NCBI RefSeq assembly: GCF_014696925.1
Contig: NZ_JACJQY010000022.1
Location: 1-64,000 of the forward strand
From: Phormidium tenue FACHB-1050
Lineage (GTDB): Bacteria; Cyanobacteriota; Cyanobacteriia; Pseudanabaenales; Pseudanabaenaceae
Reading direction: 5' to 3'
Length of the DNA stretch: 64,000 nt
Translations under genes and position numbers: made by a program
The notes under the pieces: generated by a model
The model's database searches: none
The model's input: only the letters and a program-made list of their open reading frames with translations
What the model was told of the DNA's origin: nothing
Shown: piece after piece, positions 1 to 64,000 of the stretch
Position numbering within the stretch: position 1 is the stretch's first letter
Layout: the number at the start of each line of letters is the position of its first letter

Positions 1-193
1 TCCTTGTTAGACTTGGATTCTACTTCGATTAAATCTCATCCTAGATTTCCAGACCTTTGTTCATACGGTGCTATTGCTTACTAATTTTGTCCGAAGTATT
101 GTCCCATATTAACAAGATAAAATTTACACCTAAATTTTTTCGGATTGTTATAACTTCTCTGAAATATTGCAATGTAAGTTTTGCTTAGAACAT

Positions 194-238
194 AAAAACC
201 ATAAGTGGCGGCACTTCGCGTCGCCACTTATGGTTTTT
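194..238. repeat. Single palindrome, triloop-core class
   Basis: Outer arms of 17 nt (AAAAACCATAAGTGGCG and its complement) enclose a core containing CACTTCGCG. It belongs to the window-wide class with a GC-rich core and site-specific arms. Confidence 0.8.
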
Positions 239-265
239 GAAAAGCCAAGCAGAGCTTGGCTTTTT

Positions 266-380
266 ATAGCTGTCGCCATTCTTGTTAGGACATAAAACCC
301 AAATAGTGTGGGGCGGCGCTTCGCGCCGCCTCACACTATTTGGGTTTTGATTTGTCCTGATACAGGTGGCTATAGCTATA
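266..380. repeat. B-family composite palindromic repeat, copy 1
   Basis: The element is about 115 bp. Its left end is TATAGCTGTCGCCATTC and its right end is GTGGCTATAGCTATA. The centre is a long hairpin whose arms start AAAACCCAAATAGTGTG and whose core is GGCGGCGC-TTC-GCGCCGCC. The same ends recur at 22930-23045, 42106-42221 and 54331-54446, and one end at 56447. It lies directly downstream of deoC. Confidence 0.85.
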
Positions 381-384
381 TTAA

Positions 385-1053
385 TTAATTTTTTTCACGG
401 GCGATCGCTACGCCATGAGACGTACCGATCCGAGTTGCGCCTGCATCGATTAAGGCGATCGCCTGCTCTCTGGAGCGAATTCCACCTGAAGCTTTAACGC
501 CTACCTTGCCGCGTGAAATTTCCTTGAGAAATTTCACCATTTCCACCGTGGCAGCCCCAGCCCAGCCTGTGCCTGTTTTTAAAAAGGCAACACCTGCATC
601 CATACACACCTCGGCTGCGAGTTCCTGCTCATCGGGGGTGAGTAAGCTAAGTTCTAAAATTGCCTTGACAGGCTTACCTGACTCCTCACAGATTTGAGCA
701 ATATCTTGGTGCAATAAATTAGTCTGTCCTGTTTTGAGCCAGCCAAAATTGATGACAACATCTAATTCCGTTGCGCCATTTTCCACAGCTTCCATTGCTT
801 CATAAAGCTTAACGTTTGACGTAGTTGCTCCACTGGGAAATCCAATCACCGTGCAAATTTCCACCTTGGTTTTGAGCAGTCTTTCTGTCACGCGCTTGAC
901 GTTGCAAGGATAAACGCAGACGCTAGCAAAACCGAAGCGATCGGCTTCTTCACAAGCCCGATCCACCTGTTCATCACTAGCGGCGGGATCTAATAGGGCG
1001 TAATCAATATATGGGGCAGGATTGATATCGGTTTGGAGCATAAAACTATACAC
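385..1053 (-). CDS. deoC: Deoxyribose-phosphate aldolase
   Basis: This class I aldolase cleaves 2-deoxyribose 5-phosphate to glyceraldehyde 3-phosphate and acetaldehyde in deoxynucleoside catabolism, in the cytoplasm. The 222-residue length is typical. I see the expected active-site residues: Asp98 in ELDVVINFG, the Schiff-base Lys159 in FLKTGTGW and Lys187 in [10 protein letters not shown] second Met at residue 5 (MLQTDIN) is an equally possible start. It stands alone, with a B-family repeat abutting its stop codon. A nucleoside-like importer lies about 14 kb away, which could feed the same pathway, but nothing here shows a direct link. Confidence 0.95.
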
Positions 1054-1184
1054 ACTTAGGCAAGCAAGAGGTTACATTGGAGATTAGTGACGATAACTTC
1101 TTATAATTACTTATTCACGTCATTTCTCACGACTTATTCTCGACTTATTAAAATTAAGCAAATATAGGCAGATATTAAGTAAAT

Positions 1185-2216
1185 ATGCATATTTCTGAAT
1201 TAGATGAATTGGAAGCTTCGGTTAGCGATTTGCTGACGATGGCAAAGGTGGAGTTAGAACAAAATCGTCTGCAACAGCAGCGCGATCGCCAAATCCAAGA
1301 AGCAGTAGCCCAAATTGAAGCAAGATTGAAACCTTTGCTGGCAAAAGTTGAGCAGATGCTGCAAGAATATAGCCGCGAAGGCACACATCAAGACAGCGAG
1401 ACTAAGCAAAGGCTAGAAAAAAAGGCTGCCGATATCCGACAGGAAATTGCGGAAGCGCCTACCCTAGCGGCTCAACTTGCCGATCGCCAATTGATTTTGA
1501 GCGAAGAAAGACTACTAGATGAACGAATAACAGAACAAACGGCTCAATGGCGACTGGAATTAAAGGCTGATCTATTAGAAATGATCGAAGAACAACGTGA
1601 TTTCTTTAGTGCTACTGATGCTTCGATCGCGGTGCGTGGATATGCCAATGACTTAAAAGCGATCGGCGCACTCGAAGAAGTGGTCGAAGCGCTGATCAAT
1701 CAAATAAATTCCCACAGTGAAGAAGGTCCCGTTGCGCGTTTGCGTGGTAGCCATGACCAAACACTTACATTTATTTACAACAAAGCTCTTGAAAATCGTT
1801 CTCGTGTTGATCGCGCCCCTGATGTCCAACCGACCACAAGACATCGCAAGTCAGAAAAGCGACCTGCTTTGTACACCGACCTCAGTGGCAAAGTATTAGT
1901 ATTTGGTGGACACGATCGCTTACAAACGGCTGTAAAAAATCGGTTGCGTGATTCGGCAATTAATTTAATGTGGTACACCGAGCAGGATGGCTTACAACTT
2001 GCAGCCCAAGGAGAGAGCCAAATCTCAGGTGGTGATTTAATTATTATCGTGACAGGTTATGCGAGCCACTCACTCACCGAAAGAGCGATCGAGGCTTGTC
2101 GTCGAGCTAATAAAACCTATGAAATTGTGAATACTACAGGTATGACCAGACTACTAGAAGTAATCGAATCGGGACTGAAAGCCAAGCAATTAGCACGTCA
2201 TTGGAAGCAAAACTAA
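1185..2216 (+). CDS. Coiled-coil protein with C-terminal DUF2325 domain
   Basis: This 343-residue protein has a long charged, Gln/Glu-rich helical N-terminal half (about residues 1-160) that looks like a coiled coil. The C-terminal domain (about 230-330) begins KVLVFGGHDRLQTAVKNRL and continues with DLIIIVTGYASHSLTERAIEACRR, the pattern of DUF2325, a Rossmann-like domain of unknown role. There is no signal peptide or membrane segment, so it is probably cytoplasmic. The ATG at 1185 fits the start of the helical region. Its function is not known to me. A small hairpin (2221-2243) follows the stop. Confidence 0.8.
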   Translation: MHISELDELEASVSDLLTMAKVELEQNRLQQQRDRQIQEAVAQIEARLKPLLAKVEQMLQEYSREGTHQDSETKQRLEKKAADIRQEIAEAPTLAAQLADRQLILSEERLLDERITEQTAQWRLELKADLLEMIEEQRDFFSATDASIAVRGYANDLKAIGALEEVVEALINQINSHSEEGPVARLRGSHDQTLTFIYNKALENRSRVDRAPDVQPTTRHRKSEKRPALYTDLSGKVLVFGGHDRLQTAVKNRLRDSAINLMWYTEQDGLQLAAQGESQISGGDLIIIVTGYASHSLTERAIEACRRANKTYEIVNTTGMTRLLEVIESGLKAKQLARHWKQN

Positions 2217-2220
2217 AACT

Positions 2221-2243
2221 ATTGCCGCGCTTTGCGCGGCAAT
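2221..2243. terminator. Hairpin after the DUF2325 gene
   Basis: Arms ATTGCCGCGC and complement around a TTT loop. There is no T-run, so it is as likely a member of the palindrome class as a terminator. Confidence 0.5.
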
Positions 2244-2278
2244 GACCGCATAAACAGATTAGTTGATTAGTTATTGAT

Positions 2279-2554
2279 ATGGATAAACTGATTTTAAAAA
2301 CACTCACTACGGTTGATATAGATCGCATTGTAGAAATGGCATGGGAAGACCGCACTACTTTTGATACTATTCACGATCAATTTGGCATTTCCGAGGCAGA
2401 AGTGATTAAAATCATGCGGAAGTCAATGAAGAGATCGTCTTTTTTGATGTGGCGAGAAAGGGTAAGTGGGCGCAAAACTAAACATGCCATCAGCTCTGAT
2501 GCTCAAAGATTTCGTTGTAGTCAACAAGAAAAGCCTAAATCTAAAAATAGTTAG
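2279..2554 (+). CDS. Small TIGR03643/DUF2805-like protein
   Basis: A 91-residue basic protein. The region DIDRIVEMAWEDRTTFDTI followed by FGISEAEVIKIMRKSMKRSSF matches the small conserved family TIGR03643 (DUF2805), which looks like a helix-turn-helix-type fold (FGISEAEVIKIMR). It is followed by VSGRKTKH, typical of the family. The molecular function is unknown. It lies 62 bp after the DUF2325 gene on the same strand, separated by a hairpin, and could be cotranscribed. The C-terminal tail (about residues 70-91) is low in complexity and may be variable. Confidence 0.75.
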   Translation: MDKLILKTLTTVDIDRIVEMAWEDRTTFDTIHDQFGISEAEVIKIMRKSMKRSSFLMWRERVSGRKTKHAISSDAQRFRCSQQEKPKSKNS

Positions 2555-2572
2555 GGCTTCGCCGTAAGATAA

Positions 2573-2623
2573 AGACCCAATTTTTGATGGCGCGGCGAAG
2601 CTGCGCCATCAAAAATTGGGTCT
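2573..2623. repeat. Single palindrome with 21-nt perfect arms
   Basis: Arms at 2573-2593 and 2603-2623 (AGACCCAATTTTTGATGGCGC and complement split around GGCGAAGCT). It lies just downstream of the small TIGR03643-like gene and could act as a bidirectional terminator. Confidence 0.85.
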
Positions 2624-2633
2624 CTATTAAATC

Positions 2634-2763
2634 AGCAATTCTCATTATGAAACCGATTTTGGTGTTTCCAGCGCCTTCGGCGCTGGAAACACCAAAATCG
2701 GTTTTTTGAAAGCCCGCCAACGGCGGGCTTTCAAAAAACCGATTTTTATAATTAGGATTGCTG
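2634..2763. repeat. A-family composite repeat, copy 1
   Basis: Two perfect hairpins in tandem. Hairpin 1 is 2650-2704, with 26-nt arms and loop TTC. Hairpin 2 is 2702-2738, with 17-nt arms and loop AAC. A third ACCGATTTTT segment follows that could re-pair with the first. The outer ends (AGCAATTCTCAT and an imperfect inverse) resemble terminal inverted repeats. Other copies are at 4959-5091 (inverted), 8795-8925 and 41866-41950 (degenerate). Confidence 0.85.
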
Positions 2764-2838
2764 CTATTAAATGGTCAAATTATCGACTAAAGCAGATCCT
2801 GATCTATATATTTAATTTGCGATCCTCAAACAAAATTT

Positions 2839-3354
2839 ATGAATAAATCTCAAAATCCTTGTCCCGATCCACCGTCTTACCAAGTACATTTTGCGGTAAT
2901 TACTGTCAGCGATACCCGTACCCCAGAAACCGATAAAAGTGGTCACTTTATCAAACAGTCGATGACCAATGCAGGGCATCTGCTGGATTACTACACCCTA
3001 GTCAAGGATGAGCCTGACGAGATCCGCGCCCAAATGTATAAGTTAGCGGCGATCGCTGATCTTGACGCGATTATTCTCAATGGTGGAACAGGGATTGCGC
3101 CACGGGATACTACTTACGATGCGATCGCTGCGTTACTCGAAAAAACACTGCCAGGGTTTGGGGAGATGTTTCGTTATCTAAGTTGGCAAGAGGTTGGCTC
3201 AAGGGCGATCGCTTCGAGATCGGAGGCAGGCATTTATCAAGGTAAGTTGGTTTTTTCGCTTCCAGGATCGAGTAATGCCGTGAAATTGGCGATCGAGCAG
3301 CTAATTTTGCCAGAAATTATTCATCTTGTCCGCCAGTTAAAGGGATTGCATTAG
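2839..3354 (+). CDS. moaB: Molybdenum cofactor biosynthesis protein B
   Basis: MoaB/Mog-family protein of 171 residues, a normal length. The MoCF_biosynth fold is shown by FAVITVSDTRTPETDKSG at the N-terminus, LDAIILNGGTGIAPRDTTYDAI in the middle and KLVFSLPGSSNAVKLAIEQLI near the end. These proteins bind or adenylylate molybdopterin during cofactor assembly; in bacteria with a separate MogA, MoaB's exact step is less clear. No other moa/moe gene is nearby. A pair of hairpins separates it from the convergent reductase gene. Confidence 0.92.
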   Translation: MNKSQNPCPDPPSYQVHFAVITVSDTRTPETDKSGHFIKQSMTNAGHLLDYYTLVKDEPDEIRAQMYKLAAIADLDAIILNGGTGIAPRDTTYDAIAALLEKTLPGFGEMFRYLSWQEVGSRAIASRSEAGIYQGKLVFSLPGSSNAVKLAIEQLILPEIIHLVRQLKGLH

Positions 3355-3385
3355 ATTGATAGTCAGCCAAAGGCTGACTATCAAT
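3355..3385. terminator. Hairpin after moaB
   Basis: Perfect 14-nt arms (ATTGATAGTCAGCC and complement) with an AAA loop, directly after the moaB stop. It partly overlaps the next palindrome, so the two could form alternative structures. Confidence 0.7.
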
Positions 3386-3424
3386 TTCAAAGGTGGCACG
3401 TCCGCGTTACCTTTGAAATTGATA
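3379..3424. repeat. Palindrome whose arm is the end of the reductase gene
   Basis: Arms TATCAATTTCAAAGGT (3379-3394) and its exact complement (3409-3424). The right arm covers part of the stop codon and the last five codons of the convergent RibD-like gene. Confidence 0.85.
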
Positions 3425-4210
3425 GCGTAAAAACAACTCTGATTCATGTTGGTATAGCGATCGCAATTGGAGACTAGGTAAATCATGACCACCCAAGCCA
3501 TAGCCAGAGCCGCCAATAACGGTCATATTATCGACACCGCCGACTATATGGGGAGATACAGTCAAAAATAATTCATCAGCTAAGCCTTGAGAGATAAGTG
3601 AATAATTCAACGCTGGCCCCCCTTCGACTAACAGACGCTTGATCCCTAGCTTCTCAAATAGCATTGCTAATAATTGTCTTAAATCAATTTGATGATCCTT
3701 GGTTGGGAATCGAAAAATTTGGGCTTTCTGATCTAGCCATGACTCAACCGTAGTTTCTTCGCCAATCAAGGCTACTCGCAAATCTTTGCCAGCATCCCAA
3801 AACCGATGCTCACTAGGTAGCTTCCCTGAGTTGGTAATCACAATACCAAGGGGCTGAGGCTGCGAAAAGTTTTTTTTGCGCTCTGCTAACAATTCGGGAG
3901 GTACGGTGGGAATAAAGGCATCTTGCCGCAAGGTCGTACCGCCAGCCAGTACCGCATCAAATTGCGATCGCAAACGTTTCATTAACAGGCGATCGGGGCG
4001 CGATCCCAAACCCGTCAGTTTTCCCTCATAGGTTGTCGCTTTGCCATCAACACTAGAAACCATATTGAAAGCTATGTATGGTCTTCTAGCAAGACGATCG
4101 CCTAAGTCATCGTCTAATTTATTTAGCTTAAACTCTACGCCTTCAGTGGGAAAGTTTAGTTCTTCAAAGTTGTAAATGCGATCGTGAGATGAGTACAAAC
4201 TTGTATACAT
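3407..4210 (-). CDS. RibD C-terminal-domain (dihydrofolate reductase-like) family protein
   Basis: This 267-residue protein matches the RibD_C / DHFR-like NADPH-dependent reductase fold: RPYIAFNMVSSVDGKATTYEG at the N-terminus, SQFDAVLAGGTTLRQDAF, then KRLLVEGGPALNYSLISQGLADELFLTVSPHIVGG near the end. The family includes the 5-amino-6-ribosylamino-uracil reductase step of riboflavin synthesis, but it lacks a deaminase domain and has many paralogues, so the substrate is uncertain. There are about 30 residues before the domain. Its last codons form one arm of the palindrome at 3379-3424. Confidence 0.85.
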   Translation of the reverse strand: MYTSLYSSHDRIYNFEELNFPTEGVEFKLNKLDDDLGDRLARRPYIAFNMVSSVDGKATTYEGKLTGLGSRPDRLLMKRLRSQFDAVLAGGTTLRQDAFIPTVPPELLAERKKNFSQPQPLGIVITNSGKLPSEHRFWDAGKDLRVALIGEETTVESWLDQKAQIFRFPTKDHQIDLRQLLAMLFEKLGIKRLLVEGGPALNYSLISQGLADELFLTVSPHIVGGVDNMTVIGGSGYGLGGHDLPSLQLRSLYQHESELFLRYQFQR

Positions 4211-4224
4211 AAGGGATTAGCCAT

Positions 4225-4265
4225 AACTTTCAATAGCGCGGCGATGCCGCGCTATTGAAAAGTTG
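4225..4265. repeat. Palindrome between lipoprotein gene and reductase gene
   Basis: Core AATAGCGCGGC-GAT-GCCGCGCTATT with A/T-rich extensions; near-perfect. It lies in the 65-bp gap between two minus-strand genes and may separate their transcripts. Confidence 0.75.
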
Positions 4266-4275
4266 AGGTCTCTAT

Positions 4276-4848
4276 TTATTGTTTAACCAATTTCACTGGC
4301 TGACCATCAGCTTGCAGTTCTTTGCCATCTGCGGACAAAGTGTAGGGCTGCTTAGGAGGAGCTTGCGCTGGTTTTTCCCCATTAACTGATTCGACTTGAG
4401 AGACAACTTTGCCATCTTCGATGGTAATTTTGCCAGCAGTCTTGATTTCTTGTACTTCATCCTTAGTAGAGACTGCTTTCAAGGTAGCTTCAAAAGTACC
4501 TTCAGGTTTAATCGTCCATTTACCTGTAACTGACTTAACACCTTCTTTTTCAGCCTCAGCTAAAACTTTAGGATCTAGAACAACTGTATATTCACCTGCG
4601 ACTTTTTCAAGACTAGCGACACTGGTGCTAGTAGGGCTTTTTTCGGGAGTGGTTTCGGTAGTTGGGGCTGTAGGGCTTGGTGATGCTGTGGCTGTAGGAC
4701 TTGGTGATGCTGTGGCTGTAGGACTTGGTGATGCTGTGGCTGTAGTTTCTGCTGGTGGTTGCTGACAAGCTGACATAACCACAACACAACTAACAGCGAT
4801 CGTGCCGAGGATACTTTGCTTTAGGGAATAGTGGAGTGATTTTTTCAC
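4276..4848 (-). CDS. Putative lipoprotein with Thr/Pro/Ser repeat linker
   Basis: A 190-residue exported protein. The N-terminus has a basic start, a hydrophobic stretch and the lipobox-like VVMSAC, so Cys28 is a probable lipidation site. Next comes a tandem repeat ATASPSPT (three copies, encoded by a 24-bp DNA repeat at about 4676-4750), then a globular domain (about 80-190) with VAGEYTVVLDPKVLAEAEKEG and GTFEATLKAVSTKDEV. The C-terminal part looks like a small beta-rich domain. I do not recognise the family. The repeat number is likely to vary between strains. Confidence 0.75.
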   Translation of the reverse strand: MKKSLHYSLKQSILGTIAVSCVVVMSACQQPPAETTATASPSPTATASPSPTATASPSPTAPTTETTPEKSPTSTSVASLEKVAGEYTVVLDPKVLAEAEKEGVKSVTGKWTIKPEGTFEATLKAVSTKDEVQEIKTAGKITIEDGKVVSQVESVNGEKPAQAPPKQPYTLSADGKELQADGQPVKLVKQ

Positions 4849-5176
4849 GATTAATTTTGAGAGGTAGTTGATGGTAAGTAACGGATGAAAATTAGTCTTG
4901 AGTCACTTGTCTAATTAAGATACGCTACGCATCATTTCTTAGCAAATCTTTTAAACCCAGCAATTCTCATCATATAAAGTTGTTTTTTTGAAAGCCCGTC
5001 GTTGGTGGGCTTTCAAAAAACCGATTTTGGCGTTTCCAGAGCCAAGGGCATTGGAAACGCCAAAATCGGTTTCGTAATGAGAATTTGCTTAGCCTTGTAG
5101 TTTACACATACTATGAGACTGCAAGCCGCTATATACTGTTCCTTTACACAGTAATTTTTCAATATTATTTCAACCG
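4849..5176. other. Intergenic region with A repeat
   Basis: A 328-base gap between divergent genes. It contains the inverted A-family copy (4959-5091). The remainder is AT-rich; the promoters for the lipoprotein gene and ycf4 should lie at its two ends, but I cannot place them reliably. Confidence 0.6.
4959..5091. repeat. A-family composite repeat, copy 2 (inverted)
   Basis: Same two-hairpin architecture as copy 1 but in the opposite order: first the TTTTTTTGAAAGCCC hairpin, then the CGATTTTGGCGTTTCC hairpin. The ends are AGCAATTCTCATCAT and GTAATGAGAATTTGCT, which are imperfect inverse copies of each other. Stem changes relative to copy 1 (for example GGCGTTTCC for GGTGTTTCC) are matched on the other arm. 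Confidence 0.85.
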
Positions 5177-5734
5177 ATGGTCACTACAAAATCTCAATCC
5201 AATGTTCTGCGATATGACATTGTCGGGTCACGGCGCTTTAGTAACTATTGCTTTGCGGTTATTGTTGCCATAGGTGCGTCGGGCTTCTTGCTAGCAGGGA
5301 TATCCAGTTTCTTAAAGATTAATTTACTACCATTTGCTGATCCCCTTCAACTAGAATTTGTGCCTCAAGGTTTGGCGCTTTCCTTTTATGGAGTAGCTGG
5401 CACTTTGCTTGAGCTTTACCTAATCTATGTGATGGTGATCGATTACGGTAGTGGTTACAACGAGTTCGATCGCAATATTGGCAAAGTGAAGCTTTTTCGT
5501 CGTGGTCGCAGCAAAAGTAACAATATTGAATTAACTTACAATGTCGCTGATGTCCAAGCGGTACGAGTTGAAATCCGCAATGGTCTAAATCCCAAGAGAG
5601 CTTTATATTTGCGAGTCAAGGGCAAAGGTGATTTACCTCTATCGCAGGTGGGGCAGCCAATTGGTTTAACCGAACTCGAAGATCGGGCTGCGGAAATTGC
5701 TAAATTTTTGACAGTACCATTGGAAGGGCTATAA
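5177..5734 (+). CDS. ycf4: Photosystem I assembly protein Ycf4
   Basis: Ycf4 is a thylakoid membrane factor that assists assembly of photosystem I. The 185-residue length is standard. Two membrane segments are visible (about residues 22-45 and 62-85). The soluble domain has the typical LVIDYGSGYNEFD-like segment (MVIDYGSGYNEFDR), KVKLFRRGRSKSNN and VRVEIRNGLNPKRALYLR. The start at 5177 (MVTTKSQSNVLRYDIVGSRR) agrees with family N-termini. A C-family repeat lies immediately downstream. Confidence 0.95.
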   Translation: MVTTKSQSNVLRYDIVGSRRFSNYCFAVIVAIGASGFLLAGISSFLKINLLPFADPLQLEFVPQGLALSFYGVAGTLLELYLIYVMVIDYGSGYNEFDRNIGKVKLFRRGRSKSNNIELTYNVADVQAVRVEIRNGLNPKRALYLRVKGKGDLPLSQVGQPIGLTELEDRAAEIAKFLTVPLEGL

Positions 5735-5741
5735 CTAGAGA

Positions 5742-5840
5742 TACAGCGCTTCACACGAATTACAAGAAATTTTTTGAAAGTGTTGCTTTGCAACACTTTC
5801 AAAAAATTTCTTGGTTTGGATTTGAGCGCTTTGCGCTGTA
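5742..5840. repeat. C-family composite repeat, copy 1
   Basis: Outer ends are TACAGCGCTT and GCGCTTTGCGCTGTA; the inner near-perfect palindrome runs from AAGAAATTTTTTGAAAGTGTTG to its complement. Related copies lie at 20348-20439, 30259-30353, 36157-36259 and 41959-42040, and a degenerate one at about 19535-19595. Confidence 0.8.
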
Positions 5841-5871
5841 TACAATTTGTCCAAGTTATCAAGAGTTAAAC

Positions 5872-6636
5872 ATGTTGCGTTGGATTATTAGTTGTTTTTT
5901 AGCAGTGAGTGTTTTACTCACTAGTTGCAGTAATGGCGGTAGTGTCTCTGCAAGTGCTTCACCCACAGCATCAGCTACTGCTAGCAGCAAACCTCCTACA
6001 GCGATCGCTTCTACCCCATCAGCATCGCCTAAGCCTAGTGCTAGTCCTGACAACTCCTTAGAGGCTGCCCTTGCTAAATTTGTGCAACTCAAAGGTAAAG
6101 CCACGGTGGAATTAAAACTAAAATCTGGCACGGTGAAGATTGATCTTGATGGTGAAAATGCTCCCGTTACCGCAGGAAATTTTGCTGATTTAGTCAAACG
6201 GGGACTGTATAACGGATTAACTTTTCATCGTGTGGTCAAGGAACCAACTCCCTTTGTGGCTCAAGGTGGCGATCCACTGGGTAATGGAACTGGTAATTTC
6301 ACCGATCCCGCCACCTCACAACCCCGTTATATCCCTCTCGAAATTCTGCCCGATGGTGCAAAGCAACCTGTTTATGGCGAAATTTTACCACCAACTCAAA
6401 AGCCAAAGTTACGTCATAACAAAGGCGCGATCGCTATGGCGCGATCGCAGTTTCCTAACTCTGCATCCTGTCAGTTTTATCTTGCCCTTGACGATATCTA
6501 CTTTCTGGATGGTTCCTATGCTGTATTTGGCTATGTAACAGAGGGGATGGATCTAGTCGAAAAAATTCAAATGGGCGATCGCATTGAATCGATCACGATT
6601 ACCCAAGGCGAAGAAAATCTCAAACAACCTGTGTAA
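5872..6636 (+). CDS. Lipoprotein peptidyl-prolyl cis-trans isomerase (cyclophilin type)
   Basis: This exported foldase catalyses proline isomerisation. I use the ATG at 5872 (254 residues) because it gives a clean lipoprotein signal (MLRWIISCFLAVSVLLTSC, Cys19 lipidated). An upstream in-frame start at 5788 would translate part of the C-family repeat. After a Ser/Thr/Ala/Pro-rich linker (about 20-60) comes the cyclophilin domain (about 75-250) with VKIDLDGENAPVTAGNFADL, GLTFHRVV, FVAQGGDP and ASCQFYLAL. It is probably anchored in a periplasmic- or lumen-facing membrane. Confidence 0.9.
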   Translation: MLRWIISCFLAVSVLLTSCSNGGSVSASASPTASATASSKPPTAIASTPSASPKPSASPDNSLEAALAKFVQLKGKATVELKLKSGTVKIDLDGENAPVTAGNFADLVKRGLYNGLTFHRVVKEPTPFVAQGGDPLGNGTGNFTDPATSQPRYIPLEILPDGAKQPVYGEILPPTQKPKLRHNKGAIAMARSQFPNSASCQFYLALDDIYFLDGSYAVFGYVTEGMDLVEKIQMGDRIESITITQGEENLKQPV

Positions 6637-6639
6637 GAC

Positions 6640-6682
6640 CCAAATAAAAAAGGCGGCGCTTCGCGCCGCCTTTTTTATTTGG
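6640..6682. terminator. Bidirectional terminator-like palindrome
   Basis: Perfect 20-nt arms with a TTC loop and core GGCGGCGC-TTC-GCGCCGCC, flanked by A-rich and T-rich tracts (CCAAATAAAAAA / TTTTTTATTTGG). It lies between convergent genes, so it can terminate transcription from both sides. It also has the shared triloop core. Confidence 0.85.
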
Positions 6683-6693
6683 AAGTAAAACTT

Positions 6694-7083
6694 TTAGCGA
6701 ACACGGATATAACGTTTTTCGATGATATAGCGACTGCCATCAAGATCAACGTTATATGGGTTGTAGACTGATTGAGTACTAGTGGGATAGTTTCTAGGTA
6801 TAGTTGAATAGTTCCAAGCCCTGCCATAGTTGGGGACTACCTCACGCACAATCACTCTAGATCTAGTATTTGGTCTATAGTAATCGCGATTGTAATAATT
6901 TTGATTGTAGGAATTGTGATAAACAGGCTGACGGACATTAGAACGATAAGAATCGTAAGTTCGATAGGTATTGACTGATGGACTCGAACCAAATCTAATG
7001 CTAATTGAGACATCAGCAAACGCCGATCCCCCAAATGTTGTCATCGATCCCAATGCGGCGATCGCTGTCATGATTACTTTCAT
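6694..7083 (-). CDS. Small exported Tyr/Asn/Arg-rich protein
   Basis: A 129-residue protein with a signal peptide (MKVIMTAIAALGSMTTFGGSAFA, cleavage probably after SAFA). The mature part is rich in Tyr, Asn, Ser and Arg (for example YHNSYNQNYYNRDYYRPNTR) and has no obvious catalytic motif. It resembles small basic surface or periplasmic proteins of unknown function. The gene is divergent from the Hsp70-family gene, with an 80-bp gap that should hold both promoters. Confidence 0.75.
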   Translation of the reverse strand: MKVIMTAIAALGSMTTFGGSAFADVSISIRFGSSPSVNTYRTYDSYRSNVRQPVYHNSYNQNYYNRDYYRPNTRSRVIVREVVPNYGRAWNYSTIPRNYPTSTQSVYNPYNVDLDGSRYIIEKRYIRVR

Positions 7084-7163
7084 TGGTTTATGCTCCTTAA
7101 AATTTTAGAATGCATTAGAACACAACATAGAGCCGTCTCGCTCTACTTTAGCTCAAGCAAAAC

Positions 7164-8786
7164 ATGACTGTTATTGCCATTGATTTTGGAACTAGTAATA
7201 CCGCGATCGCAATTCTGGTCACAGAAGGAGAGGGAGATTTTGGGTTACCTAAGACTTTGCACTTTGGAGAGATCTCCCAAGGCTTTGAAACTTCGGAAGG
7301 AAAAGCTTGGCTAGTGCCAAGTTTAGTTTATGTACTTAATTCTAGTACTGATTATGGGGAATTTCTCTTTGGAGAACAGGCGCGATCGCAATATCAATTA
7401 GAAAACCAGACAAGTAATCAATCAAAACGATTATTTCAAGGGTTTAAGCGAGATATTGTTGCTAGTTTTCGATCGCCAGCCCGTGAGATTGATGGCAAGC
7501 TTTATGATGCCGAAGCGATATCGGAAATCTTCTTGACCGAACTCTGGCAGCGCTTAGCCCAGCAGGGGATACTACCTACGCAAGTAATTTTTACAGTTCC
7601 CGTTGGTGCATTTGAGGGTTATCTCAACTGGTTTAGTAACTTTGCCGAAAACCTACAAGTTACTAACTTCCAAATTATCGATGAATCTACAGCGGCAGCT
7701 TTGGGCTATGCGATTACTCGACCAAATGCGCTGGTATTGGTGATTGATTTTGGTGGTGGGACATTGGATTTGAGCTTGGTCAGGACTGCACCGATCGCCA
7801 ATAACAGGACAATTCAGAACCAAGTTATTAAAGCTGAGGCGATCGCCAAATCTGACGCATATATTGGTGGCATTGACATTGATCGATGGATTGCTGAACA
7901 TTTTTTGCGCCAATTAGGAACAACGCGATCGCAGATTGAGGAACATTACTGGCAAAAGATTTTAGCAATAGCAGAACAAATCAAAATCAAATTGTCACTT
8001 GTTCAGGAAGTACGGGAAGTTTGGATTGATCAGAATCAGGTTGCCCATGAACTCAAGCTGAGTCAGGGTGAACTAATGGAAATCCTAGAGCAGAACCAGA
8101 TGCTTGAACAATTGCGCGAAGCAATTGATGAAGTGCTGACCATTGGGCTAAATCGGGGAATCAGTAAAGCAGCGATCGAACAAATTCTGTTAGTGGGAGG
8201 TAGTTGTCAGATTGTTGCTGTGCAGCAATTGGTTATTTCCTATTTCGGCAAATCCAAAGTCAAGTTGGGCAAACCCTTTGAAGCAGTTGCTCATGGGGCT
8301 TTAGCCCTAGGACAATCACTCAAGATTGAAGATTATCTACGACATAGCTATGCAATTCGACTTTGGGAACCCTATTTGCATCAATATTCTTTCTATACAT
8401 TATTTGAGAAAGGGACAAAATATCCTTGCCAACTTGCTGAGCCATTAATTTTGCAAGCAGCGATCGCAGGGCAAACTGAAATCTGGCTGGATATTGGTGA
8501 AGTGGCAGATATCTCTCAAGCTGAAGTTACCTATGACAACTCTGGACGTATGACCAGCAGTCAATTGCTAAAACAATCAGATTTTCGATCGCTAGCTGCA
8601 AATAGTAAAAAATCAGAAGTCGATCAAGTTTGTATAGCGCGACTTGATCCTTCAGGACAGTTAGGAAGCGATCGCATTAGCGTTAATTTTGAAATCGATG
8701 ATCGGCGCGTTTTAATTGCTACGGTTAGGGATTTACTCACCGATAAAGTGCTAATCGATCAACAGGCGATCGCCAAATTAGAATAA
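7164..8786 (+). CDS. Hsp70-family (DnaK-like) ATPase
   Basis: A 540-residue protein of the Hsp70/actin-ATPase superfamily. The nucleotide-binding motifs are present: IAIDFGTSNTAIAI (phosphate 1) at the N-terminus, ALVLVIDFGGGTLDLSLV (phosphate 2, about residues 190-207) and QILLVGGSCQIVAVQQLV (adenosine motif, about 340). The region after about residue 400 is shorter than and different from the DnaK substrate-binding domain, and the DnaK C-terminal motif EEVD/EEVK is absent, so it is a divergent cyanobacterial Hsp70 rather than the main DnaK. No DnaJ or GrpE gene adjoins it. The client is unknown. Confidence 0.88.
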   Translation: MTVIAIDFGTSNTAIAILVTEGEGDFGLPKTLHFGEISQGFETSEGKAWLVPSLVYVLNSSTDYGEFLFGEQARSQYQLENQTSNQSKRLFQGFKRDIVASFRSPAREIDGKLYDAEAISEIFLTELWQRLAQQGILPTQVIFTVPVGAFEGYLNWFSNFAENLQVTNFQIIDESTAAALGYAITRPNALVLVIDFGGGTLDLSLVRTAPIANNRTIQNQVIKAEAIAKSDAYIGGIDIDRWIAEHFLRQLGTTRSQIEEHYWQKILAIAEQIKIKLSLVQEVREVWIDQNQVAHELKLSQGELMEILEQNQMLEQLREAIDEVLTIGLNRGISKAAIEQILLVGGSCQIVAVQQLVISYFGKSKVKLGKPFEAVAHGALALGQSLKIEDYLRHSYAIRLWEPYLHQYSFYTLFEKGTKYPCQLAEPLILQAAIAGQTEIWLDIGEVADISQAEVTYDNSGRMTSSQLLKQSDFRSLAANSKKSEVDQVCIARLDPSGQLGSDRISVNFEIDDRRVLIATVRDLLTDKVLIDQQAIAKLE

Positions 8787-8794
8787 AAAGCACC

Positions 8795-8925
8795 GCTTTT
8801 CATGATGAAACTAATTTTGGTGATTCCAGCGCCTTGGGCGCTGGAATCACCAAAATCAGTTTTTTGAAAGCTTGCCGTAGGCAAGCTTTCAAAAAACTGA
8901 TTTTTATAACGAGAACTAATGTATT
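8795..8925. repeat. A-family composite repeat, copy 3
   Basis: Same layout as copy 1, with diverged stems that still pair: GGTGATTCCAGCGCC / GGCGCTGGAATCACC and AAAGCTTGCC / GGCAAGCTTT. The outer arm has one mismatch (AAACTAATTTTGG against CCAAAATCAGTTT). Confidence 0.85.
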
Positions 8926-9027
8926 TAACTTTAAGAAATAGGTTTAATCGTCTGAAATTTTGTAGAATCTAGGGAGATATATCTCTATATCCTGACTCAA
9001 ACATTCCGTTGATAGCAGGTATCAGTT

Positions 9028-9537
9028 GTGGCTCACACCCGTTCAAAACATTCTCGACTGATGATTGCGGTCTTACCTGACGAATCTTCAGCTTTTGAAG
9101 CATATCGATTGCTTCAATGTCATGGCATCTCGCCAGAGCATCTCGCCCTAGTCGGCAAAGGTTATAGCAGTCCCGATAGTGTAGGTTTATTTAATCCTAC
9201 CCACACGACATGGCGCTATGCCAAACGCGGAATGTTTTGGTTAGGCATAATTAGTACAGCAATGGGTATTATCTTGTACCTGATCTTCAGCATCAAGTTA
9301 CCTAATCTTGACTGGTATCAAGCCTTGTTAACCATTGCTTCAACGTCTGGGTTAATTGGTATCGTCATTGGAGGGGTGATTGGTACTTTATATGGCTGGT
9401 TTTTTAAAAGCAGCTTGTCCATATCCTGTCGTAGTTGTCTGGATCGTGGACAATATTTGCTGATGCTAGAAGGATCTGAGACTCTCACTCGGCGGGGGAG
9501 AGAGATTCTGGATGACTATACAGTAAAGCCACATTAA
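9028..9537 (+). CDS. Small two-TM membrane protein
   Basis: A 169-residue protein with an N-terminal soluble segment (LMIAVLPDESSAFEAYRLLQCHGISPEHLALVGKG), resembling the ACT/DUF1269-like folds that precede membrane hairpins in some stress proteins, followed by two membrane segments (about 72-95 and 108-130) and a short C-terminal tail. The listed start is GTG at 9028; the ATG at 9061 (MIAVLPDESS) is also possible. The function is unknown. It lies 67 bp upstream of the large hybrid kinase on the same strand and may be cotranscribed with it. Confidence 0.65.
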   Translation: MAHTRSKHSRLMIAVLPDESSAFEAYRLLQCHGISPEHLALVGKGYSSPDSVGLFNPTHTTWRYAKRGMFWLGIISTAMGIILYLIFSIKLPNLDWYQALLTIASTSGLIGIVIGGVIGTLYGWFFKSSLSISCRSCLDRGQYLLMLEGSETLTRRGREILDDYTVKPH

Positions 9538-9604
9538 GCGTATTAAGTCTTTTGCGCCAAAAATTCAGCACCAAAATCTTATATGAGTCAATTTTGATCA
9601 AGTC

Positions 9605-12600
9605 ATGTCTACTGCTAAAACTATTTTGATTGTGGATGATTCTGAAAGCGATCGGTCATTGTTTCGTCACTATATCGAACGTGATCCTAACAATAACTAT
9701 CGTATTTTAGAAGCTGAAACCATTAATCAAGGAGCAGAGCTGTGGCGATCGCAAAATCCTGATATGGCACTGGTTGATTTCAATTTGACTGATGGCAATG
9801 GACTAGTATTTCTGGAAACTATTCGAGAATATATACGGGGTAATAGTAGTGAGCAGGTACTAGATCTAAAACTGCCAGTAATCATTGTGGCGGGGAATGA
9901 GGATGCAAGGAATGCTACAAGTGCGATGCGGTTGGGAGCCTATGACTATCTGGTTAAGAATGACATTACCGAATTTTCTTTGCAACAGAGCATCTATAGT
10001 TTGCTAGAAAGGTTTGCATTAATTAAGCAATTAGAACAATCTTCCAGACGCGAAACCTTAGTCTCACAAATCGCTTTAAATATTCGGCAATTTATTGATT
10101 TAGAAGATATTTGTCAGATCGTAGTACAAGAGGTTTGCAAGTTTCTCAAGGTCGATCGCGCAGTTATTTACAAATTTCATGAAAATATGGAACGGCGAAT
10201 TATTGCTGAGTCAGTAGTTCCACCTTGGCCGTCTTGTTTAAACTTTGTTACTGAAACTTGTTGCGTACAGCCTTCCAAAGAACAGGTAAAGGCGTATTTA
10301 AATGGACAAATTTCTACCAGTTCTGATATACGCAGCGCTAATTTTTCAGAATGTCATGTACAGATGTTGGAGGGTTTTCAAGTTCGAGCCAATGTGGTTG
10401 TGCCAATCCTCTTAACTCAGCCTCTAAGTAATCAAAATTCTAATAATCAAGCCAATAATCAAATTCTCTGGGGGCTGCTGATTGTACATCAATGTTCAAC
10501 AAATCGTGATTGGGAAGAGGAGGAAGTTCACCTACTTCAACAAGTATCTGTACAATTAGCGATCGCCATTCAACAAACGGAGATTCATCAAAACCTCCAG
10601 AATCTTAATAACTCCCTAGAGCAACAAGTTCAACAACGAACCGCTGAACTTCAGTCTAGTAAACATAAGTTGAGTTCAATTATTAACGCGATTCCAGACA
10701 TAATCAACTTGGTGACATCAGATGGTGTTTATCTAGAATCAAAATGTCCTAAAACCTTTCATGACCTGATCCCTAGTGATATTGATCCTATTGGCAAGAA
10801 TATTGCAGAAATCTTATCAGCCGAATCGGAAATTGCCACAAATCAACTTCAAGCTATTCGACAAGCAATTTTTACTAGAGAGTTACAGACTATCGAACAA
10901 GTTTATGAAGTTGAGGACGAGCTACATTATGAAGAAGTGCGGGTCGTTCCACTACATGAAGATACTGCGGTCGTCGTTATCCGCGATATTAGCGATCGCC
11001 GCCGAGCGGAAGAAGCCCTACGATCAAGCGAGGAGAAACTGAAAAAAATCGCATTGTCATCGCCAGGAGTTATCCAAATTCTTGTGCAGAGACCCGATGG
11101 TTCTGCCTATTTTGAATATTTAAGTTCGGCTTTTGAGGATATCAATGAATTAAAAGTTGATCAAACCTTACAAAATCCTTATCTTTGTTTTGAGCAGGTT
11201 CATCCTGATGATATTGCAAATTTATGGGAGGCTGTTGGCTTGAGTCTAGAGACATTATCAACCTTGCGGCATGAATGGCGAATCATTACTCCGTCAAACA
11301 AAATTAAATGGCTACGATCTAATTTACGTCCAGAGCGTCGTGAAAATGGAGATACTGCTTGGTATGGAATTGTCTCAGATATCAGCGATCGCAAGCAAAC
11401 TGAAGAGAACTTAAAACTGCAATATCAACGTACAGAGATACTTACAGAAGTCACGCTTAAAATCCGTCGATCATTACAAATAGAAGAAATCCTCAAAACA
11501 ACCGTCACAGAAATTCAAAGAATTCTTCAAGCAAGTCGCGTATTGATCGTTCAACTTGAAGCTGATGGTTCAGGGAATGTGTTGCAGGAAGCTTTAACTG
11601 AGCCATTTCAGTCCGTTGGGTTACACATTGATACACCTTGTTTTCATGATGAATATTCTGAAAGCTATTACAGAGATAGATTTATTAAGATCGATAATAC
11701 TGATGCCGCACATATTCCTGCTGATCATGCTGAATTCTTTCGTCAGTTTGATGTCAAAGCAAGCATACTTATACCAATCATTGAATCCGAACAGCTATGG
11801 GGATTGCTGGTCGTTGATCAATGCGATCGCCCGCGACAATGGACTGAGTTTGAAACCGAGCTATTGCAACAATTATCCAGTCAACTGGCGATCGCCATCA
11901 CGCAAAGCCTACTGGTCGCCGCCTTACAAAAAAGTGAAGAAAAGCGCAGGTTAGCAATTGATCTCAATTATATTGGTTGTTGGGATTTTGACCTCGCAAC
12001 AGGTAAAGCCAGATGGAATGACAATCACTTTAGATTGATGGGGCTAGAGCCAGATGATTCTCAAAGTAATTATTCAATATGGCGCGATCGTGTACATCCC
12101 GATGATATCGATTGGGTGAAGAATGCTTTTGACAGCGCATTAGAAAGTCAAACGAAATTAGAAATAGAATATCGCATTGTGCATCCATCAGGAAAAACTA
12201 ATTGGGTTTTGACCAAAGGAAAAGGAATTTACGATAGCTCTGGTAAAGCGATACGCATGGTTGGGGTGATGTTAGATATCAGCGATCGCAAACAAGTAGA
12301 AATTGCTCTAGAGAAAGAGTTGATTCGCAATAAAATGCTTTTGGATGATTCTTTTGATGGAATTTTAATCTTAGATGATGTGGGGAATATTATTGAAGGA
12401 AACTTCAGCTTTGCAGAGATGATCGGTTGGACATTAGAAGAAATAACCAGCCTCACTATTTATGATATTGATCTGAGATGGTCACGAGAAGAATTAATGC
12501 AGGGAATACAAGAATTTAAGACGGGAAAAAGAGCGATGTTTGAAACCCGCTACCGTAAAAAAGATGGCTCATTTTGTAATGTGGAAGTTAGTGCCAACTC

Positions 12601-14494
12601 GGTTAAATACGATGGTAATATGATTCAATTTTGTATTTGCCGAGATATTACTCAACGCAAACTCGCTGAACAGTCATTGCGGGAGAGTATTCAGCGAGAG
12701 CAGATGCTTAACCAATTTATCCAAACAATTCGCAGTTCACTGGATTTAGACATCGTATTCAGTTCGGGAACCAGTGCGATCGTTAATTTATTAAATTTGG
12801 AGCAAGCAAGTATTTTTCAGTATATGGATGAGCAAGGATTTTGGAAATATATTGCCAGCTTTCGAGATCAAACAGAAGTTAGCGATAGTGTTGACTTGGA
12901 AATTCCTGATCAAGATAATCCTTTTGCGGAAAAACTTAAACAAAAAGAGATTGTCCAAATTAATGATACTGATACGATCGAAGATCCAATTAATCGTGAA
13001 TTAGCGCAAAGAAACTCTGGGGCTTGGCTACTAGTCCCAATCATTGTCAATGAAAAAACATGGGGTAGCTTGAGCTTAAGCAGATATCAAAAAGGATCTC
13101 TGTGGCAAGATGATGAAATTGTCTTAGCACAGACGATCTCCAACCAACTAGCGATCGCCATCCAACAAGTAAGCCTCTATCAACAGCTCCAACTGGAATT
13201 AGCTGAACATCAACAAACAGAAATAGCCTTAGCCCATGCAAAGGAGCTAGCAGAAGCCGCCAGCAAAGCTAAGAGTGAATTCCTTGCCAACATGAGTCAT
13301 GAAATCCGTACCCCCATGAATGGTGTCCTTGGCATGGCTCAATTACTATCTGCTACACCTTTAAAAGAGGAGCAAAAGAATTTTGTACAAATTATTATGG
13401 ATAGTGGGGATGCGCTGTTAACGGTAATTAATGACATTCTAGACTTCTCAAAGATTGAATCTGGAAATCTCCAGCTAGAACAGAAAGAATTTAACTTTAA
13501 AGACACGATGAATTCTGTTTGTAAACTCTTAAGCAAACAGGCTTTTGACAAAAACATTAATCTACAATGTTATATCAATGGTAACGCTCCTACTACAGTT
13601 TTAGGTGATGGCTCAAGACTACGACAGATATTGATCAACCTTGTTGGTAATGCAATTAAATTTACAGAGCAGGGTTATGTTTCCGTCAGCTATAGTTGTA
13701 AGTTGATTACAGCAAATATCTATGAATTTAGATTCTCAATTACCGATACTGGTATTGGCATTGATAGCGATCGCATTGACAAGCTATTTCGACCCTTTAC
13801 CCAAGCCGATGCTTCGATCAATCGTCAGTTTGGCGGTACTGGGTTAGGTTTAGCTATCTGTAAGCGACTTGTAGAGTTAATGGATGGCACAATCTGGGTA
13901 GAAAGTCGAGGTAATGTTGGTGGTAATCCTCCATCTGATTGGGGGACGGAATATTTTAACCACAATACCCAAGGTTCAGCATTCTACTTTACAGTCACCT
14001 TACCCATCGTTGAGCCAAGTCAGACTCAGACCCCAGTTAATAGGCTTGGTTCTTTGCTACCCAATCCGAAGAAACCTAGTTTTGAGCATTTCCCGATCAA
14101 TATTTTGATAGTTGAAGATAATATCCTCAATCAAAAAATAGTTCTTCTCATGCTCAAAAAACTAGGGCTTCAAGCCAAGATGGTGAGTAATGGCAGCGAA
14201 TGTTTGGAGATTGTTTGCAATCAAGAAACCAATGTAACTTTTGACTTTATATTTATGGATGTGCAGATGCCTGTCATGGACGGACTGACCGCAACTAAAA
14301 TGATTCGTCAATCCTTATCTTCTGAGACACGCCCTTGGATTGTGGCTTTGACAGCCGACGCTCTACCAGAAGACTACAATACTTGTATCAACGTAGGAAT
14401 GAATGACTACATCAGTAAGCCTATCAACATCGAACAGATCGAGCGATCGCTATTAAAATACGTTAAAGAAAATAACGTGCAACCCGTGATTTAG
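9605..14494 (+). CDS. Multi-sensor hybrid histidine kinase (REC-GAF-PAS-PAS-GAF-PAS-PAS-GAF-HK-REC)
   Basis: A 1629-residue cytoplasmic signalling protein without membrane segments. Domains in order: receiver with Asp58 (MALVDFNLTDGNG); GAF1 (about 152-325); PAS (about 350-470) and PAS (about 475-600), each ending in a D-I-S-D-R motif; GAF2 (about 610-770); PAS (about 780-900) and PAS (about 905-1025); GAF3 (about 1030-1195); HisKA with phospho-accepting His1232 in NMSHEIRTPMNG; HATPase with NLVGNAIKFT, DTGIGI and GGTGLGLAI; C-terminal receiver with Asp1552 (FMDVQMPVMDG). GAF1 has Cys250-His251 and resembles cyanobacteriochrome GAF domains, so light sensing is possible. No output regulator is adjacent. 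Confidence 0.92.
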   Translation: MSTAKTILIVDDSESDRSLFRHYIERDPNNNYRILEAETINQGAELWRSQNPDMALVDFNLTDGNGLVFLETIREYIRGNSSEQVLDLKLPVIIVAGNEDARNATSAMRLGAYDYLVKNDITEFSLQQSIYSLLERFALIKQLEQSSRRETLVSQIALNIRQFIDLEDICQIVVQEVCKFLKVDRAVIYKFHENMERRIIAESVVPPWPSCLNFVTETCCVQPSKEQVKAYLNGQISTSSDIRSANFSECHVQMLEGFQVRANVVVPILLTQPLSNQNSNNQANNQILWGLLIVHQCSTNRDWEEEEVHLLQQVSVQLAIAIQQTEIHQNLQNLNNSLEQQVQQRTAELQSSKHKLSSIINAIPDIINLVTSDGVYLESKCPKTFHDLIPSDIDPIGKNIAEILSAESEIATNQLQAIRQAIFTRELQTIEQVYEVEDELHYEEVRVVPLHEDTAVVVIRDISDRRRAEEALRSSEEKLKKIALSSPGVIQILVQRPDGSAYFEYLSSAFEDINELKVDQTLQNPYLCFEQVHPDDIANLWEAVGLSLETLSTLRHEWRIITPSNKIKWLRSNLRPERRENGDTAWYGIVSDISDRKQTEENLKLQYQRTEILTEVTLKIRRSLQIEEILKTTVTEIQRILQASRVLIVQLEADGSGNVLQEALTEPFQSVGLHIDTPCFHDEYSESYYRDRFIKIDNTDAAHIPADHAEFFRQFDVKASILIPIIESEQLWGLLVVDQCDRPRQWTEFETELLQQLSSQLAIAITQSLLVAALQKSEEKRRLAIDLNYIGCWDFDLATGKARWNDNHFRLMGLEPDDSQSNYSIWRDRVHPDDIDWVKNAFDSALESQTKLEIEYRIVHPSGKTNWVLTKGKGIYDSSGKAIRMVGVMLDISDRKQVEIALEKELIRNKMLLDDSFDGILILDDVGNIIEGNFSFAEMIGWTLEEITSLTIYDIDLRWSREELMQGIQEFKTGKRAMFETRYRKKDGSFCNVEVSANSVKYDGNMIQFCICRDITQRKLAEQSLRESIQREQMLNQFIQTIRSSLDLDIVFSSGTSAIVNLLNLEQASIFQYMDEQGFWKYIASFRDQTEVSDSVDLEIPDQDNPFAEKLKQKEIVQINDTDTIEDPINRELAQRNSGAWLLVPIIVNEKTWGSLSLSRYQKGSLWQDDEIVLAQTISNQLAIAIQQVSLYQQLQLELAEHQQTEIALAHAKELAEAASKAKSEFLANMSHEIRTPMNGVLGMAQLLSATPLKEEQKNFVQIIMDSGDALLTVINDILDFSKIESGNLQLEQKEFNFKDTMNSVCKLLSKQAFDKNINLQCYINGNAPTTVLGDGSRLRQILINLVGNAIKFTEQGYVSVSYSCKLITANIYEFRFSITDTGIGIDSDRIDKLFRPFTQADASINRQFGGTGLGLAICKRLVELMDGTIWVESRGNVGGNPPSDWGTEYFNHNTQGSAFYFTVTLPIVEPSQTQTPVNRLGSLLPNPKKPSFEHFPINILIVEDNILNQKIVLLMLKKLGLQAKMVSNGSECLEIVCNQETNVTFDFIFMDVQMPVMDGLTATKMIRQSLSSETRPWIVALTADALPEDYNTCINVGMNDYISKPINIEQIERSLLKYVKENNVQPVI

Positions 14495-15456
14495 TCTTGA
14501 TCAAATACCTTCCCCAGTGATGCAGGTGGTGTGGTTCTGACCGTATTTAATATGCCCTGTTTAAGCGATCGCGGCAATGCTGATATTAAAAGATCGAGCC
14601 ATTTTCCTGAAGTCAGTGCCAACATTAAGATCATCATTACAAAGGGAGCCGTGTTAAATACTTGTGTCGGTACTTCAGGAATTGCGCTTTGAGCAACGCT
14701 AGCGAGAGATTGCAAAATTCCGAATAAATAGGCTCCTAAAGCAACCCGCAGAGGATTCCAACCACCAAAAATGACGATCGCTAAAGCGATCCAACCATAA
14801 CCAGCCGTGTGGCGATGACTCCATCCTGCTTTAAAATCCAAAGAAAAAGCAGCTCCTGCGATGCCCATTAATGCGCCACCAAGGAGGGTATAGATGTAAC
14901 GCATTTTGATTACATTAGTGCCTCTTGCAAAGGCAGCCGCAGGTTGTTCACCCACAGTTCGCAGGATTAATCCGCCTTGAGTCCGATAGAAATAGAACCA
15001 TGAACCAAGAATTAAAACATAGCTGCTATAAACTAACAAATCACTCTGAAATAGCAATTTCCCTAAAATGGGAATATTCTCTAAAATAGGAATTCTGAAA
15101 CTGGGAACCGTAATTCCCTCGACTCTCACAACGGGATTACCTAAAAAAGAAGATAAATCACTGCACATTAACGCTAGTACAAAACCGATTGATACTTGCG
15201 ATTGCTTAAGGGTGATAGCGCCAACTGCAACGACTAACGCGATCGCTGCTCCCACCAGAGCCGCCGCCGCAAATCCTAAAAGCAAGCTATTAGAAAACTT
15301 GGCAACCGCAAAACCAGTCATCGCTGACATCAAGATTGTCCCTTCAGCAGATAGATTAATCACGCCAGCCCGTTCCGTAATCGTTTCACCAATACTGGCA
15401 AAAATCAAAGGTGTCGAAGTGGCGATCGCTGTGGCAAGAATTGTGATGATGTCCAT
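14491..15456 (-). CDS. BMP-type ABC importer, permease 2 (NupQ-like)
   Basis: A 321-residue integral membrane protein of the BPD_transp_2 family, with about eight or nine hydrophobic segments. The motif ERAGVINLSAEGTILMSAMTGF is characteristic of purine-nucleoside/simple-sugar importers of the NupQ/YufQ type. With the second permease, the double ATPase and the BMP lipoprotein it should form a nucleoside-like importer. It is last in the minus-strand operon. Its stop overlaps the last four bases of the convergent kinase gene. The preceding gap contains a perfect hairpin (15478-15510). Confidence 0.9.
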   Translation of the reverse strand: MDIITILATAIATSTPLIFASIGETITERAGVINLSAEGTILMSAMTGFAVAKFSNSLLLGFAAAALVGAAIALVVAVGAITLKQSQVSIGFVLALMCSDLSSFLGNPVVRVEGITVPSFRIPILENIPILGKLLFQSDLLVYSSYVLILGSWFYFYRTQGGLILRTVGEQPAAAFARGTNVIKMRYIYTLLGGALMGIAGAAFSLDFKAGWSHRHTAGYGWIALAIVIFGGWNPLRVALGAYLFGILQSLASVAQSAIPEVPTQVFNTAPFVMMILMLALTSGKWLDLLISALPRSLKQGILNTVRTTPPASLGKVFDQD

Positions 15457-15477
15457 AGTTGTATGTCCTGATTAGTT

Positions 15478-15510
15478 GAATAGAGTAGGTGCTTTGCACC
15501 TACTCTATTC
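15478..15510. repeat. Hairpin between the two permease genes
   Basis: Perfect 15-nt arms (GAATAGAGTAGGTGC and complement) with a TTT loop. The right arm covers the stop codon of the upstream permease. It has no T-run, so it may stabilise or process the operon mRNA rather than terminate it. Confidence 0.75.
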
Positions 15511-16593
15511 TTTGGATAACTTAGCTAAACCTTCGCCAAGAATGGCAAACAAAAGCAATGCGCCCTGAATAATCCCAGAGAGTGAAGAATCTAAACTGAG
15601 GGATAGCGGTAATTCTAAACTGCCAACATTGAGAGAACTAAATAGAAAAGCGATCGGCAAAATCAAGAAGGGATTGTAATTAATCAGCATGACTACTAGC
15701 AGAGCCAAAAAACCTAAATTACTGGAAATATTGGGGATGAGGCGATGAAACACTGCCACCACTTGCAAAGATCCCGCAATACCTGCTAAAGCGCCACAGA
15801 TCACAAAACTGCTCATCATTTGGGCGATCGCAGGAATACCCAACACATAGGCGGCTCGTAGATTATTGCCCACAGCCTTGAGCTTCAAACCAAAGTAAGT
15901 CGCCTTAATCATTACTGCGGTTACAATCAGAGCGATTATGGCGATCGCTAAGGCGATCGGGCTAAAGTCAGTATTACCAACGGAGGGCAGGGAGAAAGCA
16001 TCACTAAATGGCTCTGTGCCACTCATTGAGGCAACGCCCGATCGCTTCCAAGGACCAAAAACTAGATATAGAGCTAATCCTTGAGCCGTAAAGTTCATGC
16101 CTAAACCAGCAAAAATCTCGCTGACCTTGCCATAGATATTCAACATTCCCGTCAGTAAGCCCCATATACCGCCACCGATAATCCCAGATAATATTGCTAA
16201 CGTAATGGCGATCGCAGGTGGAAAACCTTCAGGAATTAGCCTTAACAAGAATGTAGAGGCGATCGCCCCCGCCGTAATTTGACCTTCGATCCCTAAGTTA
16301 TACAAACCTGATGTGAAGGTAAAAATCAATCCACAGGCGGCAAGTAAAAGTGGACAAAGGGTGGAAATAACTCTCGCAAAGCGATCGCTGCTACCAAAAG
16401 CTCCATTCCACATTCCTGCTGCTACTTGTAACGGTGAGCCACTAGATAGCAAGATCACCCCAGAGATAAACAAGAGCGCAACCACAAAAGCCCCAATCCG
16501 AAAATAGGCGACCTTGGGTAATTTCTTGAGAATCTGCAAATTATTCACAATACTAATCAAACTTCCCTCCGATCGCTTGACCGAGCTTATCAA
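15505..16593 (-). CDS. BMP-type ABC importer, permease 1 (NupP-like)
   Basis: A BPD_transp_2-family permease of 362 residues with multiple membrane segments. It carries FTSGLYNLGIEGQITAGAIAS, the counterpart of the EGQ-type motif of NupP/YufP permeases. The start shown overlaps the upstream ATPase gene by 41 bp. A GTG at 16548 (within IVNNLQILKK) would remove the overlap and give 347 residues, and I cannot decide between them. It works with the neighbouring permease as a heterodimeric channel. Confidence 0.88.
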   Translation of the reverse strand: MISSVKRSEGSLISIVNNLQILKKLPKVAYFRIGAFVVALLFISGVILLSSGSPLQVAAGMWNGAFGSSDRFARVISTLCPLLLAACGLIFTFTSGLYNLGIEGQITAGAIASTFLLRLIPEGFPPAIAITLAILSGIIGGGIWGLLTGMLNIYGKVSEIFAGLGMNFTAQGLALYLVFGPWKRSGVASMSGTEPFSDAFSLPSVGNTDFSPIALAIAIIALIVTAVMIKATYFGLKLKAVGNNLRAAYVLGIPAIAQMMSSFVICGALAGIAGSLQVVAVFHRLIPNISSNLGFLALLVVMLINYNPFLILPIAFLFSSLNVGSLELPLSLSLDSSLSGIIQGALLLFAILGEGLAKLSKE

Positions 16594-18100
16594 CTGTTAA
16601 GGTTTTAGCATCGATTGGTTGAGAAACTTTACCGCCGCAAAATACGAGAATGCGATCGCTATATTGCAAAATCTCATCTAGATCAGAAGAGATAAACAAA
16701 ATACTCATGCCTTGTTCGCAGCGTTCCATCATCTGTTTCCAAATCCAGAGAGTCGATTCGATATCTAGCCCTCTAGTCGGTTGTTCCATTAATAGTAAAC
16801 TCAATTGATCTGGCAAGAGTGAGATTTGGGTGCGTTGTTGATTACCTCCCGATAATTTCTCCACTCGAGTCGATGGTTTACCGCGAATATTAAAAGTCTC
16901 AATTGCCTGATGTGTATATTTGCGAGTATCACTCCAATTAATCAAAAATCCAGCATTAGATTTTGGATTGGATTCTAGATTGAATTTCGCATTAGATTGG
17001 CGCAACATAAAATGCTCATGGATCGATAGACCCCGAATCAAACCATCTTGCAAGCGATCGGCTGGCAAATAGGCAATTCCTGCCTTGAAAAAATTACGAT
17101 AGGCACGATTGGACATATCCAGATCATTGAGGCAAATCTTGCCAGATTTTGGCTTCAACAAGCCTGCACAAGCAAGCAGCAACAACTGCTGTCCATTGCC
17201 TTCTAACCCTGCTAATCCAATAATCTCACCAGACTGCACAGTTAATTTGTCAATATGCAAACTCAAGCGATCGCTATCAATTTGTAGATCCTGAATTACT
17301 AAAGCAGAGGCTGTCTGCTCTATGCTCGTTGCATGTTTAGCAGGTATGGCAAGATCATGTCCAAACATCATTTCCACTAAAGAAGCAGCTAACTCGGCAG
17401 AATCGCGTCCCTTCACTTCCGCTTCCCCAATCACCGAACCTTGACGCATTACCATCAGGCGATCGCACAGTTCTTCCACATCTTCTAATTTATGCGACAC
17501 AAAAATAATTGATTTCCCCTCGGATGCCAATTGTTTGACCGCTGTAAATAGAGCCTTTTTTTGGGAAGCAGAAATACCCGTAGTTGGTTCGTCTAAAATT
17601 AATGTCTTGACACCAAGGGACAAAAGCCGCAATATCTCTAGCTGTTGGCGCTCTCCTACAGTGAGATTCGATAGGCGATCGCTAGGGTGCAAATCAAAGC
17701 CAAAAGCGGCGCATAGCTGTCGAAGTTCTTTAATCAGATCATGACGATTATTCGAGTTAACCCTCTTTCTCCCGATCTTTTTGCTTAAGGTACTTCTCCC
17801 AGCCATGAAATTATCTAAAACAGATAGCGAAGGAAAATCTAAGGGATCTTGATGTAACATCCCAATCCCAGCACAGATGGCATCAGCAGGAGTTTTAATG
17901 TCAACTTCAATTCCATCCAACAAAATCTTGCCAGAATCTTTAGTTATAAATCCACTCAGAACTTTAGACAAAGTACTTTTCCCAGCCCCATTTTCGCCCA
18001 AGATTCCATAGACACTTCCCGCCTCAACGGTCATTGAGATATCTTGATTCGCCTTGACATTGCCAAAGGATTTATAAATATGGTTGAGTTCAACTTTCAT
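16553..18100 (-). CDS. BMP-type ABC importer, duplicated ATPase (NupO-like)
   Basis: A 515-residue protein with two ABC domains. The first has Walker A GENGAGKSTLSK (about residues 34-45), signature LTVGERQQLEIL and Walker B LILDEPTTGIS. The second has a degenerate Walker A (GLEGNGQQ) and signature LSGGNQQRTQISL with LLLMEQPTRGLDI. This asymmetry, with the second site altered, is normal for the RbsA/NupO type. It powers uptake by the two permeases encoded next. Confidence 0.9.
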   Translation of the reverse strand: MKVELNHIYKSFGNVKANQDISMTVEAGSVYGILGENGAGKSTLSKVLSGFITKDSGKILLDGIEVDIKTPADAICAGIGMLHQDPLDFPSLSVLDNFMAGRSTLSKKIGRKRVNSNNRHDLIKELRQLCAAFGFDLHPSDRLSNLTVGERQQLEILRLLSLGVKTLILDEPTTGISASQKKALFTAVKQLASEGKSIIFVSHKLEDVEELCDRLMVMRQGSVIGEAEVKGRDSAELAASLVEMMFGHDLAIPAKHATSIEQTASALVIQDLQIDSDRLSLHIDKLTVQSGEIIGLAGLEGNGQQLLLLACAGLLKPKSGKICLNDLDMSNRAYRNFFKAGIAYLPADRLQDGLIRGLSIHEHFMLRQSNAKFNLESNPKSNAGFLINWSDTRKYTHQAIETFNIRGKPSTRVEKLSGGNQQRTQISLLPDQLSLLLMEQPTRGLDIESTLWIWKQMMERCEQGMSILFISSDLDEILQYSDRILVFCGGKVSQPIDAKTLTVDKLGQAIGGKFD

Positions 18101-18111
18101 TTTTGTCCCAT

Positions 18112-18146
18112 TATGCCAAGGTCTTGCTTAGCAAGACCTTGGCATA
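18112..18146. repeat. Hairpin between BMP and ATPase genes
   Basis: Perfect 16-nt arms (TATGCCAAGGTCTTGC and complement) with a TTA loop. It lies between the binding-protein gene and the ATPase gene, where a stem often protects the highly expressed upstream message. Confidence 0.7.
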
Positions 18147-18151
18147 CTTAT

Positions 18152-19426
18152 TTATTTACTTGCGCCTTCAATACCTTGCAATAAGCTGGTAAAGTACCAA
18201 ATCTGCTGAGGAGTTGCTGTCTCGCCTTCCTTAAGAAAAGGAGTGCCATCCTGATAGTTCAGAGGTCCTTTAAAAAGACTGATCTTGCCATCGCCTAAAC
18301 CATTAATAAATTCTGTCAAGAACTTATCACTTTCGGGAGTCAAAGCTTTACCCTTCTCAAATCCCACTGCGGAAGTATCAGGATTATTTAAATCCTTCCA
18401 ATTAGGTGGAGCCGAGATAAATTCTCCTGTAAACTTACCTTCCTTAGCCTTTTTAGTTTGCTCAAGATACGCAGGCCCCCAGTTGTAATAGGGAACGCCA
18501 ATACAAATGTCAGGAGCAACATTGCAACCAGTTTTGAGTCCATAGTGCAGATATTTGACTTTCTTGCCAGCTTCAGCCGCTTTCTTGCCTTGGACTGCGA
18601 CTTCAGGTGTATCGATGCCACTCATCACCACATCAAAGCCACTGTTGTAAAAGTCATCGGAGACTTTAGTAGGATCAAGGGTCTGTCCAGGAATATTGAA
18701 CCAGAATCCAATCCAGACTACCTTAAACTTTAAATCTTCAGGATTCTTTTTGCGGTAGGTTTGCCAACAATACTTAGCTCCCAAATAAGTTGCTGAAACG
18801 AGTCTGCGGGTTTCATCATTGATTAGTGGTCCTACAAAACCAATTTTGCCCGTTTCCGAATTGAGAGCCGCCGCACATCCTGAAATCATGCGCCCATACT
18901 CCATTTCAGGCATGACGTTGGTAATATTTGGCTGGTTTTTGAAGTTCTTACCTTCCTTCCATGCATAGTCACCAGTGGCATGAATGATTGAGACATTAGG
19001 ATGCTTCTTGGCGGTTTCTAAAGCATCATCCTTAAAGTCATCGGAATTGAAGAAGATTAATTTCGCACCCTTGGCAATGAGATCGTCAGCTACCTGTGAA
19101 GCTTTGACATTAGGGCGATCGCCTGGGTTGACTTTATCTACATAGTCAAACTGAATACCTGACTGCTTCTCCATTACATATTTTGAGGCTTCGTAATGAC
19201 CTTGGTTCCAACCAGAATCATTTTTGGGCCCAACTAAAATCATTGCGGCTTTAAATTCTTTTGCATCTGGAGAAGCTGTGGTTGCAGCTGTAGTTGATGC
19301 TGGAGTGGTTGAGACTGGAGGTGTGGGAGTGCTATTACATGCTCCAGTAAGTATTGCTCCCAATGCTGCGACCCATAGATGCTTGCCAGAGACTATAGAA
19401 GAAACTCTATTAGTGATTATTCCCAT
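18152..19426 (-). CDS. BMP-family ABC transporter substrate-binding lipoprotein
   Basis: A 424-residue periplasmic binding protein of the basic membrane protein (BmpA/Med, PF02608) family. The N-terminus has a signal peptide and the lipobox-like LTGAC (Cys about 30), then a Thr/Ala/Pro linker and the binding domain: FKAAMILVGPKNDSGWNQGHYEASKYV, IGFVGPLINDETRRLVSATYLG and VMSGIDTPEVAVQGKKAAEAG. Family members bind purine nucleosides, or in some cases other small molecules; the ligand cannot be read from sequence. It is first in the operon with the ATPase and permeases. Confidence 0.9.
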   Translation of the reverse strand: MGIITNRVSSIVSGKHLWVAALGAILTGACNSTPTPPVSTTPASTTAATTASPDAKEFKAAMILVGPKNDSGWNQGHYEASKYVMEKQSGIQFDYVDKVNPGDRPNVKASQVADDLIAKGAKLIFFNSDDFKDDALETAKKHPNVSIIHATGDYAWKEGKNFKNQPNITNVMPEMEYGRMISGCAAALNSETGKIGFVGPLINDETRRLVSATYLGAKYCWQTYRKKNPEDLKFKVVWIGFWFNIPGQTLDPTKVSDDFYNSGFDVVMSGIDTPEVAVQGKKAAEAGKKVKYLHYGLKTGCNVAPDICIGVPYYNWGPAYLEQTKKAKEGKFTGEFISAPPNWKDLNNPDTSAVGFEKGKALTPESDKFLTEFINGLGDGKISLFKGPLNYQDGTPFLKEGETATPQQIWYFTSLLQGIEGASK

Positions 19427-19534
19427 GAATTAATGCAGTTATATTTAGATATTTTATGGCTTTTTACTACTGTATTTAAGGCGATCGCCTATTTGACAAA
19501 GGTATTACAAATTACAGTTTCTCGCGAACCACAC

Positions 19535-19595
19535 AGGCTTTTTGAAAGTGTTGCAAATCAGCACTTTCAAAAAGCCTATGGTTTGGGTTGAGGCG
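19535..19595. repeat. C-family repeat, degenerate copy
   Basis: The palindrome GGCTTTTTGAAAGTG...CACTTTCAAAAAGCC matches the inner stem of C copies 1-3. The outer ends have decayed. Confidence 0.65.
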
Positions 19596-19669
19596 AAAAG
19601 CTCAGTAGGATCGCTATAGCGATGCAGCGTAAATAATAAAATAGGCTAATCGTTTTTCTTCGCTAGGTT

Positions 19670-20344
19670 ATGTATCTTCCCATTCTTTATTCTTTCAGGC
19701 GTTGTCCCTATGCAATTCGGGCAAGAATGGCTCTTGCCTATGCAGGTGTCAGATATGAACTGAGAGAAGTCTCCTTAAAGAATAAACCTAGAGAAATGCT
19801 CGATATTTCGCCTAAGGGAACAACGCCTGTAATGCAAGTCTTTACCGAAAAAGATTTTAGGGTTTTAGAAGAAAGTCTCGATATTATGCATTGGGCGTTG
19901 CAACAGAATGATCCTCTCAATTGGCAAGACTTACCCGAACATTCTGTAGCGATCGCGCAACAGCTTATCCATACCAATGACCATGAATTTAAACGCGCCC
20001 TCGATCGCTATAAATACCCAAACCGATTTCCTGAGAGATCGCAGGAAGACTATCGACAACAAGCGGAAGAGTTTCTCAAAGTTTTAGAACTTCAACTGCA
20101 AAAGCGATCGCCATCTGATACAACTCATAATTTTTTGATTAGCGATCGGCAAACCCTTGCTGATATTGCAATTTTTCCTTTTGTGAGACAGCTTGCCTAT
20201 GTAGATATAGATTGGTTTCTCTCAAGTTCTTATCTGCATTTGCAGCAATGGCTGAAATGGCATGAAACTAGTGAGCTATTTGAATTGGTGATGCAGAAGT
20301 TTCCTGTGTGGACACCAGAACAAGCAGCGATCGTGATTACTTGA
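19670..20344 (+). CDS. Glutathione S-transferase family protein
   Basis: A 224-residue cytoplasmic protein. The N-terminal thioredoxin-like domain has LYSFRRCPYAIRARMALAYAGV (Cys13 in a CPYA motif as in omega/beta-like GSTs), the cis-Pro region KGTTPVMQVF and ESLDIMHWAL. The C-terminal helical domain (about 85-224) has LADIAIFPFVRQLAYVDIDWF. It could conjugate or reduce glutathione-linked substrates; the specific substrate is unknown. Confidence 0.88.
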   Translation: MYLPILYSFRRCPYAIRARMALAYAGVRYELREVSLKNKPREMLDISPKGTTPVMQVFTEKDFRVLEESLDIMHWALQQNDPLNWQDLPEHSVAIAQQLIHTNDHEFKRALDRYKYPNRFPERSQEDYRQQAEEFLKVLELQLQKRSPSDTTHNFLISDRQTLADIAIFPFVRQLAYVDIDWFLSSSYLHLQQWLKWHETSELFELVMQKFPVWTPEQAAIVIT

Positions 20345-20347
20345 AAG

Positions 20348-20439
20348 TACCTGTGCAGAACAAATTACCAAAACCCGTAAGGTTGCGCCCCGCAGGGGCG
20401 CAACCTTACGGGTTTTGGTTTGAGCGCAAAGCGCTGTAA
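20348..20439. repeat. C-family repeat, copy 4
   Basis: The inner perfect palindrome has arms AAAACCCGTAAGGTTGCGCCCC and complement around a GCA centre (20370s-20417). The right end GAGCGCAAAGCGCTGTA matches other C copies. It lies between the GST gene and purH. Confidence 0.8.
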
Positions 20440-20516
20440 CATGCGATAAAATGGCACAGGAAGTTTACAAGGCAAAGCTTTGCCAAACTCCCATCATGAA
20501 TATGGAGCTAAATAGT

Positions 20517-22076
20517 ATGAAACCCCTTGCCCTTTTGAGTGTTTCTGACAAAACAGGACTACTCGACCTTGCTCGCGAACTATCGACCACCTATAATTTT
20601 CAACTGATTAGTAGTGGTGGAACTGCCAAGGCACTCAAGGCGGCTGAGCTTGAAGTTACTAAGGTTTCTGACTATACAGGCGCACCTGAGATTTTAGGTG
20701 GACGAGTGAAAACCTTGCATCCACGGATTCATGGTGGCATTCTAGCCAGACTCGATCTACCAGAACATCAGCAAGACTTAGCTGATAACGAAATTCAACC
20801 AATTCGGATTGTGGTGGTTAACCTCTATCCATTTACCGAAACGATCGCTAAGCCGAATGTCACCCTTGAAGATGCGATCGAGAATATTGATATTGGGGGA
20901 CCAACGCTGATTCGCGCCTCAGCAAAGAATTATAATCACGTTGCGGTATTGTCTAGCCCTAGCCAATATGCAGAGTTTCTAGCGGAGTTAAAAGCCAACA
21001 ACGGCGAAACTACCCTAGAGTTTCGCAAGAAACTGGCGATCGCTGCTTTTCAACATACACAGTCCTACGACAAAGCGATCGCTGAGTATTTAGAAAATGG
21101 ACAGAAAGTAGAACAAGAGCCAATCAACAAGCTCGCTTCTTCCTATACTTTGCTCTGCAATAATCCTAAGCCCCTACGTTATGGCGAAAATCCCCATCAA
21201 CCTGCTACATGGTATCAAGTAGGTGCAACACCCAAAGGCTGGTCAGCCGCCCAACAACTGCAAGGCAAAGAACTCAGTTTTAATAACTTACTTGATCTCG
21301 AATCAGCCCGCAGTATCATTGCCGAATTTAGCGACGATCTGCCCTGTGCAGTGATCATTAAGCATAACAACCCCTGTGGAGTAGCGATCGCCTCCACCAT
21401 TGCGGAAGCTTATCAAAAAGCCTTTGAAGCAGATGCTACTTCTGCATTTGGTGGTATCGTCGCTCTCAATCGTCCGATTGATGAAGAAACTGCCAATCTT
21501 TTGAACAAGACATTTTTAGAATGTGTAGTTGCTCCCGCCTGTGTTCCAAGTGTCGCCGCGATTCTGGGTAAAAAACAAAATTTGCGAGTTTTGGTTCTAT
21601 CTGATCTGAAGCATGGTTCCCATGAAACCGTGAAGACGATCGCTGGGGGAATGTTAGTCCAGAAATCCGACGATGAAGCGGTCAATCCTGATACATGGAA
21701 AGTGGTTACCCAAAAGCAGCCAACTCCTGAGCAGTTGCAGGAACTAATTTTTGCTTGGAAAGTTAGTCGTCATGTCAAATCCAATGCGATCGCCATTACT
21801 AAAGACTGCACTACCATCGGCATTGGTGCTGGTCAAACCAACCGCATCGGCTCAGCCAAAATTGCCCTAGAGCAAGCAGGAGACAAAGCGCAGGGAGCAT
21901 TCCTCGCGAGTGACGGCTTCTTCCCATTTGATGACTCTGTACGTACTGCTGCGGCAACAGGAATTGTGGCGATCGTCCAACCTGGGGGAAGTATGCGCGA
22001 TGCCGATTCGATCAAGGCGGCTGATGAGCTTGGGTTAATTATGGTATTTACAGGGCTTCGTCATTTCTTACATTAG
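20517..22076 (+). CDS. purH: Bifunctional AICAR formyltransferase / IMP cyclohydrolase
   Basis: PurH catalyses the last two steps of IMP synthesis. I use the ATG at 20517 (519 residues, normal length) because MKPLALLSVSDKTGLLDLAREL aligns with the family N-terminus; upstream in-frame starts (20451, 20496) would add up to 22 unrelated residues. The N-terminal MGS-like cyclohydrolase domain has GGRVKTLHPRIHGGIL. The transformylase domain has the K-H motif (CAVIIKHNNPCGVA) and ends AADSIKAADELGLIMVFTGLRHF... with FFPFDDSVRTAAATG before it. Confidence 0.96.
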   Translation: MKPLALLSVSDKTGLLDLARELSTTYNFQLISSGGTAKALKAAELEVTKVSDYTGAPEILGGRVKTLHPRIHGGILARLDLPEHQQDLADNEIQPIRIVVVNLYPFTETIAKPNVTLEDAIENIDIGGPTLIRASAKNYNHVAVLSSPSQYAEFLAELKANNGETTLEFRKKLAIAAFQHTQSYDKAIAEYLENGQKVEQEPINKLASSYTLLCNNPKPLRYGENPHQPATWYQVGATPKGWSAAQQLQGKELSFNNLLDLESARSIIAEFSDDLPCAVIIKHNNPCGVAIASTIAEAYQKAFEADATSAFGGIVALNRPIDEETANLLNKTFLECVVAPACVPSVAAILGKKQNLRVLVLSDLKHGSHETVKTIAGGMLVQKSDDEAVNPDTWKVVTQKQPTPEQLQELIFAWKVSRHVKSNAIAITKDCTTIGIGAGQTNRIGSAKIALEQAGDKAQGAFLASDGFFPFDDSVRTAAATGIVAIVQPGGSMRDADSIKAADELGLIMVFTGLRHFLH

Positions 22077-22218
22077 AGTTTGCGCTCTGTAGGCTGGACA
22101 AGCACCACTAATGTCAAAGAGGCGATCGCAAAGTACTAATGTGAAACAGTCGAGCATGGCTTATAGACTTGTGGATCTTTTTAAGTCATAACATCATTTC
22201 CACAAAAAACATTGCAAA

Positions 22219-22677
22219 ATGAAATTTTCCATAACTTCTCAAACTTGTACACCTTCAAACTTTCCGATTGACCAGTTACCCGCATTAAGTACGGAAGACT
22301 GCCAAAATCTCAAAGACCATGGCATCACAACTACTCGCGTTTTGCTGCAAAAGGCAGGTCGTAACAAGGCCCAAAAGGAAGAATTAGCGATCGCTCTTGG
22401 TGTGAGATTTCAGCTATTAACAAAATGGATGGCTTTCGCAGATTTGGCACGTATCCCTGCGGTGGGTTGTCAACATTGCGGGGCGATCGTGCATAGTGGC
22501 ATCGTTTCGGTAGAACAACTTGCCCAGACTCCTCTCGATAAACTCCACAAACAAATCATGCGTTTACAGGTACAAAATTTTAACCGTGCTGATTTATGTC
22601 CTGATATTGGGGAGATGTCAATTTGGATCAAGCAAGCTCAACAACTTATGGCTAAGAAAATTAGGACTGCGAACTAG
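22219..22677 (+). CDS. DUF4332 domain protein
   Basis: A 152-residue protein common in cyanobacteria and plastid-bearing algae. It consists of two helix-hairpin-helix-like modules: LPALSTEDCQNLKDHGITTTRVLLQKAG and LARIPAVGCQHCGAIVHSGIVSVEQLAQT. The HhH repeats suggest a nucleic-acid or protein interaction, but no function is established. The gene is alone between repeat-rich gaps. Confidence 0.85.
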   Translation: MKFSITSQTCTPSNFPIDQLPALSTEDCQNLKDHGITTTRVLLQKAGRNKAQKEELAIALGVRFQLLTKWMAFADLARIPAVGCQHCGAIVHSGIVSVEQLAQTPLDKLHKQIMRLQVQNFNRADLCPDIGEMSIWIKQAQQLMAKKIRTAN

Positions 22678-22711
22678 ATAAAGTTTTAGTCACTTGCATT
22701 AAGACCAATGC

Positions 22712-22764
22712 AACCCCAAAAAGCGAGTGGCGGCGCGAAGCGCCGCCACTCGCTTTTTGGGGTT
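22712..22764. repeat. Single palindrome with 25-nt perfect arms
   Basis: Arms at 22712-22736 and 22740-22764 with a GAA loop and core GGCGGCGC-GAA-GCGCCGCC. It is the reverse-complement orientation of the common TTC core. Confidence 0.88.
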
Positions 22765-22773
22765 TATGTTCTA

Positions 22774-22876
22774 ATACCAAAACACAAAATGGCTACGCCA
22801 TTTTGTGTTTTTAAAACCCTTACTGGGTTTGGTTTTCGATTCACAAAAGTGTTGCCACACTTTCGTGAATTGGTAT
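22774..22876. repeat. D-family composite repeat, complete copy
   Basis: About 103 bp with ends ATACCAAAACAC and GTGAATTGGTAT. It contains three hairpins: ACCAAAACACAAAATGG with its inverse, AAACCC-TTACT-GGGTTT, and ATTCACAAAAGTGT with its inverse. Other complete copies: 27936-28043 and 56344-56446. Split copy: 42043-42260. Halves: 27777-27843, 39968-40010 and 48229-48290. Confidence 0.85.
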
Positions 22877-22929
22877 AACAAGACTGACGATCTAGATATA
22901 TAGACGGCGTGAACCGCCGCTTATATATC

Positions 22930-23045
22930 TATAGCTATAGCCACCTGTATCAGGACAAATCAAAACCCAAATAGTGGGAGGCGGCGCGAAGCGCCGCCTC
23001 CCACTATTTGGGTTTTATGTCCTAACAAGAATGGCGACAGCTATA
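22930..23045. repeat. B-family repeat, copy 2 (inverted)
   Basis: Reverse-complement orientation of copy 1, with ends TATAGCTATAGCCACC and GGCGACAGCTATA. The central arms are GGGAGGCGGCGC-GAA-GCGCCGCCTCCC, where copy 1 has a diverged but still paired version. It ends three bases before the stop codon of the phosphoribosyltransferase gene. Confidence 0.85.
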
Positions 23046-23047
23046 GA

Positions 23048-23548
23048 TCAAGTTTGTAGGTCACTTGGACTTAGCTTTTCGTATTTCTCAAAGGGTTGGT
23101 GAATCCAAGGATTGTCGTCTAAGAAGTCCACATAATAGTCAGGCGGTGCTACTGAGCAAGCCTTAAACCATAAAACCGCCGATCGCACTTCCGTGATCGC
23201 AAACTCTTCATGCTGCTGGAGCCATTCGAGAATCCGCATTAGGGTTACACCTGAATCCACCAAATCATCAACGAGCAAGATCCTTTTGCCAAGCGTCGCC
23301 GTAGTCATGGTGATATTGCTAGCAATCGTTAATTTTCCTCTTTCCTGAAAATCTTTGCCACCATAGGAAGAGGTCGAGAGAATCGCCAGAGGCTTGTTAT
23401 AAATCCGCGAAAGCATGTCACCAATGCGTAATCCCCCCCTTGCAAGACAGAGAATTTGATCGAATTCCCATTGAGATTGATAGATTTGAACTGCCAATTT
23501 CTCGATATTGGCGTGATATTCTTCCCATGAAACGTAAAGGTCTGACAT
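23048..23548 (-). CDS. Phosphoribosyltransferase (purine PRT-like)
   Basis: A 166-residue type I phosphoribosyltransferase. The PRPP-binding motif is ILLVDDLVDSGVTLMRIL (about residues 90-107), and FDQILCLARGGLRIGDML (about 30-48) is the loop that normally precedes the active site. The overall pattern resembles bacterial xanthine/hypoxanthine-guanine PRTs (Gpt/HisD-like cyanobacterial group). The base specificity cannot be told. It would act in purine salvage in the cytoplasm. Confidence 0.85.
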   Translation of the reverse strand: MSDLYVSWEEYHANIEKLAVQIYQSQWEFDQILCLARGGLRIGDMLSRIYNKPLAILSTSSYGGKDFQERGKLTIASNITMTTATLGKRILLVDDLVDSGVTLMRILEWLQQHEEFAITEVRSAVLWFKACSVAPPDYYVDFLDDNPWIHQPFEKYEKLSPSDLQT

Positions 23549-23719
23549 AGTGGGGGATTTAGGTGATAATCCAAAAATTGGGTAAAGTTGTTTAGGGTCG
23601 CACCTAATTTTTAGGTGTTAGATAAGCTCTTATAGTATCAATTAGTACATCTAATTGGACTTGTCGAAAAGTAAGCATTAGACTGGAGGTAGTTGAAAAT
23701 CAGATAGAGAGACAAGATC

Positions 23720-25468
23720 GTGGTAGCAGCTATTGAGATTCCTTCTATTGTAAGTGTTGCTGAAAAGTCGATTGAACGCCGACTCACCATCCAAGTTGCT
23801 GAAATTGCGGCAGACACGACCACTATTCGATCGCTTGATTGGGATCGCGATCGCTTTGATATCGAGTTTGGTTTGCAAAATGGTACGACCTATAACTCCT
23901 ATATCATTCGTGGCGAAAAACTAGCTCTAGTTGATACATCCCACGCCAAGTTTCGTGAGCTATATCTCAATACTCTCAAAGAGCAAGTCGATCCTGCTCA
24001 AATTGATTATTTAGTAATTAGTCATACCGAGCCAGACCATAGTGGCTTGGTTAAAGAAATATTAGAATTAGCCCCCAATGTCACGGTGGTGGCGACCAAG
24101 GTAGCTTTGCAATTTCTTGGTGAGTTAATTAATCAGCCATTTAAGCAGCAAGTAGTTAAAAATGGCGATCAAGTTGATTTAGGGAATGGTCACATTTTGC
24201 AGTTTGTGAATGCGCCGAATTTGCACTGGCCAGACACGATGATGACCTTTGATTTGGGGACATCGATTTTGTATACCTGCGATATTTTTGGAATGCACTA
24301 TTGCAGTGATGCGATTTACGATGAAAATTTAAAAAGAATTGCACCCGATTATCGCTTTTATTACGAATGTTTGATGGCTCCTAATGCGCGATCGGTCATT
24401 TCGGCAATGAAGCGGATGAATGACTTGCCACAGGCGGAAATCGTGGCAAATGGACATGGTCCCTTACTGCGCTATAACGTCAAAGAACTAACGGAAAACT
24501 ACCGCCAATGGAGCCAAGCGCAAACTAAAGGCGAAACTAATGTTGTGGTTTGCTATGTGTCCGACTATGGCTATTGCGATCGTCTCTCCCAAGCGATCGC
24601 ACGCGGGATCGCGAAAACTGGTGTAGCTGTAGAAATGGCAGATCTTAAAGCGATCGATTTACAGGAATTACGCGAACTTGTCGCCCATGCATCAGGTTTA
24701 GTCGTCTGCACACCACCAGCATCGAATACCCATGTAGAAACAGCGATCGGTGCAATCCTTGCCGCAGCTAGCGAAAAGCAAGTAATTGGGCTATACGAAC
24801 CGCACGGCGATCAAGATTCATCGATTGATTTGTTAAATAATAGGTTTAAAGATTTGGGTGTAGTCACCGCTTTCCCTGCCATCAAGGTACGCGAAAATCC
24901 TAGCGAAGCTACCTATCAAACCTGTGATGAAGCAGGTACTGACTTGGGACAATTACTAACTCGCAAGCAAAATATCAAACAACTCAAGGCGATCGATGCA
25001 GATCTTGATAAAGCTTTGGGACGTTTAGCAGGTGGTTTGTATATTATCTCGGCAGCCAAAGGCGGCGCACGCAGCGCCATGTTAGCTTCTTGGGTTGCCC
25101 AAGCTAGTTTTAAACCTTTGGGCTTTACAGTTGCCGTGGCAAAGGATCGGGCGATTGAGTCGTTTATGCAAGTAGGCGATCGCTTTGTTTTGAACGTGCT
25201 TGAAGATGGCAATTATTCCAAGTTGATGCAGCATTTCCTCAAGCGATTTGCACCAGGGGCTGATCGCTTTGAAGGTGTCAAAACTCAGTTATCAAGCTTT
25301 GGCGCACCAATTCTTACTGATGCTCTTGCCTTTATCGAGTGTGAAGTAATGAGTCGGATGGAATGTAGCGACCACTGGATTATCTATGCGATCGCTGAGG
25401 AAGGTCGAGTGTCGAAACCTGAATCTCTCACCGCCGCTCACCACCGCAAAGTTGGTAATCATTACTAA
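23720..25468 (+). CDS. Three-domain flavodiiron protein (Flv, Flv3/Flv4-type ligands)
   Basis: A 582-residue cyanobacterial flavodiiron protein that reduces O2 to water using electrons from the photosynthetic chain. It has a metallo-beta-lactamase-like diiron domain (about 35-270), a flavodoxin domain (about 275-420) and a C-terminal flavin-reductase domain (about 430-582). All canonical diiron ligands are present: His102, Glu104, Asp106, His107 (SHTEPDHSG), His169, Asp188 and His246. This set marks Flv3- or Flv4-type rather than Flv1/Flv2-type subunits, which have altered ligands. The N-terminal IRSLDWDRDRFDIEFGL fits Flv3 best. No partner flv gene is adjacent. The start is GTG. Confidence 0.93.
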   Translation: MVAAIEIPSIVSVAEKSIERRLTIQVAEIAADTTTIRSLDWDRDRFDIEFGLQNGTTYNSYIIRGEKLALVDTSHAKFRELYLNTLKEQVDPAQIDYLVISHTEPDHSGLVKEILELAPNVTVVATKVALQFLGELINQPFKQQVVKNGDQVDLGNGHILQFVNAPNLHWPDTMMTFDLGTSILYTCDIFGMHYCSDAIYDENLKRIAPDYRFYYECLMAPNARSVISAMKRMNDLPQAEIVANGHGPLLRYNVKELTENYRQWSQAQTKGETNVVVCYVSDYGYCDRLSQAIARGIAKTGVAVEMADLKAIDLQELRELVAHASGLVVCTPPASNTHVETAIGAILAAASEKQVIGLYEPHGDQDSSIDLLNNRFKDLGVVTAFPAIKVRENPSEATYQTCDEAGTDLGQLLTRKQNIKQLKAIDADLDKALGRLAGGLYIISAAKGGARSAMLASWVAQASFKPLGFTVAVAKDRAIESFMQVGDRFVLNVLEDGNYSKLMQHFLKRFAPGADRFEGVKTQLSSFGAPILTDALAFIECEVMSRMECSDHWIIYAIAEEGRVSKPESLTAAHHRKVGNHY

Positions 25469-25496
25469 AAAAGAGGGCGCTTCGCGCCCTCTTTTT
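25468..25496. terminator. Terminator-like hairpin after the flavodiiron gene
   Basis: Arms AAAAAGAGGGCGC and complement, TTC loop, followed by T-rich sequence, directly at the stop codon. It has the shared triloop core. Confidence 0.8.
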
Positions 25497-25528
25497 GCAA
25501 GGCGCTTTGCGCCCTTTGTTTCAATAGG

Positions 25529-25555
25529 AACTAAAGGCGCTTTGCGCCTTTAGTT
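25529..25555. repeat. Hairpin before the DUF29 gene end
   Basis: Arms AACTAAAGGCGC and complement with a TTT loop. A shorter related core (AAGGCGC-TTT-GCGCC) occurs at about 25499-25515, making three similar cores in a row between convergent genes. Confidence 0.75.
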
Positions 25556-25556
25556 T

Positions 25557-26036
25557 TTAGTTGGGGTAAAAATCTTGATTAAAAACTTGAGCGAAAGTAT
25601 AAGGGCATTCTGACGGTAAATCATTTTTATCCAATGGGGTCTCTTTAACGACTAGTGCGATCGCTTGTTTATATGACTTAGCGATCGCTTCTTCTAGATA
25701 TGGCTTAAGGCTAGGATTTTCGTGAATAAGTTCGAGTATTTCATCTCGTTGCAAATCAATAGTAATTCTCCAACTTTTACCCCGCAGAGATGGCTGATAT
25801 TGCCACTTGAGCAAATGCCCAATTAAAACTCCAAACCGATTTCGCAATTCCTGTTTTTGCTGTTTACCCAAAGACTCTATTTCCTCCGCGAGATTTTCTA
25901 GATCTAGCCCTTCTAACTTGCCGAGTCTAAGTAATTGAGCTTGTTCCTGTGTCCATGCGTAGAAATCTTGCTCGTATTGATCTTTAGCTTGTCTAGTTAA
26001 TGGATAAACATCATTTAACTTGCTTGTATTCAACAT
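25557..26036 (-). CDS. DUF29 family protein, copy 1
   Basis: A 159-residue cyanobacterial DUF29 protein with the hallmark YEQDFYAWTQEQAQLLRLGKLEGLDLENLAEEIESLGK, RNRFGVLIGHLLKWQYQP and WRITIDLQRDEILELIHENPSLKPYLEEA. The function is unknown. It is closely related to the copy at 62408-62911; the copy at 35493-35945 is more distant. Confidence 0.88.
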   Translation of the reverse strand: MLNTSKLNDVYPLTRQAKDQYEQDFYAWTQEQAQLLRLGKLEGLDLENLAEEIESLGKQQKQELRNRFGVLIGHLLKWQYQPSLRGKSWRITIDLQRDEILELIHENPSLKPYLEEAIAKSYKQAIALVVKETPLDKNDLPSECPYTFAQVFNQDFYPN

Positions 26037-26107
26037 GTTTCTTCTCCCTTGGCAGGATATGTAGCGTAACGGGCTGCCTATGCTTACAATATAGCGTTTT
26101 TGATTTT

Positions 26108-26851
26108 TTAAACTTTACCAAAGCGCCGATCTCGTTCTTGATAATCAACCAGCGCTCGATGAAACTCATGGCGATCGAAATCTGGCCAAAGTGTATTGGT
26201 AAAATACATTTCCGTATAAGCCATTTGCCAAAGTAAGAAATTACTCAAGCGCATTTCACCACTAGTCCGAATTAACAGATCAGGATTATGGTTTCCTGCG
26301 GTATAGAGATGTTGCTCAAATACATTTTCATCAATATTTTCAGGCTGAATTTCCCCCGCTAAAGTTGCTTCAGCAATTTGACGGCAGACTCTGACGATTT
26401 CGCGACGACTACCATAGTTGATCGCGACGGTAAAATGAATAGCTTGATTATTAGCCGTTGCAGTTTGAGATCGCTCTATTTCATTACGCAAGGACTTAGA
26501 CAAAGAATCAAGATCACCCACAAAGGAAATGCGTACTCCTTCACGGCACATTTCCTCCAATTCACGGCGCAACATTCGCTCAAATAAGACCATCAAGAAA
26601 TCAACTTCTTGAGCAGGGCGGCTCCAATTTTCCGTAGAAAAAGCATAGACAGTCAGTGCGGCAATTCCCCAATCTTTGCAACAGCGCAATAAATCCTTCA
26701 AGGCATCCACACCCTGACGATGACCTGCAATTCTGGGCATTCCCTTTTGCTTTGCCCAGCGTCCGTTACCGTCCATAATTACGGCTACGTGTTTAGGCAA
26801 TCTTTGACGATCTAGGTCTGGAGGCAAGGTTTGTAATAGCTTTGCTGTCAT
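26108..26851 (-). CDS. uppS: Isoprenyl (undecaprenyl) diphosphate synthase
   Basis: A cis-prenyltransferase that makes the C55 lipid carrier for peptidoglycan and glycan synthesis. I use the ATG at 26851 (247 residues) because it overlaps the cdaA stop as ATGA, a typical translational-coupling junction. A longer form from 26911 would begin inside cdaA. Motifs: [17 protein letters not shown] (catalytic Asp), [11 protein letters not shown] and [20 protein letters not shown] with [14 protein letters not shown] at the C-terminal end. Confidence 0.95.
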
Positions 26852-27735
26852 TTCTTTTCTGACGATTTTCGACTTACCATATTTTTGAGAATTGAGTTTG
26901 ACCAGAGCCAATTAAAGCGTGGTACTGTTCTTCCTAAGGTCGTTGGACGATAATTACCTAGTTTAGTTTCTAATATTTCTCTTAGACGACTACTGGAAAT
27001 CGGACGATCTAATATGCCATTTTCCGCGATCGCAATCGATCCTGTTTCTTCTGAAACAACTATACAAAAACAATTTCTAACGCGATCGGTGATGCCCATC
27101 GCCGCACGGTGTCTAGTACCAATTTCACGCGAGGCGGCTCGTTCAGAAATTGGCAAAATCACACCTGCGGCCAGAATGCGATCTTCTCGAATCAAGATGG
27201 CTCCATCATGCAAAAGCGTTGAAGTTTGAAAAATTGTATGTAATAGCTCTTTTGATAATAAAGCGTTAAGTCTCACCCCTGGCACTGAAAAATCACGATC
27301 ATCAATCGGTTCACCCGTCTCAATAATCATCAATGCTCCTGTACGGTTTTGCGATAGCTCAATTACAGCATCATTAATTTCTTCAATTACTGAGTCAGTT
27401 TCGACAGGTGTGCGCCGATTGGTTGTCGGTTGAATTAACGATAGTAAATCGCCGCGTCCCAGACGTTCTAAAAATCGCCTTAGCTCTGGTTGCAAAATTA
27501 CCGCCATCGCCACGGCTGCGCCAATCAATAGTTTATCGAGGACAAAATTGAGCAATCGCATACCAAGGCGATCGCTCAATACACTTGCAATTAGTAAAAA
27601 GATGATCCCCCTCACCATCAATAGGGTGCGGCGATCGTTGCTGAGGGACAGCATGAAATAGATCAATCCCAATACCGCAAGGATATCGATCGCTCTCATA
27701 ATGAATGCAATTGAGTTGATATTAAACCACTGCAT
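26848..27735 (-). CDS. cdaA: Diadenylate cyclase (CdaA/DacA)
   Basis: This membrane enzyme makes c-di-AMP from two ATP. The 295-residue protein has three N-terminal membrane segments (about residues 8-95) and the DAC domain with the catalytic DGA motif ([14 protein letters not shown]) and RHR motif (GTRHRAAMG). It overlaps uppS by 4 bp, so c-di-AMP and lipid-carrier synthesis share a message. CdaA with envelope genes is a common arrangement. No CdaR regulator is visible here. Confidence 0.95.
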
Positions 27736-27776
27736 TCATCGTCCTCTCACTCACAACTCAACTCCAACTACTTGTA

Positions 27777-27843
27777 ATACCAAAACATAAAGCGGCTTAG
27801 CCATTTTATGTTTTTAAAACCCTTACTGAGTTTGGGTTTTAAC
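27777..27843. repeat. D-family half element
   Basis: Starts ATACCAAAACATAAAG and ends in the TTACTGAGTTTGGGTTT spacer; the second hairpin is missing. Confidence 0.7.
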
Positions 27844-27935
27844 CAATAAGACTTACACAAAAGAACGAAATTAGGGGCAGTTCATGAATAGCCCCTACAG
27901 ACAAATGAGGCTTTCAGAACATTTTTGCTTTAGCT

Positions 27936-28043
27936 AACCAAATCAAGAAATGGCGTAGCCCTTTCTTGATTTGGCATAAAAAAACTTACTGGGTTTGGTT
28001 TTTAATTCACAAAAGTGTCATCACACTTTTGTGAATTGGTGTA
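27936..28043. repeat. D-family repeat, complete copy with changed first stem
   Basis: The first hairpin reads ACCAAATCAAGAAATGG...TTTCTTGATTTGG where other copies have AAAACACAAAATGG, with both arms changed together. The second hairpin (ATTCACAAAAGTG...CACTTTTGTGAAT) runs into the lysA gene and supplies its stop codon. Confidence 0.8.
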
Positions 28044-29451
28044 ATCTCTCAGGTAGACAATCTTGACGCAATAAATCCTCACGGGTTTCTCGTTTGATGA
28101 TCAAACTAGATTCACCACTCCCCACAACTACCGCCGCAGGCTTTGGCAATCGATTGTAGTTGGAAGCCATGCTGTAATTGTATGCGCCTGTACCAAATAC
28201 AACGAGAATGTCACCAGCCTTAGTCTCAGGCAATTGAATATCTTTAATCAAAATATCACCTGATTCGCAATGCTTACCTGCGATCGTTACAGTTTGCGAC
28301 AAGGATGCACTCATCTGATTTGCCACCACAGCCCGATATTTTGACTGATAGGTAATTGGACGAGGGTTGTCCGACATGCCACCATCTACAGTGATGTAGG
28401 TGCGGATATCAGGAACCGTTTTGCTTCCGCCAATTGTATAGGCAGTTACACAGGTCGCGCCAACAAGCGATCGACCTGGTTCACAGAGTAGTTTGGGTAG
28501 CGCTAATCCTGCGGTAACAAAAGCATCGGTTACACCCGCACTTACAGTTTTGATCCAGTCTTCGATGCTAGGAGGATCATCAGACTCTACATAGCGAATC
28601 CCCAGACCACCACCAATATTTAGCTCAGAAAATTTCAGCCCGTACTTGTCACCTGCAAGTTTAAACCACTGCACCATCACGCCACCAATATCTTGATGTG
28701 GCTGCAACTCAAAAATTTGCGAACCAATATGGGCGTGGATACCAATGCAGTTGAGACTAGACTCAGCAACAAAAGCAAATACCGCTTCTATTTCATTGGG
28801 ATCAAAGCCAAATTTACTGTCAATATGTCCTGTCTGAATATATTCATGGGTATGGCATTCAATTCCAGGGGTTAACCGCAACATTATGCGTGGTGCGTTA
28901 AAGCCAACTTCAAGGGATTGCTCTTGAGCGAGAAGAGCCAAAGTTTTTAGCTCATGCCAGTTATCTACCACAATGGTGCAGCCTGACTCTAAGGCATAGC
29001 TCAGTTCATCGGCAGATTTATTATTGCCATGAAAATAAATCAAGCTCGGCGAAACACCAGCCCGTAAAGCGGTCAAGATTTCACCTGCCGAAACAACATC
29101 AATGCCTAGCCCTTCAGAACCTACGATCGCACAAACCGCTAGACAACTCCAAGCCTTAGAAGCATATAAAACCTGAGCCTGTCCTTGATAATGCTTTGCA
29201 AAGGCATCTCGATATTGCTGGCAGGCTGTTCTAAGACTGACTTCGTCCAAAATATAGAGCGGTGAACCATATTGGCTCACTAAGTCCACTACATCACAAC
29301 CACCTATTTCAAGATGATCTTTAGAATTAACTATGGCAGTAAAGGGCAGAAGCTGCTGATTAGGAGAAAGACTATCTAAACTGGAAGTAGTATTTTTCAG
29401 TGAATTCGTCACAACAGTCTCTGATTTTTGACTGGTTAAAACAGTAGTCAT
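28021..29451 (-). CDS. lysA: Diaminopimelate decarboxylase
   Basis: PLP enzyme that converts meso-diaminopimelate to lysine, the last step of lysine synthesis. The 476-residue protein is a group IV fold decarboxylase, with the PLP lysine in QVLYASKAW, HIGSQIFELQ, GGGLGIRY and CEPGRSLVG, plus a C-terminal CESGDILIKD and GTGAYNYSMASNYN. About 50 residues precede the domain. The last residues (HQFTKV) and the stop codon are encoded by a D-family repeat, so the original C-terminus may have been replaced. It is separated from cdaA by 285 bp. Confidence 0.95.
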   Translation of the reverse strand: MTTVLTSQKSETVVTNSLKNTTSSLDSLSPNQQLLPFTAIVNSKDHLEIGGCDVVDLVSQYGSPLYILDEVSLRTACQQYRDAFAKHYQGQAQVLYASKAWSCLAVCAIVGSEGLGIDVVSAGEILTALRAGVSPSLIYFHGNNKSADELSYALESGCTIVVDNWHELKTLALLAQEQSLEVGFNAPRIMLRLTPGIECHTHEYIQTGHIDSKFGFDPNEIEAVFAFVAESSLNCIGIHAHIGSQIFELQPHQDIGGVMVQWFKLAGDKYGLKFSELNIGGGLGIRYVESDDPPSIEDWIKTVSAGVTDAFVTAGLALPKLLCEPGRSLVGATCVTAYTIGGSKTVPDIRTYITVDGGMSDNPRPITYQSKYRAVVANQMSASLSQTVTIAGKHCESGDILIKDIQLPETKAGDILVVFGTGAYNYSMASNYNRLPKPAAVVVGSGESSLIIKRETREDLLRQDCLPERLHQFTKV

Positions 29452-29576
29452 GAAGTACCAATGATTTTTTGTAAAACTTTCTAATATCCATTATAAAAAA
29501 TAGCGGCAATTTTATTTGGAAAGCAGCAATAAAGCTAACAATTTTAGTTCCTAAGTACTTGTCCAAAAAATTACCT

Positions 29577-29621
29577 AAACTTGTAAAACTTCGTTCCTGC
29601 GGGACGAAACTTTACAAGTTT
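29577..29621. repeat. Palindrome upstream of lysA
   Basis: Near-perfect 21-nt arms (AAACTTGTAAAACTTCGTTCC and complement with G-T pairs) around a TGC loop. A second hairpin (about 29618-29648, TTTTTGTTTGTGA and complement) follows it. Confidence 0.7.
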
Positions 29622-29655
29622 TTGTTTGTGATGATTCACAAACAAAAACACACTT

Positions 29656-30177
29656 TTAAACGTCTATTTTTTCTAGCTTGAGCGATCGCTGTAACTCTTC
29701 GATCTCATCTTTATGGGCGCGTACTTTCAGTCTTGTCTCAGGTAAAAGTTGCAAACTAACTAAACGTTCGCGAGGAGTACCACGCCAATAAAACACACCC
29801 GCAATTGGAGAAAAGATCAGCAGCCATAACCACAGATTCTCTAAGTCAGGGATTAAAATACCCAACACTACACCCAGACAAATTAAGCCAACTGCTGCGA
29901 GTATTGTCATAAATATTGCCAAAAAAAGACTTGGCTTGACTTGCCCAGAGAGGGTCGCGACATCTCGCACAGGATCAATCTCAATGACTTTGTAAGCTCT
30001 CTGCTGAAAATGATCGCGCACTTGCTTCAATAGGTGATCGTCCGTAATTTCTTCTACAGTGAATAGTGCATCAGTTGTGCGATCGCGGATTGAGCCACGT
30101 AAAAAAGAAATTAATCCAAAAAACAACAGGATTGTTAGGAACAAGGTAGAGTATATTGTCGGAATAGTTGCAGGCAT
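29656..30177 (-). CDS. Cofactor assembly of complex C subunit B-like (CCB) membrane protein
   Basis: A 173-residue membrane protein with one N-terminal and two central membrane segments (about residues 8-25, 88-110, 115-135). FFGLISFLRGSIRDRTTDALF and VATLSGQVKPSLFLAIFMTILAAVGL match my recollection of the cyanobacterial CCB family, which helps attach heme c(i) to cytochrome b6. The assignment is by overall pattern, without a catalytic motif. The C-terminal basic tail (RLKVRAHKDEIEELQRSLKL) is soluble. Confidence 0.6.
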   Translation of the reverse strand: MPATIPTIYSTLFLTILLFFGLISFLRGSIRDRTTDALFTVEEITDDHLLKQVRDHFQQRAYKVIEIDPVRDVATLSGQVKPSLFLAIFMTILAAVGLICLGVVLGILIPDLENLWLWLLIFSPIAGVFYWRGTPRERLVSLQLLPETRLKVRAHKDEIEELQRSLKLEKIDV

Positions 30178-30482
30178 TCGGGCTGAGATGTTATGGGGTT
30201 TGGTTACAGTCTAATCAATCACTTATATTATAAGTATTATTAAGTAAGTAGACATACTTACAGTGCTTTGCGCTCAAACCCAACCCAAGGGATGTTTTGA
30301 AAGTGTTGCTTGGCAACACTTTCAAAACATCCCTTGAGGTTCGGCAAATGTAATAGACTTCGCTAAAAAGAATTGCTGATACTCAAATTATAAATTTGAT
30401 ATATCATCCTGATTTTGATATAAAGATTAACGATTAAACGATTAAGAGTTTAACGATTAAAGCTACTTAGGTAAAAACAACG
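30178..30482. other. Intergenic region with C repeat
   Basis: A divergent 305-base gap holding the C-family copy at 30259-30353. The sequence between it and the Wzz/kinase start is AT-rich, with a short direct repeat (AACGATTAA and variants, about 30428-30460). No gene is seen. Confidence 0.6.
30259..30353. repeat. C-family repeat, copy 2
   Basis: Inner perfect palindrome AAGGGATGTTTTGAAAGTGTTG and complement around C-T; outer ends TACAGTGCTTTGCGCTCAAA and a decayed right side. Confidence 0.75.
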
Positions 30483-32687
30483 ATGACTGAATATCCTAAA
30501 GCTACCTATGTAGGCAAGTATGTTGATGATTCGTTTAAGCTTGCCAAATTTTTTAGAGTACTCCGCAAGCGTTGGATCGTCATCGTCGCTGTCTCGGTCA
30601 CGGTGTTTGCTGGAAATACTTACTACACATTTACCAAAACTCCACAATATCGCTCAAGTGCTTCGCTTCTAGTTAACTCGACGATCGCAGTGTCAGATAT
30701 TCAACTTCCGGGTTTATCCCCTAGCTCTCTGGTTAATCTTGGTACAGAAGTCGCCATCCTAGAGAGCCGCCCTCTAATTGAAATTGCTGTTTCAAAAATG
30801 CAGCAATCTCCTTCAGCGCTCTCCTTCAAAGACCTTGACCCTTTGACGATCATGAACGGATTAGATATCCGACCTGAAAAAGATACGATGGTTCTGCGTC
30901 TTACCTATACAGATAGCGATCCGAAGCGAGCGCGAGAAGTTTTAACAGCATTAACCCAAACTTACGTTGAATATAGCTTAAAAGATCGCCGTACTAAGTC
31001 CAGTACTGCGATTAAATTCATTCAAGACAAACTGCCACAGGTTAAGCAGCAACTTGATAAGTCGGCTCTAGCAGTTACCCAATTCCGTAAGACTTACAAC
31101 ATCGTTGATCCTGACACCTATGCCGCCTCCGTTTATAAAATGCGTGAGGCGCTCGAAAATCAAGCTCAAGATTTACAAATCAAAATTGCTCAAGTTCAAC
31201 AACAGTATGAAGTTCTTAGTCGCCAAGTTGGTAAATCTCCAGAAGCAGCGCTCGGTAGTGCGATTTTGCAACAAGATACGCCTTATCAATCCTTAGTCAA
31301 ACAATTTCAAGAAGTTGAGACTAACTACTTTTTAGAGCGAACTCGATTTCGTGAAGATCATCCTACTGTGATTGCACTTAAAGATCGTCGTGATGAACTC
31401 TATCGGTTGCTGGAGACTCGTGCTCAGTCGGTAGTTGGCGTACGCGGCAATACGACAAATATTACTAATGAACCCAATAGTGTAATTCAGCAAAACCTAG
31501 CTTCCCAGTTATTTGATGCTCAAACTAACCTTGCCGTAAGTCAAGCGCAACTAGAGAGCATTCGTAATGCCCAGTCTGAAGTTGCTAATGCTTTTTCTAA
31601 GATTCCCCAGATACAGCAAAGATATGTGGAAATTCAAAGACAACTTGCCCTTGATACCTCAACCTACAATAAGCTGAGTGAAAAACTAGAGGAATTAAGA
31701 ATTGCTGAGGCTCAAGAAATTTCATCATGGAAAGTTTTAGAGCCGCCTCTTATTCCGATCAAACCCTCTTCTCCAGATATTGAGAGGAGTTTGATTACTG
31801 GAGCAATTTCTGGAATAGCATTAGGAATCTTATTTGCTCTATTACTCAATCGCTTAGATCAGCGCATTCGTGAAGTGGAAGAAGTAAGGGAAATGATTGA
31901 TATTCCTCTACTTGCTTCCATTCCAATGACAGAAATATCCTCATTAATTCCAGCAAGTAGTCAAGGTATACTGCCCTCTAGTAGTTACTATGCTTTTAAA
32001 GAGGCGCTGGGTTCTCTGGCTTTAAATTTGCGTTACTTGGGGACTGACGACACGATGAAGGTGATCGCTTTCACTTCGTCTGTACCTTCTGAAGGTAAGA
32101 GTACTTTGACTTATAATCTTGCTAACATTCTAGCGGCTCTGGGACATAGAGTTCTCTTAATAGATGCCGATATGCGAAAGCCAACTATTCATAAGTTAGC
32201 GAGACTAAGTAATAAAGTGGGTTTGTCTACAGCTTTAGCTACACTTAGTCCATGGCAGGATCTGATTCAGGCAGGATCTGATCTTGGTAATTTGCATGTT
32301 TTAACGTCAGGTTCTCTCCCTCCAAACCCTATGTTATTGCTAGAGTCTAATAAGATGGCAACGCTATTTCAGGAATGGAGAGAAGAGTATGACTATGTAT
32401 TAGTTGACACTCCACCCGTCATTGGTATAACTGATGCTCAATGTTTGACCTCAAAGGTTGATACATTTATTTTGGTAGCGGCGATTAATCGTTCAACTAG
32501 AAGTGGGATCTCCCGTGCATTAGAGATTTTATCGACAGCAAGAGCTAATGTTTCTGGTTTGTTGATTAATATGATTGGTTCCTCTGATAGTGAATATCAC
32601 TATGGCTACTATAATCACTACTATCTGAATGCCTCAGAAGCGGAAGAAGAGGAATCTGATACGGAAGTAGAAGTCATCGAAAATTAA
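30483..32687 (+). CDS. Polysaccharide co-polymerase / tyrosine autokinase (Wzz-BY-kinase)
   Basis: A 734-residue inner-membrane protein controlling extracellular polysaccharide polymerisation and export. The N-terminal Wzz domain (about 20-115) with its first membrane segment is followed by a long coiled coil (about 185-420), a GNVR-like stretch, a second membrane segment (about 437-458) and a cytoplasmic BY-kinase. Walker A is SSVPSEGKSTLTYN (about 533-546), Walker A' is VLLIDADMRKPT and Walker B is YDYVLVDTPPVIG. The C-terminus has a Tyr cluster (YHYGYYNHYYLN), the expected autophosphorylation sites. No polysaccharide genes are adjacent. Confidence 0.93.
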   Translation: MTEYPKATYVGKYVDDSFKLAKFFRVLRKRWIVIVAVSVTVFAGNTYYTFTKTPQYRSSASLLVNSTIAVSDIQLPGLSPSSLVNLGTEVAILESRPLIEIAVSKMQQSPSALSFKDLDPLTIMNGLDIRPEKDTMVLRLTYTDSDPKRAREVLTALTQTYVEYSLKDRRTKSSTAIKFIQDKLPQVKQQLDKSALAVTQFRKTYNIVDPDTYAASVYKMREALENQAQDLQIKIAQVQQQYEVLSRQVGKSPEAALGSAILQQDTPYQSLVKQFQEVETNYFLERTRFREDHPTVIALKDRRDELYRLLETRAQSVVGVRGNTTNITNEPNSVIQQNLASQLFDAQTNLAVSQAQLESIRNAQSEVANAFSKIPQIQQRYVEIQRQLALDTSTYNKLSEKLEELRIAEAQEISSWKVLEPPLIPIKPSSPDIERSLITGAISGIALGILFALLLNRLDQRIREVEEVREMIDIPLLASIPMTEISSLIPASSQGILPSSSYYAFKEALGSLALNLRYLGTDDTMKVIAFTSSVPSEGKSTLTYNLANILAALGHRVLLIDADMRKPTIHKLARLSNKVGLSTALATLSPWQDLIQAGSDLGNLHVLTSGSLPPNPMLLLESNKMATLFQEWREEYDYVLVDTPPVIGITDAQCLTSKVDTFILVAAINRSTRSGISRALEILSTARANVSGLLINMIGSSDSEYHYGYYNHYYLNASEAEEEESDTEVEVIEN

Positions 32688-32692
32688 GCCTA

Positions 32693-32733
32693 AAGAGAAT
32701 GTCTGCGGCGCTTTGCGCCGCAGACATTCTCTT
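32693..32733. terminator. Palindrome between convergent genes
   Basis: Perfect 19-nt arms (AAGAGAATGTCTGCGGCGC and complement) with a TTT loop. The right arm overlaps the stop codon of the CobO-like gene. Confidence 0.82.
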
Positions 32734-33865
32734 AAAAATCTACACCACGTTTGAGGTCTACGCCTTTCTCGGCATAGTGCTTGTGGCAGACCATTTCAGA
32801 ATGTACAGATGCAAGGTCAAAGTAAGCGGGTTGATTAAGACAACGCCCTGTAATGATCACTTCAGTGTCGCGGGATTTTTTGAGTAAAGCTTGGCAGATT
32901 GGCTCGACGGGTAGTAAATCCAGATCAACCGTGGGATTAAGTTCGTCAAGAATGATTGTTTTGTAAAGCCCTGAAGCGATCGCTGCTTGAGCAATTTCCC
33001 AACCACGTTGAGCTTCGATGCAATCCATTTCCTGCTGTTGACCGCGCCAAACGATCGCATCACGTCCACAGCGTTGATGATCGATCACATGGGGATAGCC
33101 ACGTTTAAGGGCAGCGATCGCCGCATCTTCGGTATAGCCCGCACCGCCCTTGAGCCATTGCATAATCAAAACACGGTGCGATAAATCGCGGCTAATGCCT
33201 GTACCGATCGCCTTGAGTGACCTTCCTAATGCTGAAGTGCTTTTACCTTTACCAGCGCCTGTATAAATCTCGATCCCTGTCACATCATATTTTTCGGCAT
33301 GGGCATCATCATGCGATCGCATTTCTGAATGCAGGTCGGCAATATCGATCAGCGATTGTGGTGCGCCGCGCCCTGTGCAGATTACTTCGAGATGAGGTGG
33401 TTTATGTTTTAAATCTTTAACGACACGATCAACGGGGATTAGTCCTAAATCGAGAACGGGATTAATTTCATCGAGAACTACTACCGAGTACAGTCCTGAA
33501 GCCATTGCCCCTTTAGCGATCGCCCAACCACGTTCGGCTTCTTGGCGATCGAAAGGTGTGACATGCTCGGCATCAAAAAACTCAGAGCGACCAGTCCGCA
33601 CATGATCGATTAAGTGAGGAAATCCCTGTTGCAATGCGGAAATTGCGGCATCTTCCGAATATTCACGCTCGGAGCCTTTAAGAAAGCGCAATAACAAAAT
33701 TCTTGTGCCGAAGGGTGATGAATCAGACATGCCTAAGCCAAGCGATCGCAACACTACGCCCAAGGCTGCCTGTGATTTACCTTTGCCTGTTCCGTCATAA
33801 ACATGGATTTGTCCGATCTCACGTTCGGGACGCACCTGTGCGGTCATGATGCCTATCGCTGCCAT
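32732..33865 (-). CDS. Tandem-duplicated CobO/BtuR-like ATP:corrinoid adenosyltransferase
   Basis: A 377-residue protein built from two CobA/CobO (BtuR) domains. Domain 1 (about 17-190) has VYDGTGKGKSQAAL (P-loop), VVLDEINPVLDLGLI and LEVICTGRGAPQSLIDIADLHSEM. Domain 2 (about 197-377) has IYTGAGKGKSTSAL, IILDELNPTVDLDLL and TEVIITGRCLNQPAYFDLASVHSEM. Single-domain enzymes transfer adenosyl to cob(I)alamin. Both P-loops look intact. Whether both halves are active, or one is regulatory, is open. No other cobalamin gene is near. The ATG at 33847 (MTAQVRPE) is an alternative start. Confidence 0.82.
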   Translation of the reverse strand: MAAIGIMTAQVRPEREIGQIHVYDGTGKGKSQAALGVVLRSLGLGMSDSSPFGTRILLLRFLKGSEREYSEDAAISALQQGFPHLIDHVRTGRSEFFDAEHVTPFDRQEAERGWAIAKGAMASGLYSVVVLDEINPVLDLGLIPVDRVVKDLKHKPPHLEVICTGRGAPQSLIDIADLHSEMRSHDDAHAEKYDVTGIEIYTGAGKGKSTSALGRSLKAIGTGISRDLSHRVLIMQWLKGGAGYTEDAAIAALKRGYPHVIDHQRCGRDAIVWRGQQQEMDCIEAQRGWEIAQAAIASGLYKTIILDELNPTVDLDLLPVEPICQALLKKSRDTEVIITGRCLNQPAYFDLASVHSEMVCHKHYAEKGVDLKRGVDF

Positions 33866-33914
33866 GTCTTTATCTAAGCTCGTTCATTTCTCATTCATTG
33901 TGATTATATCGAAA

Positions 33915-33962
33915 ACCAAAGGATCTAAAGATGTCACAAAGCTCCACCCTTGATCCTTTGGT
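33915..33962. repeat. Inverted repeat in divergent promoter gap
   Basis: Arms ACCAAAGGATC and complement with a 26-nt spacer, between the CobO-like gene and the exported-protein gene. It could be an operator or a decayed palindrome. Confidence 0.5.
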
Positions 33963-34006
33963 ACAGAATGCTAAAATCTACATCTTAGAACCAATATATT
34001 TGTGTC

Positions 34007-34579
34007 ATGAGAAAATTTGCAACGCGATCGCTAATTACCCTTGCAGCTATGACCACCACAATGATAGCTGTAGCTACAGCAGTGCGATCGCAGCCTAAGA
34101 CCAACACAACACCAAACCCAACAACTTCAGTCGAGATTACGCGACCAGAGAAACCAGCAATTCCTTCAGGCAAAAAAGCTAGTTTCGTCAAAATGTTTGA
34201 AGATATTGCGATCTCCCCGAAATTTACACCCAAGGAAATCGAACTGCGGGGCATCAGTGGTGGCGGAGTTGAAACTCAAAAAAAATCAGGGCGCAAAGTT
34301 ACCGAGACAGGTGACTGCATTGGGTTTGTTGACGCAGAACCCGATCATAAAATCACCCTGACCAAGCCATTTCGCTCTCTAAAAATGCAAGTCAAAAGCT
34401 CTGGCGATACAATTCTGCTAGTGCGCGGACCTGGGGGCAGTTGGTGTAGTGACGATGTTAGCGATCGCAACCCAGAGATTGGCGGCGACTGGCTAGAGGG
34501 AACCTATGAAGTATGGGTTGGCTCCTACGAGGAAAACACCTCTTTTCCTTACTTACTGCAACTTACAGAGCAACCATAA
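34007..34579 (+). CDS. Exported protein of unknown function
   Basis: A 190-residue protein with a signal peptide (about residues 1-27, RKFATRSLITLAAMTTTMIAVATAVRS) and a Thr/Pro linker (about 28-50). The mature domain has TGDCIGFVDAEPDHKITLTKPFRSLKMQVKSSGDTILLVRGPGGSWCSDD and WLEGTYEVWVGSY; this beta-rich pattern resembles pre-peptidase C-terminal-type domains seen after signal peptides, but I cannot assign a family securely. Two Cys in the domain may form a disulfide. Confidence 0.7.
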   Translation: MRKFATRSLITLAAMTTTMIAVATAVRSQPKTNTTPNPTTSVEITRPEKPAIPSGKKASFVKMFEDIAISPKFTPKEIELRGISGGGVETQKKSGRKVTETGDCIGFVDAEPDHKITLTKPFRSLKMQVKSSGDTILLVRGPGGSWCSDDVSDRNPEIGGDWLEGTYEVWVGSYEENTSFPYLLQLTEQP

Positions 34580-34582
34580 AAC

Positions 34583-34615
34583 AATTATGGGCGGCGCTTC
34601 GCGCTGCCCATAATT
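34583..34615. repeat. Palindrome between convergent genes
   Basis: Arms AATTATGGGCGGCGC and GCGCTGCCCATAATT with a TTC loop and one G-T pair. The right arm enters the stop codon of the pentapeptide gene. Confidence 0.75.
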
Positions 34616-35189
34616 AAATTGGACAACCTAAAGTTTGGCGACTGTCATTTTTGGTGAATGGATGCGTACCACTCGCGATCGTACAAAGATATAGACGAGT
34701 GCGATCGTCCAAATTCCGAACACCCGTAAACTCTGTATCCGCACAGGTTCGCAAATTCTTGAAAATTGTACCCCGCAAATTTGTACCCCGTAGATTAGAA
34801 CCCTTCATAATTGCGCCTGTAAAATCAGCCTCTATCAAATTTGCACCACTAAAATTAGTGACACTGAGATTAGCCCGAATAAATTTACTATTAGAAGAGT
34901 TTGACCAAGTTAAATTTGCCCAACTTAAATCTGCATCCGAAAAATTGGCTCCCCTGAGTAAAGCACCCCTCAAATTAGTCTCAATCAAATTCGCCCCTGT
35001 CAAATTTGCCTCAATTAAATTAGCGCTACTCAGATCAGCTTTATTTAAGGTCGAGCCACGCAAATCAATACCAATTAAGACAACACTGCGTAGTTGAGCG
35101 TTACTGAGATCTATGTTAGAAAAGTTACGTTGTCCCTGTCTATATAGTTCCAACAGTTGCGCGACTTCCAAAGCGGTTACTCCTAACAA
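34614..35189 (-). CDS. Pentapeptide repeat protein
   Basis: A 191-residue protein with about 20 tandem A(D/N)LXX-type repeats (for example LIEANLTGANLIETNLRGALLRGANFSDADLSWANL), which fold as a right-handed quadrilateral beta-helix. The C-terminal part (about 140-190) departs from the repeat and has FTGVRNLDDRTRLYLC. There is no signal peptide. Such proteins are abundant in cyanobacteria and mostly of unknown function. Confidence 0.85.
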   Translation of the reverse strand: MLGVTALEVAQLLELYRQGQRNFSNIDLSNAQLRSVVLIGIDLRGSTLNKADLSSANLIEANLTGANLIETNLRGALLRGANFSDADLSWANLTWSNSSNSKFIRANLSVTNFSGANLIEADFTGAIMKGSNLRGTNLRGTIFKNLRTCADTEFTGVRNLDDRTRLYLCTIASGTHPFTKNDSRQTLGCPI

Positions 35190-35492
35190 AATGGTATTGC
35201 TTAATTATCTTGAGTTACTGCCAATAAAAATATAGCGATCGCCAGCAACTAGCAAATTTATTTGAAAATTTCGGTCTGGGCTAAAATTTTAGCTTACTTT
35301 AAGCTTTCATCTCAAGCCAAAATCATAAAAGCCGCTTATAACAACGTGATAAGGAATGAAAATTAATTAACTTGTGCAATTAAAACCAAAATTTGTTGGG
35401 GCGGGCTTCGCCCGCCCCAACAAATTTTGGTTTTAATTAATTTTCATTCCTAATAATTAGTGTCTACTAAATGCGATCGCTATTCCCAAAAA
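35190..35492. other. Intergenic region with a long quasi-palindrome
   Basis: A 303-base gap. The first 160 bases have no clear feature. A quasi-palindrome covers 35352-35451. I see no gene. Confidence 0.6.
35352..35451. repeat. 100-bp nested quasi-palindrome
   Basis: The inner hairpin has perfect 29-nt arms (35378-35406 and 35410-35438) with loop TTC and core GGGGCGGGC-TTC-GCCCGCCCC. Outside it, AGGAATGAAAATTAATTAA (35352-35370) is matched by its exact complement at 35433-35451. The outer left arm is separated from the inner by CTTGTGC. Confidence 0.82.
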
Positions 35493-35945
35493 TCAATCCC
35501 AAAAATCAACATTGAGCATTGTGTCGATATCGCGACCAAATTGCCATGTATCTGGGAATTGGTATTCAGGATATTCAATCTTGATCCGCTTTAAGGAAGT
35601 TTCAAAGCAATCATCAAACATTTTTAAGAAGTGACGCTTGAGGCTAGGTGACTGCCTTAGCAGCGTTTTTAGTTCATCGCGTTGCTCGAATATTGTTAAC
35701 AACCAGCCTCGATAACAGTCAGGCATATCAACATAGCATCGTTTCAGAATATGTTCGATCAACCTTTTGAGCCTAGTTTCTACCTCACGCTTATTACTAC
35801 CTGACAAACCCTCTAACTCCTCTATTAAATTTTCGACATCAAGATTGTGAAAGTCACCCGCCTTTAATTGGGCGATCGCAGTCTCTAGCCATAGATCAAG
35901 ATCGCGATCGTACAAAGATAATGATGGTGCAATTGCTTGAGTCAT
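35493..35945 (-). CDS. DUF29 family protein, copy 2 (divergent)
   Basis: A 150-residue DUF29 protein with YDRDLDLWLETAIAQLKAGDFHNLDVENLIEELEGLSGSNKREVETRLKRLIEHILKRCY and WLLTIFEQRDELKTLLRQSPSLKRHFLKMFDDCF. It belongs to the same family as the copies at 25557 and 62408 but is much less similar. Its function is unknown. A short poly-purine spacer precedes it and no partner gene is evident. Confidence 0.82.
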   Translation of the reverse strand: MTQAIAPSLSLYDRDLDLWLETAIAQLKAGDFHNLDVENLIEELEGLSGSNKREVETRLKRLIEHILKRCYVDMPDCYRGWLLTIFEQRDELKTLLRQSPSLKRHFLKMFDDCFETSLKRIKIEYPEYQFPDTWQFGRDIDTMLNVDFWD

Positions 35946-36030
35946 ATTGCCTCATTTGATTTTTGGTTATAAATTCTACATGAATAGCCTTAGGAAAAAT
36001 TTAGCTACTCCCTTCCCAGTCTACAACTAG

Positions 36031-36069
36031 ACCTTGGTGATGCGGCACTTCGCGCCGCATCACTAAGGT
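36031..36069. repeat. Single palindrome
   Basis: Arms ACCTTGGTGATGCGGC and GCCGCATCACTAAGGT with core ACTTCGC and one mismatch. Confidence 0.7.
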
Positions 36070-36156
36070 TCTAATGTCGCGTCTATGCAATACCATCAGG
36101 GGCTTTCCTATGGTCTGGAAAACACTATAAGATATAAGCTAAATATAAATTTTAAT

Positions 36157-36259
36157 TACAGCGATTTCCGAGCAAACGAAGCAAGAGATTTTTAGAAAGT
36201 GATGCTTTGCAACACTTTCTAAAAATCCCTTGCTTCGGGTCTGAACGCAAAGCGTTGTA
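36157..36259. repeat. C-family repeat, copy 3
   Basis: Outer ends TACAGCGATT and GCAAAGCGTTGTA; inner palindrome AAGCAAGAGATTTTTAGAAAGTG... and complement. It lies about 40 bp before the valS start. Confidence 0.78.
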
Positions 36260-36299
36260 AGTTGCCCATTACTTTTGTCTAAATTTTCAGTAACCCGCT

Positions 36300-39014
36300 A
36301 TGAGTACGACCGAGCTTCCCAAACAATATAATCCTCTCGAATCTGAAGCCAAGTGGCAAAAATATTGGGAGGAAAGTGGCGTATTTGTAGCAGCCAGCGA
36401 AAGCGAAAAAGAACCATACTGCATCATGATTCCACCACCCAATGTCACGGGCAGCTTACATATGGGTCATGCTTTTCAAGAGGTATTAATCGATATCCTG
36501 ATTCGCTATCATCGGATGCGTGGGTTTAATGCCCTGTGGTTACCTGGTACAGATCACGCCAGCATTGCTGTACAGACGATTCTCGATAAACAGATCAAAG
36601 CTGAAGGCAAAACCAATCAAGAGATTGGACGCGAAAAGTTTTTAGAGAGAGCATGGCAATGGAAAGCGGAATCGGGCGGTACGATTGTTTCGCAGTTGCG
36701 GCGCTTAGGTGTATCCGCTGACTGGACTCGCGAACGCTTCACTATGGATGAAGGCTTATCAAATTCTGTCACCGAAGCCTTTGTCAAACTTTACGAGGCT
36801 GGCTTAATTTATCGGGGCGAATATCTAGTTAACTGGTGTCCCGAATCACAATCTGCTGTATCTGATCTAGAAGTTGATAGTAAAGAAGTAAATGGTCATC
36901 TCTGGCATTTTCGCTACCCATTAGCCGATCGCTCTGGACATCTAGTAGTGGCGACTACCCGACCAGAGACTATGTTGGGTGATACGGCTGTGGCTGTAAA
37001 CCCTGAAGACGATCGCTACAAGCATCTAATTGGCAAGACGATCATGTTGCCGATCATGAATCGCGAGATTCCGATCATTGGCGATCAATATGTCGATAAA
37101 GCCTTTGGCAGTGGTTGCGTCAAAATTACACCTGCCCATGACCCTAATGACTTTGAGATGGGTAAACGTCATCAGCTTCCCTTGATCAATATTCTCAATA
37201 AAGATGGCTCGATCAATGAGAATGGAGGCGAGTTCCAAGGACAAGATCGCTTTGTAGCGCGTAAAAACGTCGTAGCAAAGCTTGATCAATTGGGCTTACT
37301 GGAAAAAATTGAAGACTATACTCATACTGTTCCCTATTCAGAGCGTGGCAAAGTACCTGTAGAACCATTGCTCTCAATTCAGTGGTTTGTGAATATTAAG
37401 CCCCTATCAGACTTTGCACTACAACAATTTGACAAGCAAAACTCGCCCACCTTCGTACCCGATCGCTGGGGGAAGGTTTACCGAGATTGGCTGATCCGCC
37501 TTAAGGATTGGTGTATTTCCCGTCAACTATGGTGGGGGCATCAGATTCCTGCTTGGTATGCACCCGATGGCACAATTTTTGTGGCGAGGACTGAGACTGA
37601 GGCATATACCCAAGCTAAGGCGAAATTTGGTGAAGATGTAACTTTAGAACGCGATCCAGATGTACTTGATACATGGTTCTCATCTGGTTTATGGCCATTC
37701 TCGACTTTGGGCTGGCCAGAGCAAACACAGGACTTTGAGACTTTTTATCCCACAAGTGTTCTAGTTACTGGGTTTGACATTATTTTCTTCTGGGTGGCAC
37801 GGATGACGATGATGGCAGGCTATTTCACGGGCAAGATGCCTTTCCACACGGTCTATATTCATGGACTGGTACGCGATGAAAACAATCAGAAGATGTCCAA
37901 ATCCAAGAATAATGGCATCGATCCGTTAGTTCTCATTAATAAATATGGAACTGATGCATTGCGCTATTCACTCGTTAAAGAAGTAACAGGCGCAGGACAA
38001 GATATCCGCCTTGACTACAATCGTAAAACTGACGAATCGACTACCGTAGAGACAGCCCGAAACTTTGCCAATAAGCTTTGGAATGCTTCACGATTTGTAA
38101 TGATGAATCTCAACTTGGAGCGGGGCTCCGCCCCGCTCCAAGTTGAGAATTTAGAACTTGCCGATCGCTGGATTTTGTCGCGTTACTACCAGACAGTTTT
38201 GCAAGTGCGTGAACAACTTGATGCATATAGTATGGGCGAAGCAACCAAAAGCCTGTATGAGTTTTTCTGGGGTGATTTCTGTGATTGGTATATTGAGCTA
38301 GTTAAGTCACGTTTACAGGAAACTGCCGCCCCTACTTCTCGCGCCACCGTGCAGCAAACTCTTGCCTTTGTCCTCGATGGGATTTTGCGCTTATTACACC
38401 CATTCATGCCCCACGTCACTGAGGAAATCTGGCAACTACTTACCTACGGTACAAGTGAACCATCGAGCGATCGCCCAGTACTTGCGATTCAACCCTATCC
38501 CGAAGTTGACACCACCCACATTAATGAAGCATTAGAAGAACAGTTCAAGTTAATCATTGGCACAATCCGCACCATTCGAAATCTTCGCGCTGAAGCTGAG
38601 ATTAAGCCTAGTCTGAAGGTGAAGGTGATTTTACAATCCGACAGCGATCGCGAAAGAGCATTACTAGAAGCAGGACAAAGCTATATTCTTGATCTGGCGA
38701 GGGTTGAGGATTTGGCAATTGTGGCAACAGTCGATGAATCCGTGACCGAAGAGGCGATCGCAGGTGTTGTTGGTACGGTACAGGCGATCGTGTCGTTAGT
38801 CGGTGTTGTAGATATTGCCCAACTGATTGCCAAGCTAGAGCGCAGTCTCAAGAAATTAGAAGGGGCGATCGCTTCTAGCCAAGGTCGTTTAAACAATGAA
38901 GGCTATGTCAAAAAAGCTCCCCCTGACGTGGTGGCAACTGCCCGTGCAGAATTGGAAGAATCCTTGAAACAACAAGAGATTCTGAAAGCGCGTTTAGCTC
39001 AGTTGCAAAAATAA
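36300..39014 (+). CDS. valS: Valine-tRNA ligase, with in-frame palindromic insert
   Basis: A 904-residue class I aminoacyl-tRNA synthetase. HIGH is replaced by the family form [14 protein letters not shown], and KMSKS is [12 protein letters not shown]. The editing domain has [19 protein letters not shown]. The C-terminal anticodon-binding domain and a coiled-coil tail (about residues 830-900) are present. A 39-bp perfect palindrome (38109-38147) lies in frame and encodes about 13 residues ([12 protein letters not shown]) in the segment between MMN and [10 protein letters not shown], a region variable in the family. The enzyme should still be functional. Confidence 0.96.
38109..38147. repeat. 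In-frame palindrome inside valS
   Basis: Perfect 18-nt arms (38109-38126 and 38130-38147, beginning CTCAACTTGGAGCGGGGC) with a TCC loop. The length, 39 bp, is 13 codons, so the frame is kept. The core GGGGC-TCC-GCCCC is like the intergenic cores. Confidence 0.9.
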
Positions 39015-39041
39015 ATTAGTGATTCCCTAGATCTGCCTGCC

Positions 39042-39107
39042 CAGATCTCCGACTTTTTCTTTGCAGCCAAAGATTAATTGTGTTAGTCAAAGAAAAAGTC
39101 GGAGATC
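39042..39107. terminator. Hairpin after valS
   Basis: Perfect 21-nt arms (AGATCTCCGACTTTTTCTTTG at 39042-39062 and complement at 39087-39107) around a 24-nt AT-rich loop. It is 25 bp after the valS stop. Confidence 0.7.
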
Positions 39108-39148
39108 TCAATCTCTCAGCAACTGCAAGTAATAATTAATTTATTGAG

Positions 39149-39970
39149 ATGTTAAACGCTACCCTATCCGACAAGCTCGATCGCTTACGTCAAATATTTA
39201 ATGAGTCATCGCGAGTACTGGTAGCTTACTCAGGCGGTATTGATAGCACCCTTGTCGCCAAGGTTGCCTTTGATGTTTTAGGCGATCGCGCTTTAGCAAT
39301 TACTGCTAATTCACCATCATTATTACCCGCCGATCTTGCTGCGGCTCAAGTACAAGCGGAATTTATGGGACTCAAACATCAAATCGTCCAAACCGACGAG
39401 ATGAATAACCCCAACTACACCTCCAATCCAATTAACCGTTGCTATTTCTGCAAAAGTGAACTACACGACACCCTCAAGCCATTGGCGAAAACCATGGGCT
39501 ATAGCTATGTTGTCGATGGCTTAAATGCTGATGATTTGCAAGATTATCGACCAGGAATTCAAGCGGCAAAAGAACGCGGCGTGCGATCGCCTCTTGCCGA
39601 AGTAGGTATTAGCAAAATCGAAGTCCGTATGTTATCGCAATATTTAGGAATGCCTTGGTGGGATAAGCCTTCGCAACCATGCCTCAGTTCGCGATTTCCC
39701 TATGGCGAAGAAATAACCATTGAGAAATTACGTCGCGTAGGCAATGCCGAACAGTATCTACGCGATCGCGGCTGGAAAGGTGATATCCGAGTGCGATCGA
39801 TGGGTGATACGGCAAAAATCGAAGTGTCAAGCGATCGCCTGCTCGAATTTATGAACTTTATGGCGATCGCGGATCTGACTAAAACCTTTCGTGAATATGG
39901 ATTCAGTCTAATTACTTTAGACTTAGAAGGATTTCGGAGCGGAAAGCTAAATGATGCGATCGCTTTTTAA
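39149..39970 (+). CDS. larE: LarE-like ATP-dependent sacrificial sulfur transferase
   Basis: A 273-residue PP-loop ATPase. The PP-loop motif is VAYSGGIDSTLVAK (about residues 28-41). The family Cys is in SQPCLSSRFPYGEEI (about 175), the residue that donates sulfur in LarE; an additional CYFCKSELH motif (about 100) occurs. In lactobacilli LarE builds the nickel-pincer cofactor with LarB and LarC; neither is adjacent, so the role here may be different. The stop codon runs directly into half of a D-family repeat. Confidence 0.85.
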   Translation: MLNATLSDKLDRLRQIFNESSRVLVAYSGGIDSTLVAKVAFDVLGDRALAITANSPSLLPADLAAAQVQAEFMGLKHQIVQTDEMNNPNYTSNPINRCYFCKSELHDTLKPLAKTMGYSYVVDGLNADDLQDYRPGIQAAKERGVRSPLAEVGISKIEVRMLSQYLGMPWWDKPSQPCLSSRFPYGEEITIEKLRRVGNAEQYLRDRGWKGDIRVRSMGDTAKIEVSSDRLLEFMNFMAIADLTKTFREYGFSLITLDLEGFRSGKLNDAIAF

Positions 39971-40010
39971 TTCGCAAAAGTGTCGTCACACTTTCGTGAA
40001 TTGGTATAAA
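39968..40010. repeat. D-family half element after larE
   Basis: Contains the ATTCGCAAAAGTGTCGTC hairpin and the GAATTGGTATA end only. It begins exactly at the larE stop codon. Confidence 0.75.
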
Positions 40011-40746
40011 TCAAAAAAAGAGTCTGCACTTTGGGCAGACTCTTTTTTGGTAAAACATCCTGATTTTTTGAAGATTTTTGAAAAAGTTTCTGTTGATTGA
40101 TTAAAAATTCTTATACTTTATCTCTAAGTGTTTTGCTTAACTTCTTAGTTATTCTGAGTCAGTTACGATTTTTTTAACGCAAAAATCTAAATTTAGTTCA
40201 AATCGAACATATTTATCAAAATAATTCTAAACGGCTTCTGTAAATTTGTTTTTTGTATCTACCTTTAGATTGATTTATTGCAATTTCTGACACTTTATTT
40301 CTGAGATCACGTCTTCATAAGGTTTACATACGAACAAAACTCAAGAGGAATTGTCAACCAAACTGAAATTTTCTTGTATATTGAGTCGTTATGCATATAA
40401 AACTTATTTGACAGCAAAAATACCTACTTCTAAAGGCATACTTTTATGGATATTTTTTTGTAACTATTGGCACAAAGTTCCATTTTTATAAAGAATTCTA
40501 ATGAGAAAGAAGCAAAATTTCAATTTTAAGTAAACAAGAAAGTCTGTAAGCTTTTCACAGCAAGGATTTGACAGGTAAATTATTGTCATTTTGAATAACC
40601 ATGTTAATCTGAACAACATAAACAAATTTATTAATGTTTTCTCTGTAATTAGCGAAACTACTTATTAATAATTTTGTTTTTAACCCTTTAACAGTCAAGC
40701 TTTCATCAGTAATTTTTAGTCGTTTATCTTCTTTTCTGCTTTACCT
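39971..40746. other. 776-bp AT-rich intergenic region before rlpA
   Basis: After the D half-element and the terminator, about 690 bases (40053-40746) are strongly AT-rich with no ORF or long hairpin I can support. The length suggests a long 5' leader or regulatory region for the rlpA-like gene. I found no G-rich block such as a c-di-AMP riboswitch would need. Confidence 0.6.
40012..40048 (+). terminator. Rho-independent terminator
   Basis: AAAAAAAGAGTCTGC, loop ACTTTGG, GCAGACTC followed by TTTTTT. This is a canonical terminator for larE. Confidence 0.85.
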
Positions 40747-41859
40747 ATGCTTAATTGGAACTGGAGCTACACTCTCTCTACCTCAGTAGTAGCTCTTGCT
40801 ATCGTCTCAAGTCTTGCTAGCCATAGCGCACAGGCTCAAACAGGATCTCAAACAGAAGTCACAGCTACTAATGTATCTACTTCTCTATCTAACTCTTCTA
40901 ATTCTTTAAAGGTTGGCGAAACGCGATCGCAAGCATTAATTAGAACCAAAGATGATTCGATCGCTCGCATCCATACCCACAAATTAAATGGCAAAAATGC
41001 TGCCACAGTCTACGTCCGTGGTATTCCTGTAGTTACTTATATTGAATCTGAAGAATCTGCCAAATCAGTTTCAGAAAATAACTCCTCCGACACATCAAAA
41101 ACTAAAAGCGAAATTAAGGGCGAAACTAAAAAGAACTCTGAATCCCTAAAGCTAACAACCAGTCCTACTAATCTAGCCCCTAGTAACTCAGATAGTCCCG
41201 CCAAATCCGCCGATGATAGCTCTGAAAATCTGCTAACTTCAGCAAACCCTGTCGAAAGAGCTACCGCTGCCGCCGCCCTGATTAATCAACTTAATCGTGA
41301 TGGTCTCGACGCAAATAAAATTATCCCAGCTTGGAAAAATGGCAACTATGTGATCAAATTAGGCGATCGCGCCATGTTGAAATTTGATCAGCAAGCAGTT
41401 TTCCCAGAATCTCTGCAAAATCAAACACAGGATGTTTTAGAGTCAGCAAATTTGCTGCGCCGCCTCCTTGGAGGTGCTAATCCTGTACTAGAGGTTGTCA
41501 ATGCTCCCAGACCTAAGGTTGCAGCTAGATCCGCCTCGACACCAGCATTAAACAATCGCATTGTTGGCGTAATGTCTGGCATGGCTTCATGGTACGGACC
41601 TGGTTTTGATGGAAACTACAGTGCTAGTGGAGAAATCTTTAATGCTAGTGAGTTAACCGCAGCTCATCCTAGTTTGCCCTTTGGTACTTTGGTAAGGGTG
41701 GTTAACATGGATAACAACCAGTCAGTAGTAGTGCGAATTAATGATCGTGGTCCCTATGCCCATGGTCGGGTGATTGATATCTCCACAGCAGCCGCTAATG
41801 TTATTGGTCTAATTTCTTCAGGAGTTGCTCCTGTCAGACTCGAAATATTGTCTAAATAA
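40747..41859 (+). CDS. rlpA: RlpA-family septal/cell-wall protein (DPBB domain)
   Basis: A 370-residue exported protein. It has a Sec signal peptide (cleavage probably after SHSAQA, about residue 31), without a clear lipobox. A low-complexity Ser/Lys/Asn linker (about 105-165) follows, then a C-terminal double-psi beta-barrel (about 277-365) with GMASWYGPGFDGNYSASGE, AAHPSLPFGTLVRVVN and VRINDRGPYAHGRVIDIS, where the Asp is the catalytic residue of RlpA lytic transglycosylases. A middle domain (about 165-230) is conserved-looking. It probably acts on peptidoglycan during division. Confidence 0.9.
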   Translation: MLNWNWSYTLSTSVVALAIVSSLASHSAQAQTGSQTEVTATNVSTSLSNSSNSLKVGETRSQALIRTKDDSIARIHTHKLNGKNAATVYVRGIPVVTYIESEESAKSVSENNSSDTSKTKSEIKGETKKNSESLKLTTSPTNLAPSNSDSPAKSADDSSENLLTSANPVERATAAAALINQLNRDGLDANKIIPAWKNGNYVIKLGDRAMLKFDQQAVFPESLQNQTQDVLESANLLRRLLGGANPVLEVVNAPRPKVAARSASTPALNNRIVGVMSGMASWYGPGFDGNYSASGEIFNASELTAAHPSLPFGTLVRVVNMDNNQSVVVRINDRGPYAHGRVIDISTAAANVIGLISSGVAPVRLEILSK

Positions 41860-41865
41860 TCATCA

Positions 41866-41950
41866 ATCCTCACCATGAAACCGATATTGGTGTTTCTAGC
41901 ACCAAGGCGGTTGAAACATCAATATCGGTTTTTTGAAAGCCTATTGAGGC
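41866..41950. repeat. A-family repeat, degenerate copy 4
   Basis: ATGAAACCGATATTGGTGTTTCTAG...CAATATCGGTTTTTTGAAAGCC with a truncated second hairpin. The stem has TAT for TTT on both arms (GATATTGG / CAATATCG). Confidence 0.7.
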
Positions 41951-41958
41951 TTTGAGTA

Positions 41959-42040
41959 GTACAGATAAATTTTGGGAAGCGTTGCTCCGCGCCGCTTCCC
42001 AAAATTTATCTGGGCTTTAATTAAGCGCAAAGCGCTGTAA
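41959..42040. repeat. C-family repeat, copy 5
   Basis: Inner arms AGATAAATTTTGGGAAGC and complement around GTTGCTCCGCGCC; right end GCGCAAAGCGCTGTA as in C1 and C4. Confidence 0.78.
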
Positions 42041-42042
42041 TA

Positions 42043-42260
42043 ATCCCAATTCACGAAAGTGTTTCCACACTTTTGTGAATTAAAAACCAAACCCAGTAAG
42101 AGTTTTATAGCTGTCGCCATTCTTGTTAGGACATAAAACCCAAATAGTGTGAGGCGGCGCTTCGCGCCGCCTCACACTATTTGGGTTTTGATTTGTCCTG
42201 ATACAGATGGCTATAGCTATAAAATCAGAAAATGGCTCCGCCGTTTTTTGTTTTGGTATA
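42043..42260. repeat. D-family repeat interrupted by a B-family element
   Basis: The left D part (42043-42105) ends in AGAGTTTT and the right part (42222-42260) begins AAATCAGAAAATGGC and ends TTTTGGTAT. Between them is a complete B element (42106-42221). Confidence 0.85.
42106..42221. repeat. B-family repeat, copy 3 (inside D element)
   Basis: Complete B copy with the GTGTGAGGCGGCGC-TTC-GCGCCGCCTCACAC centre. It lies between two halves of a D element, and TA is present at both junctions. Confidence 0.85.
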
Positions 42261-42319
42261 AAAATTGTGCTAAACAACAAAAAGAGAGTGCTTTGCATTT
42301 TCTTTTTGCATGATTCTTT

Positions 42320-42366
42320 ATAAAAAGCATAGTCATCTCCTACCTGAGACGGCTATGCTTTTTATA
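42320..42366. terminator. Hairpin upstream of panC-cmk
   Basis: Arms TATAAAAAGCATAG and complement with a 19-nt loop, just before the TTG start. It may be an attenuator or end a small transcript. Confidence 0.55.
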
Positions 42367-42389
42367 GTAATTTCGTTGAGGTTGATTGC

Positions 42390-43967
42390 TTGACACAGCT
42401 ATTTACTACGATCGCTTCTTTGCGTAATTACTTAAAGACCCAAAAAGCCCAACAGTCCGTAGGACAATTATCTATTGGGCTTGTACCGACTATGGGGGCT
42501 TTGCACATTGGGCATTTAAGCCTAATTGATCGGGCTAGAACTGAAAATGCTTGCCTAGTTGTCAGTATTTTTGTCAATCCTTTGCAATTCGGGGCGGGTG
42601 AAGATTTTGAGCAATATCCACGCACTTTAGAGCAAGATCTCCAACTTTGTGAAAATGCAGGAGTTGATGCAATTTTTGCGCCAGAGCCTCAAGAGTTGGG
42701 GCTAAATGACATTAGCAAAATAACCCAAGTTATCCCACCACCAGCAATGACCGAGATTTTGTGTGGGCGATCGCGGGTTGGGCATTTTCAAGGTGTAGCC
42801 ACAATCGTGACCAAGCTCGTGAATGTAGTACAACCTGATCGCGCTTACTTGGGTAGCAAAGATGGGCAGCAACTAGCGATTATTCGGAAACTGGTGACTG
42901 ATTTAAACTTGCCTGTGGAGATTATTGGCTGTCCGACAGTGCGAGAACCAAGCGGCTTAGCCTACAGTTCCCGTAATCAGTACTTGTCCAGCAAAGATCG
43001 GGTTTTAGCAGCCCATATTTATCAAAGTCTACGGCAGGCTCAGCAGCAATTTTTTCTTTGTTATGAACTTTGTTATCCAGACCAAATTATCGAAGCAGCA
43101 CAAAATTATTTAGCGAAGCTCCCTGAAATTAATCTAGAGTATATTGAGTTAGTCGATGCCAAGACCTTGCAACCATGTACTCAAATTACTTCTGAAGCAG
43201 AGTTAATGCTCGCGATCGCGGCTCGAATTGAAAATACACGCTTGATCGATAATATTTTGCTGAGTCATACTATCACCCCTAGAAAACCGATCATTGCGAT
43301 CGATGGGCCTGCAGGTGCGGGCAAATCCACGGTTACCAAACAAGTTGCCAATAAATTAGGTTTGTTGTTTTTAGATACGGGCGCTATGTATCGTAGTGTT
43401 ACCCTTGCTGTGTTACGCGAAGGTATTGATTTACGAGAGCAAGACAAAGTACAAGAGATCGCCGCCAGCTCAAAAATTCAACTATTTGCTAATCCGATCG
43501 CAGGTAAGCCGATGCAGGTGCTGCTCAATGGCGAAGATATCACTACGGAGATTCGCACCCCTGAAGTTACCGCCAATGTTTCCGCGATCGCCGCCCAAGC
43601 CGCCGTCCGTGAAATTTTGGTAAGGCAGCAGCAACTGATCGGGCAGACAGGTGGTGTAGTGATGGAAGGGCGAGACATTGGAACCCATGTATTTCCTGAT
43701 GCAGAAGTTAAAGTATTTTTGACTGCTTCGGCAGAAGAGCGAGCCAAACGTCGTCAAGCCGATCTGATTGCTCAAGGTCAGGTCGCCCCCGACCTCGCTA
43801 CCCTTGAGCATGAAATCCAAGAACGCGATCGCAAAGACTCCACCCGCGACCATTCACCTCTAACTCAGGCTGAAGATGCAACTTTAGTCAATACGGATGG
43901 TCTAACTATAGAAGAAGTGGTCGCAGCCATTGTAAATTTGTATGAACAAAAGGTACAAAACCTATGA
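42390..43967 (+). CDS. panC-cmk: Bifunctional pantothenate synthetase / cytidylate kinase (PanC-Cmk)
   Basis: A 525-residue fusion characteristic of cyanobacteria. The PanC half (about 1-275) condenses pantoate and beta-alanine (VPTMGALHIGHLSLIDRAR, the HIGH motif; SRNQYLS). The Cmk half (about 297-525) phosphorylates CMP/dCMP (AIDGPAGAGKSTVTKQVA P-loop, FLDTGAMYRSVTLA, GVVMEGRDIGTHVFPDAEVKVFL). The start is TTG. It overlaps the LptA-like gene by 4 bp (ATGA), so the two are translationally coupled. Confidence 0.94.
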   Translation: MTQLFTTIASLRNYLKTQKAQQSVGQLSIGLVPTMGALHIGHLSLIDRARTENACLVVSIFVNPLQFGAGEDFEQYPRTLEQDLQLCENAGVDAIFAPEPQELGLNDISKITQVIPPPAMTEILCGRSRVGHFQGVATIVTKLVNVVQPDRAYLGSKDGQQLAIIRKLVTDLNLPVEIIGCPTVREPSGLAYSSRNQYLSSKDRVLAAHIYQSLRQAQQQFFLCYELCYPDQIIEAAQNYLAKLPEINLEYIELVDAKTLQPCTQITSEAELMLAIAARIENTRLIDNILLSHTITPRKPIIAIDGPAGAGKSTVTKQVANKLGLLFLDTGAMYRSVTLAVLREGIDLREQDKVQEIAASSKIQLFANPIAGKPMQVLLNGEDITTEIRTPEVTANVSAIAAQAAVREILVRQQQLIGQTGGVVMEGRDIGTHVFPDAEVKVFLTASAEERAKRRQADLIAQGQVAPDLATLEHEIQERDRKDSTRDHSPLTQAEDATLVNTDGLTIEEVVAAIVNLYEQKVQNL

Positions 43968-44575
43968 AGCCATTAAGCATGATTTACCAATCGCTGTTGC
44001 AAGGAAAAGGGAAAAAGGAAAAAGGAAAAAGTCATAATCAATCACCAATTACTAAATTGTTTTTAATTGCAATTCCAGTTTTGGCGATCGCCTCTAGCTC
44101 CTTACCATCAATCCAAGCCCAAACTAATACAGCCTTGACAATCCGTGCTGATGTCCAAGAAGCAAACTCAAACACGGGTGTGGTTACGGCAACTGGCAAT
44201 GTCAAAATGAGCTATCCCGCCCGACAGATTGATGCGATCGCTGAGCAAGCACAATATTTTTCTAAGGAGCAGCGTGTAGTTTTAACAGGCAATGTGATTG
44301 TTACCCAAGAAGGTGTCAATAGCATCAAAGCTCAAACTGTCACCTATCTCGTCAGTGAAGGTAAATTTGTCGCGTCACCTCCTGCTAATCAACAGGTCGA
44401 AACTATCTATGTAGTACCAGATCGAGATGTTGCTAATACGCCTGCAACTTCAGCAACGCCCGTAACCCAGATCAAACCTGCCTTTAAAAAACAGCAAGTC
44501 AGTCCACCCACGGCGACCAATTCTCCTCAAAAGTTACAATCAAAACCACAGGAAATTATTCTTGATGGTAAGTAG
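43964..44575 (+). CDS. LptA/OstA-like periplasmic LPS transport protein
   Basis: A 203-residue protein. The N-terminal extension (about 1-30) contains a Gly/Lys-rich run (LLQGKGKKEKGKSHNQSPIT) encoded by a purine-rich repeat of GGAAAAA units, then a membrane or signal segment (LFLIAIPVLAIASSSLPSIQA), then an OstA-like beta-jellyroll domain (about 55-150): TIRADVQEANSNTGVVTATGNVKMSYPARQIDAIAEQAQYFSKEQRVVLTGNVIVTQEG. The C-terminus is Pro/Thr/Gln-rich. It should bridge LPS to the outer membrane with LptB and the LptF/G permease next to it. Confidence 0.85.
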   Translation: MKPLSMIYQSLLQGKGKKEKGKSHNQSPITKLFLIAIPVLAIASSSLPSIQAQTNTALTIRADVQEANSNTGVVTATGNVKMSYPARQIDAIAEQAQYFSKEQRVVLTGNVIVTQEGVNSIKAQTVTYLVSEGKFVASPPANQQVETIYVVPDRDVANTPATSATPVTQIKPAFKKQQVSPPTATNSPQKLQSKPQEIILDGK

Positions 44576-44579
44576 GATC

Positions 44580-44632
44580 AATTACGAATTACAAATTACG
44601 AATTAATAATTCGTAATTTGTAATTCGTAATT
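44580..44632. repeat. AT-rich perfect palindrome
   Basis: 25-nt perfect arms of AATTACGAATT-type repeats (44580-44604 and 44608-44632) with a 3-nt loop. A related ATTACGAATTACGAATT occurs at about 54290-54304. Confidence 0.8.
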
Positions 44633-44669
44633 AATTAATTATTAATTACCACCAACTATCAACTAAGTA

Positions 44670-45398
44670 ATGCAAATCTCCCTTGATAACGTTAGTAAAA
44701 ACTACAGTGGTCGGCAGGTGGTTCAGCAAGTGAGCCTCACCGTTAAGCAGGGGGAAATTGTTGGACTGCTGGGACCAAATGGTGCGGGAAAAACTACATC
44801 GTTTTACATGGCAACAGGGTTAATTCAGCCCGATAGCGGCAGTATCTGGCTCGATCAACAAGATATTACCCGTTTACCAATTCACAAAAGGGCGCGGATG
44901 GGCATGGCTTACCTCGCCCAAGAAGCTACCATCTTTAGACAATTATCGGTGCGTGATAATTTGCTACTGGTGATGCAGCAAACCAACGTCCCCAAGAAAT
45001 TACAAGTGCATCGACTGCGTACCTTGTTAGAAGAGTTTCGTCTGACCAAAATTGCTGATACGATGGGAATTCAAGTGTCGGGGGGAGAGCGTCGGCGTAC
45101 TGAAATTGCGAGAGCGTTGGCGGTTGGGCAAGAAGGGCCCAAGTTTATCTTGCTAGATGAACCCTTTGCGGGTATCGATCCCATCGCTGTTAGTGAAATT
45201 CAGACAATCATCAGCAACTTGCGCGATCGCAATATGGGCGTGTTAATTACGGATCATAATGTTCGCGAGACTTTAACAATTACCGATCGCGCTTATATCA
45301 TGCGTGAAGGCGAAGTTTTTGCTGACGGCTCTAGTCGAGAATTAGCGGATGATCCTGATGTCCGCAAATATTATCTCGGTGATAAGTTTCATTTTTAA
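44670..45398 (+). CDS. lptB: LPS export ABC transporter ATPase
   Basis: A 242-residue ABC ATPase of the LptB family. Walker A is GLLGPNGAGKTTSFYM, the Q-loop region is MAYLAQEATIFRQLSVRDNLLLVM, the signature is VSGGERRRTEIARAL and Walker B is FILLDEPFAGIDPIAV. It energises LPS extraction by LptF/G. It lies 94 bp after the LptA-like gene and 68 bp before the permease gene. A hairpin (45395-45437) begins at the stop codon. Confidence 0.95.
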   Translation: MQISLDNVSKNYSGRQVVQQVSLTVKQGEIVGLLGPNGAGKTTSFYMATGLIQPDSGSIWLDQQDITRLPIHKRARMGMAYLAQEATIFRQLSVRDNLLLVMQQTNVPKKLQVHRLRTLLEEFRLTKIADTMGIQVSGGERRRTEIARALAVGQEGPKFILLDEPFAGIDPIAVSEIQTIISNLRDRNMGVLITDHNVRETLTITDRAYIMREGEVFADGSSRELADDPDVRKYYLGDKFHF

Positions 45399-45437
45399 TT
45401 ATTTTTGCAACACCTACGGTATTGCAAAAATAATTAA
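45395..45437. repeat. Palindrome at the lptB stop
   Basis: 16-nt perfect arms (TTAATTATTTTTGCAA and complement) around CACCTACGGTA. The left arm contains the lptB stop codon. Confidence 0.75.
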
Positions 45438-45466
45438 CCCAAAAACCTGTAATCTCGATAAAGGAA

Positions 45467-46654
45467 ATGGCAACCTTACAAACGACTCAACCAAGGAAAA
45501 AAGTTACAAACGTGTCGCTAGGATGGCTACCGAGATTGTCGATCATGGATCGCTATTTATTCACGCAGATGCTAACCCCATTTTTGTTTGGGGTGGGTGC
45601 ATTTTCCTCCGTGATTCTAGCGATCGGCTCTCTATTTGAACTGATTCGCCTAATTACTGATGCAGGATTAAGCGTATTAACAGCGTTTCAGATTTTTGGT
45701 TACCAAATCCCAGGCTTCATGGTGTACTCATTCCCGATGTCGATGTTGTTAGCAACATTGCTCTCCTATAGCCGCATGTCGGGTGATGGGGAGACAACGG
45801 CTTTACGCAGTTGTGGGGTAAGCGCTTACCGTTTAGTTGCACCTGCATTGGTGTTAAGCCTATTTGTCACAGGCATGACCTATGTATTTAATGAGGCGAT
45901 CGTTCCTGCGGCAAACTGGCAATCACGCAGTACATTACGAGCGGCTCTAAATCAAGAGAATGTGCAGTTTAAAAGCCAAGATATCTTTTATCAACAATAT
46001 GGAGAAGTGCCGCAGGAAGATGGCACAACAAAGCAGGGCTTAGTGCGAAGTTTTTATGCACGTAGCTTTGATGGTAAAGAGATGCGTGGCTTAACGGTTT
46101 TAGATTTTTCGCAAGGACAGCTTCAACAAATTCTTGCCGCTGAGTCTGCGGTTTGGATTCCTGAGCAAAATGTTTGGAGATTTAGCAAAGGCACAACCTA
46201 TCTGGTGGGGCCAGATGGTAATTACCGCAGTATCCTCCGCTTTGATGATCAAAATCTGCAATTACCTCGCGCCCCGCTTGACGTAGCACAAGAGCAGCGT
46301 AGTGCTGAAGAAATGAATATTGCTGATATTCGCCGTAATATCGATTTGCTCAAGCAATCTGGCAATACTAAGGAAATCCGTAAGCTAGAAGTCAGACTTG
46401 AACAGAAGTATGCTCTGCCGTTTATCTGTGTGGTCTTTGCCATCGTTGGTGCATCTCTAGGAATGCGTCCTCAGCGCACTGGTGCGGCGATCGGATTTGG
46501 ACTGAGTGTGTTAATTATTTTTGGCTATTATCTCTTGCTATTTATCTGTGGCGCTCTCGGTCAAGTGGAATTTCTCTCACCGATCGCAGCTGCATGGATG
46601 CCTAATTTAATTGGGATCACGGCTGGCTTGATTATTCTCGCTCGTGTTACATAA
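45467..46654 (+). CDS. LptF/LptG family permease
   Basis: A 395-residue protein with about six membrane segments: two near the N-terminus (about 30-65 and 90-130), a large periplasmic beta-jellyroll loop (about 145-270) and C-terminal segments. Motifs SIMDRYLFTQMLTPFLFGVGAFSS and EKYALPFICVVFAIVGASLGMRP (here LEQKYALPF) identify the YjgP/YjgQ family. Cyanobacteria often encode one such gene, so it may form a homodimer. It acts with LptB. Confidence 0.92.
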   Translation: MATLQTTQPRKKVTNVSLGWLPRLSIMDRYLFTQMLTPFLFGVGAFSSVILAIGSLFELIRLITDAGLSVLTAFQIFGYQIPGFMVYSFPMSMLLATLLSYSRMSGDGETTALRSCGVSAYRLVAPALVLSLFVTGMTYVFNEAIVPAANWQSRSTLRAALNQENVQFKSQDIFYQQYGEVPQEDGTTKQGLVRSFYARSFDGKEMRGLTVLDFSQGQLQQILAAESAVWIPEQNVWRFSKGTTYLVGPDGNYRSILRFDDQNLQLPRAPLDVAQEQRSAEEMNIADIRRNIDLLKQSGNTKEIRKLEVRLEQKYALPFICVVFAIVGASLGMRPQRTGAAIGFGLSVLIIFGYYLLLFICGALGQVEFLSPIAAAWMPNLIGITAGLIILARVT

Positions 46655-46688
46655 GAATAAAGATGATGCAAAGCGCCACCTTTATTCT
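46654..46688. repeat. Imperfect palindrome between convergent genes
   Basis: AGAATAAAG...CTTTATTCT arms with a GCAAAGCGC core. The right arm contains the stop-codon region of the Uma2 gene. Confidence 0.65.
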
Positions 46689-47260
46689 ATTTTTTGCTCA
46701 AATTGAATTTGTTGATATAGATCGCTAACGGCTATTTCAACGTTTACAGATTTGAGAAATAGGAAATCGCCCAAACCATATTCAAAAAGCACCCATTGCC
46801 CTTGCTCATTACGCTGAAATACTTCCACCATTGGTTGCTCAACTTGCACTAATACATATTCTTGCAAAGTCTCAAACTGGCGGTATTGCGAAAACTTGAA
46901 TCCACGATCATAGGCTTCGGTTGATGCTGAGAGGACTTCGATAATCAGACAAGGAAATGAGACGACCAAACTATCAGTGCGATCGCGTTCATCGCAGGTA
47001 ACCACCACGTCTGGATAAAAATATTTGCGTTTGGGTTTTACCTGTACTTTGACATCAGCGATATAGACTTCGCAGAGACGATCAGTGAGGGCGTTATCCA
47101 ATGTTTTAAGAAAATTAACTGAAACTCGATTGTGGTCACGAGTGCCGCCAGCCATAGCGATCACTTCACCATCACAAAACTCATGGCGCATTTCTTGGGT
47201 TGATTCCCAAGCTATATATTCTTCGTAAGTCATCAATAAGCGATCGGGTAAAGCAACCAT
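46682..47260 (-). CDS. Uma2 family (DUF820) putative endonuclease
   Basis: A 192-residue protein of the Uma2/DUF820 family, a PD-(D/E)XK nuclease-like fold greatly expanded in cyanobacteria. Motifs MTYEEYIAWESTQEMRHEFCDGEVIAMAGGTRDHN, YIADVKVQVKPKRKYFYPDVVVTCD and LIIEVLSASTEAYDRG include the catalytic Asp and Glu-x-Lys-type positions. The biological role is unknown. It is alone on the minus strand. Confidence 0.88.
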   Translation of the reverse strand: MVALPDRLLMTYEEYIAWESTQEMRHEFCDGEVIAMAGGTRDHNRVSVNFLKTLDNALTDRLCEVYIADVKVQVKPKRKYFYPDVVVTCDERDRTDSLVVSFPCLIIEVLSASTEAYDRGFKFSQYRQFETLQEYVLVQVEQPMVEVFQRNEQGQWVLFEYGLGDFLFLKSVNVEIAVSDLYQQIQFEQKIE

Positions 47261-47310
47261 AATTTCCAGCAGTAGGTAGTGGTTATAGATTTAATTTTAA
47301 CTTCACCGAA

Positions 47311-47349
47311 AACGCAAAAAGGCAACGCGAAGCGTTGCCTTTTTGCGTT
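47311..47349. repeat. Palindrome at the end of the coiled-coil gene
   Basis: 18-nt perfect arms (AACGCAAAAAGGCAACGC and complement) with a GAA loop. The right arm runs into the stop codon at 47348. Confidence 0.8.
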
Positions 47350-47992
47350 ATTTCTTTTTGGTAGATTTGCTCACAGGAACTTCAACAATCGCATCCTCAA
47401 TTTCCGTTACAGTTTCTTCCTCATCAGCATTCTCTGCAACTGCAACAGGTTCGGGATCAGCAGTAAAGTCCCCAGAAGTCGTCTCTACAGCTACACTTTC
47501 GACAGGAGCTTTAACTTCTGCATTAGGAGACTTAAGGGCTTCATCAAGGATTTGACGCGCATTTTCAGCTTGCGATCGCGCATCCAGAAATTTCATATTA
47601 AGCTGAGCAAAACTTTTGAGGGTTTTAAAACCTTCCTTAAGACTATTGATTTGCTCCTCAGTGACAATCTCATCGCTAAATAAAATATCGATTTGCGATC
47701 GCACTTGCATCGCATCAGAACGCAGTTCTTGCACTTTGATTTTGAGCGTTGCCAAGTTGTTTAGGACTTGCACCGCTTGAGTAATAGGATCTTCACGATC
47801 TTCAGACATGGAAAGTTCTCTCACTTCGATAAATTGGTCGGGACTAAAGCCATCGGCAAGATCAGTATCAAGTTTGCCTGAGTCCATCAGTTCCATTAGC
47901 TCTGCCATCGCCTTTTCACGCGCTTTTGGCGAATCTTTGCCAGCAACGGTTAAGACAACTTCGGGACTCTGGGCAAGGGTATAGCGTGCCAT
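47348..47992 (-). CDS. Conserved cyanobacterial protein, acidic tail
   Basis: A 214-residue protein without signal peptide or membrane segments. The N-terminal part (about 1-75) has MARYTLAQSPEVVLTVAGKDSPKAREKAMAELMELMDSGKLDTDLADGFSPDQFIEVRE; this opening is familiar from cyanobacterial proteins of unknown function. A helical middle region (about 80-145) looks like a coiled coil. The C-terminal tail is very acidic and Val/Ala/Thr-rich, ending SKSTKKK. The function is unknown. Confidence 0.75.
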   Translation of the reverse strand: MARYTLAQSPEVVLTVAGKDSPKAREKAMAELMELMDSGKLDTDLADGFSPDQFIEVRELSMSEDREDPITQAVQVLNNLATLKIKVQELRSDAMQVRSQIDILFSDEIVTEEQINSLKEGFKTLKSFAQLNMKFLDARSQAENARQILDEALKSPNAEVKAPVESVAVETTSGDFTADPEPVAVAENADEEETVTEIEDAIVEVPVSKSTKKK

Positions 47993-48098
47993 ATTTTTTA
48001 ACTTACATTAGTTTATAAATAAATAAGCGGTAAACCTATGCAAATCAAGGCTTTTCCAAACTATTTATTGTTTTTAATTGTTGAATTACGATCTTAAC

Positions 48099-48147
48099 TT
48101 GTTTTTAGCAAGAGAGTTCGCATAGCGAACTCTCTTGCTAAAAACAA
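48099..48147. repeat. Single palindrome with 23-nt perfect arms
   Basis: Arms TTGTTTTTAGCAAGAGAGT... (48099-48121) and exact complement (48125-48147) with an ATA loop. Confidence 0.82.
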
Positions 48148-48228
48148 AAGTTAAGCCCAAAGTTACGCTTTGTGTCTCATGCGATCGCCAAATCAAGTCC
48201 GCTAAGATTCATGGTCTAGATAGAATTA

Positions 48229-48290
48229 CGCCAAAACACAAAACGGCTAAGCTGTTTTGTGTTTTAAAACCCTTACGGGGTTTAATTTTT
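48229..48290. repeat. D-family half element
   Basis: CCAAAACACAAAACGGCTAAGC and inverse TTTTGTGTTTTAAAACCC plus the TTACGGGGTTT spacer. The second hairpin is absent. Confidence 0.7.
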
Positions 48291-48342
48291 ATTTTCTATC
48301 TGAGTAACGCTAGAACATATTCGGGGATAGTCGTTCTTACCC

Positions 48343-50523
48343 ATGGATTCTACCCTCTTAGATCAAATCCGCCACCTATGCCGCGATCGCGCCGCCTATG
48401 AACACCTCAAAGCCATCTTGGTGCAGCAGGAGCGCGTCCATCAACTTAGCTGGGAAGAGCGTTATGAGAAGCTGATCTCAGCTCAGTCCACCGATGCTCC
48501 AGCCTCGGATATTTTTAGAAATATCATTGCTAGGGAAAAGGCGCTTGCCCAACTTGCCGATGCTATTCAGCGATCGCCATCCTTAGATCTAGTTTTACAA
48601 ATAGCTGTCCAAGTCGCCCAAAAACTATTGCAGGTAGATCGGGTCGCAATTTTTCGTTGTCATCCTGATGGTAGGGGTGAGTTTGTGACTGATGCGATCG
48701 CTACAGGGCTAATATCTTTGGCTGCTATGCCCGAAAGACAGCTTTCATTGGCTCGTCACATGATCGAGTCCACTAATACAGAAAATTCAACTCAGACGAT
48801 TGATAGCATTCGTACTTCTAGCTTGTCGTCTCATATCGTGACATTGCTGGAACAGATCGGAATTTCATTCTATGCCGCCAATAAGATCTATGCAGGGCAA
48901 GAAGTTTGGGGAACTCTAGTGGCTTTTCATGGTAGCGCTTATCACAGTTGGTCAGATAGCGATCGCACTTCTCTATCATTAATTGCGGCTCAAATTGGAA
49001 TTGCCATTTCCTTAACTAATTTGCGTCAACAGTCTCAAGAGCTAACCGATGATTTACAAACTTTACAGGTTGAATTAGACAATTTACAGCAAACAGTTGC
49101 AGAGATAGCGGAGAGTGCGACTCATGCAACTATTACGCCAGATATTGCATCAGACAGCGTCCCAAGTAATGCGGAAAACGCGGAGACAAATACTCAAGAA
49201 GTTGGGGAAAAACCACAGAATGATCATTCTATAGATAACAATTCAGAACCTGAAGATTTAGAGTTAAAGGTCAGTCAAATCGATCATAATTTAGAAGATC
49301 AAGAAAATGAACTAGAAGAAAGTGAATCAGAAGAAATAGATAATAATCTAGAAGAAATTGCAGGTTTTGAATACAAACAAATTTCTCGAAACGGTTTGCC
49401 ACCTCTCTTCTTAATTCCAGACTCTACTCTATCTCTATCTGAGGTTGAAGATGAGGATGATGCACCAGTTCCACCAGCGATCGCTTCTAATCAAGATGAT
49501 ATCTCTGCTGATATTACGCCGTTGGAACCCTTGATTGAGTTCGAGAAAGATGATGATATTACCCCATTTGAGCCACTGATTGATTTTGAGAAAGTTGTTA
49601 TTCCTGAAAATATTACGCCAGTTGAACCAGCAATCAAGTTTGAGAAAGCTGATATCTCCTATGTAATTATGCCTGATAATCTTAAAGTGATTTCAGTCAA
49701 CGAATCAGAAGAAGTTGAACCTACAGAAACTGAATTAGATGAAACTTCTGTTATGACGGATAGTTTCCTGACAGAGAATCCCAATCCAGACTCTAGTCTA
49801 GATTCAGATAAGATCGACGAATTAGAAGCAAGTCAGTTAGCAGTGAATGAGACAGAAGTCACTTCACCTGAAGCAAACACTCTAGAAAACGCTGAAACTG
49901 AAATTGCAGATTCACAACTCTCTCAATCTGAAAATCTCGAATCTGAAAATCTAGATCGAGAAAATCCAGAACCAGAAGCGATCGCACCAGAAGCAGCGGA
50001 ATTAGAGACGATGGGAGCAGTGGAGTTAATTGCGTCTCAGCCAGTAGAACCAGAAACAATTGCCCCACCGCCTATTCAACCAGAAGAGCAACAAGAAACT
50101 CAACAGATTGATGTAGATATAACTTTAGGATTTGATAGGGATCATGATGATGATGATGAGCCTGCCATCGAGCCACAGTTTATGGAGACGATTTTAGAGA
50201 TCGCGGGTAATGATCTTAAAGCAAAAGATTTCTTATTGAATGTGATTGACTCATATTTAGAAGATACACCTCAACTCATCCAAGCGATCGACAAGGCTCT
50301 TGCCGTGAATGATCAGACCCGCCTATTACAATCTTTAAATGCCTTGCGCTCAAGTAGTGACTATATCGGTGCATTGACGCTTTCACATCAATGTCGTCAA
50401 CTCGAATCAGCAGTAAGAGCAAATTATGTAGTGCTGATTTATGCTTGCTTATCACGGGTAGCGATCGAGGCTCAGAGAGCAACTGATGCATTACGCATAG
50501 CGCGATCGCACTATAAGTTATAA
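48343..50523 (+). CDS. GAF domain protein with degenerate C-terminal Hpt domain
   Basis: A 726-residue soluble protein. A GAF domain (about 75-225) has LLQVDRVAIFRCHPDGRGEFVTDA and WGTLVAFHGSAYHSWSDSDRTSLSLIAAQIGIAI. A short coiled coil (about 225-260) is followed by a very acidic, probably disordered region (about 265-595) with imperfect repeats of ITPxEPLIEFEK type. The C-terminal Hpt-like domain (about 605-720) has the family helices, but the phosphoacceptor His position is Asn666 (SLNALRSSSDYIGA). The gene adjoins the Ser/Thr kinase and may act with it. Confidence 0.82.
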   Translation: MDSTLLDQIRHLCRDRAAYEHLKAILVQQERVHQLSWEERYEKLISAQSTDAPASDIFRNIIAREKALAQLADAIQRSPSLDLVLQIAVQVAQKLLQVDRVAIFRCHPDGRGEFVTDAIATGLISLAAMPERQLSLARHMIESTNTENSTQTIDSIRTSSLSSHIVTLLEQIGISFYAANKIYAGQEVWGTLVAFHGSAYHSWSDSDRTSLSLIAAQIGIAISLTNLRQQSQELTDDLQTLQVELDNLQQTVAEIAESATHATITPDIASDSVPSNAENAETNTQEVGEKPQNDHSIDNNSEPEDLELKVSQIDHNLEDQENELEESESEEIDNNLEEIAGFEYKQISRNGLPPLFLIPDSTLSLSEVEDEDDAPVPPAIASNQDDISADITPLEPLIEFEKDDDITPFEPLIDFEKVVIPENITPVEPAIKFEKADISYVIMPDNLKVISVNESEEVEPTETELDETSVMTDSFLTENPNPDSSLDSDKIDELEASQLAVNETEVTSPEANTLENAETEIADSQLSQSENLESENLDRENPEPEAIAPEAAELETMGAVELIASQPVEPETIAPPPIQPEEQQETQQIDVDITLGFDRDHDDDDEPAIEPQFMETILEIAGNDLKAKDFLLNVIDSYLEDTPQLIQAIDKALAVNDQTRLLQSLNALRSSSDYIGALTLSHQCRQLESAVRANYVVLIYACLSRVAIEAQRATDALRIARSHYKL

Positions 50524-50556
50524 AGTAGAGGAGCGCGTCACGCCCCTTCTACTTTA
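50521..50556. repeat. Imperfect hairpin between the GAF/Hpt-like gene and the kinase gene
   Basis: TAAAGTAGAGGAGCGCG-TCA-CGCCCCTTCTACTTTA, starting at the stop codon. It has a mismatch in the middle. Confidence 0.65.
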
Positions 50557-50572
50557 ATTGGTTTACCTGCAC

Positions 50573-52228
50573 ATGATTGGCAAAGTGATTAGTGGCAGAT
50601 ATCAAATCATCCAAAGCCTTGGAGGAGGAGGATTTGGACAGACATTTTTAGCTGAAGATTTGCAGTTGCCCGACCATCATAAATGTGTAGTCAAGAGACT
50701 ACAGCCGACCTCTAACGAAAATTTTATATGGGAGATTGCTAGTCGTTTATTTGAGACTGAGGCAAGGGTTTTACATAAACTTGGTAGTCACGATCGCATT
50801 CCGCGTTTGCTAGCTCATTTTGCAGAGGCGCATGAGTTTTATTTGGTGCAAGAGTTGGTCGATGGCTATGACCTCAGCAATGAAATTACTTCGATTGAGC
50901 GATCTGCTGATGGCTATCCAGTGGGGCGGATGAATGAAGCACAGGCGATCGCCTTTTTAATTGATGTACTGGAGATTCTCACATTTGTCCATCAGCAGGG
51001 GGCAATCCATCGCGATATTAAACCCGCTAACCTCATGCGTCGGCGCACCGATGGCAGGTTGGTATTAATTGATTTTGGTGCAGTTAAGCAAGTGGGAACG
51101 GCGATCGCAGCCTCTGCGGTTGGCTCTACGGTTGCCATCGGCACGGATGGTTATATGCCTAACGAGCAGGCGAGCGGCAAGCCTAGACCCTGTAGTGATC
51201 TTTATGCAGTTGGAGCGATCGCCATCCAAGGACTGACGGGAGTTGCCCCTAATTTATTATCTGAAGATTTAGAAACGGGCGAATTAGCTTGGCGACATTC
51301 TCCTGACCATGCGGCTTTAAAATATCGCGCTCAGGTCAGTGATGAATTGGCGAAGATCATCGATAAGTTAGTTAAATATGACTTTCGCGATCGCTATCAG
51401 TCTGCCGAATCTGTATTAATCGATGTACAAAAATTAAAAATACCGATCGCCCCAACGCTTTTATCTACGACTGTGCAGACTGGTTTTCCAGGATTAACAT
51501 CGGCTTTCAACCCCAATGATGATGTCGCTACAAAATTTTCGCCCATAGCTTCGCCTAGCGATCGCGTGCAATTTGCTTATAAAAATCGCTTAGTGATCAT
51601 CGCCGTAGGAATTGTATCGGCAATTAGCGTTATGGGTGCGGTGGTGTTTCTCCGCGCATCACCCTCGATCAAAAACGATGTAAAGATTACCGCTACCTCC
51701 CCTAGTCCCACACCCACATATTTATTTCTGTCAGAACGTCCAATCAGCGATCAAGACTTGGTGGGTAAGAGCGCTCTTGAGGTAGATATCATGCGAAATG
51801 AAGTATTTGCCCGTTATGGTCGCCGTTTTCAAGATCCTGAATTGCAGTCATATTTCAGTAGCCTGCCTTGGTATAACCCCCTCTATGCTCCTGATCAGTT
51901 CCCTGAGGGGCTACTAACACCCATAGAAATGCAAAATGTTACCTATATTCGAGAGTTTCAAAATCGCACCAACCCTCAATATAGCTCCTCTCAAAATGCT
52001 GTCAACAATTTGCAAAATCCTCAATGCGACTACACCAGACGTTTAGTCTCCGATCCTCAGCCACCGATCAATGTGCGTCAGGGGGCAGGAGTGGATTTTG
52101 CGATCGTGGGCAAGTTAGACAATGGCACACAAATTACCGTGCAGAGCGAAAAGCAAGGCTGGCTCCAAATTGCTGCCCCGATCGCTGGTTGGGTTGCGGC
52201 TAACCGCACTAAACCCATATGTTTATAA
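50573..52228 (+). CDS. Serine/threonine protein kinase with YARHG and SH3 domains
   Basis: A membrane-anchored Hanks-type kinase. The ATG at 50573 (MIGKVISGRY, 551 residues) is the natural start; an upstream TTG adds five residues. Kinase domain (about 5-290): LGGGGFGQTFLA (Gly loop), CVVKRLQ (Lys), AIHRDIKPANLM, LIDFGAVKQ and GTDGYMPNEQ. A membrane segment (about 345-365) is followed by a YARHG domain (about 385-460, MRNEVFARYGRRF and LPWYNPLYAPDQFPEG) and a C-terminal SH3-like domain (about 480-551, INVRQGAGVDFAIVGKLDNGTQITV). The YARHG and SH3 domains should be outside the cytoplasm. Confidence 0.93.
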   Translation: MIGKVISGRYQIIQSLGGGGFGQTFLAEDLQLPDHHKCVVKRLQPTSNENFIWEIASRLFETEARVLHKLGSHDRIPRLLAHFAEAHEFYLVQELVDGYDLSNEITSIERSADGYPVGRMNEAQAIAFLIDVLEILTFVHQQGAIHRDIKPANLMRRRTDGRLVLIDFGAVKQVGTAIAASAVGSTVAIGTDGYMPNEQASGKPRPCSDLYAVGAIAIQGLTGVAPNLLSEDLETGELAWRHSPDHAALKYRAQVSDELAKIIDKLVKYDFRDRYQSAESVLIDVQKLKIPIAPTLLSTTVQTGFPGLTSAFNPNDDVATKFSPIASPSDRVQFAYKNRLVIIAVGIVSAISVMGAVVFLRASPSIKNDVKITATSPSPTPTYLFLSERPISDQDLVGKSALEVDIMRNEVFARYGRRFQDPELQSYFSSLPWYNPLYAPDQFPEGLLTPIEMQNVTYIREFQNRTNPQYSSSQNAVNNLQNPQCDYTRRLVSDPQPPINVRQGAGVDFAIVGKLDNGTQITVQSEKQGWLQIAAPIAGWVAANRTKPICL

Positions 52229-52271
52229 AAAATGAGATGCGCCGCATCTCATTTTTTATAAACATATGGGT
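52213..52271. repeat. 59-bp perfect palindrome spanning the kinase stop codon
   Basis: 29-nt arms (52213-52241 and 52243-52271) around a single C. The left arm includes the last 13 coding bases and the stop TAA (52226-52228). The right arm repeats that coding end as its complement. Confidence 0.92.
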
Positions 52272-52293
52272 AATCGCTGATGTTACGTTTCAA

Positions 52294-52346
52294 AAACCCA
52301 AATAAATGAAGGCGACGCGAAGCGTCGCCTTCATTTATTTGGGTTT
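52294..52346. repeat. Single palindrome, 25-nt perfect arms
   Basis: AAACCCAAATAAATGAAGGC... arms at 52294-52318 and 52322-52346, GAA loop and core GGCGACGC-GAA-GCGTCGCC. Confidence 0.88.
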
Positions 52347-52423
52347 ATTGATAAATCGCTGTAAAATTCATTCATGATCGCGCAACGCGACATCATCCAA
52401 ATTCCACCTATTAGATTGATGCT

Positions 52424-52852
52424 GTGACAGAAATTTCTGATTGGAGCGATGTAGAAGCTCAACTCAAAGAAACTAGACAACTCTTAGAAGAAATCGAACA
52501 GCGTTTTCTACAGGTTCATCGTGACTCGATTAGACAGCAGGAACTGCTAACCCAGCAAGAAGACATCAGAGCGCAAATTCAAGAAACTTCAAGCGATCGC
52601 CCTGAGCATAATAGCAACTCAAAAATTCGCCGCAAGCCTAGTTCTCTCAATGGGCGAGCAACTCCTACCCCTCATAAAGAAGAGTTAGTCAAACAATTGC
52701 AAGAAGTAGGCGAGCAACTTGAACAAATCGAAGCCAATCTCGAAAGTCGTTTACTTTCTTGGAGTAGTCTGCGTGAACCATTTTGGCAGATCGTTCGTTT
52801 TGTGGGGATAGGTATAATTATCGGCGTAATTTTGAGAGGTTGTGCCAGTTAA
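52424..52852 (+). CDS. Coiled-coil protein with C-terminal membrane anchor
   Basis: A 142-residue protein starting at GTG. It is mostly a highly charged helix (about 1-115) with heptad-like Leu spacing (EAQLKETRQLLEEIEQRFLQ, LVKQLQEVGEQLEQIEANLES), ending in one membrane segment (FWQIVRFVGIGIIIGVILRGCA). It looks like a tail-anchored, single-pass coiled coil. I do not recognise a family. A perfect palindrome (52847-52893) spans its last codon and stop. Confidence 0.7.
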   Translation: MTEISDWSDVEAQLKETRQLLEEIEQRFLQVHRDSIRQQELLTQQEDIRAQIQETSSDRPEHNSNSKIRRKPSSLNGRATPTPHKEELVKQLQEVGEQLEQIEANLESRLLSWSSLREPFWQIVRFVGIGIIIGVILRGCAS

Positions 52853-52893
52853 AAAATTAAATTTGAGCGCAGCCCAAATTTAATTTTTTAACT
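52847..52893. repeat. Palindrome spanning the coiled-coil gene stop
   Basis: 19-nt perfect arms: AGTTAAAAAATTAAATTTG (52847-52865) and complement (52875-52893), with AGCGCAGCC between. The left arm includes the last Ser codon and the stop. Confidence 0.85.
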
Positions 52894-52968
52894 TTGAACC
52901 TTTTGATCGTGGTGCTTGTCAAAACACTCGTACAGATAATTAAGCCTTCTCACAAAGGGGAAAATCAA

Positions 52969-53415
52969 ATGTTTCGTAATATCAAAAGCTTGTTGGCGAT
53001 CGCTTGTGTAACCGTAGCCGTGGGAGCCGTAGCAGTTCCAAATCTCGTTGCTGCACAAAATACTACTCAAAATAGCACCGAAAAACGCAAGCCCCGTCAA
53101 GGTGAAGGCTGGAAGCAGTTGAACTTGACTGAAGCCCAAAAGGCACAAATGAAGTCTATTCGAGAAAGTGCCAAAGCTCGTCATCAAAGTGTCTTGACTG
53201 CTGAACAACGCGCAATTATGGAACAAGCTCGTCAATCTGGCGATCGCAAGGGTGTACGGAAGTCTCTCAATTTGACCGATGCTCAAAAGCAACAGATGAA
53301 AGCGATCGCTGAAGATACCAAGGCGCAAATGAAGAACGTCTTGACTCCTGCTCAACAACAACAACTTGAGCAAATGAAACAACAACGCCAATCAAATCGC
53401 GGCATGATGCGTTAA
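52969..53415 (+). CDS. Spy/CpxP-like periplasmic protein
   Basis: I use the ATG at 52969 (148 residues), preceded by AAAGGGG and giving a signal peptide (MFRNIKSLLAIACVTVAVGAVA, cleavage near VAA); the upstream in-frame ATG would add 25 residues. The mature protein has two repeats of the LTxAQ type: LNLTEAQKAQMKSIRESAKARHQSVLTAEQRAIME and LNLTDAQKQQMKAIAEDTKAQMKNVLTPAQQQQLEQM. This is the Spy/CpxP-type LTxxQ helical motif, suggesting a periplasmic chaperone or stress-response role. It is rich in Gln, Lys and Arg. Confidence 0.82.
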   Translation: MFRNIKSLLAIACVTVAVGAVAVPNLVAAQNTTQNSTEKRKPRQGEGWKQLNLTEAQKAQMKSIRESAKARHQSVLTAEQRAIMEQARQSGDRKGVRKSLNLTDAQKQQMKAIAEDTKAQMKNVLTPAQQQQLEQMKQQRQSNRGMMR

Positions 53416-53441
53416 GGAGCTACTCACTATTCCTTCGCTAT

Positions 53442-53468
53442 AAAAAGGAGCGCAAAGCGCTCCTTTTT
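53442..53468. terminator. Bidirectional terminator-like hairpin
   Basis: Perfect AAAAAGGAGCGC-AAA-GCGCTCCTTTTT. It lies between convergent genes; the last base touches the radC stop codon. Confidence 0.82.
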
Positions 53469-54202
53469 TATTCTGCTTGGGGAACTTCTTTCCATAATGT
53501 CGAAACTTCACGAATACTGGAAAAGGTTCCATTTCCTAAAATTAAGTGATCTAAGAGAGGAATACTGAGCATTCTTGCAGCTTCAAGCAACTGACGAGTG
53601 AGCGTAATATCTTCTGGGCTAGGTGTTGTGTTACCCGATGGATGATTGTGCGCCACGATCAAACGTACTGCACCACTTTTGAGAACTTCGCGGAAAATAT
53701 CACGGGGATGAGCAAGGGTTTCTGTGGCTGTGCCGATGGTGATAATGCGCTGGGCAATAATCCGATTTTTATTATCGAGCATCACTACGGCTAGACGTTC
53801 TTGCGGTTGCCACATTAGGTCTTGACTGAGTGCAGCGGCAGCTACCGATGGATCAGTAACTTCGGTCAAGTCTGGAGGCTTAGCATAGAGCGCTCTCTTA
53901 CCTAGCTCGATCGCTGCTAAGATGGCGGTTGCTTTTGCGGGGCCCACGCCTTCTATTTGCATGAGTTCTTGCGGTGAGACGGTTTGCAAAGCCGCTACAG
54001 GATCACTAGTACGATCTTTGCCAATCGTTTGCAAGATTAGCTGTCCTAAACCAACGGCTGAGAGTTTACCTGCACCCTGCCCTGTCCCTAACAAAATTGC
54101 GATTAATTCTGCATTGGATAAACTGCGAACTCCTTGGCTGAGTAACCTTTCGCGGGGGCGATCGCTTTCAGCCATATCCACAATTCGCAGAGAATAGGTC
54201 AT
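53468..54202 (-). CDS. radC: RadC-like JAB/MPN metalloprotease-fold protein
   Basis: A 244-residue RadC-family protein. The N-terminal UPF0758 region has [25 protein letters not shown] and an HhH motif ([26 protein letters not shown]). The C-terminal JAMM metal-binding motif is [16 protein letters not shown]. The historical DNA-repair label is doubtful; biochemical function is unsettled. It is followed by about 280 bp containing a B repeat. Confidence 0.9.
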
Positions 54203-54330
54203 TTAAATGCGTACCGAGTATTGCAAGAATATTTTCTGCATTTTATCGCGATTGTTAGTAAAAATATCAATTGCGAATGGGGGGAGAATTACGAATTACG
54301 AATTGAGAGGAAATCATGAATTGTCAATTA

Positions 54331-54446
54331 TAGCTATAGCCACCTGTATCAGGACAAATCAAAACCCCAATAGTGTGAGGCAGCGCGAAGCGCTGCCTCA
54401 CACTATTGGGGTTTTATGTTCTAACAAGAATGGCGACAGCTATAGT
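54331..54446. repeat. B-family repeat, copy 4 (inverted)
   Basis: Ends TATAGCTATAGCCACC and GGCGACAGCTATA. The centre is CCCCAATAGTGTGAGGCAGCGC-GAA-GCGCTGCCTCAC... where the G to A change in GGCAGC is matched by GCTGCC on the other arm. Confidence 0.85.
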
Positions 54447-54486
54447 AACTATAGCCATAAGTACATTAACGTCTATCTTTTGGGTT

Positions 54487-56325
54487 TTAGCTTGTTCTCA
54501 AGCTTGTTGGCTGTCCCCAGATAATTTTTTCGTGGGTATAAACGACCATCCCTGGTTTTGCACCTTTAGGCTTAAACACATATTTAGGAATCGTGCAGAC
54601 CACAGGAACTTGATCGCTTTGTCGAGCGCGGCTGTAATAGGCGGCATAGTTAGCGGCGGTTTGCAGATCTTGATCATCGGCGATCGCGCCCGCAGGTAAG
54701 CGCAGCAATACATGACTGCCAGAAATTTCTTGAGCATGGAGCCAAAGATCATATTCCCCTGCAATACGGAAAGAAATCAGATCATTTTGATAGTTGTTTC
54801 GACCTACCCAAACTTCAAATCCATTGGGAGTAGTAAAGCGATGACAATCAGGAATTTCTTCTTGCTTGGTGCGATTGCTTTTATTTTTGCCACCTTTACT
54901 ATTACTTTTCGTGCGTGGTGCATATTCGGCAGTGACTTTGAGATAGCCCTGCTGAGCTAGTTCCGCACGAATTTCTTGTAAAGCGGCAAGTTCACTCTGC
55001 TCTAATAGACTAACGGCGGTAGAAACTTGCTCAAGATAAGCGATTTCCTGTTGAACTGCTTCTAATAAAGGGGAGATCGCAAGGGCAGCCCGCTTTTGCT
55101 TTTGATGTTTCTTATAAAAAGATTGAGCATTCTGTTGGGCATTTAGTGTTGGATCAAGGGGAATTACCACAGATTTTTCTGAATGAAAATCAGTAAGTTG
55201 AATCTCTTTCATCCCAATTTCCCAGAGATGCAAATGTGCCATTAGCAAATCAGCCTTATCTTTGAAATCATCAGCTTGAGTCGAGAGTTGCAGCCGTTCT
55301 AGAAATTCATTTTCTTTAATCGTTAACTTCGCTAACTGATTTTGAATCGCTTGGCTAATTTGTTGATGTAATTGCTGAAAGGCGACTTGTCCCGTTTGTT
55401 GAGAATAGTAGCGATCGCAGAAGTCATTAACTGATAGCAAGGGGTTGCCCTCATCCCCCAGCCCCTTCTCCCATGAGGGGAGAAGGGGAGCAAGAAGAAA
55501 ATCTTTTTGATTCCCCTCTACCCCTTTGGGAGAGGGGCTAGAGGTGAGGGCATATCCTTTGCCTTCTAAATGTGGATAAAACTGCTTTTGCTCAATAGAA
55601 GTTAGCCACATTTGCCAAGCTTGATATAGTGCTTCCCATTCAGAAAGCTTTAAATCAGCAACATTTTGATCGCCATTGATATTAGATATTGCCAATAGCG
55701 ATCGCACTAGCGATGAACTAACTCCACGATAATTACTGAGTAAATTGCGCTTAATCTCCTTAGGAATCAAAATCAAGCGATCGCGCCATGCGTCAAAGGA
55801 TTCACTCAAACTGGGAATGGCTTCGAGTAATGCTGGTGGTAATTCGTAGCGATCGCCTGTTTGGATTGGACGAACTCGCGACTGCTTATTACTAACTTGG
55901 TGGGCGGCCGTGACGATTTCGCCATTGGCATTCACTAAAATCGCGTTGCTATATTTGCCCATTACTTCTAGATATAGATGCCATTGCACCTCGTCATCGG
56001 GTCGCTTAGCAAATTGCAGATCGACGACGCGCTCCCAAGGACTAGTTAATTGCACAGAAACAAGAGCAAATCCTGCGACTTGATGCAAAATTTGTTGACT
56101 AAAGGTGAAAGTATCAGGCTGCTTTGGTGGTGGCGCACTGAGATGTAATCTGGCTGCTTGCGGATGCCAAGATAGCAATAGCCATTGTTTTTTTTCTAAA
56201 GTTCGTAATTGTAAATGAATCGTGTGGCGATCGCTTTGATGCACCTGCTCTAGTCTTGCAGGCACACAAGCTTTATTTAGCTCATGGGTCAAAGCTACAA
56301 GGGTGGTTAGGTCAGCAGGTTGCAT
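54487..56325 (-). CDS. rqcH: Rqc2/NFACT family protein, with in-frame repeat insert
   Basis: A 612-residue NFACT protein. Bacterial RqcH binds stalled 50S-peptidyl-tRNA and adds Ala tails; related proteins were called fibronectin-binding. I start at 56325 (MQPADLTTLVALTHELN) because the upstream extension lies in a D repeat. NFACT-N is about 1-250 (LYLEVMGKYSNAILVNANGEIV), then a coiled coil, then NFACT-R (about 505-590) with GFEVWVGRNNYQNDLIS and DLWLHAQEISGSHVLLRLP. Residues about 259-293 (SPSPKGVEGNQKDFLL...) are encoded by a 105-bp repeat. The protein is presumably functional since the frame is open. Confidence 0.9.
   Translation of the reverse strand: MQPADLTTLVALTHELNKACVPARLEQVHQSDRHTIHLQLRTLEKKQWLLLSWHPQAARLHLSAPPPKQPDTFTFSQQILHQVAGFALVSVQLTSPWERVVDLQFAKRPDDEVQWHLYLEVMGKYSNAILVNANGEIVTAAHQVSNKQSRVRPIQTGDRYELPPALLEAIPSLSESFDAWRDRLILIPKEIKRNLLSNYRGVSSSLVRSLLAISNINGDQNVADLKLSEWEALYQAWQMWLTSIEQKQFYPHLEGKGYALTSSPSPKGVEGNQKDFLLAPLLPSWEKGLGDEGNPLLSVNDFCDRYYSQQTGQVAFQQLHQQISQAIQNQLAKLTIKENEFLERLQLSTQADDFKDKADLLMAHLHLWEIGMKEIQLTDFHSEKSVVIPLDPTLNAQQNAQSFYKKHQKQKRAALAISPLLEAVQQEIAYLEQVSTAVSLLEQSELAALQEIRAELAQQGYLKVTAEYAPRTKSNSKGGKNKSNRTKQEEIPDCHRFTTPNGFEVWVGRNNYQNDLISFRIAGEYDLWLHAQEISGSHVLLRLPAGAIADDQDLQTAANYAAYYSRARQSDQVPVVCTIPKYVFKPKGAKPGMVVYTHEKIIWGQPTSLRTS
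55447..55551. repeat. 105-bp repeat inserted in frame in the NFACT gene
   Basis: Outer ends GCCCTCATC and GAGGTGAGGGC form an imperfect inverted repeat. Inside are CCCCTTCTCCC-ATGA-GGGGAGAAGGGG and a second CCCCTCTACCCC/GGGAGAGGGGC stem. 105 bp is 35 codons. Confidence 0.85.
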
Positions 56326-56343
56326 TGTCTTAAGCTCATATTT

Positions 56344-56446
56344 ATACCAATTCACAAACGTGTGACGACACTTTTGTGAATTAAAAAACATACCCAGTAA
56401 GGGTTTTCAAAACACAAAATGGCTACGCCATTTTGTGTTTTGGTAT
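56344..56446. repeat. D-family repeat, complete copy
   Basis: Ends ATACCAATTCACAAACG and TTTTGTGTTTTGGTAT. It lies just upstream of the NFACT start, and a B element begins at the next base. Confidence 0.85.
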
Positions 56447-56516
56447 TATAGCTGTCACCATTCTTATATAGTGTGAGGCGGCGCGAAGCGCCGCCTCACA
56501 CTATTTGGGTTTTCAT
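56447..56516. repeat. B-family repeat, truncated copy 5
   Basis: Begins TATAGCTGTCACCATTCTTATATAGTGTG and has the central GAGGCGGCGC-GAA-GCGCCGCCTC hairpin. The AGGACATAAAACCC segment of the left arm is deleted and the right end is missing. It abuts a D element. Confidence 0.75.
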
Positions 56517-56521
56517 AAAAT

Positions 56522-56548
56522 TAGAGTGGACGCAAAGCGCCCACTCTA
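56522..56548. repeat. Short palindrome
   Basis: TAGAGTGGACGC-AAA-GCGCCCACTCTA with one mismatch. Confidence 0.65.
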
Positions 56549-56602
56549 TGACAGAACAAAGGGGCGATTCAAGCCACCTCAGTTGATTAATCAGTCGATT
56601 GA

Positions 56603-56917
56603 TTATTTGTCAGGATCGGTGCGGGGGCGGATTTGTTCGGCTTCAGGACAATCATCAGAAACAGGGATATCGTTGGACGACATTCCCGTTTTGGTAAACG
56701 AAGATAATCTTTGTGTCACAGCACCAATACTCTCTAACCTGACCATTTCTTCCCAAGAGCAAACCTCGTCTTCATCCTCAGTCTCGTAACGAATCGTTAC
56801 CACGTCACCTTCAATATCCAATATCTTGGCTCTTTCTAGCCAACGTCCCTGATCCCTCAGGTAAATCCAAACATCGCTCTTGGCTTCACAAAGTTGATAT
56901 ATTTTGCGATGTAGCAT
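56603..56917 (-). CDS. Small conserved cyanobacterial protein (DUF6679-like)
   Basis: A 104-residue acidic protein beginning MLHRKIYQLCEAKSDVWIYLRDQGRWLERAKILDIEGDVVTIRYETEDEDEVCSWEEMVRLESIGAVTQRL. This pattern is a small beta-rich domain common in cyanobacteria; I recall it as DUF6679 but cannot confirm the number. The C-terminal tail (about 75-104) is poorly ordered and Asp/Glu/Pro-rich. No partner gene is evident. The start is ATG at 56917. Confidence 0.7.
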   Translation of the reverse strand: MLHRKIYQLCEAKSDVWIYLRDQGRWLERAKILDIEGDVVTIRYETEDEDEVCSWEEMVRLESIGAVTQRLSSFTKTGMSSNDIPVSDDCPEAEQIRPRTDPDK

Positions 56918-57038
56918 TCGCTTATGTCCTCAGGGTTACATAATTTTTAAGGTTAGAGCATACCTCAATAAGGTAAAAAACTAACCATTATCATTGTAAA
57001 CGACTACACAAGCATTTGAAATTTTTTAAACTTTAGTT

Positions 57039-57587
57039 ATGAATAAAAATTTAGTTAAGCTCAGCAAATTTGTGAGCCTTGTCTTGCGACATCAACCAGA
57101 GGTAATAGGTTTAAAGTTAGACGAAAATGGCTGGGCAGAGGTTGATCGCTTCATTGAGCTAGCAAAACAGAATGGCAAAAATATCTCAATAAGTATTCTT
57201 GAGGAAATAGTTGAGACAAATAATAAAAAGCGATTTGCGTTTAATGAGGACAAGTCTAAAATTCGAGCTAATCAAGGACATTCCATTGAAGTGAATTTAG
57301 ATTTACCACCCCAACAACCTCCTGATCAGCTATTTCACGGGACAGCAACGAAATTTATTGAGTCCATTCGTCACCAAGGATTAATCGCTGGCAACCGACA
57401 ACATGTGCATATGTCAAGCGATGAAACTACTGCGATTAAAGTTGGACAGAGACATGGTAAGCCAGTAGTTTTAAAAATTAAGTCAGTAGCCATGCATCAA
57501 GATAGTTTTTTATTCTTTTGCTCAGAGAATTCAGTATGGTTAACCGATTTTGTCCCGCCACAATATCTGGAATTTCCCACTGAATAA
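57039..57587 (+). CDS. kptA: RNA 2'-phosphotransferase (Tpt1/KptA)
   Basis: A 182-residue KptA, of normal length. In eukaryotes Tpt1 removes the 2'-phosphate left by tRNA splicing with NAD+; bacterial function is unclear and may be RNA repair or ADP-ribosylation. The conserved residues are present: LSKFVSLVLRHQPE (Arg-His), KRFAF, IRANQGHS (Arg, His), LFHGTATKFIESI and RQHVHMS (Arg). The gene has no GCGATCGC site, unlike most neighbours, which may hint at acquisition. Confidence 0.92.
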   Translation: MNKNLVKLSKFVSLVLRHQPEVIGLKLDENGWAEVDRFIELAKQNGKNISISILEEIVETNNKKRFAFNEDKSKIRANQGHSIEVNLDLPPQQPPDQLFHGTATKFIESIRHQGLIAGNRQHVHMSSDETTAIKVGQRHGKPVVLKIKSVAMHQDSFLFFCSENSVWLTDFVPPQYLEFPTE

Positions 57588-57612
57588 TTAGTGGTACGCC
57601 ACTAAGCTATAA

Positions 57613-57661
57613 AACCCAAAAGAGGATTGCGGCGCTTCGCGCCGCAATCCTCTTTTGGGTT
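57613..57661. terminator. Palindrome between convergent genes
   Basis: Perfect 23-nt arms (AACCCAAAAGAGGATTGCGG... 57613-57635; complement 57639-57661) with a TTC loop and GCGGCGC core. Confidence 0.85.
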
Positions 57662-57673
57662 AGTGGTCAGAGC

Positions 57674-59929
57674 TTAACGCAGCTCTTTGAACTGAATAAC
57701 CACACGACGGTTAAACGCATTATCTGTTGCTGTAATTTCTTTACGCAGAGGTTGCAACCAAGATAAAGCCTCAAAAGTAACTTTGTAATTACTATCTAAG
57801 CCGCGATCGCGCAGTAAGTTCACGACCTCATTGGCTCTTGCTTGTGAGAGGTCAAGATTATAGTCATAATCGCCCATTTTGTCGGCATGACCACTAACTT
57901 GGATAATTCCGCGTTTTCCTTGAATTTTTGTCCAGAAATCATCAATTTTGGCTTCTTCACTAGACATAAGTTGCGACTCATCAGAGGAGAAGAAAACTAC
58001 TACTTCTACGTCTGGATTTGTAATTGGCAAAATTGAACTATTAATACTGCTAATGCTGCGATCGCCAGTCTTATTCTGGGTTATAGAATTTGAATCATTT
58101 TTAAGCCCATTTTTGGGGATATTTTTTACATTATTTAAATCACCAGAACTAACATTTTTAGAAGAATTATCGATAGTGGGTTTCTCAGAATTATTGCTAG
58201 AAATATCTCCAGTTATTTTTTTAGGAATATCCCCCACTACTTTGCCTGAATTATTGAGAGAATTATTTTCATTATTTTCAATATTGTTATTCGGCGAGTT
58301 ACGAGATGATTGGTCTAGAGGTTTATCAGAATTATTACTAGATAGTTTGACAGGCTTACCATTCAGCTTATTGTCATCCTTGCTAGTTGCTGGATTGGTT
58401 GCTTTGTTAGAGTTTGGAGTACTAGATTTGGGGGCGCTAGTTAGCAACTTATTGTTAGCCTTATTCGTGAAATCTGGCTTTGGCTCAAGTACTGATTCTT
58501 TAATCACCTTTGGCACAGCTTGATTTTGCAATTTACTATCATCCGATCGCTGAATTAAAATACCAAAGGCGATCGCTGTCCCAATAAAAGCTGCACCAAT
58601 CAGCAAACCCGCCAATATTTTCCATAGGCTACTCGGAGCCGCGATCTGATTATTGGCAATTTCCAGCTCTTGAGCGACTAGTGCCGACGCTTGTTCATTT
58701 TCCTGAGCTTTAACCTCAAAATCGAAAAGCTGTTTCTTAACAAAAGGAGCGATCGCCATTGCAGTTCCGACAACTACAGCTTGACGAATGCGTTGATTGC
58801 CAACCTCTAGCTCAAACCATTGGGAATCATCGCGCATGACAAAATCAACTTTGGCAGGCAAACCTTTAGGATATGATTTGACACAATTTCCTTGATCGTC
58901 ATAAATTGAGCCACGATCAGCAATAACTTGGTTTTCATAGACCACTTCCGCAAAAATTTGCGAGAGACTGGTCATTTCACTAGCAATTTTATAATCCCAA
59001 ATATCAATATCTAGCCCAGTATCAAAATCATCTAACTCTTGTAACTGATAGCGATCAACATCATTCCCAATCCCAATCAAGATCAACTTTAAATAGTTCC
59101 TTTTGCCAACTGCAATTTCTAACGCTAGTTCCTTAGTATAGTTTTTGACCTGCTCCAGATCATCAATCCTGCCATCGGTCAAGAATACATACAGCCCCTG
59201 CTGAGCTTGGCTATATTGATTTACAAAATAGGCGATCGCAGGTAATAGCTTTGTGGTCTTACCCAGCTTAAAAGTTGCAGGTCCCGCGATCGCTAATTGC
59301 TGACAACTCGCATGATCAAACTCTCCCAATACCTGAATTTCATCACCTTCCCCACACCCCCAATAGATAAGCGAAGTCTTTCCAGTTCCATCCAAACTAC
59401 CAGCCAAATAAGCCGTAAAATCTTGAACCAATGGCTGCAAGATATTTTCTGTATAGTTAATCTCATAGCCACGTTCTTGGATTTCCGCAAACGCTTCCCG
59501 CTTAATTTTGCGAATCGGTTCTCCATCCTCTAAATAAGAACGCAATCTACCCTGCTTAATATAGTCAACCAACAGATTAGGATCGACTCTTGCCTCAACC
59601 TTGCGCCCATAAGCCCGTTTCATTGATGCGCTAGCATCCAGAGCCAGCCCAGTTCGCCAACCTTCAGCAAATTTCCCCTGCGGCTCCATCGCGATCGAGA
59701 ATTCCACTCGACATTCAGCCGACCCAGAATTTGTCTCTGGGATAGATCGCCAAACGTTCACCTCACCAAACTCAGCGGCTACTAAATTAGCTGGCATTTG
59801 CCAGTTTTTTGATTCAGTCCTTAATTCGTTCTTGACCTTATTGTCAATTTTACTTTTGAATTTACTTTTGATTTCACCATTGTCTGCACGTTCTAATTCA
59901 ATAGGCTCGGAATTATTTTCATGTAGCAT
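57674..59929 (-). CDS. VWA domain - membrane segment - OmpA domain protein
   Basis: A 751-residue protein. The N-terminal VWA domain (about 50-330) has an intact MIDAS: GLALDASASMKRAYG, KTTKLLPAIAYFVNQYS and LYVFLTDGRIDDLEQV. Then a linker, one membrane segment (about 433-460, LAGLLIGAAFIGTAIAFGILI), a long Asn/Ser/Lys-rich low-complexity stretch (about 475-630) and an OmpA/MotB peptidoglycan-binding domain (about 638-751; QVSGHADKMGDYDYNLDLSQARANEVVNLL, NRRVVIQF). There is no signal peptide, so VWA is probably cytoplasmic and OmpA periplasmic. The start could be Met45 (59797), which aligns with the paralogue next door. Confidence 0.85.
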   Translation of the reverse strand: MLHENNSEPIELERADNGEIKSKFKSKIDNKVKNELRTESKNWQMPANLVAAEFGEVNVWRSIPETNSGSAECRVEFSIAMEPQGKFAEGWRTGLALDASASMKRAYGRKVEARVDPNLLVDYIKQGRLRSYLEDGEPIRKIKREAFAEIQERGYEINYTENILQPLVQDFTAYLAGSLDGTGKTSLIYWGCGEGDEIQVLGEFDHASCQQLAIAGPATFKLGKTTKLLPAIAYFVNQYSQAQQGLYVFLTDGRIDDLEQVKNYTKELALEIAVGKRNYLKLILIGIGNDVDRYQLQELDDFDTGLDIDIWDYKIASEMTSLSQIFAEVVYENQVIADRGSIYDDQGNCVKSYPKGLPAKVDFVMRDDSQWFELEVGNQRIRQAVVVGTAMAIAPFVKKQLFDFEVKAQENEQASALVAQELEIANNQIAAPSSLWKILAGLLIGAAFIGTAIAFGILIQRSDDSKLQNQAVPKVIKESVLEPKPDFTNKANNKLLTSAPKSSTPNSNKATNPATSKDDNKLNGKPVKLSSNNSDKPLDQSSRNSPNNNIENNENNSLNNSGKVVGDIPKKITGDISSNNSEKPTIDNSSKNVSSGDLNNVKNIPKNGLKNDSNSITQNKTGDRSISSINSSILPITNPDVEVVVFFSSDESQLMSSEEAKIDDFWTKIQGKRGIIQVSGHADKMGDYDYNLDLSQARANEVVNLLRDRGLDSNYKVTFEALSWLQPLRKEITATDNAFNRRVVIQFKELR

Positions 59930-59972
59930 GGCATTCTATTTCTCTTGCTTTTATTTATGACCTAAGCGAACA

Positions 59973-60081
59973 GCCCTGCACTCAAGTGCGGGCTGAAAGC
60001 TAAAACCCGTTGAAACGGGTTGACCTCATTTAGTCATCTTTAGATGACTTTAGCTTTTAGCCAAGAACTTGAGTTCTTGGC
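59973..60081. repeat. Four-hairpin repeat element
   Basis: Four consecutive hairpins, each with a 2-nt loop: 59973-59993 (GCCCTGCACT-CA-AGTGCGGGC), 60004-60021 (AACCCGTT-GA-AACGGGTT), 60032-60049 (AGTCATCT-TT-AGATGACT) and 60060-60081 (GCCAAGAACT-TG-AGTTCTTGGC). It sits between the two VWA genes. No protein is encoded. Confidence 0.85.
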
Positions 60082-60107
60082 AGTTTGTAACTAGAGATGA
60101 TGCTTAT

Positions 60108-61115
60108 TCATACGAAATCTACAACATCTTTCCATTGTTCAGATTCTGTAATTAGAGGAGCCTCTAGCTCCAGAGGCAATGCTTCTGTAATGTCTTGCGT
60201 CACATTTCCACCCGAAAATTCTAGGGTAAAAGCTGTAGACCCCGCAGGTAACCTAAAACGCATCAACGCAGGCACTCCAAAGTTATACTCTTCGCAAACT
60301 GCTCCTGCCTGATTAAGAATCCTTCCATAATGCGTAACTATCGTTTCCGCAGAGACAAATTCTTTGAAAATCTGTTCCAAAATCTGAATGTCATCTGCAA
60401 CTTGATAATCCCAGAGATCAATTTCCCGACCTGCGGCATCTTTGACAAAGCTTCCTTCAAACATATTATCTAGTTCTTCCAGTTGCTTTTCATCAATCTC
60501 GTTGCCAACTCCAATCAATAAGAGCTTGATAAACGGTTTCGTTTGATCAGCAATTTCTAGCGCATATTTAAAGCAGTATTCCTTGACATCTTCAAGATCT
60601 TCGATAATGCCATCGGTGATCATCAGACAGATCGCCGCAGGTTGCTTTACACCGATCGCTGGTGCATCTTTATATTTGTTAATGAAATATCGTAAAGGCG
60701 GTAATAGTTTCGTTCCTGTTCCCCAAGGAATTTTGGGCCCTTTGATCGCAATTTGCTCGATCTCTTCACCACTAAAACTACCCAGATCTTCGATCAGTTC
60801 ACCTGCTGCACCGCAAGCCCAGTTGAGCAAGTCAACTTTACCCGTTGCCGCAAAATTAGCAAGATACTTGACCATCACCCTTGCTACTGGCTCAACGACG
60901 TTGTTCGTAACGGCGGCACTTGCAAAAAAGCTACTGACAACACCACTGATGCCATACATTTTTTTCATCGAGGCAGAACCATCTAGGGCTAAGCCAACTC
61001 TTGCGCCTTCAATGTCTGGAACCATCAGAATAGTTGCAACGATGTCAATATCTCCGTTGTTTTGGGGATAAACATTGACTTCACCAAAGGGTTGAACGAC
61101 ACTTTTTAACTGCAT
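60108..61115 (-). CDS. VWA domain protein (paralogue of the VWA-OmpA protein)
   Basis: A 335-residue soluble VWA protein. MIDAS residues are intact: GLALDGSASMKKMYG, GTGTKLLPPLRYFINKY and CLMITDGIIEDLEDV. It aligns with the N-terminal half of the neighbouring gene, including FGEVNVYPQNNG at the start and EIDLWDYQVADDIQILEQIFKEF near the end. It has no membrane segment or OmpA domain. It lies upstream of the larger paralogue, same strand, with the four-hairpin repeat between. The pair probably arose by duplication and may function together. Confidence 0.85.
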   Translation of the reverse strand: MQLKSVVQPFGEVNVYPQNNGDIDIVATILMVPDIEGARVGLALDGSASMKKMYGISGVVSSFFASAAVTNNVVEPVARVMVKYLANFAATGKVDLLNWACGAAGELIEDLGSFSGEEIEQIAIKGPKIPWGTGTKLLPPLRYFINKYKDAPAIGVKQPAAICLMITDGIIEDLEDVKEYCFKYALEIADQTKPFIKLLLIGVGNEIDEKQLEELDNMFEGSFVKDAAGREIDLWDYQVADDIQILEQIFKEFVSAETIVTHYGRILNQAGAVCEEYNFGVPALMRFRLPAGSTAFTLEFSGGNVTQDITEALPLELEAPLITESEQWKDVVDFV

Positions 61116-61299
61116 ACTCGGACTCTCTGATATTTCACATCAAAATAGTAACGTATATGGCTTTAACTAGAGGCAATTTCGCTAAAAACCAAAGGTATTA
61201 TTACATCACATTAAATTCATGGTTATTCTGCTTAGCAAATGGCAGACGGTGGGCGATCGCTACACAAGAAGACTTTGAATCGAACAACTTACAGTTAGA

Positions 61300-61310
61300 T
61301 ATGCTATATT
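61300..61310 (+). promoter_or_regulatory. Possible ssrA promoter
   Basis: TATGCTATATT is a likely -10 region just before the mature 5' end at 61321; TTGAAT at 61275-61280 is a possible -35 (19 bp from TATGCT). Tentative. Confidence 0.35.
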
Positions 61311-61320
61311 TGGATCATAA

Positions 61321-61709
61321 GGGATCGTAAGGGTTTCGACGTGTTAGTAGAAGCTATCCCTTGATGCAGGTCGAGAGCGGGCTATCTCTCGTAAATCAAT
61401 GGCTCAAACAAGTACATGCGAACAACATTGTATCTTTCTCTCGTAAAGCAGCTCCAGTAGCAGCCTAAGAACCAAACTTTTCGGTTTCGAGGAGTGTTGT
61501 ATGACTCCGTTAAATGCACCACTCAACCCCTCAACGGATGCTGTGACTAGCTTTCTCTGATAGGCTTTTCGCTTAAGACTTTATCAGTGCATCTCCCATT
61601 GCTAGAGATAAATAGCAGTTCCCTCCACGAGGATTAGATTGGATAAACCTGTGAATGACTGGGAGGTTAGGCGCTAGTGCGGACGGCAGTTCGACTCTGC
61701 CCGATTCCA
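61321..61709 (+). ncRNA. ssrA: Transfer-messenger RNA
   Basis: tmRNA rescues stalled ribosomes and tags the product. The 5' GGGATCG pairs with 3' CGATTCC (61702-61708) to form the acceptor stem. The T-arm region GGACGGCAGTTCGACTCTGCC is at the 3' end and GTTTCGACG near the 5' end. The tag reading frame starts at GCG 61418 and encodes ANNIVSFSRKAAPVAA, stop TAA at 61466-61468; this is the cyanobacterial-type tag. CCA is not fully encoded (the 3' sequence is CCATTAA). A strong terminator follows. Confidence 0.95.
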
Positions 61710-61720
61710 TTAACCTAAAT

Positions 61721-61753
61721 AAAAAAGGCACTTGCTCAGCAAGTGCCTTTTTT
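61721..61753 (+). terminator. ssrA terminator
   Basis: AAAAAAGGCACTTGC-TCA-GCAAGTGCCTTTTTT; perfect 15-nt arms ending in a T-run. Confidence 0.9.
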
Positions 61754-61792
61754 ATTGCAAACTGCTATGAAATACTCAGGATTAGCAAAGAA

Positions 61793-62389
61793 GTGCGTAA
61801 ACAAGTATTTACAAATTCTCAATATCTAAAGCAGTTAATTATTGTATTTAGCCTACCTGCGATTATCGGTATGAGCTTTGTGCAGATGATTCCTAGTTGG
61901 GAAATAGTCAAGCCGATCGCCATATTGATATTTTTAATTATGGTTATAGGGTTTGCCTTCAGGTGGCGATCGCAGACAGATCGCAACCAAAGAGTTATGT
62001 TATTTCGCCCATTTATCTTTTTTCCTTTTTTAGCGATTTTCACTTTAGCCGTATCATTTTTTTTGTTAGTCAATTTAGCGATCGCCTATCTGGATTACCA
62101 TCCTGTCACAACGTATCAGTTTCCAGATTTACCCACAACTTTGTACATTTACGAAAACACCTGTTTTCCCCCTGATAGTCGGACTGAGTGCAATTATTAT
62201 TCCACTGAAATTAGGCGTAGGGTATGGATTTTTCCAGTTACGACAACGCTATTATCTTGTCCTTGCTTTTTTGAAAAGCCGATTCTGCGAGGTGATATCG
62301 CAACTTTTCCGATTGAAGCAAGCCGCGACAAATCTAAGCTAGCTGTCTCTATAGATATGAGGTATGGCAAAGTAGTAGAGGGTAGCTAA
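61793..62389 (+). CDS. Small membrane protein of unknown function
   Basis: The open frame begins upstream, inside the tmRNA, which is unlikely to be translated; the first reasonable start after the terminator is GTG 61793 (VRKQVFTNSQYL), giving 198 residues. Three membrane segments are visible (LIIVFSLPAIIGMSFV, IAILIFLIMVIGFAF, FLAIFTLAVSFFLLVNLAIAY). A C-terminal soluble region follows with two Cys pairs (NTCFPPDSRTEC and LLSCPCFF). The function is unknown and the start uncertain. Confidence 0.55.
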   Translation: MRKQVFTNSQYLKQLIIVFSLPAIIGMSFVQMIPSWEIVKPIAILIFLIMVIGFAFRWRSQTDRNQRVMLFRPFIFFPFLAIFTLAVSFFLLVNLAIAYLDYHPVTTYQFPDLPTTLYIYENTCFPPDSRTECNYYSTEIRRRVWIFPVTTTLLSCPCFFEKPILRGDIATFPIEASRDKSKLAVSIDMRYGKVVEGS

Positions 62390-62407
62390 ATTGATGAGGT
62401 GATCTTG

Positions 62408-62911
62408 ATGCTGCAATCAGAAGTAAATCAAACATTGCAAGGCGATCGCTCTGATAATCTCGCTGGCAATCAAGCTGAGGCTATTAATCAATATGAGCAA
62501 GATTTTTACGCTTGGACGCAATATCAATCAGAATTTTTGCGTTTGGGTAAATGGCAGGAGCTAGATATTAAAAATTTGGTAGAGGAGATTTTATCGTTGG
62601 GTAGGCAGCAAAAGCAGGAACTCCGCAATCGTCTAGGAATTTTAATTGGGCATTTATTAAAGTGGGACTACCAGCCAGAATTGCGTAGTAAAAGTTGGAG
62701 AGCTACTATTCGTGAACAACGGGATGAAATTTTAGAAATTTTGCAAGAGAATCCCAGTTTAAAGCCTTATCTTGATGAAGCTGTTCAAAAAGGATTTCGC
62801 CAAGGGATTAACTTAGTTTTAAAAGAAACTCCCCTTGATCTGAATGACTTGCCTACAGAATGTCCCTATGCGATCTCCCAAATCCTCGATCTACTATTCC
62901 CTTTTGATTAA
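62408..62911 (+). CDS. DUF29 family protein, copy 3
   Basis: About 167 residues from ATG 62408 (MLQSEVNQTL); a GTG at 62399 would add three. It has the DUF29 hallmark YEQDFYAWTQYQSEFLRLGKWQELDIKNLVEEILSLG, RNRLGILIGHLLKWDYQP and QRDEILEILQENPSLKPYLDEA. It is very close to the copy at 25557, including KETPLDLNDLPTECPYA. The function is unknown. Confidence 0.88.
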   Translation: MLQSEVNQTLQGDRSDNLAGNQAEAINQYEQDFYAWTQYQSEFLRLGKWQELDIKNLVEEILSLGRQQKQELRNRLGILIGHLLKWDYQPELRSKSWRATIREQRDEILEILQENPSLKPYLDEAVQKGFRQGINLVLKETPLDLNDLPTECPYAISQILDLLFPFD

Positions 62912-63176
62912 AACATTTCTAGCCAGTCAGCGCGTTTAGTACGAAGCGTCCCAATTTTTGCGCTATTCCTTAAGGAGTGTCTTGGGGCAGTTTCGGTAAA
63001 TTTAAAAAATTTAAAATAAATTTAATTAATTAATAAAAAGCTGAAAATCCTTGCTAAACATTGCGATCGCTCTATTACAAGCATCAGAAAAGCCTGTTAA
63101 TTTTGCAGCGTTAACTTCTTGACGTTTCTATAAACTTTGCGTCAAACTGTCTAGTAATTCAATAGCTAGAACCAGC

Positions 63177-63413
63177 ATGGAAACTCTGGAATTCATTATT
63201 TACCCAGATGGACGAGTCGAAGAGCGTGTCACAGGCATTGTCGGTTCTAGTTGTGCTGAGGTGACGGCAGCGATCGAAGCAAAGCTCGGTATCGTGGCTC
63301 ATCGAGAGTTAACATCCGAAAACTTTGCTCAACAGCAATTCACATCACAGTCGACTACGCAATTCGATCGCGTGTCTGACATAGACGCTTCTAGCTTTAG
63401 CCAGTGGCAATAA
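63177..63413 (+). CDS. DUF2997 protein
   Basis: A 78-residue protein: METLEFIIYPDGRVEERVTGIVGSSCAEVTAAIEAKLG is the DUF2997 pattern, a small domain normally encoded next to Ycf35/DUF1257 in cyanobacteria. The tail (about 45-78) is variable. It lies 81 bp before ycf35. The function is unknown. It has no Cys cluster, so it is not itself an iron-sulfur protein. Confidence 0.85.
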   Translation: METLEFIIYPDGRVEERVTGIVGSSCAEVTAAIEAKLGIVAHRELTSENFAQQQFTSQSTTQFDRVSDIDASSFSQWQ

Positions 63414-63494
63414 AACACAGAAAATCCAATGTTTCACTTTATAAAATAAAAATTTTCGTCCATTAGCCATTTAGTCGTAGTCAGGATAATCCCT

Positions 63495-63881
63495 ATGTCA
63501 CATTTTAGCCAAGTAAAAACCCAAATCCGCAGTCTTGAGCCTTTGCAAAAGGCTCTCACTGATTTAGGAGTCAACTGGAAATCTGGGGCTTCTCCCATGC
63601 GCGGACATGAAGGCACAACCACATCGGCTGAAGTGGTAATTGAGCAAGCCAATGGTTACGATGTAGGCTTTCAGTGGAATGGTTCTGAGTATGCCCTAGT
63701 TGCTGATATGCAGTTTTGGCAACAGCCTTGGACTGTTGAGAGCTTTTTGAGAAAGGTAACTCAGGGCTATGCGATCGCCACAGTCATGGGTGAATCTAGT
63801 GAGCAAGGCTTTAGCCTGTCCGAGCAGCAAGTCCGCGAAGATGGATCAGTACGTCTCGTTCTCCAACGTTGGAATGGATAA
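63495..63881 (+). CDS. ycf35: Ycf35 (DUF1257) protein
   Basis: A 128-residue protein of the plastid/cyanobacterial Ycf35 family: MSHFSQVKTQIRSLEPLQKALTDLGVNWKSG and NGYDVGFQWNGSEYALVADMQFW are the conserved features, and the length is standard. Its function is not established; the conserved neighbourhood with DUF2997 and a ferredoxin suggests a shared redox-linked role. The end overlaps the downstream gene by 8 bp. Confidence 0.92.
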   Translation: MSHFSQVKTQIRSLEPLQKALTDLGVNWKSGASPMRGHEGTTTSAEVVIEQANGYDVGFQWNGSEYALVADMQFWQQPWTVESFLRKVTQGYAIATVMGESSEQGFSLSEQQVREDGSVRLVLQRWNG

Positions 63882-64000
63882 TTCGTCTGTAGAAACAGCG
63901 ATAAAAACTAGTTCAGAGTCAGAGATAAGCGATCGCTCTGGCTTTGAACCTGAACTTGGCGGCGAATTGCGGCAAAATGCTGTATTCGTTGATGAAACTG
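63874..64000 (+). CDS. Ferredoxin-like protein, N-terminal part
   Basis: An open frame starts at ATG 63874, overlaps the Ycf35 stop by 8 bp and runs off the window edge. The visible residues include SGFEPELGGELRQNAVFVDET, which matches the N-terminal lead-in of the cyanobacterial ferredoxin (4Fe-4S) that follows Ycf35 in other genomes. The iron-sulfur cysteines would lie beyond the edge, so the identity rests on this segment and context. Confidence 0.75.
   Translation, partial: MDNSSVETAIKTSSESEISDRSGFEPELGGELRQNAVFVDET

Follow-up and report, generated by a model that had tools for sequence, protein, structure and literature searches.

Nested probable IS630-type MITEs in the rlpA-panC spacer of Phormidium tenue FACHB-1050 and a candidate partner transposase in a related species

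The window is the whole 64,000-nucleotide stretch analysed here, positions 1 to 64,000 of contig NZ_JACJQY010000022.1 of Phormidium tenue FACHB-1050. In its rlpA-panC spacer a short repeat, B, interrupts another, D. The nest opens with an unstranded TA (42041-42042), read from the sequence as the left copy of the presumed target duplication of D. It is followed by the left part of D (42043-42105, plus strand), which consists of the hairpin AATTCACGAAAGTGT..ACACTTTTGTGAATT plus AAACCCAGTAAGAGTTT, and by the left copy of the TA duplicated by B (42106-42107, unstranded). The 112-bp core of B, an IS630-type MITE (42108-42219, plus strand), runs TAGCTGTCGCC...GGCTATAGCTA; its terminal repeats are TAGCTGTCGCCA-N8-AGGACA and TAGCTATAGCCA-N8-AGGACA, with a long palindrome between them. 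Beyond the right copy of the duplicated TA (42220-42221, unstranded) stands the right part of D (42222-42258, plus strand), with a hairpin around AAAATGGCTCCGCCGTTTTTTG and the end TTGGTA, and then an unstranded TA (42259-42260), again from the sequence the right copy of the presumed duplication of D. Both parts of D were aligned to intact D copies. A third hairpin element (41943-42040) adjoins D, and its end resembles by eye that of the IS630-type element L078 (TACAGCCTATTGAGGGAAAGAGTAGTACA), so three IS630-type elements may each have left a MITE in this spacer.

The original prediction, made from the sequence alone, held that the D halves rejoin to a normal D once B is removed, and this was borne out. 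With one TA kept, the joined flanks aligned to an intact D copy over 103 bp with 0 gaps and 89.3% identity; with 0 or 2 TAs the best alignment scored lower and had 2 gap positions. The original prediction had proposed a comparison with the D copies at 22774 and 56344; both are intact and aligned gap-free across the B/D junction. TA at both B junctions, also predicted, was found base by base. At 42043-42258 one probable IS630-type MITE is nested in another, with exact junctions and one duplicated TA; the event is ordinary in kind and unusually well documented.

A second pair of the two elements lies at 22772-23045. Its D (22772-22877, minus strand) has TA on both sides, and so does its B (22930-23045, minus strand), which sits in the base of a hairpin. 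The orthologous place in a near species (genome G005) has neither element. The neighbouring 489 bp are 90% identical to the window in G005 and 94% identical in a second genome, G022. At the D site G005 reads GTTC-TA-ACAAG, which is an exact single-TA empty site; G022 is unlike the window further left and is therefore uninformative on this D. The empty form of the B site agrees with the orthologs: in G005 and G022 an uninterrupted run continues into TAGATCAAG. The left B junction was judged from the window itself, since the hairpin to its left differs in sequence in G005 and G022. When the B core and one TA are removed, 14 outer hairpin base pairs form; keeping no TA allows 4, and keeping two allows 6. 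Taken together, the two sites support TA duplication for both families. The hairpin beside the conserved gene (22889-22929 with 23046-23049; orthologs L368 and L369) is palindromic in three species, with a largely different sequence. The number of outer perfect pairs of the 22889-23049 hairpin is 14 with B taken out, 8 in G005 and 26 in G022.

Two more complete copies of B with TA on both sides are found in the window, the third at 265-380 (plus strand) and the fourth at 54329-54444 (minus strand). A truncated B at 56447-56515 directly adjoins the end of the D at 56344. Apart from these elements, 25687-25988 and 62480-62781 form a 302-bp inverted repeat pair that is 72% alike.

B occurs in many copies in the genome. 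The exact 13-base end of B was found 163 times (74 + 89, elements with the end on both sides counting twice), against 0 for the reversed-pattern control; this abundance is not chance. TA stood at both outer ends in 30/30 copies when the inner AGCT served as anchor, and the sequence further out varied; these copies were the best by similarity of 40 scored and are biased towards complete ones. Flanks other than TA and an unrestored D, both named by the original prediction as contrary evidence, were not encountered in these selected copies or at the nest. On each side the third base outside B is A or T in 29/30 copies, so the target seems to have the form W-N-N-TA-N-N-W. Selection was weaker in a sample of 48 loci collected by the left-end motif (4 of them fetched for a D junction). 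Among the 45 places parsed, 29 had a candidate right end by a loose recogniser, 23 of these ending in TA, and 16 had none, being truncated or too diverged. Many B elements in this sample are truncated, and there are at least three subfamilies, with cores that are unlike but mostly palindromic. Arms differ between the subfamilies and are mostly perfectly matched within them; the two arms seem to change together.

The fold of B is a near-perfect hairpin (-83.4 kcal/mol, z -16.8), and a 72-aa frame that overlaps it was judged to be chance. B is short, multi-copy and non-coding, with terminal inverted repeats and TA duplication, as is characteristic of a MITE. In 57 entries for the palindrome tip from own-genome loci (L001-L038, L321-L360), where symmetric copies are entered in both orientations, the tip reads TTCG in 29, GAAG in 20 and otherwise in 8. 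One locus, L009 (G000:C23, about 217,000), has a B identical to that of the window at the end of a B2-like element, seemingly within a D, and is a possible triple nest. Copies in the own genome are up to 100% identical. B-like DNA was present in 23/23 genus genomes searched (own included) and in 0/15 from other families. Seven plasmid records contain similar DNA; all 7 are from Pseudanabaena, to which these matches assign the genus. Phage records contained no DNA similar to B.

D is probably a MITE of another IS630-type element, one with TACCAAATCACAAA-like ends. The genome contains 137 intact D cores with one mismatch allowed, and the reversed control gave 2. The element L111 of G022, which carries a DDE_3 gene, ends in TACCAAATCACAAAAG / TACCAAAGCACAAAG, and the own-genome elements L040/L041, which carry DDE_3 genes as well, have the end ..GTGATTTGGTATA; in both cases the likeness to D ends was judged by eye, with no score or control.

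Very probably, B is an IS630-family MITE that was moved in trans by an IS630-type transposase and inserted at a TA of an older D. It would be a non-autonomous member of an IS630-family subgroup whose ends resemble TA|TAGCTRTMGCCA-N8-AGGAC. The transposase, acting in trans, would bind both ends and cut B out, the excised B would be joined to a TA dinucleotide, and repair would duplicate that TA. The TA used here lies in the middle of TTTTAAAA, which separates the two hairpins of D. That B is a mobile unit with the TA duplication typical of IS630/Tc1 elements had been claimed by the original prediction, and the claim is supported by the nest, by the orthologs of the second site and by IS630-type transposase genes with like ends, which occur in the same genus.

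The prediction also stated that the window has no transposase. For DDE_3 (IS630-type) genes and relatives of the partner this stands, with 0 DDE_3 matches on the contig. All 8 DDE_3 loci of the own genome were checked for B ends, allowing up to 2 mismatches, and 0/8 had them. For 101 listed DDE_3 matches in relatives, 50 loci were read (30 from four near-complete genomes and 20 more), and in none of these 50 was an element bounded on both sides by B ends. One of the elements, L077, shares the layout TATAGC-N16-AGGACA with B but has other letters, and was rejected. L141 was reached by tracing L077 across the genus, and L141 led in turn to further loci in Pseudanabaena sp. FACHB-1998. Here TATAGCTGTCGCCAAGTGTATTAGGACG stands beside part of a DDE_3 gene (L187, L188, L263); TATAGCTGCCGCCAAGTGAAATAGGACG stands beside the start of a similar transposase on other contigs (L171, L179, L183, L185). 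The two end types would belong to one element split by the assembly, the whole of which was never seen. The end sequence expected of the partner element of B is TATAGCTGTCGCC. One FACHB-1998 end matches the left end of B2 at 26/28 positions and that of B1 at 22/28. As a control, random 28-mers from the window were scored against eight IS ends, and 3/20,000 matched one of them at 19 or more positions; these 3 may themselves be B ends, since the window contains B copies. Transposase genes with matching ends, as expected of an autonomous IS630 element, are present in FACHB-1998, split over contigs.

The complete relative L141 is 953 bp long and has DDE_3 and HTH_Tnp_IS630 domains. Its transposase is spread over three reading frames, and it may be inactive or frameshifted. 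L141 sits inside another transposase gene, the flanks of which, joined with one TA, give an open frame of 307 aa. When the best 80 of 150 related transposase loci from other genomes were kept, TATAGC-N16-NGGAC was found just beyond the gene in 65 (mostly from other cyanobacterial genera), on both sides in 43/80, and was absent in 15.

The genome search for a transposase with such ends, which the original prediction had proposed, gave this candidate in FACHB-1998 and none close in the own assembly. There the best match to the C-terminal part of the partner lies at a contig end and reaches 48% over 42 aa; in a draft assembly such as this, a missing partner is not proof of absence. In G022 (6 contigs) no close partner was seen among 22 DDE_3 matches, 12 of which were read with flanks and the other 10 of which score equal to one read, yet its B copies are up to 99% identical to that of the window. 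G005 has a truncated relative of the partner transposase (81% over 78 aa); G040, G039 and G019 contain remnants whose ends are like those of L141. High identity of B without a close partner in the own genome or in the G022 loci read would also be expected if B had been spread in its own genome by an IS630-type transposase that is not its cognate enzyme but accepts TATAGC ends, and DDE_3 elements with such ends do exist in the genus (L076, L042, L113, L077). However, the two of these ends that were scored (L076, L077) match the B ends at only 14-17/28 positions, and recent loss of the partner is a simpler account given the truncated transposase in G005 and the remnants in the three other genomes. 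Spread by a non-cognate enzyme is therefore unlikely. Under the favoured reading, an IS630-type transposase of the kind found in FACHB-1998 would have moved B by cut-and-paste chemistry, with D already in place at 42043.

The original prediction placed the arrival of B after that of D; the mobility of B is supported, and the order is an inference, with no demonstrable D-only allele at 42043 among the relatives parsed. Mean pairwise identity is 95.8% for B (n=30, 23 distinct) and 86.4% for D (n=13), in samples gathered differently, that of B partly by similarity to the window copy. These values fit B being the younger family. The nesting, the greater divergence of D and the nearness of the interrupted D to intact D copies suggest that D came first and B followed at 42043. 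In the genus 25 loci with a panC start were collected (own included) and 24 were parsed; G012 has a run of N, and several were read for the last 700 bases. A D split by B was found in the rlpA-panC spacer of 0/23 relatives parsed, and the spacer is different in nearly every species read. G005, the nearest at the 42043 locus (91%), is without D and without B. G014 and G018 have a whole D in the spacer, with other flanks or in the other orientation. In G004 a B-like element stands next to a D, and the corresponding place in G014 lacks it; this pair was rejected as a clean empty site, the filled form having one TA too many.

TAGC-ended MITEs of several kinds were found at the same central TA of D. 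Complete inserts at this position are those of the window, L322, L338, L028 and L324 in the own genome and L049 in G008. They are B1 forward (window, L049), B1 reversed (L028), B2 (L322, L338) and a TATAGCAATG-type element (L324). Of these six, L322 and L324 were retrieved by a search directed at the junction; the other four were not. The junction pattern is loose (20 hits against 7 for the reversed control in the own genome, and at or below the control in most relatives) and was used only to fetch candidates. The count of complete inserts leaves out cases in which the insert is truncated or D is recognisable on one side only (two in L321, L323, L360). Eight cases of D with an insert were tried: 7 aligned, with one TA kept scoring best in 7/7, and L360 gave no alignment. 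Among the one-TA alignments 5 had no gap, L322 had 1 and L324 had 4; for L007 the margin was small (113 vs 111 bits). On closer look the B of L007 is at another TA of D, and it was rejected as a case of the central one. The 4021 TA sites of the window extrapolate to about 350,000 genome-wide; with these and the 137 intact D cores, rough arithmetic, with no formal test, gives about 0.07 expected strikes on the central TA for 163 random B insertions, or perhaps about 0.5 if these are intergenic only.

The D parts of six interrupted copies (L324 not among them) are each nearest to an intact D and not to one another. The same holds for the pairs that share insert kind and orientation, window/L049 of G008 and L322/L338. 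Because there are four kinds of insert and the D parts are nearest to intact copies, the inserts look independent. This bears on whether the insertion of B happened elsewhere and a D already carrying B arrived at 42043 as a composite, through a D-type transposase. The absence of both elements from G005 and the several D copies with an insert at the same TA would suit such an arrival, but the interrupted D parts do not group with each other, and it is improbable. Dispersal of B by recombination or gene conversion between palindromes would draw on its nearly perfect palindrome and the tip in both orientations, but is contradicted by the single-TA results, along with exact ends, unrelated flanks, the duplicated TA and insert-free orthologs, and can be practically dismissed. 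Insertion of B by transposition at a TA of D remains the favoured reading. A bolder extension is unlikely: in it TAGC-ended IS630 MITEs as a class prefer to land in the central TTTTAAAA of D, which makes D a harmless pad for them genus-wide, and cross-mobilisation still amplifies B in genomes that lack its cognate transposase.

No earlier description of B or D was found in the open-licence literature. The closest analogue of B is RUP of Streptococcus pneumoniae with IS630-Spn1. RUP is small (107 bp) and multi-copy (108-110 copies), has IS630-Spn1-like terminal repeats and TA at the target, and inserts into IS elements (PMC2229807, PMC3049150). The host is another one. In it the proposed RUP partner is common, whereas no partner of B was found in the genome that carries B. 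The available passages of PMC2229807 and PMC3049150 make no mention for RUP of a repeatedly struck position inside another MITE, as seen for B. ISY100 of Synechocystis belongs to the Tc1/mariner/IS630 family, which inserts at TA and duplicates it (PMC2170065). By description it is like B in being cyanobacterial, of the IS630 family and directed to TA; unlike B, it is autonomous, with 947 bp and 24-bp ends. In Anabaena sp. 90, 147 complete or partial small MITEs do not evidently resemble the ends of the IS found in the same genome (PMC3542288). These are called type II (no IS with the same ends) and are likened to B by description only; B differs in having a candidate partner in another Pseudanabaena species. 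Nezha, a cyanobacterial MITE for which ISNpu3-like elements are the proposed mover (PMC3049150), is likewise comparable by description only, as a cyanobacterial MITE with a proposed IS mover.

Two points are of some interest: B is homogeneous yet apparently orphaned in its host, and a TA in another MITE appears to have been struck repeatedly. The nest gives a probable order of invasion, B after D, with exact junctions, and the FACHB-1998 genes supply a candidate enzyme for the repeat. By this example, when the host genome of a cyanobacterial 'type II' MITE offers no partner, a related species may provide the match. With its repeatedly struck TA, D makes the target choice of IS630 enzymes testable on natural sites.
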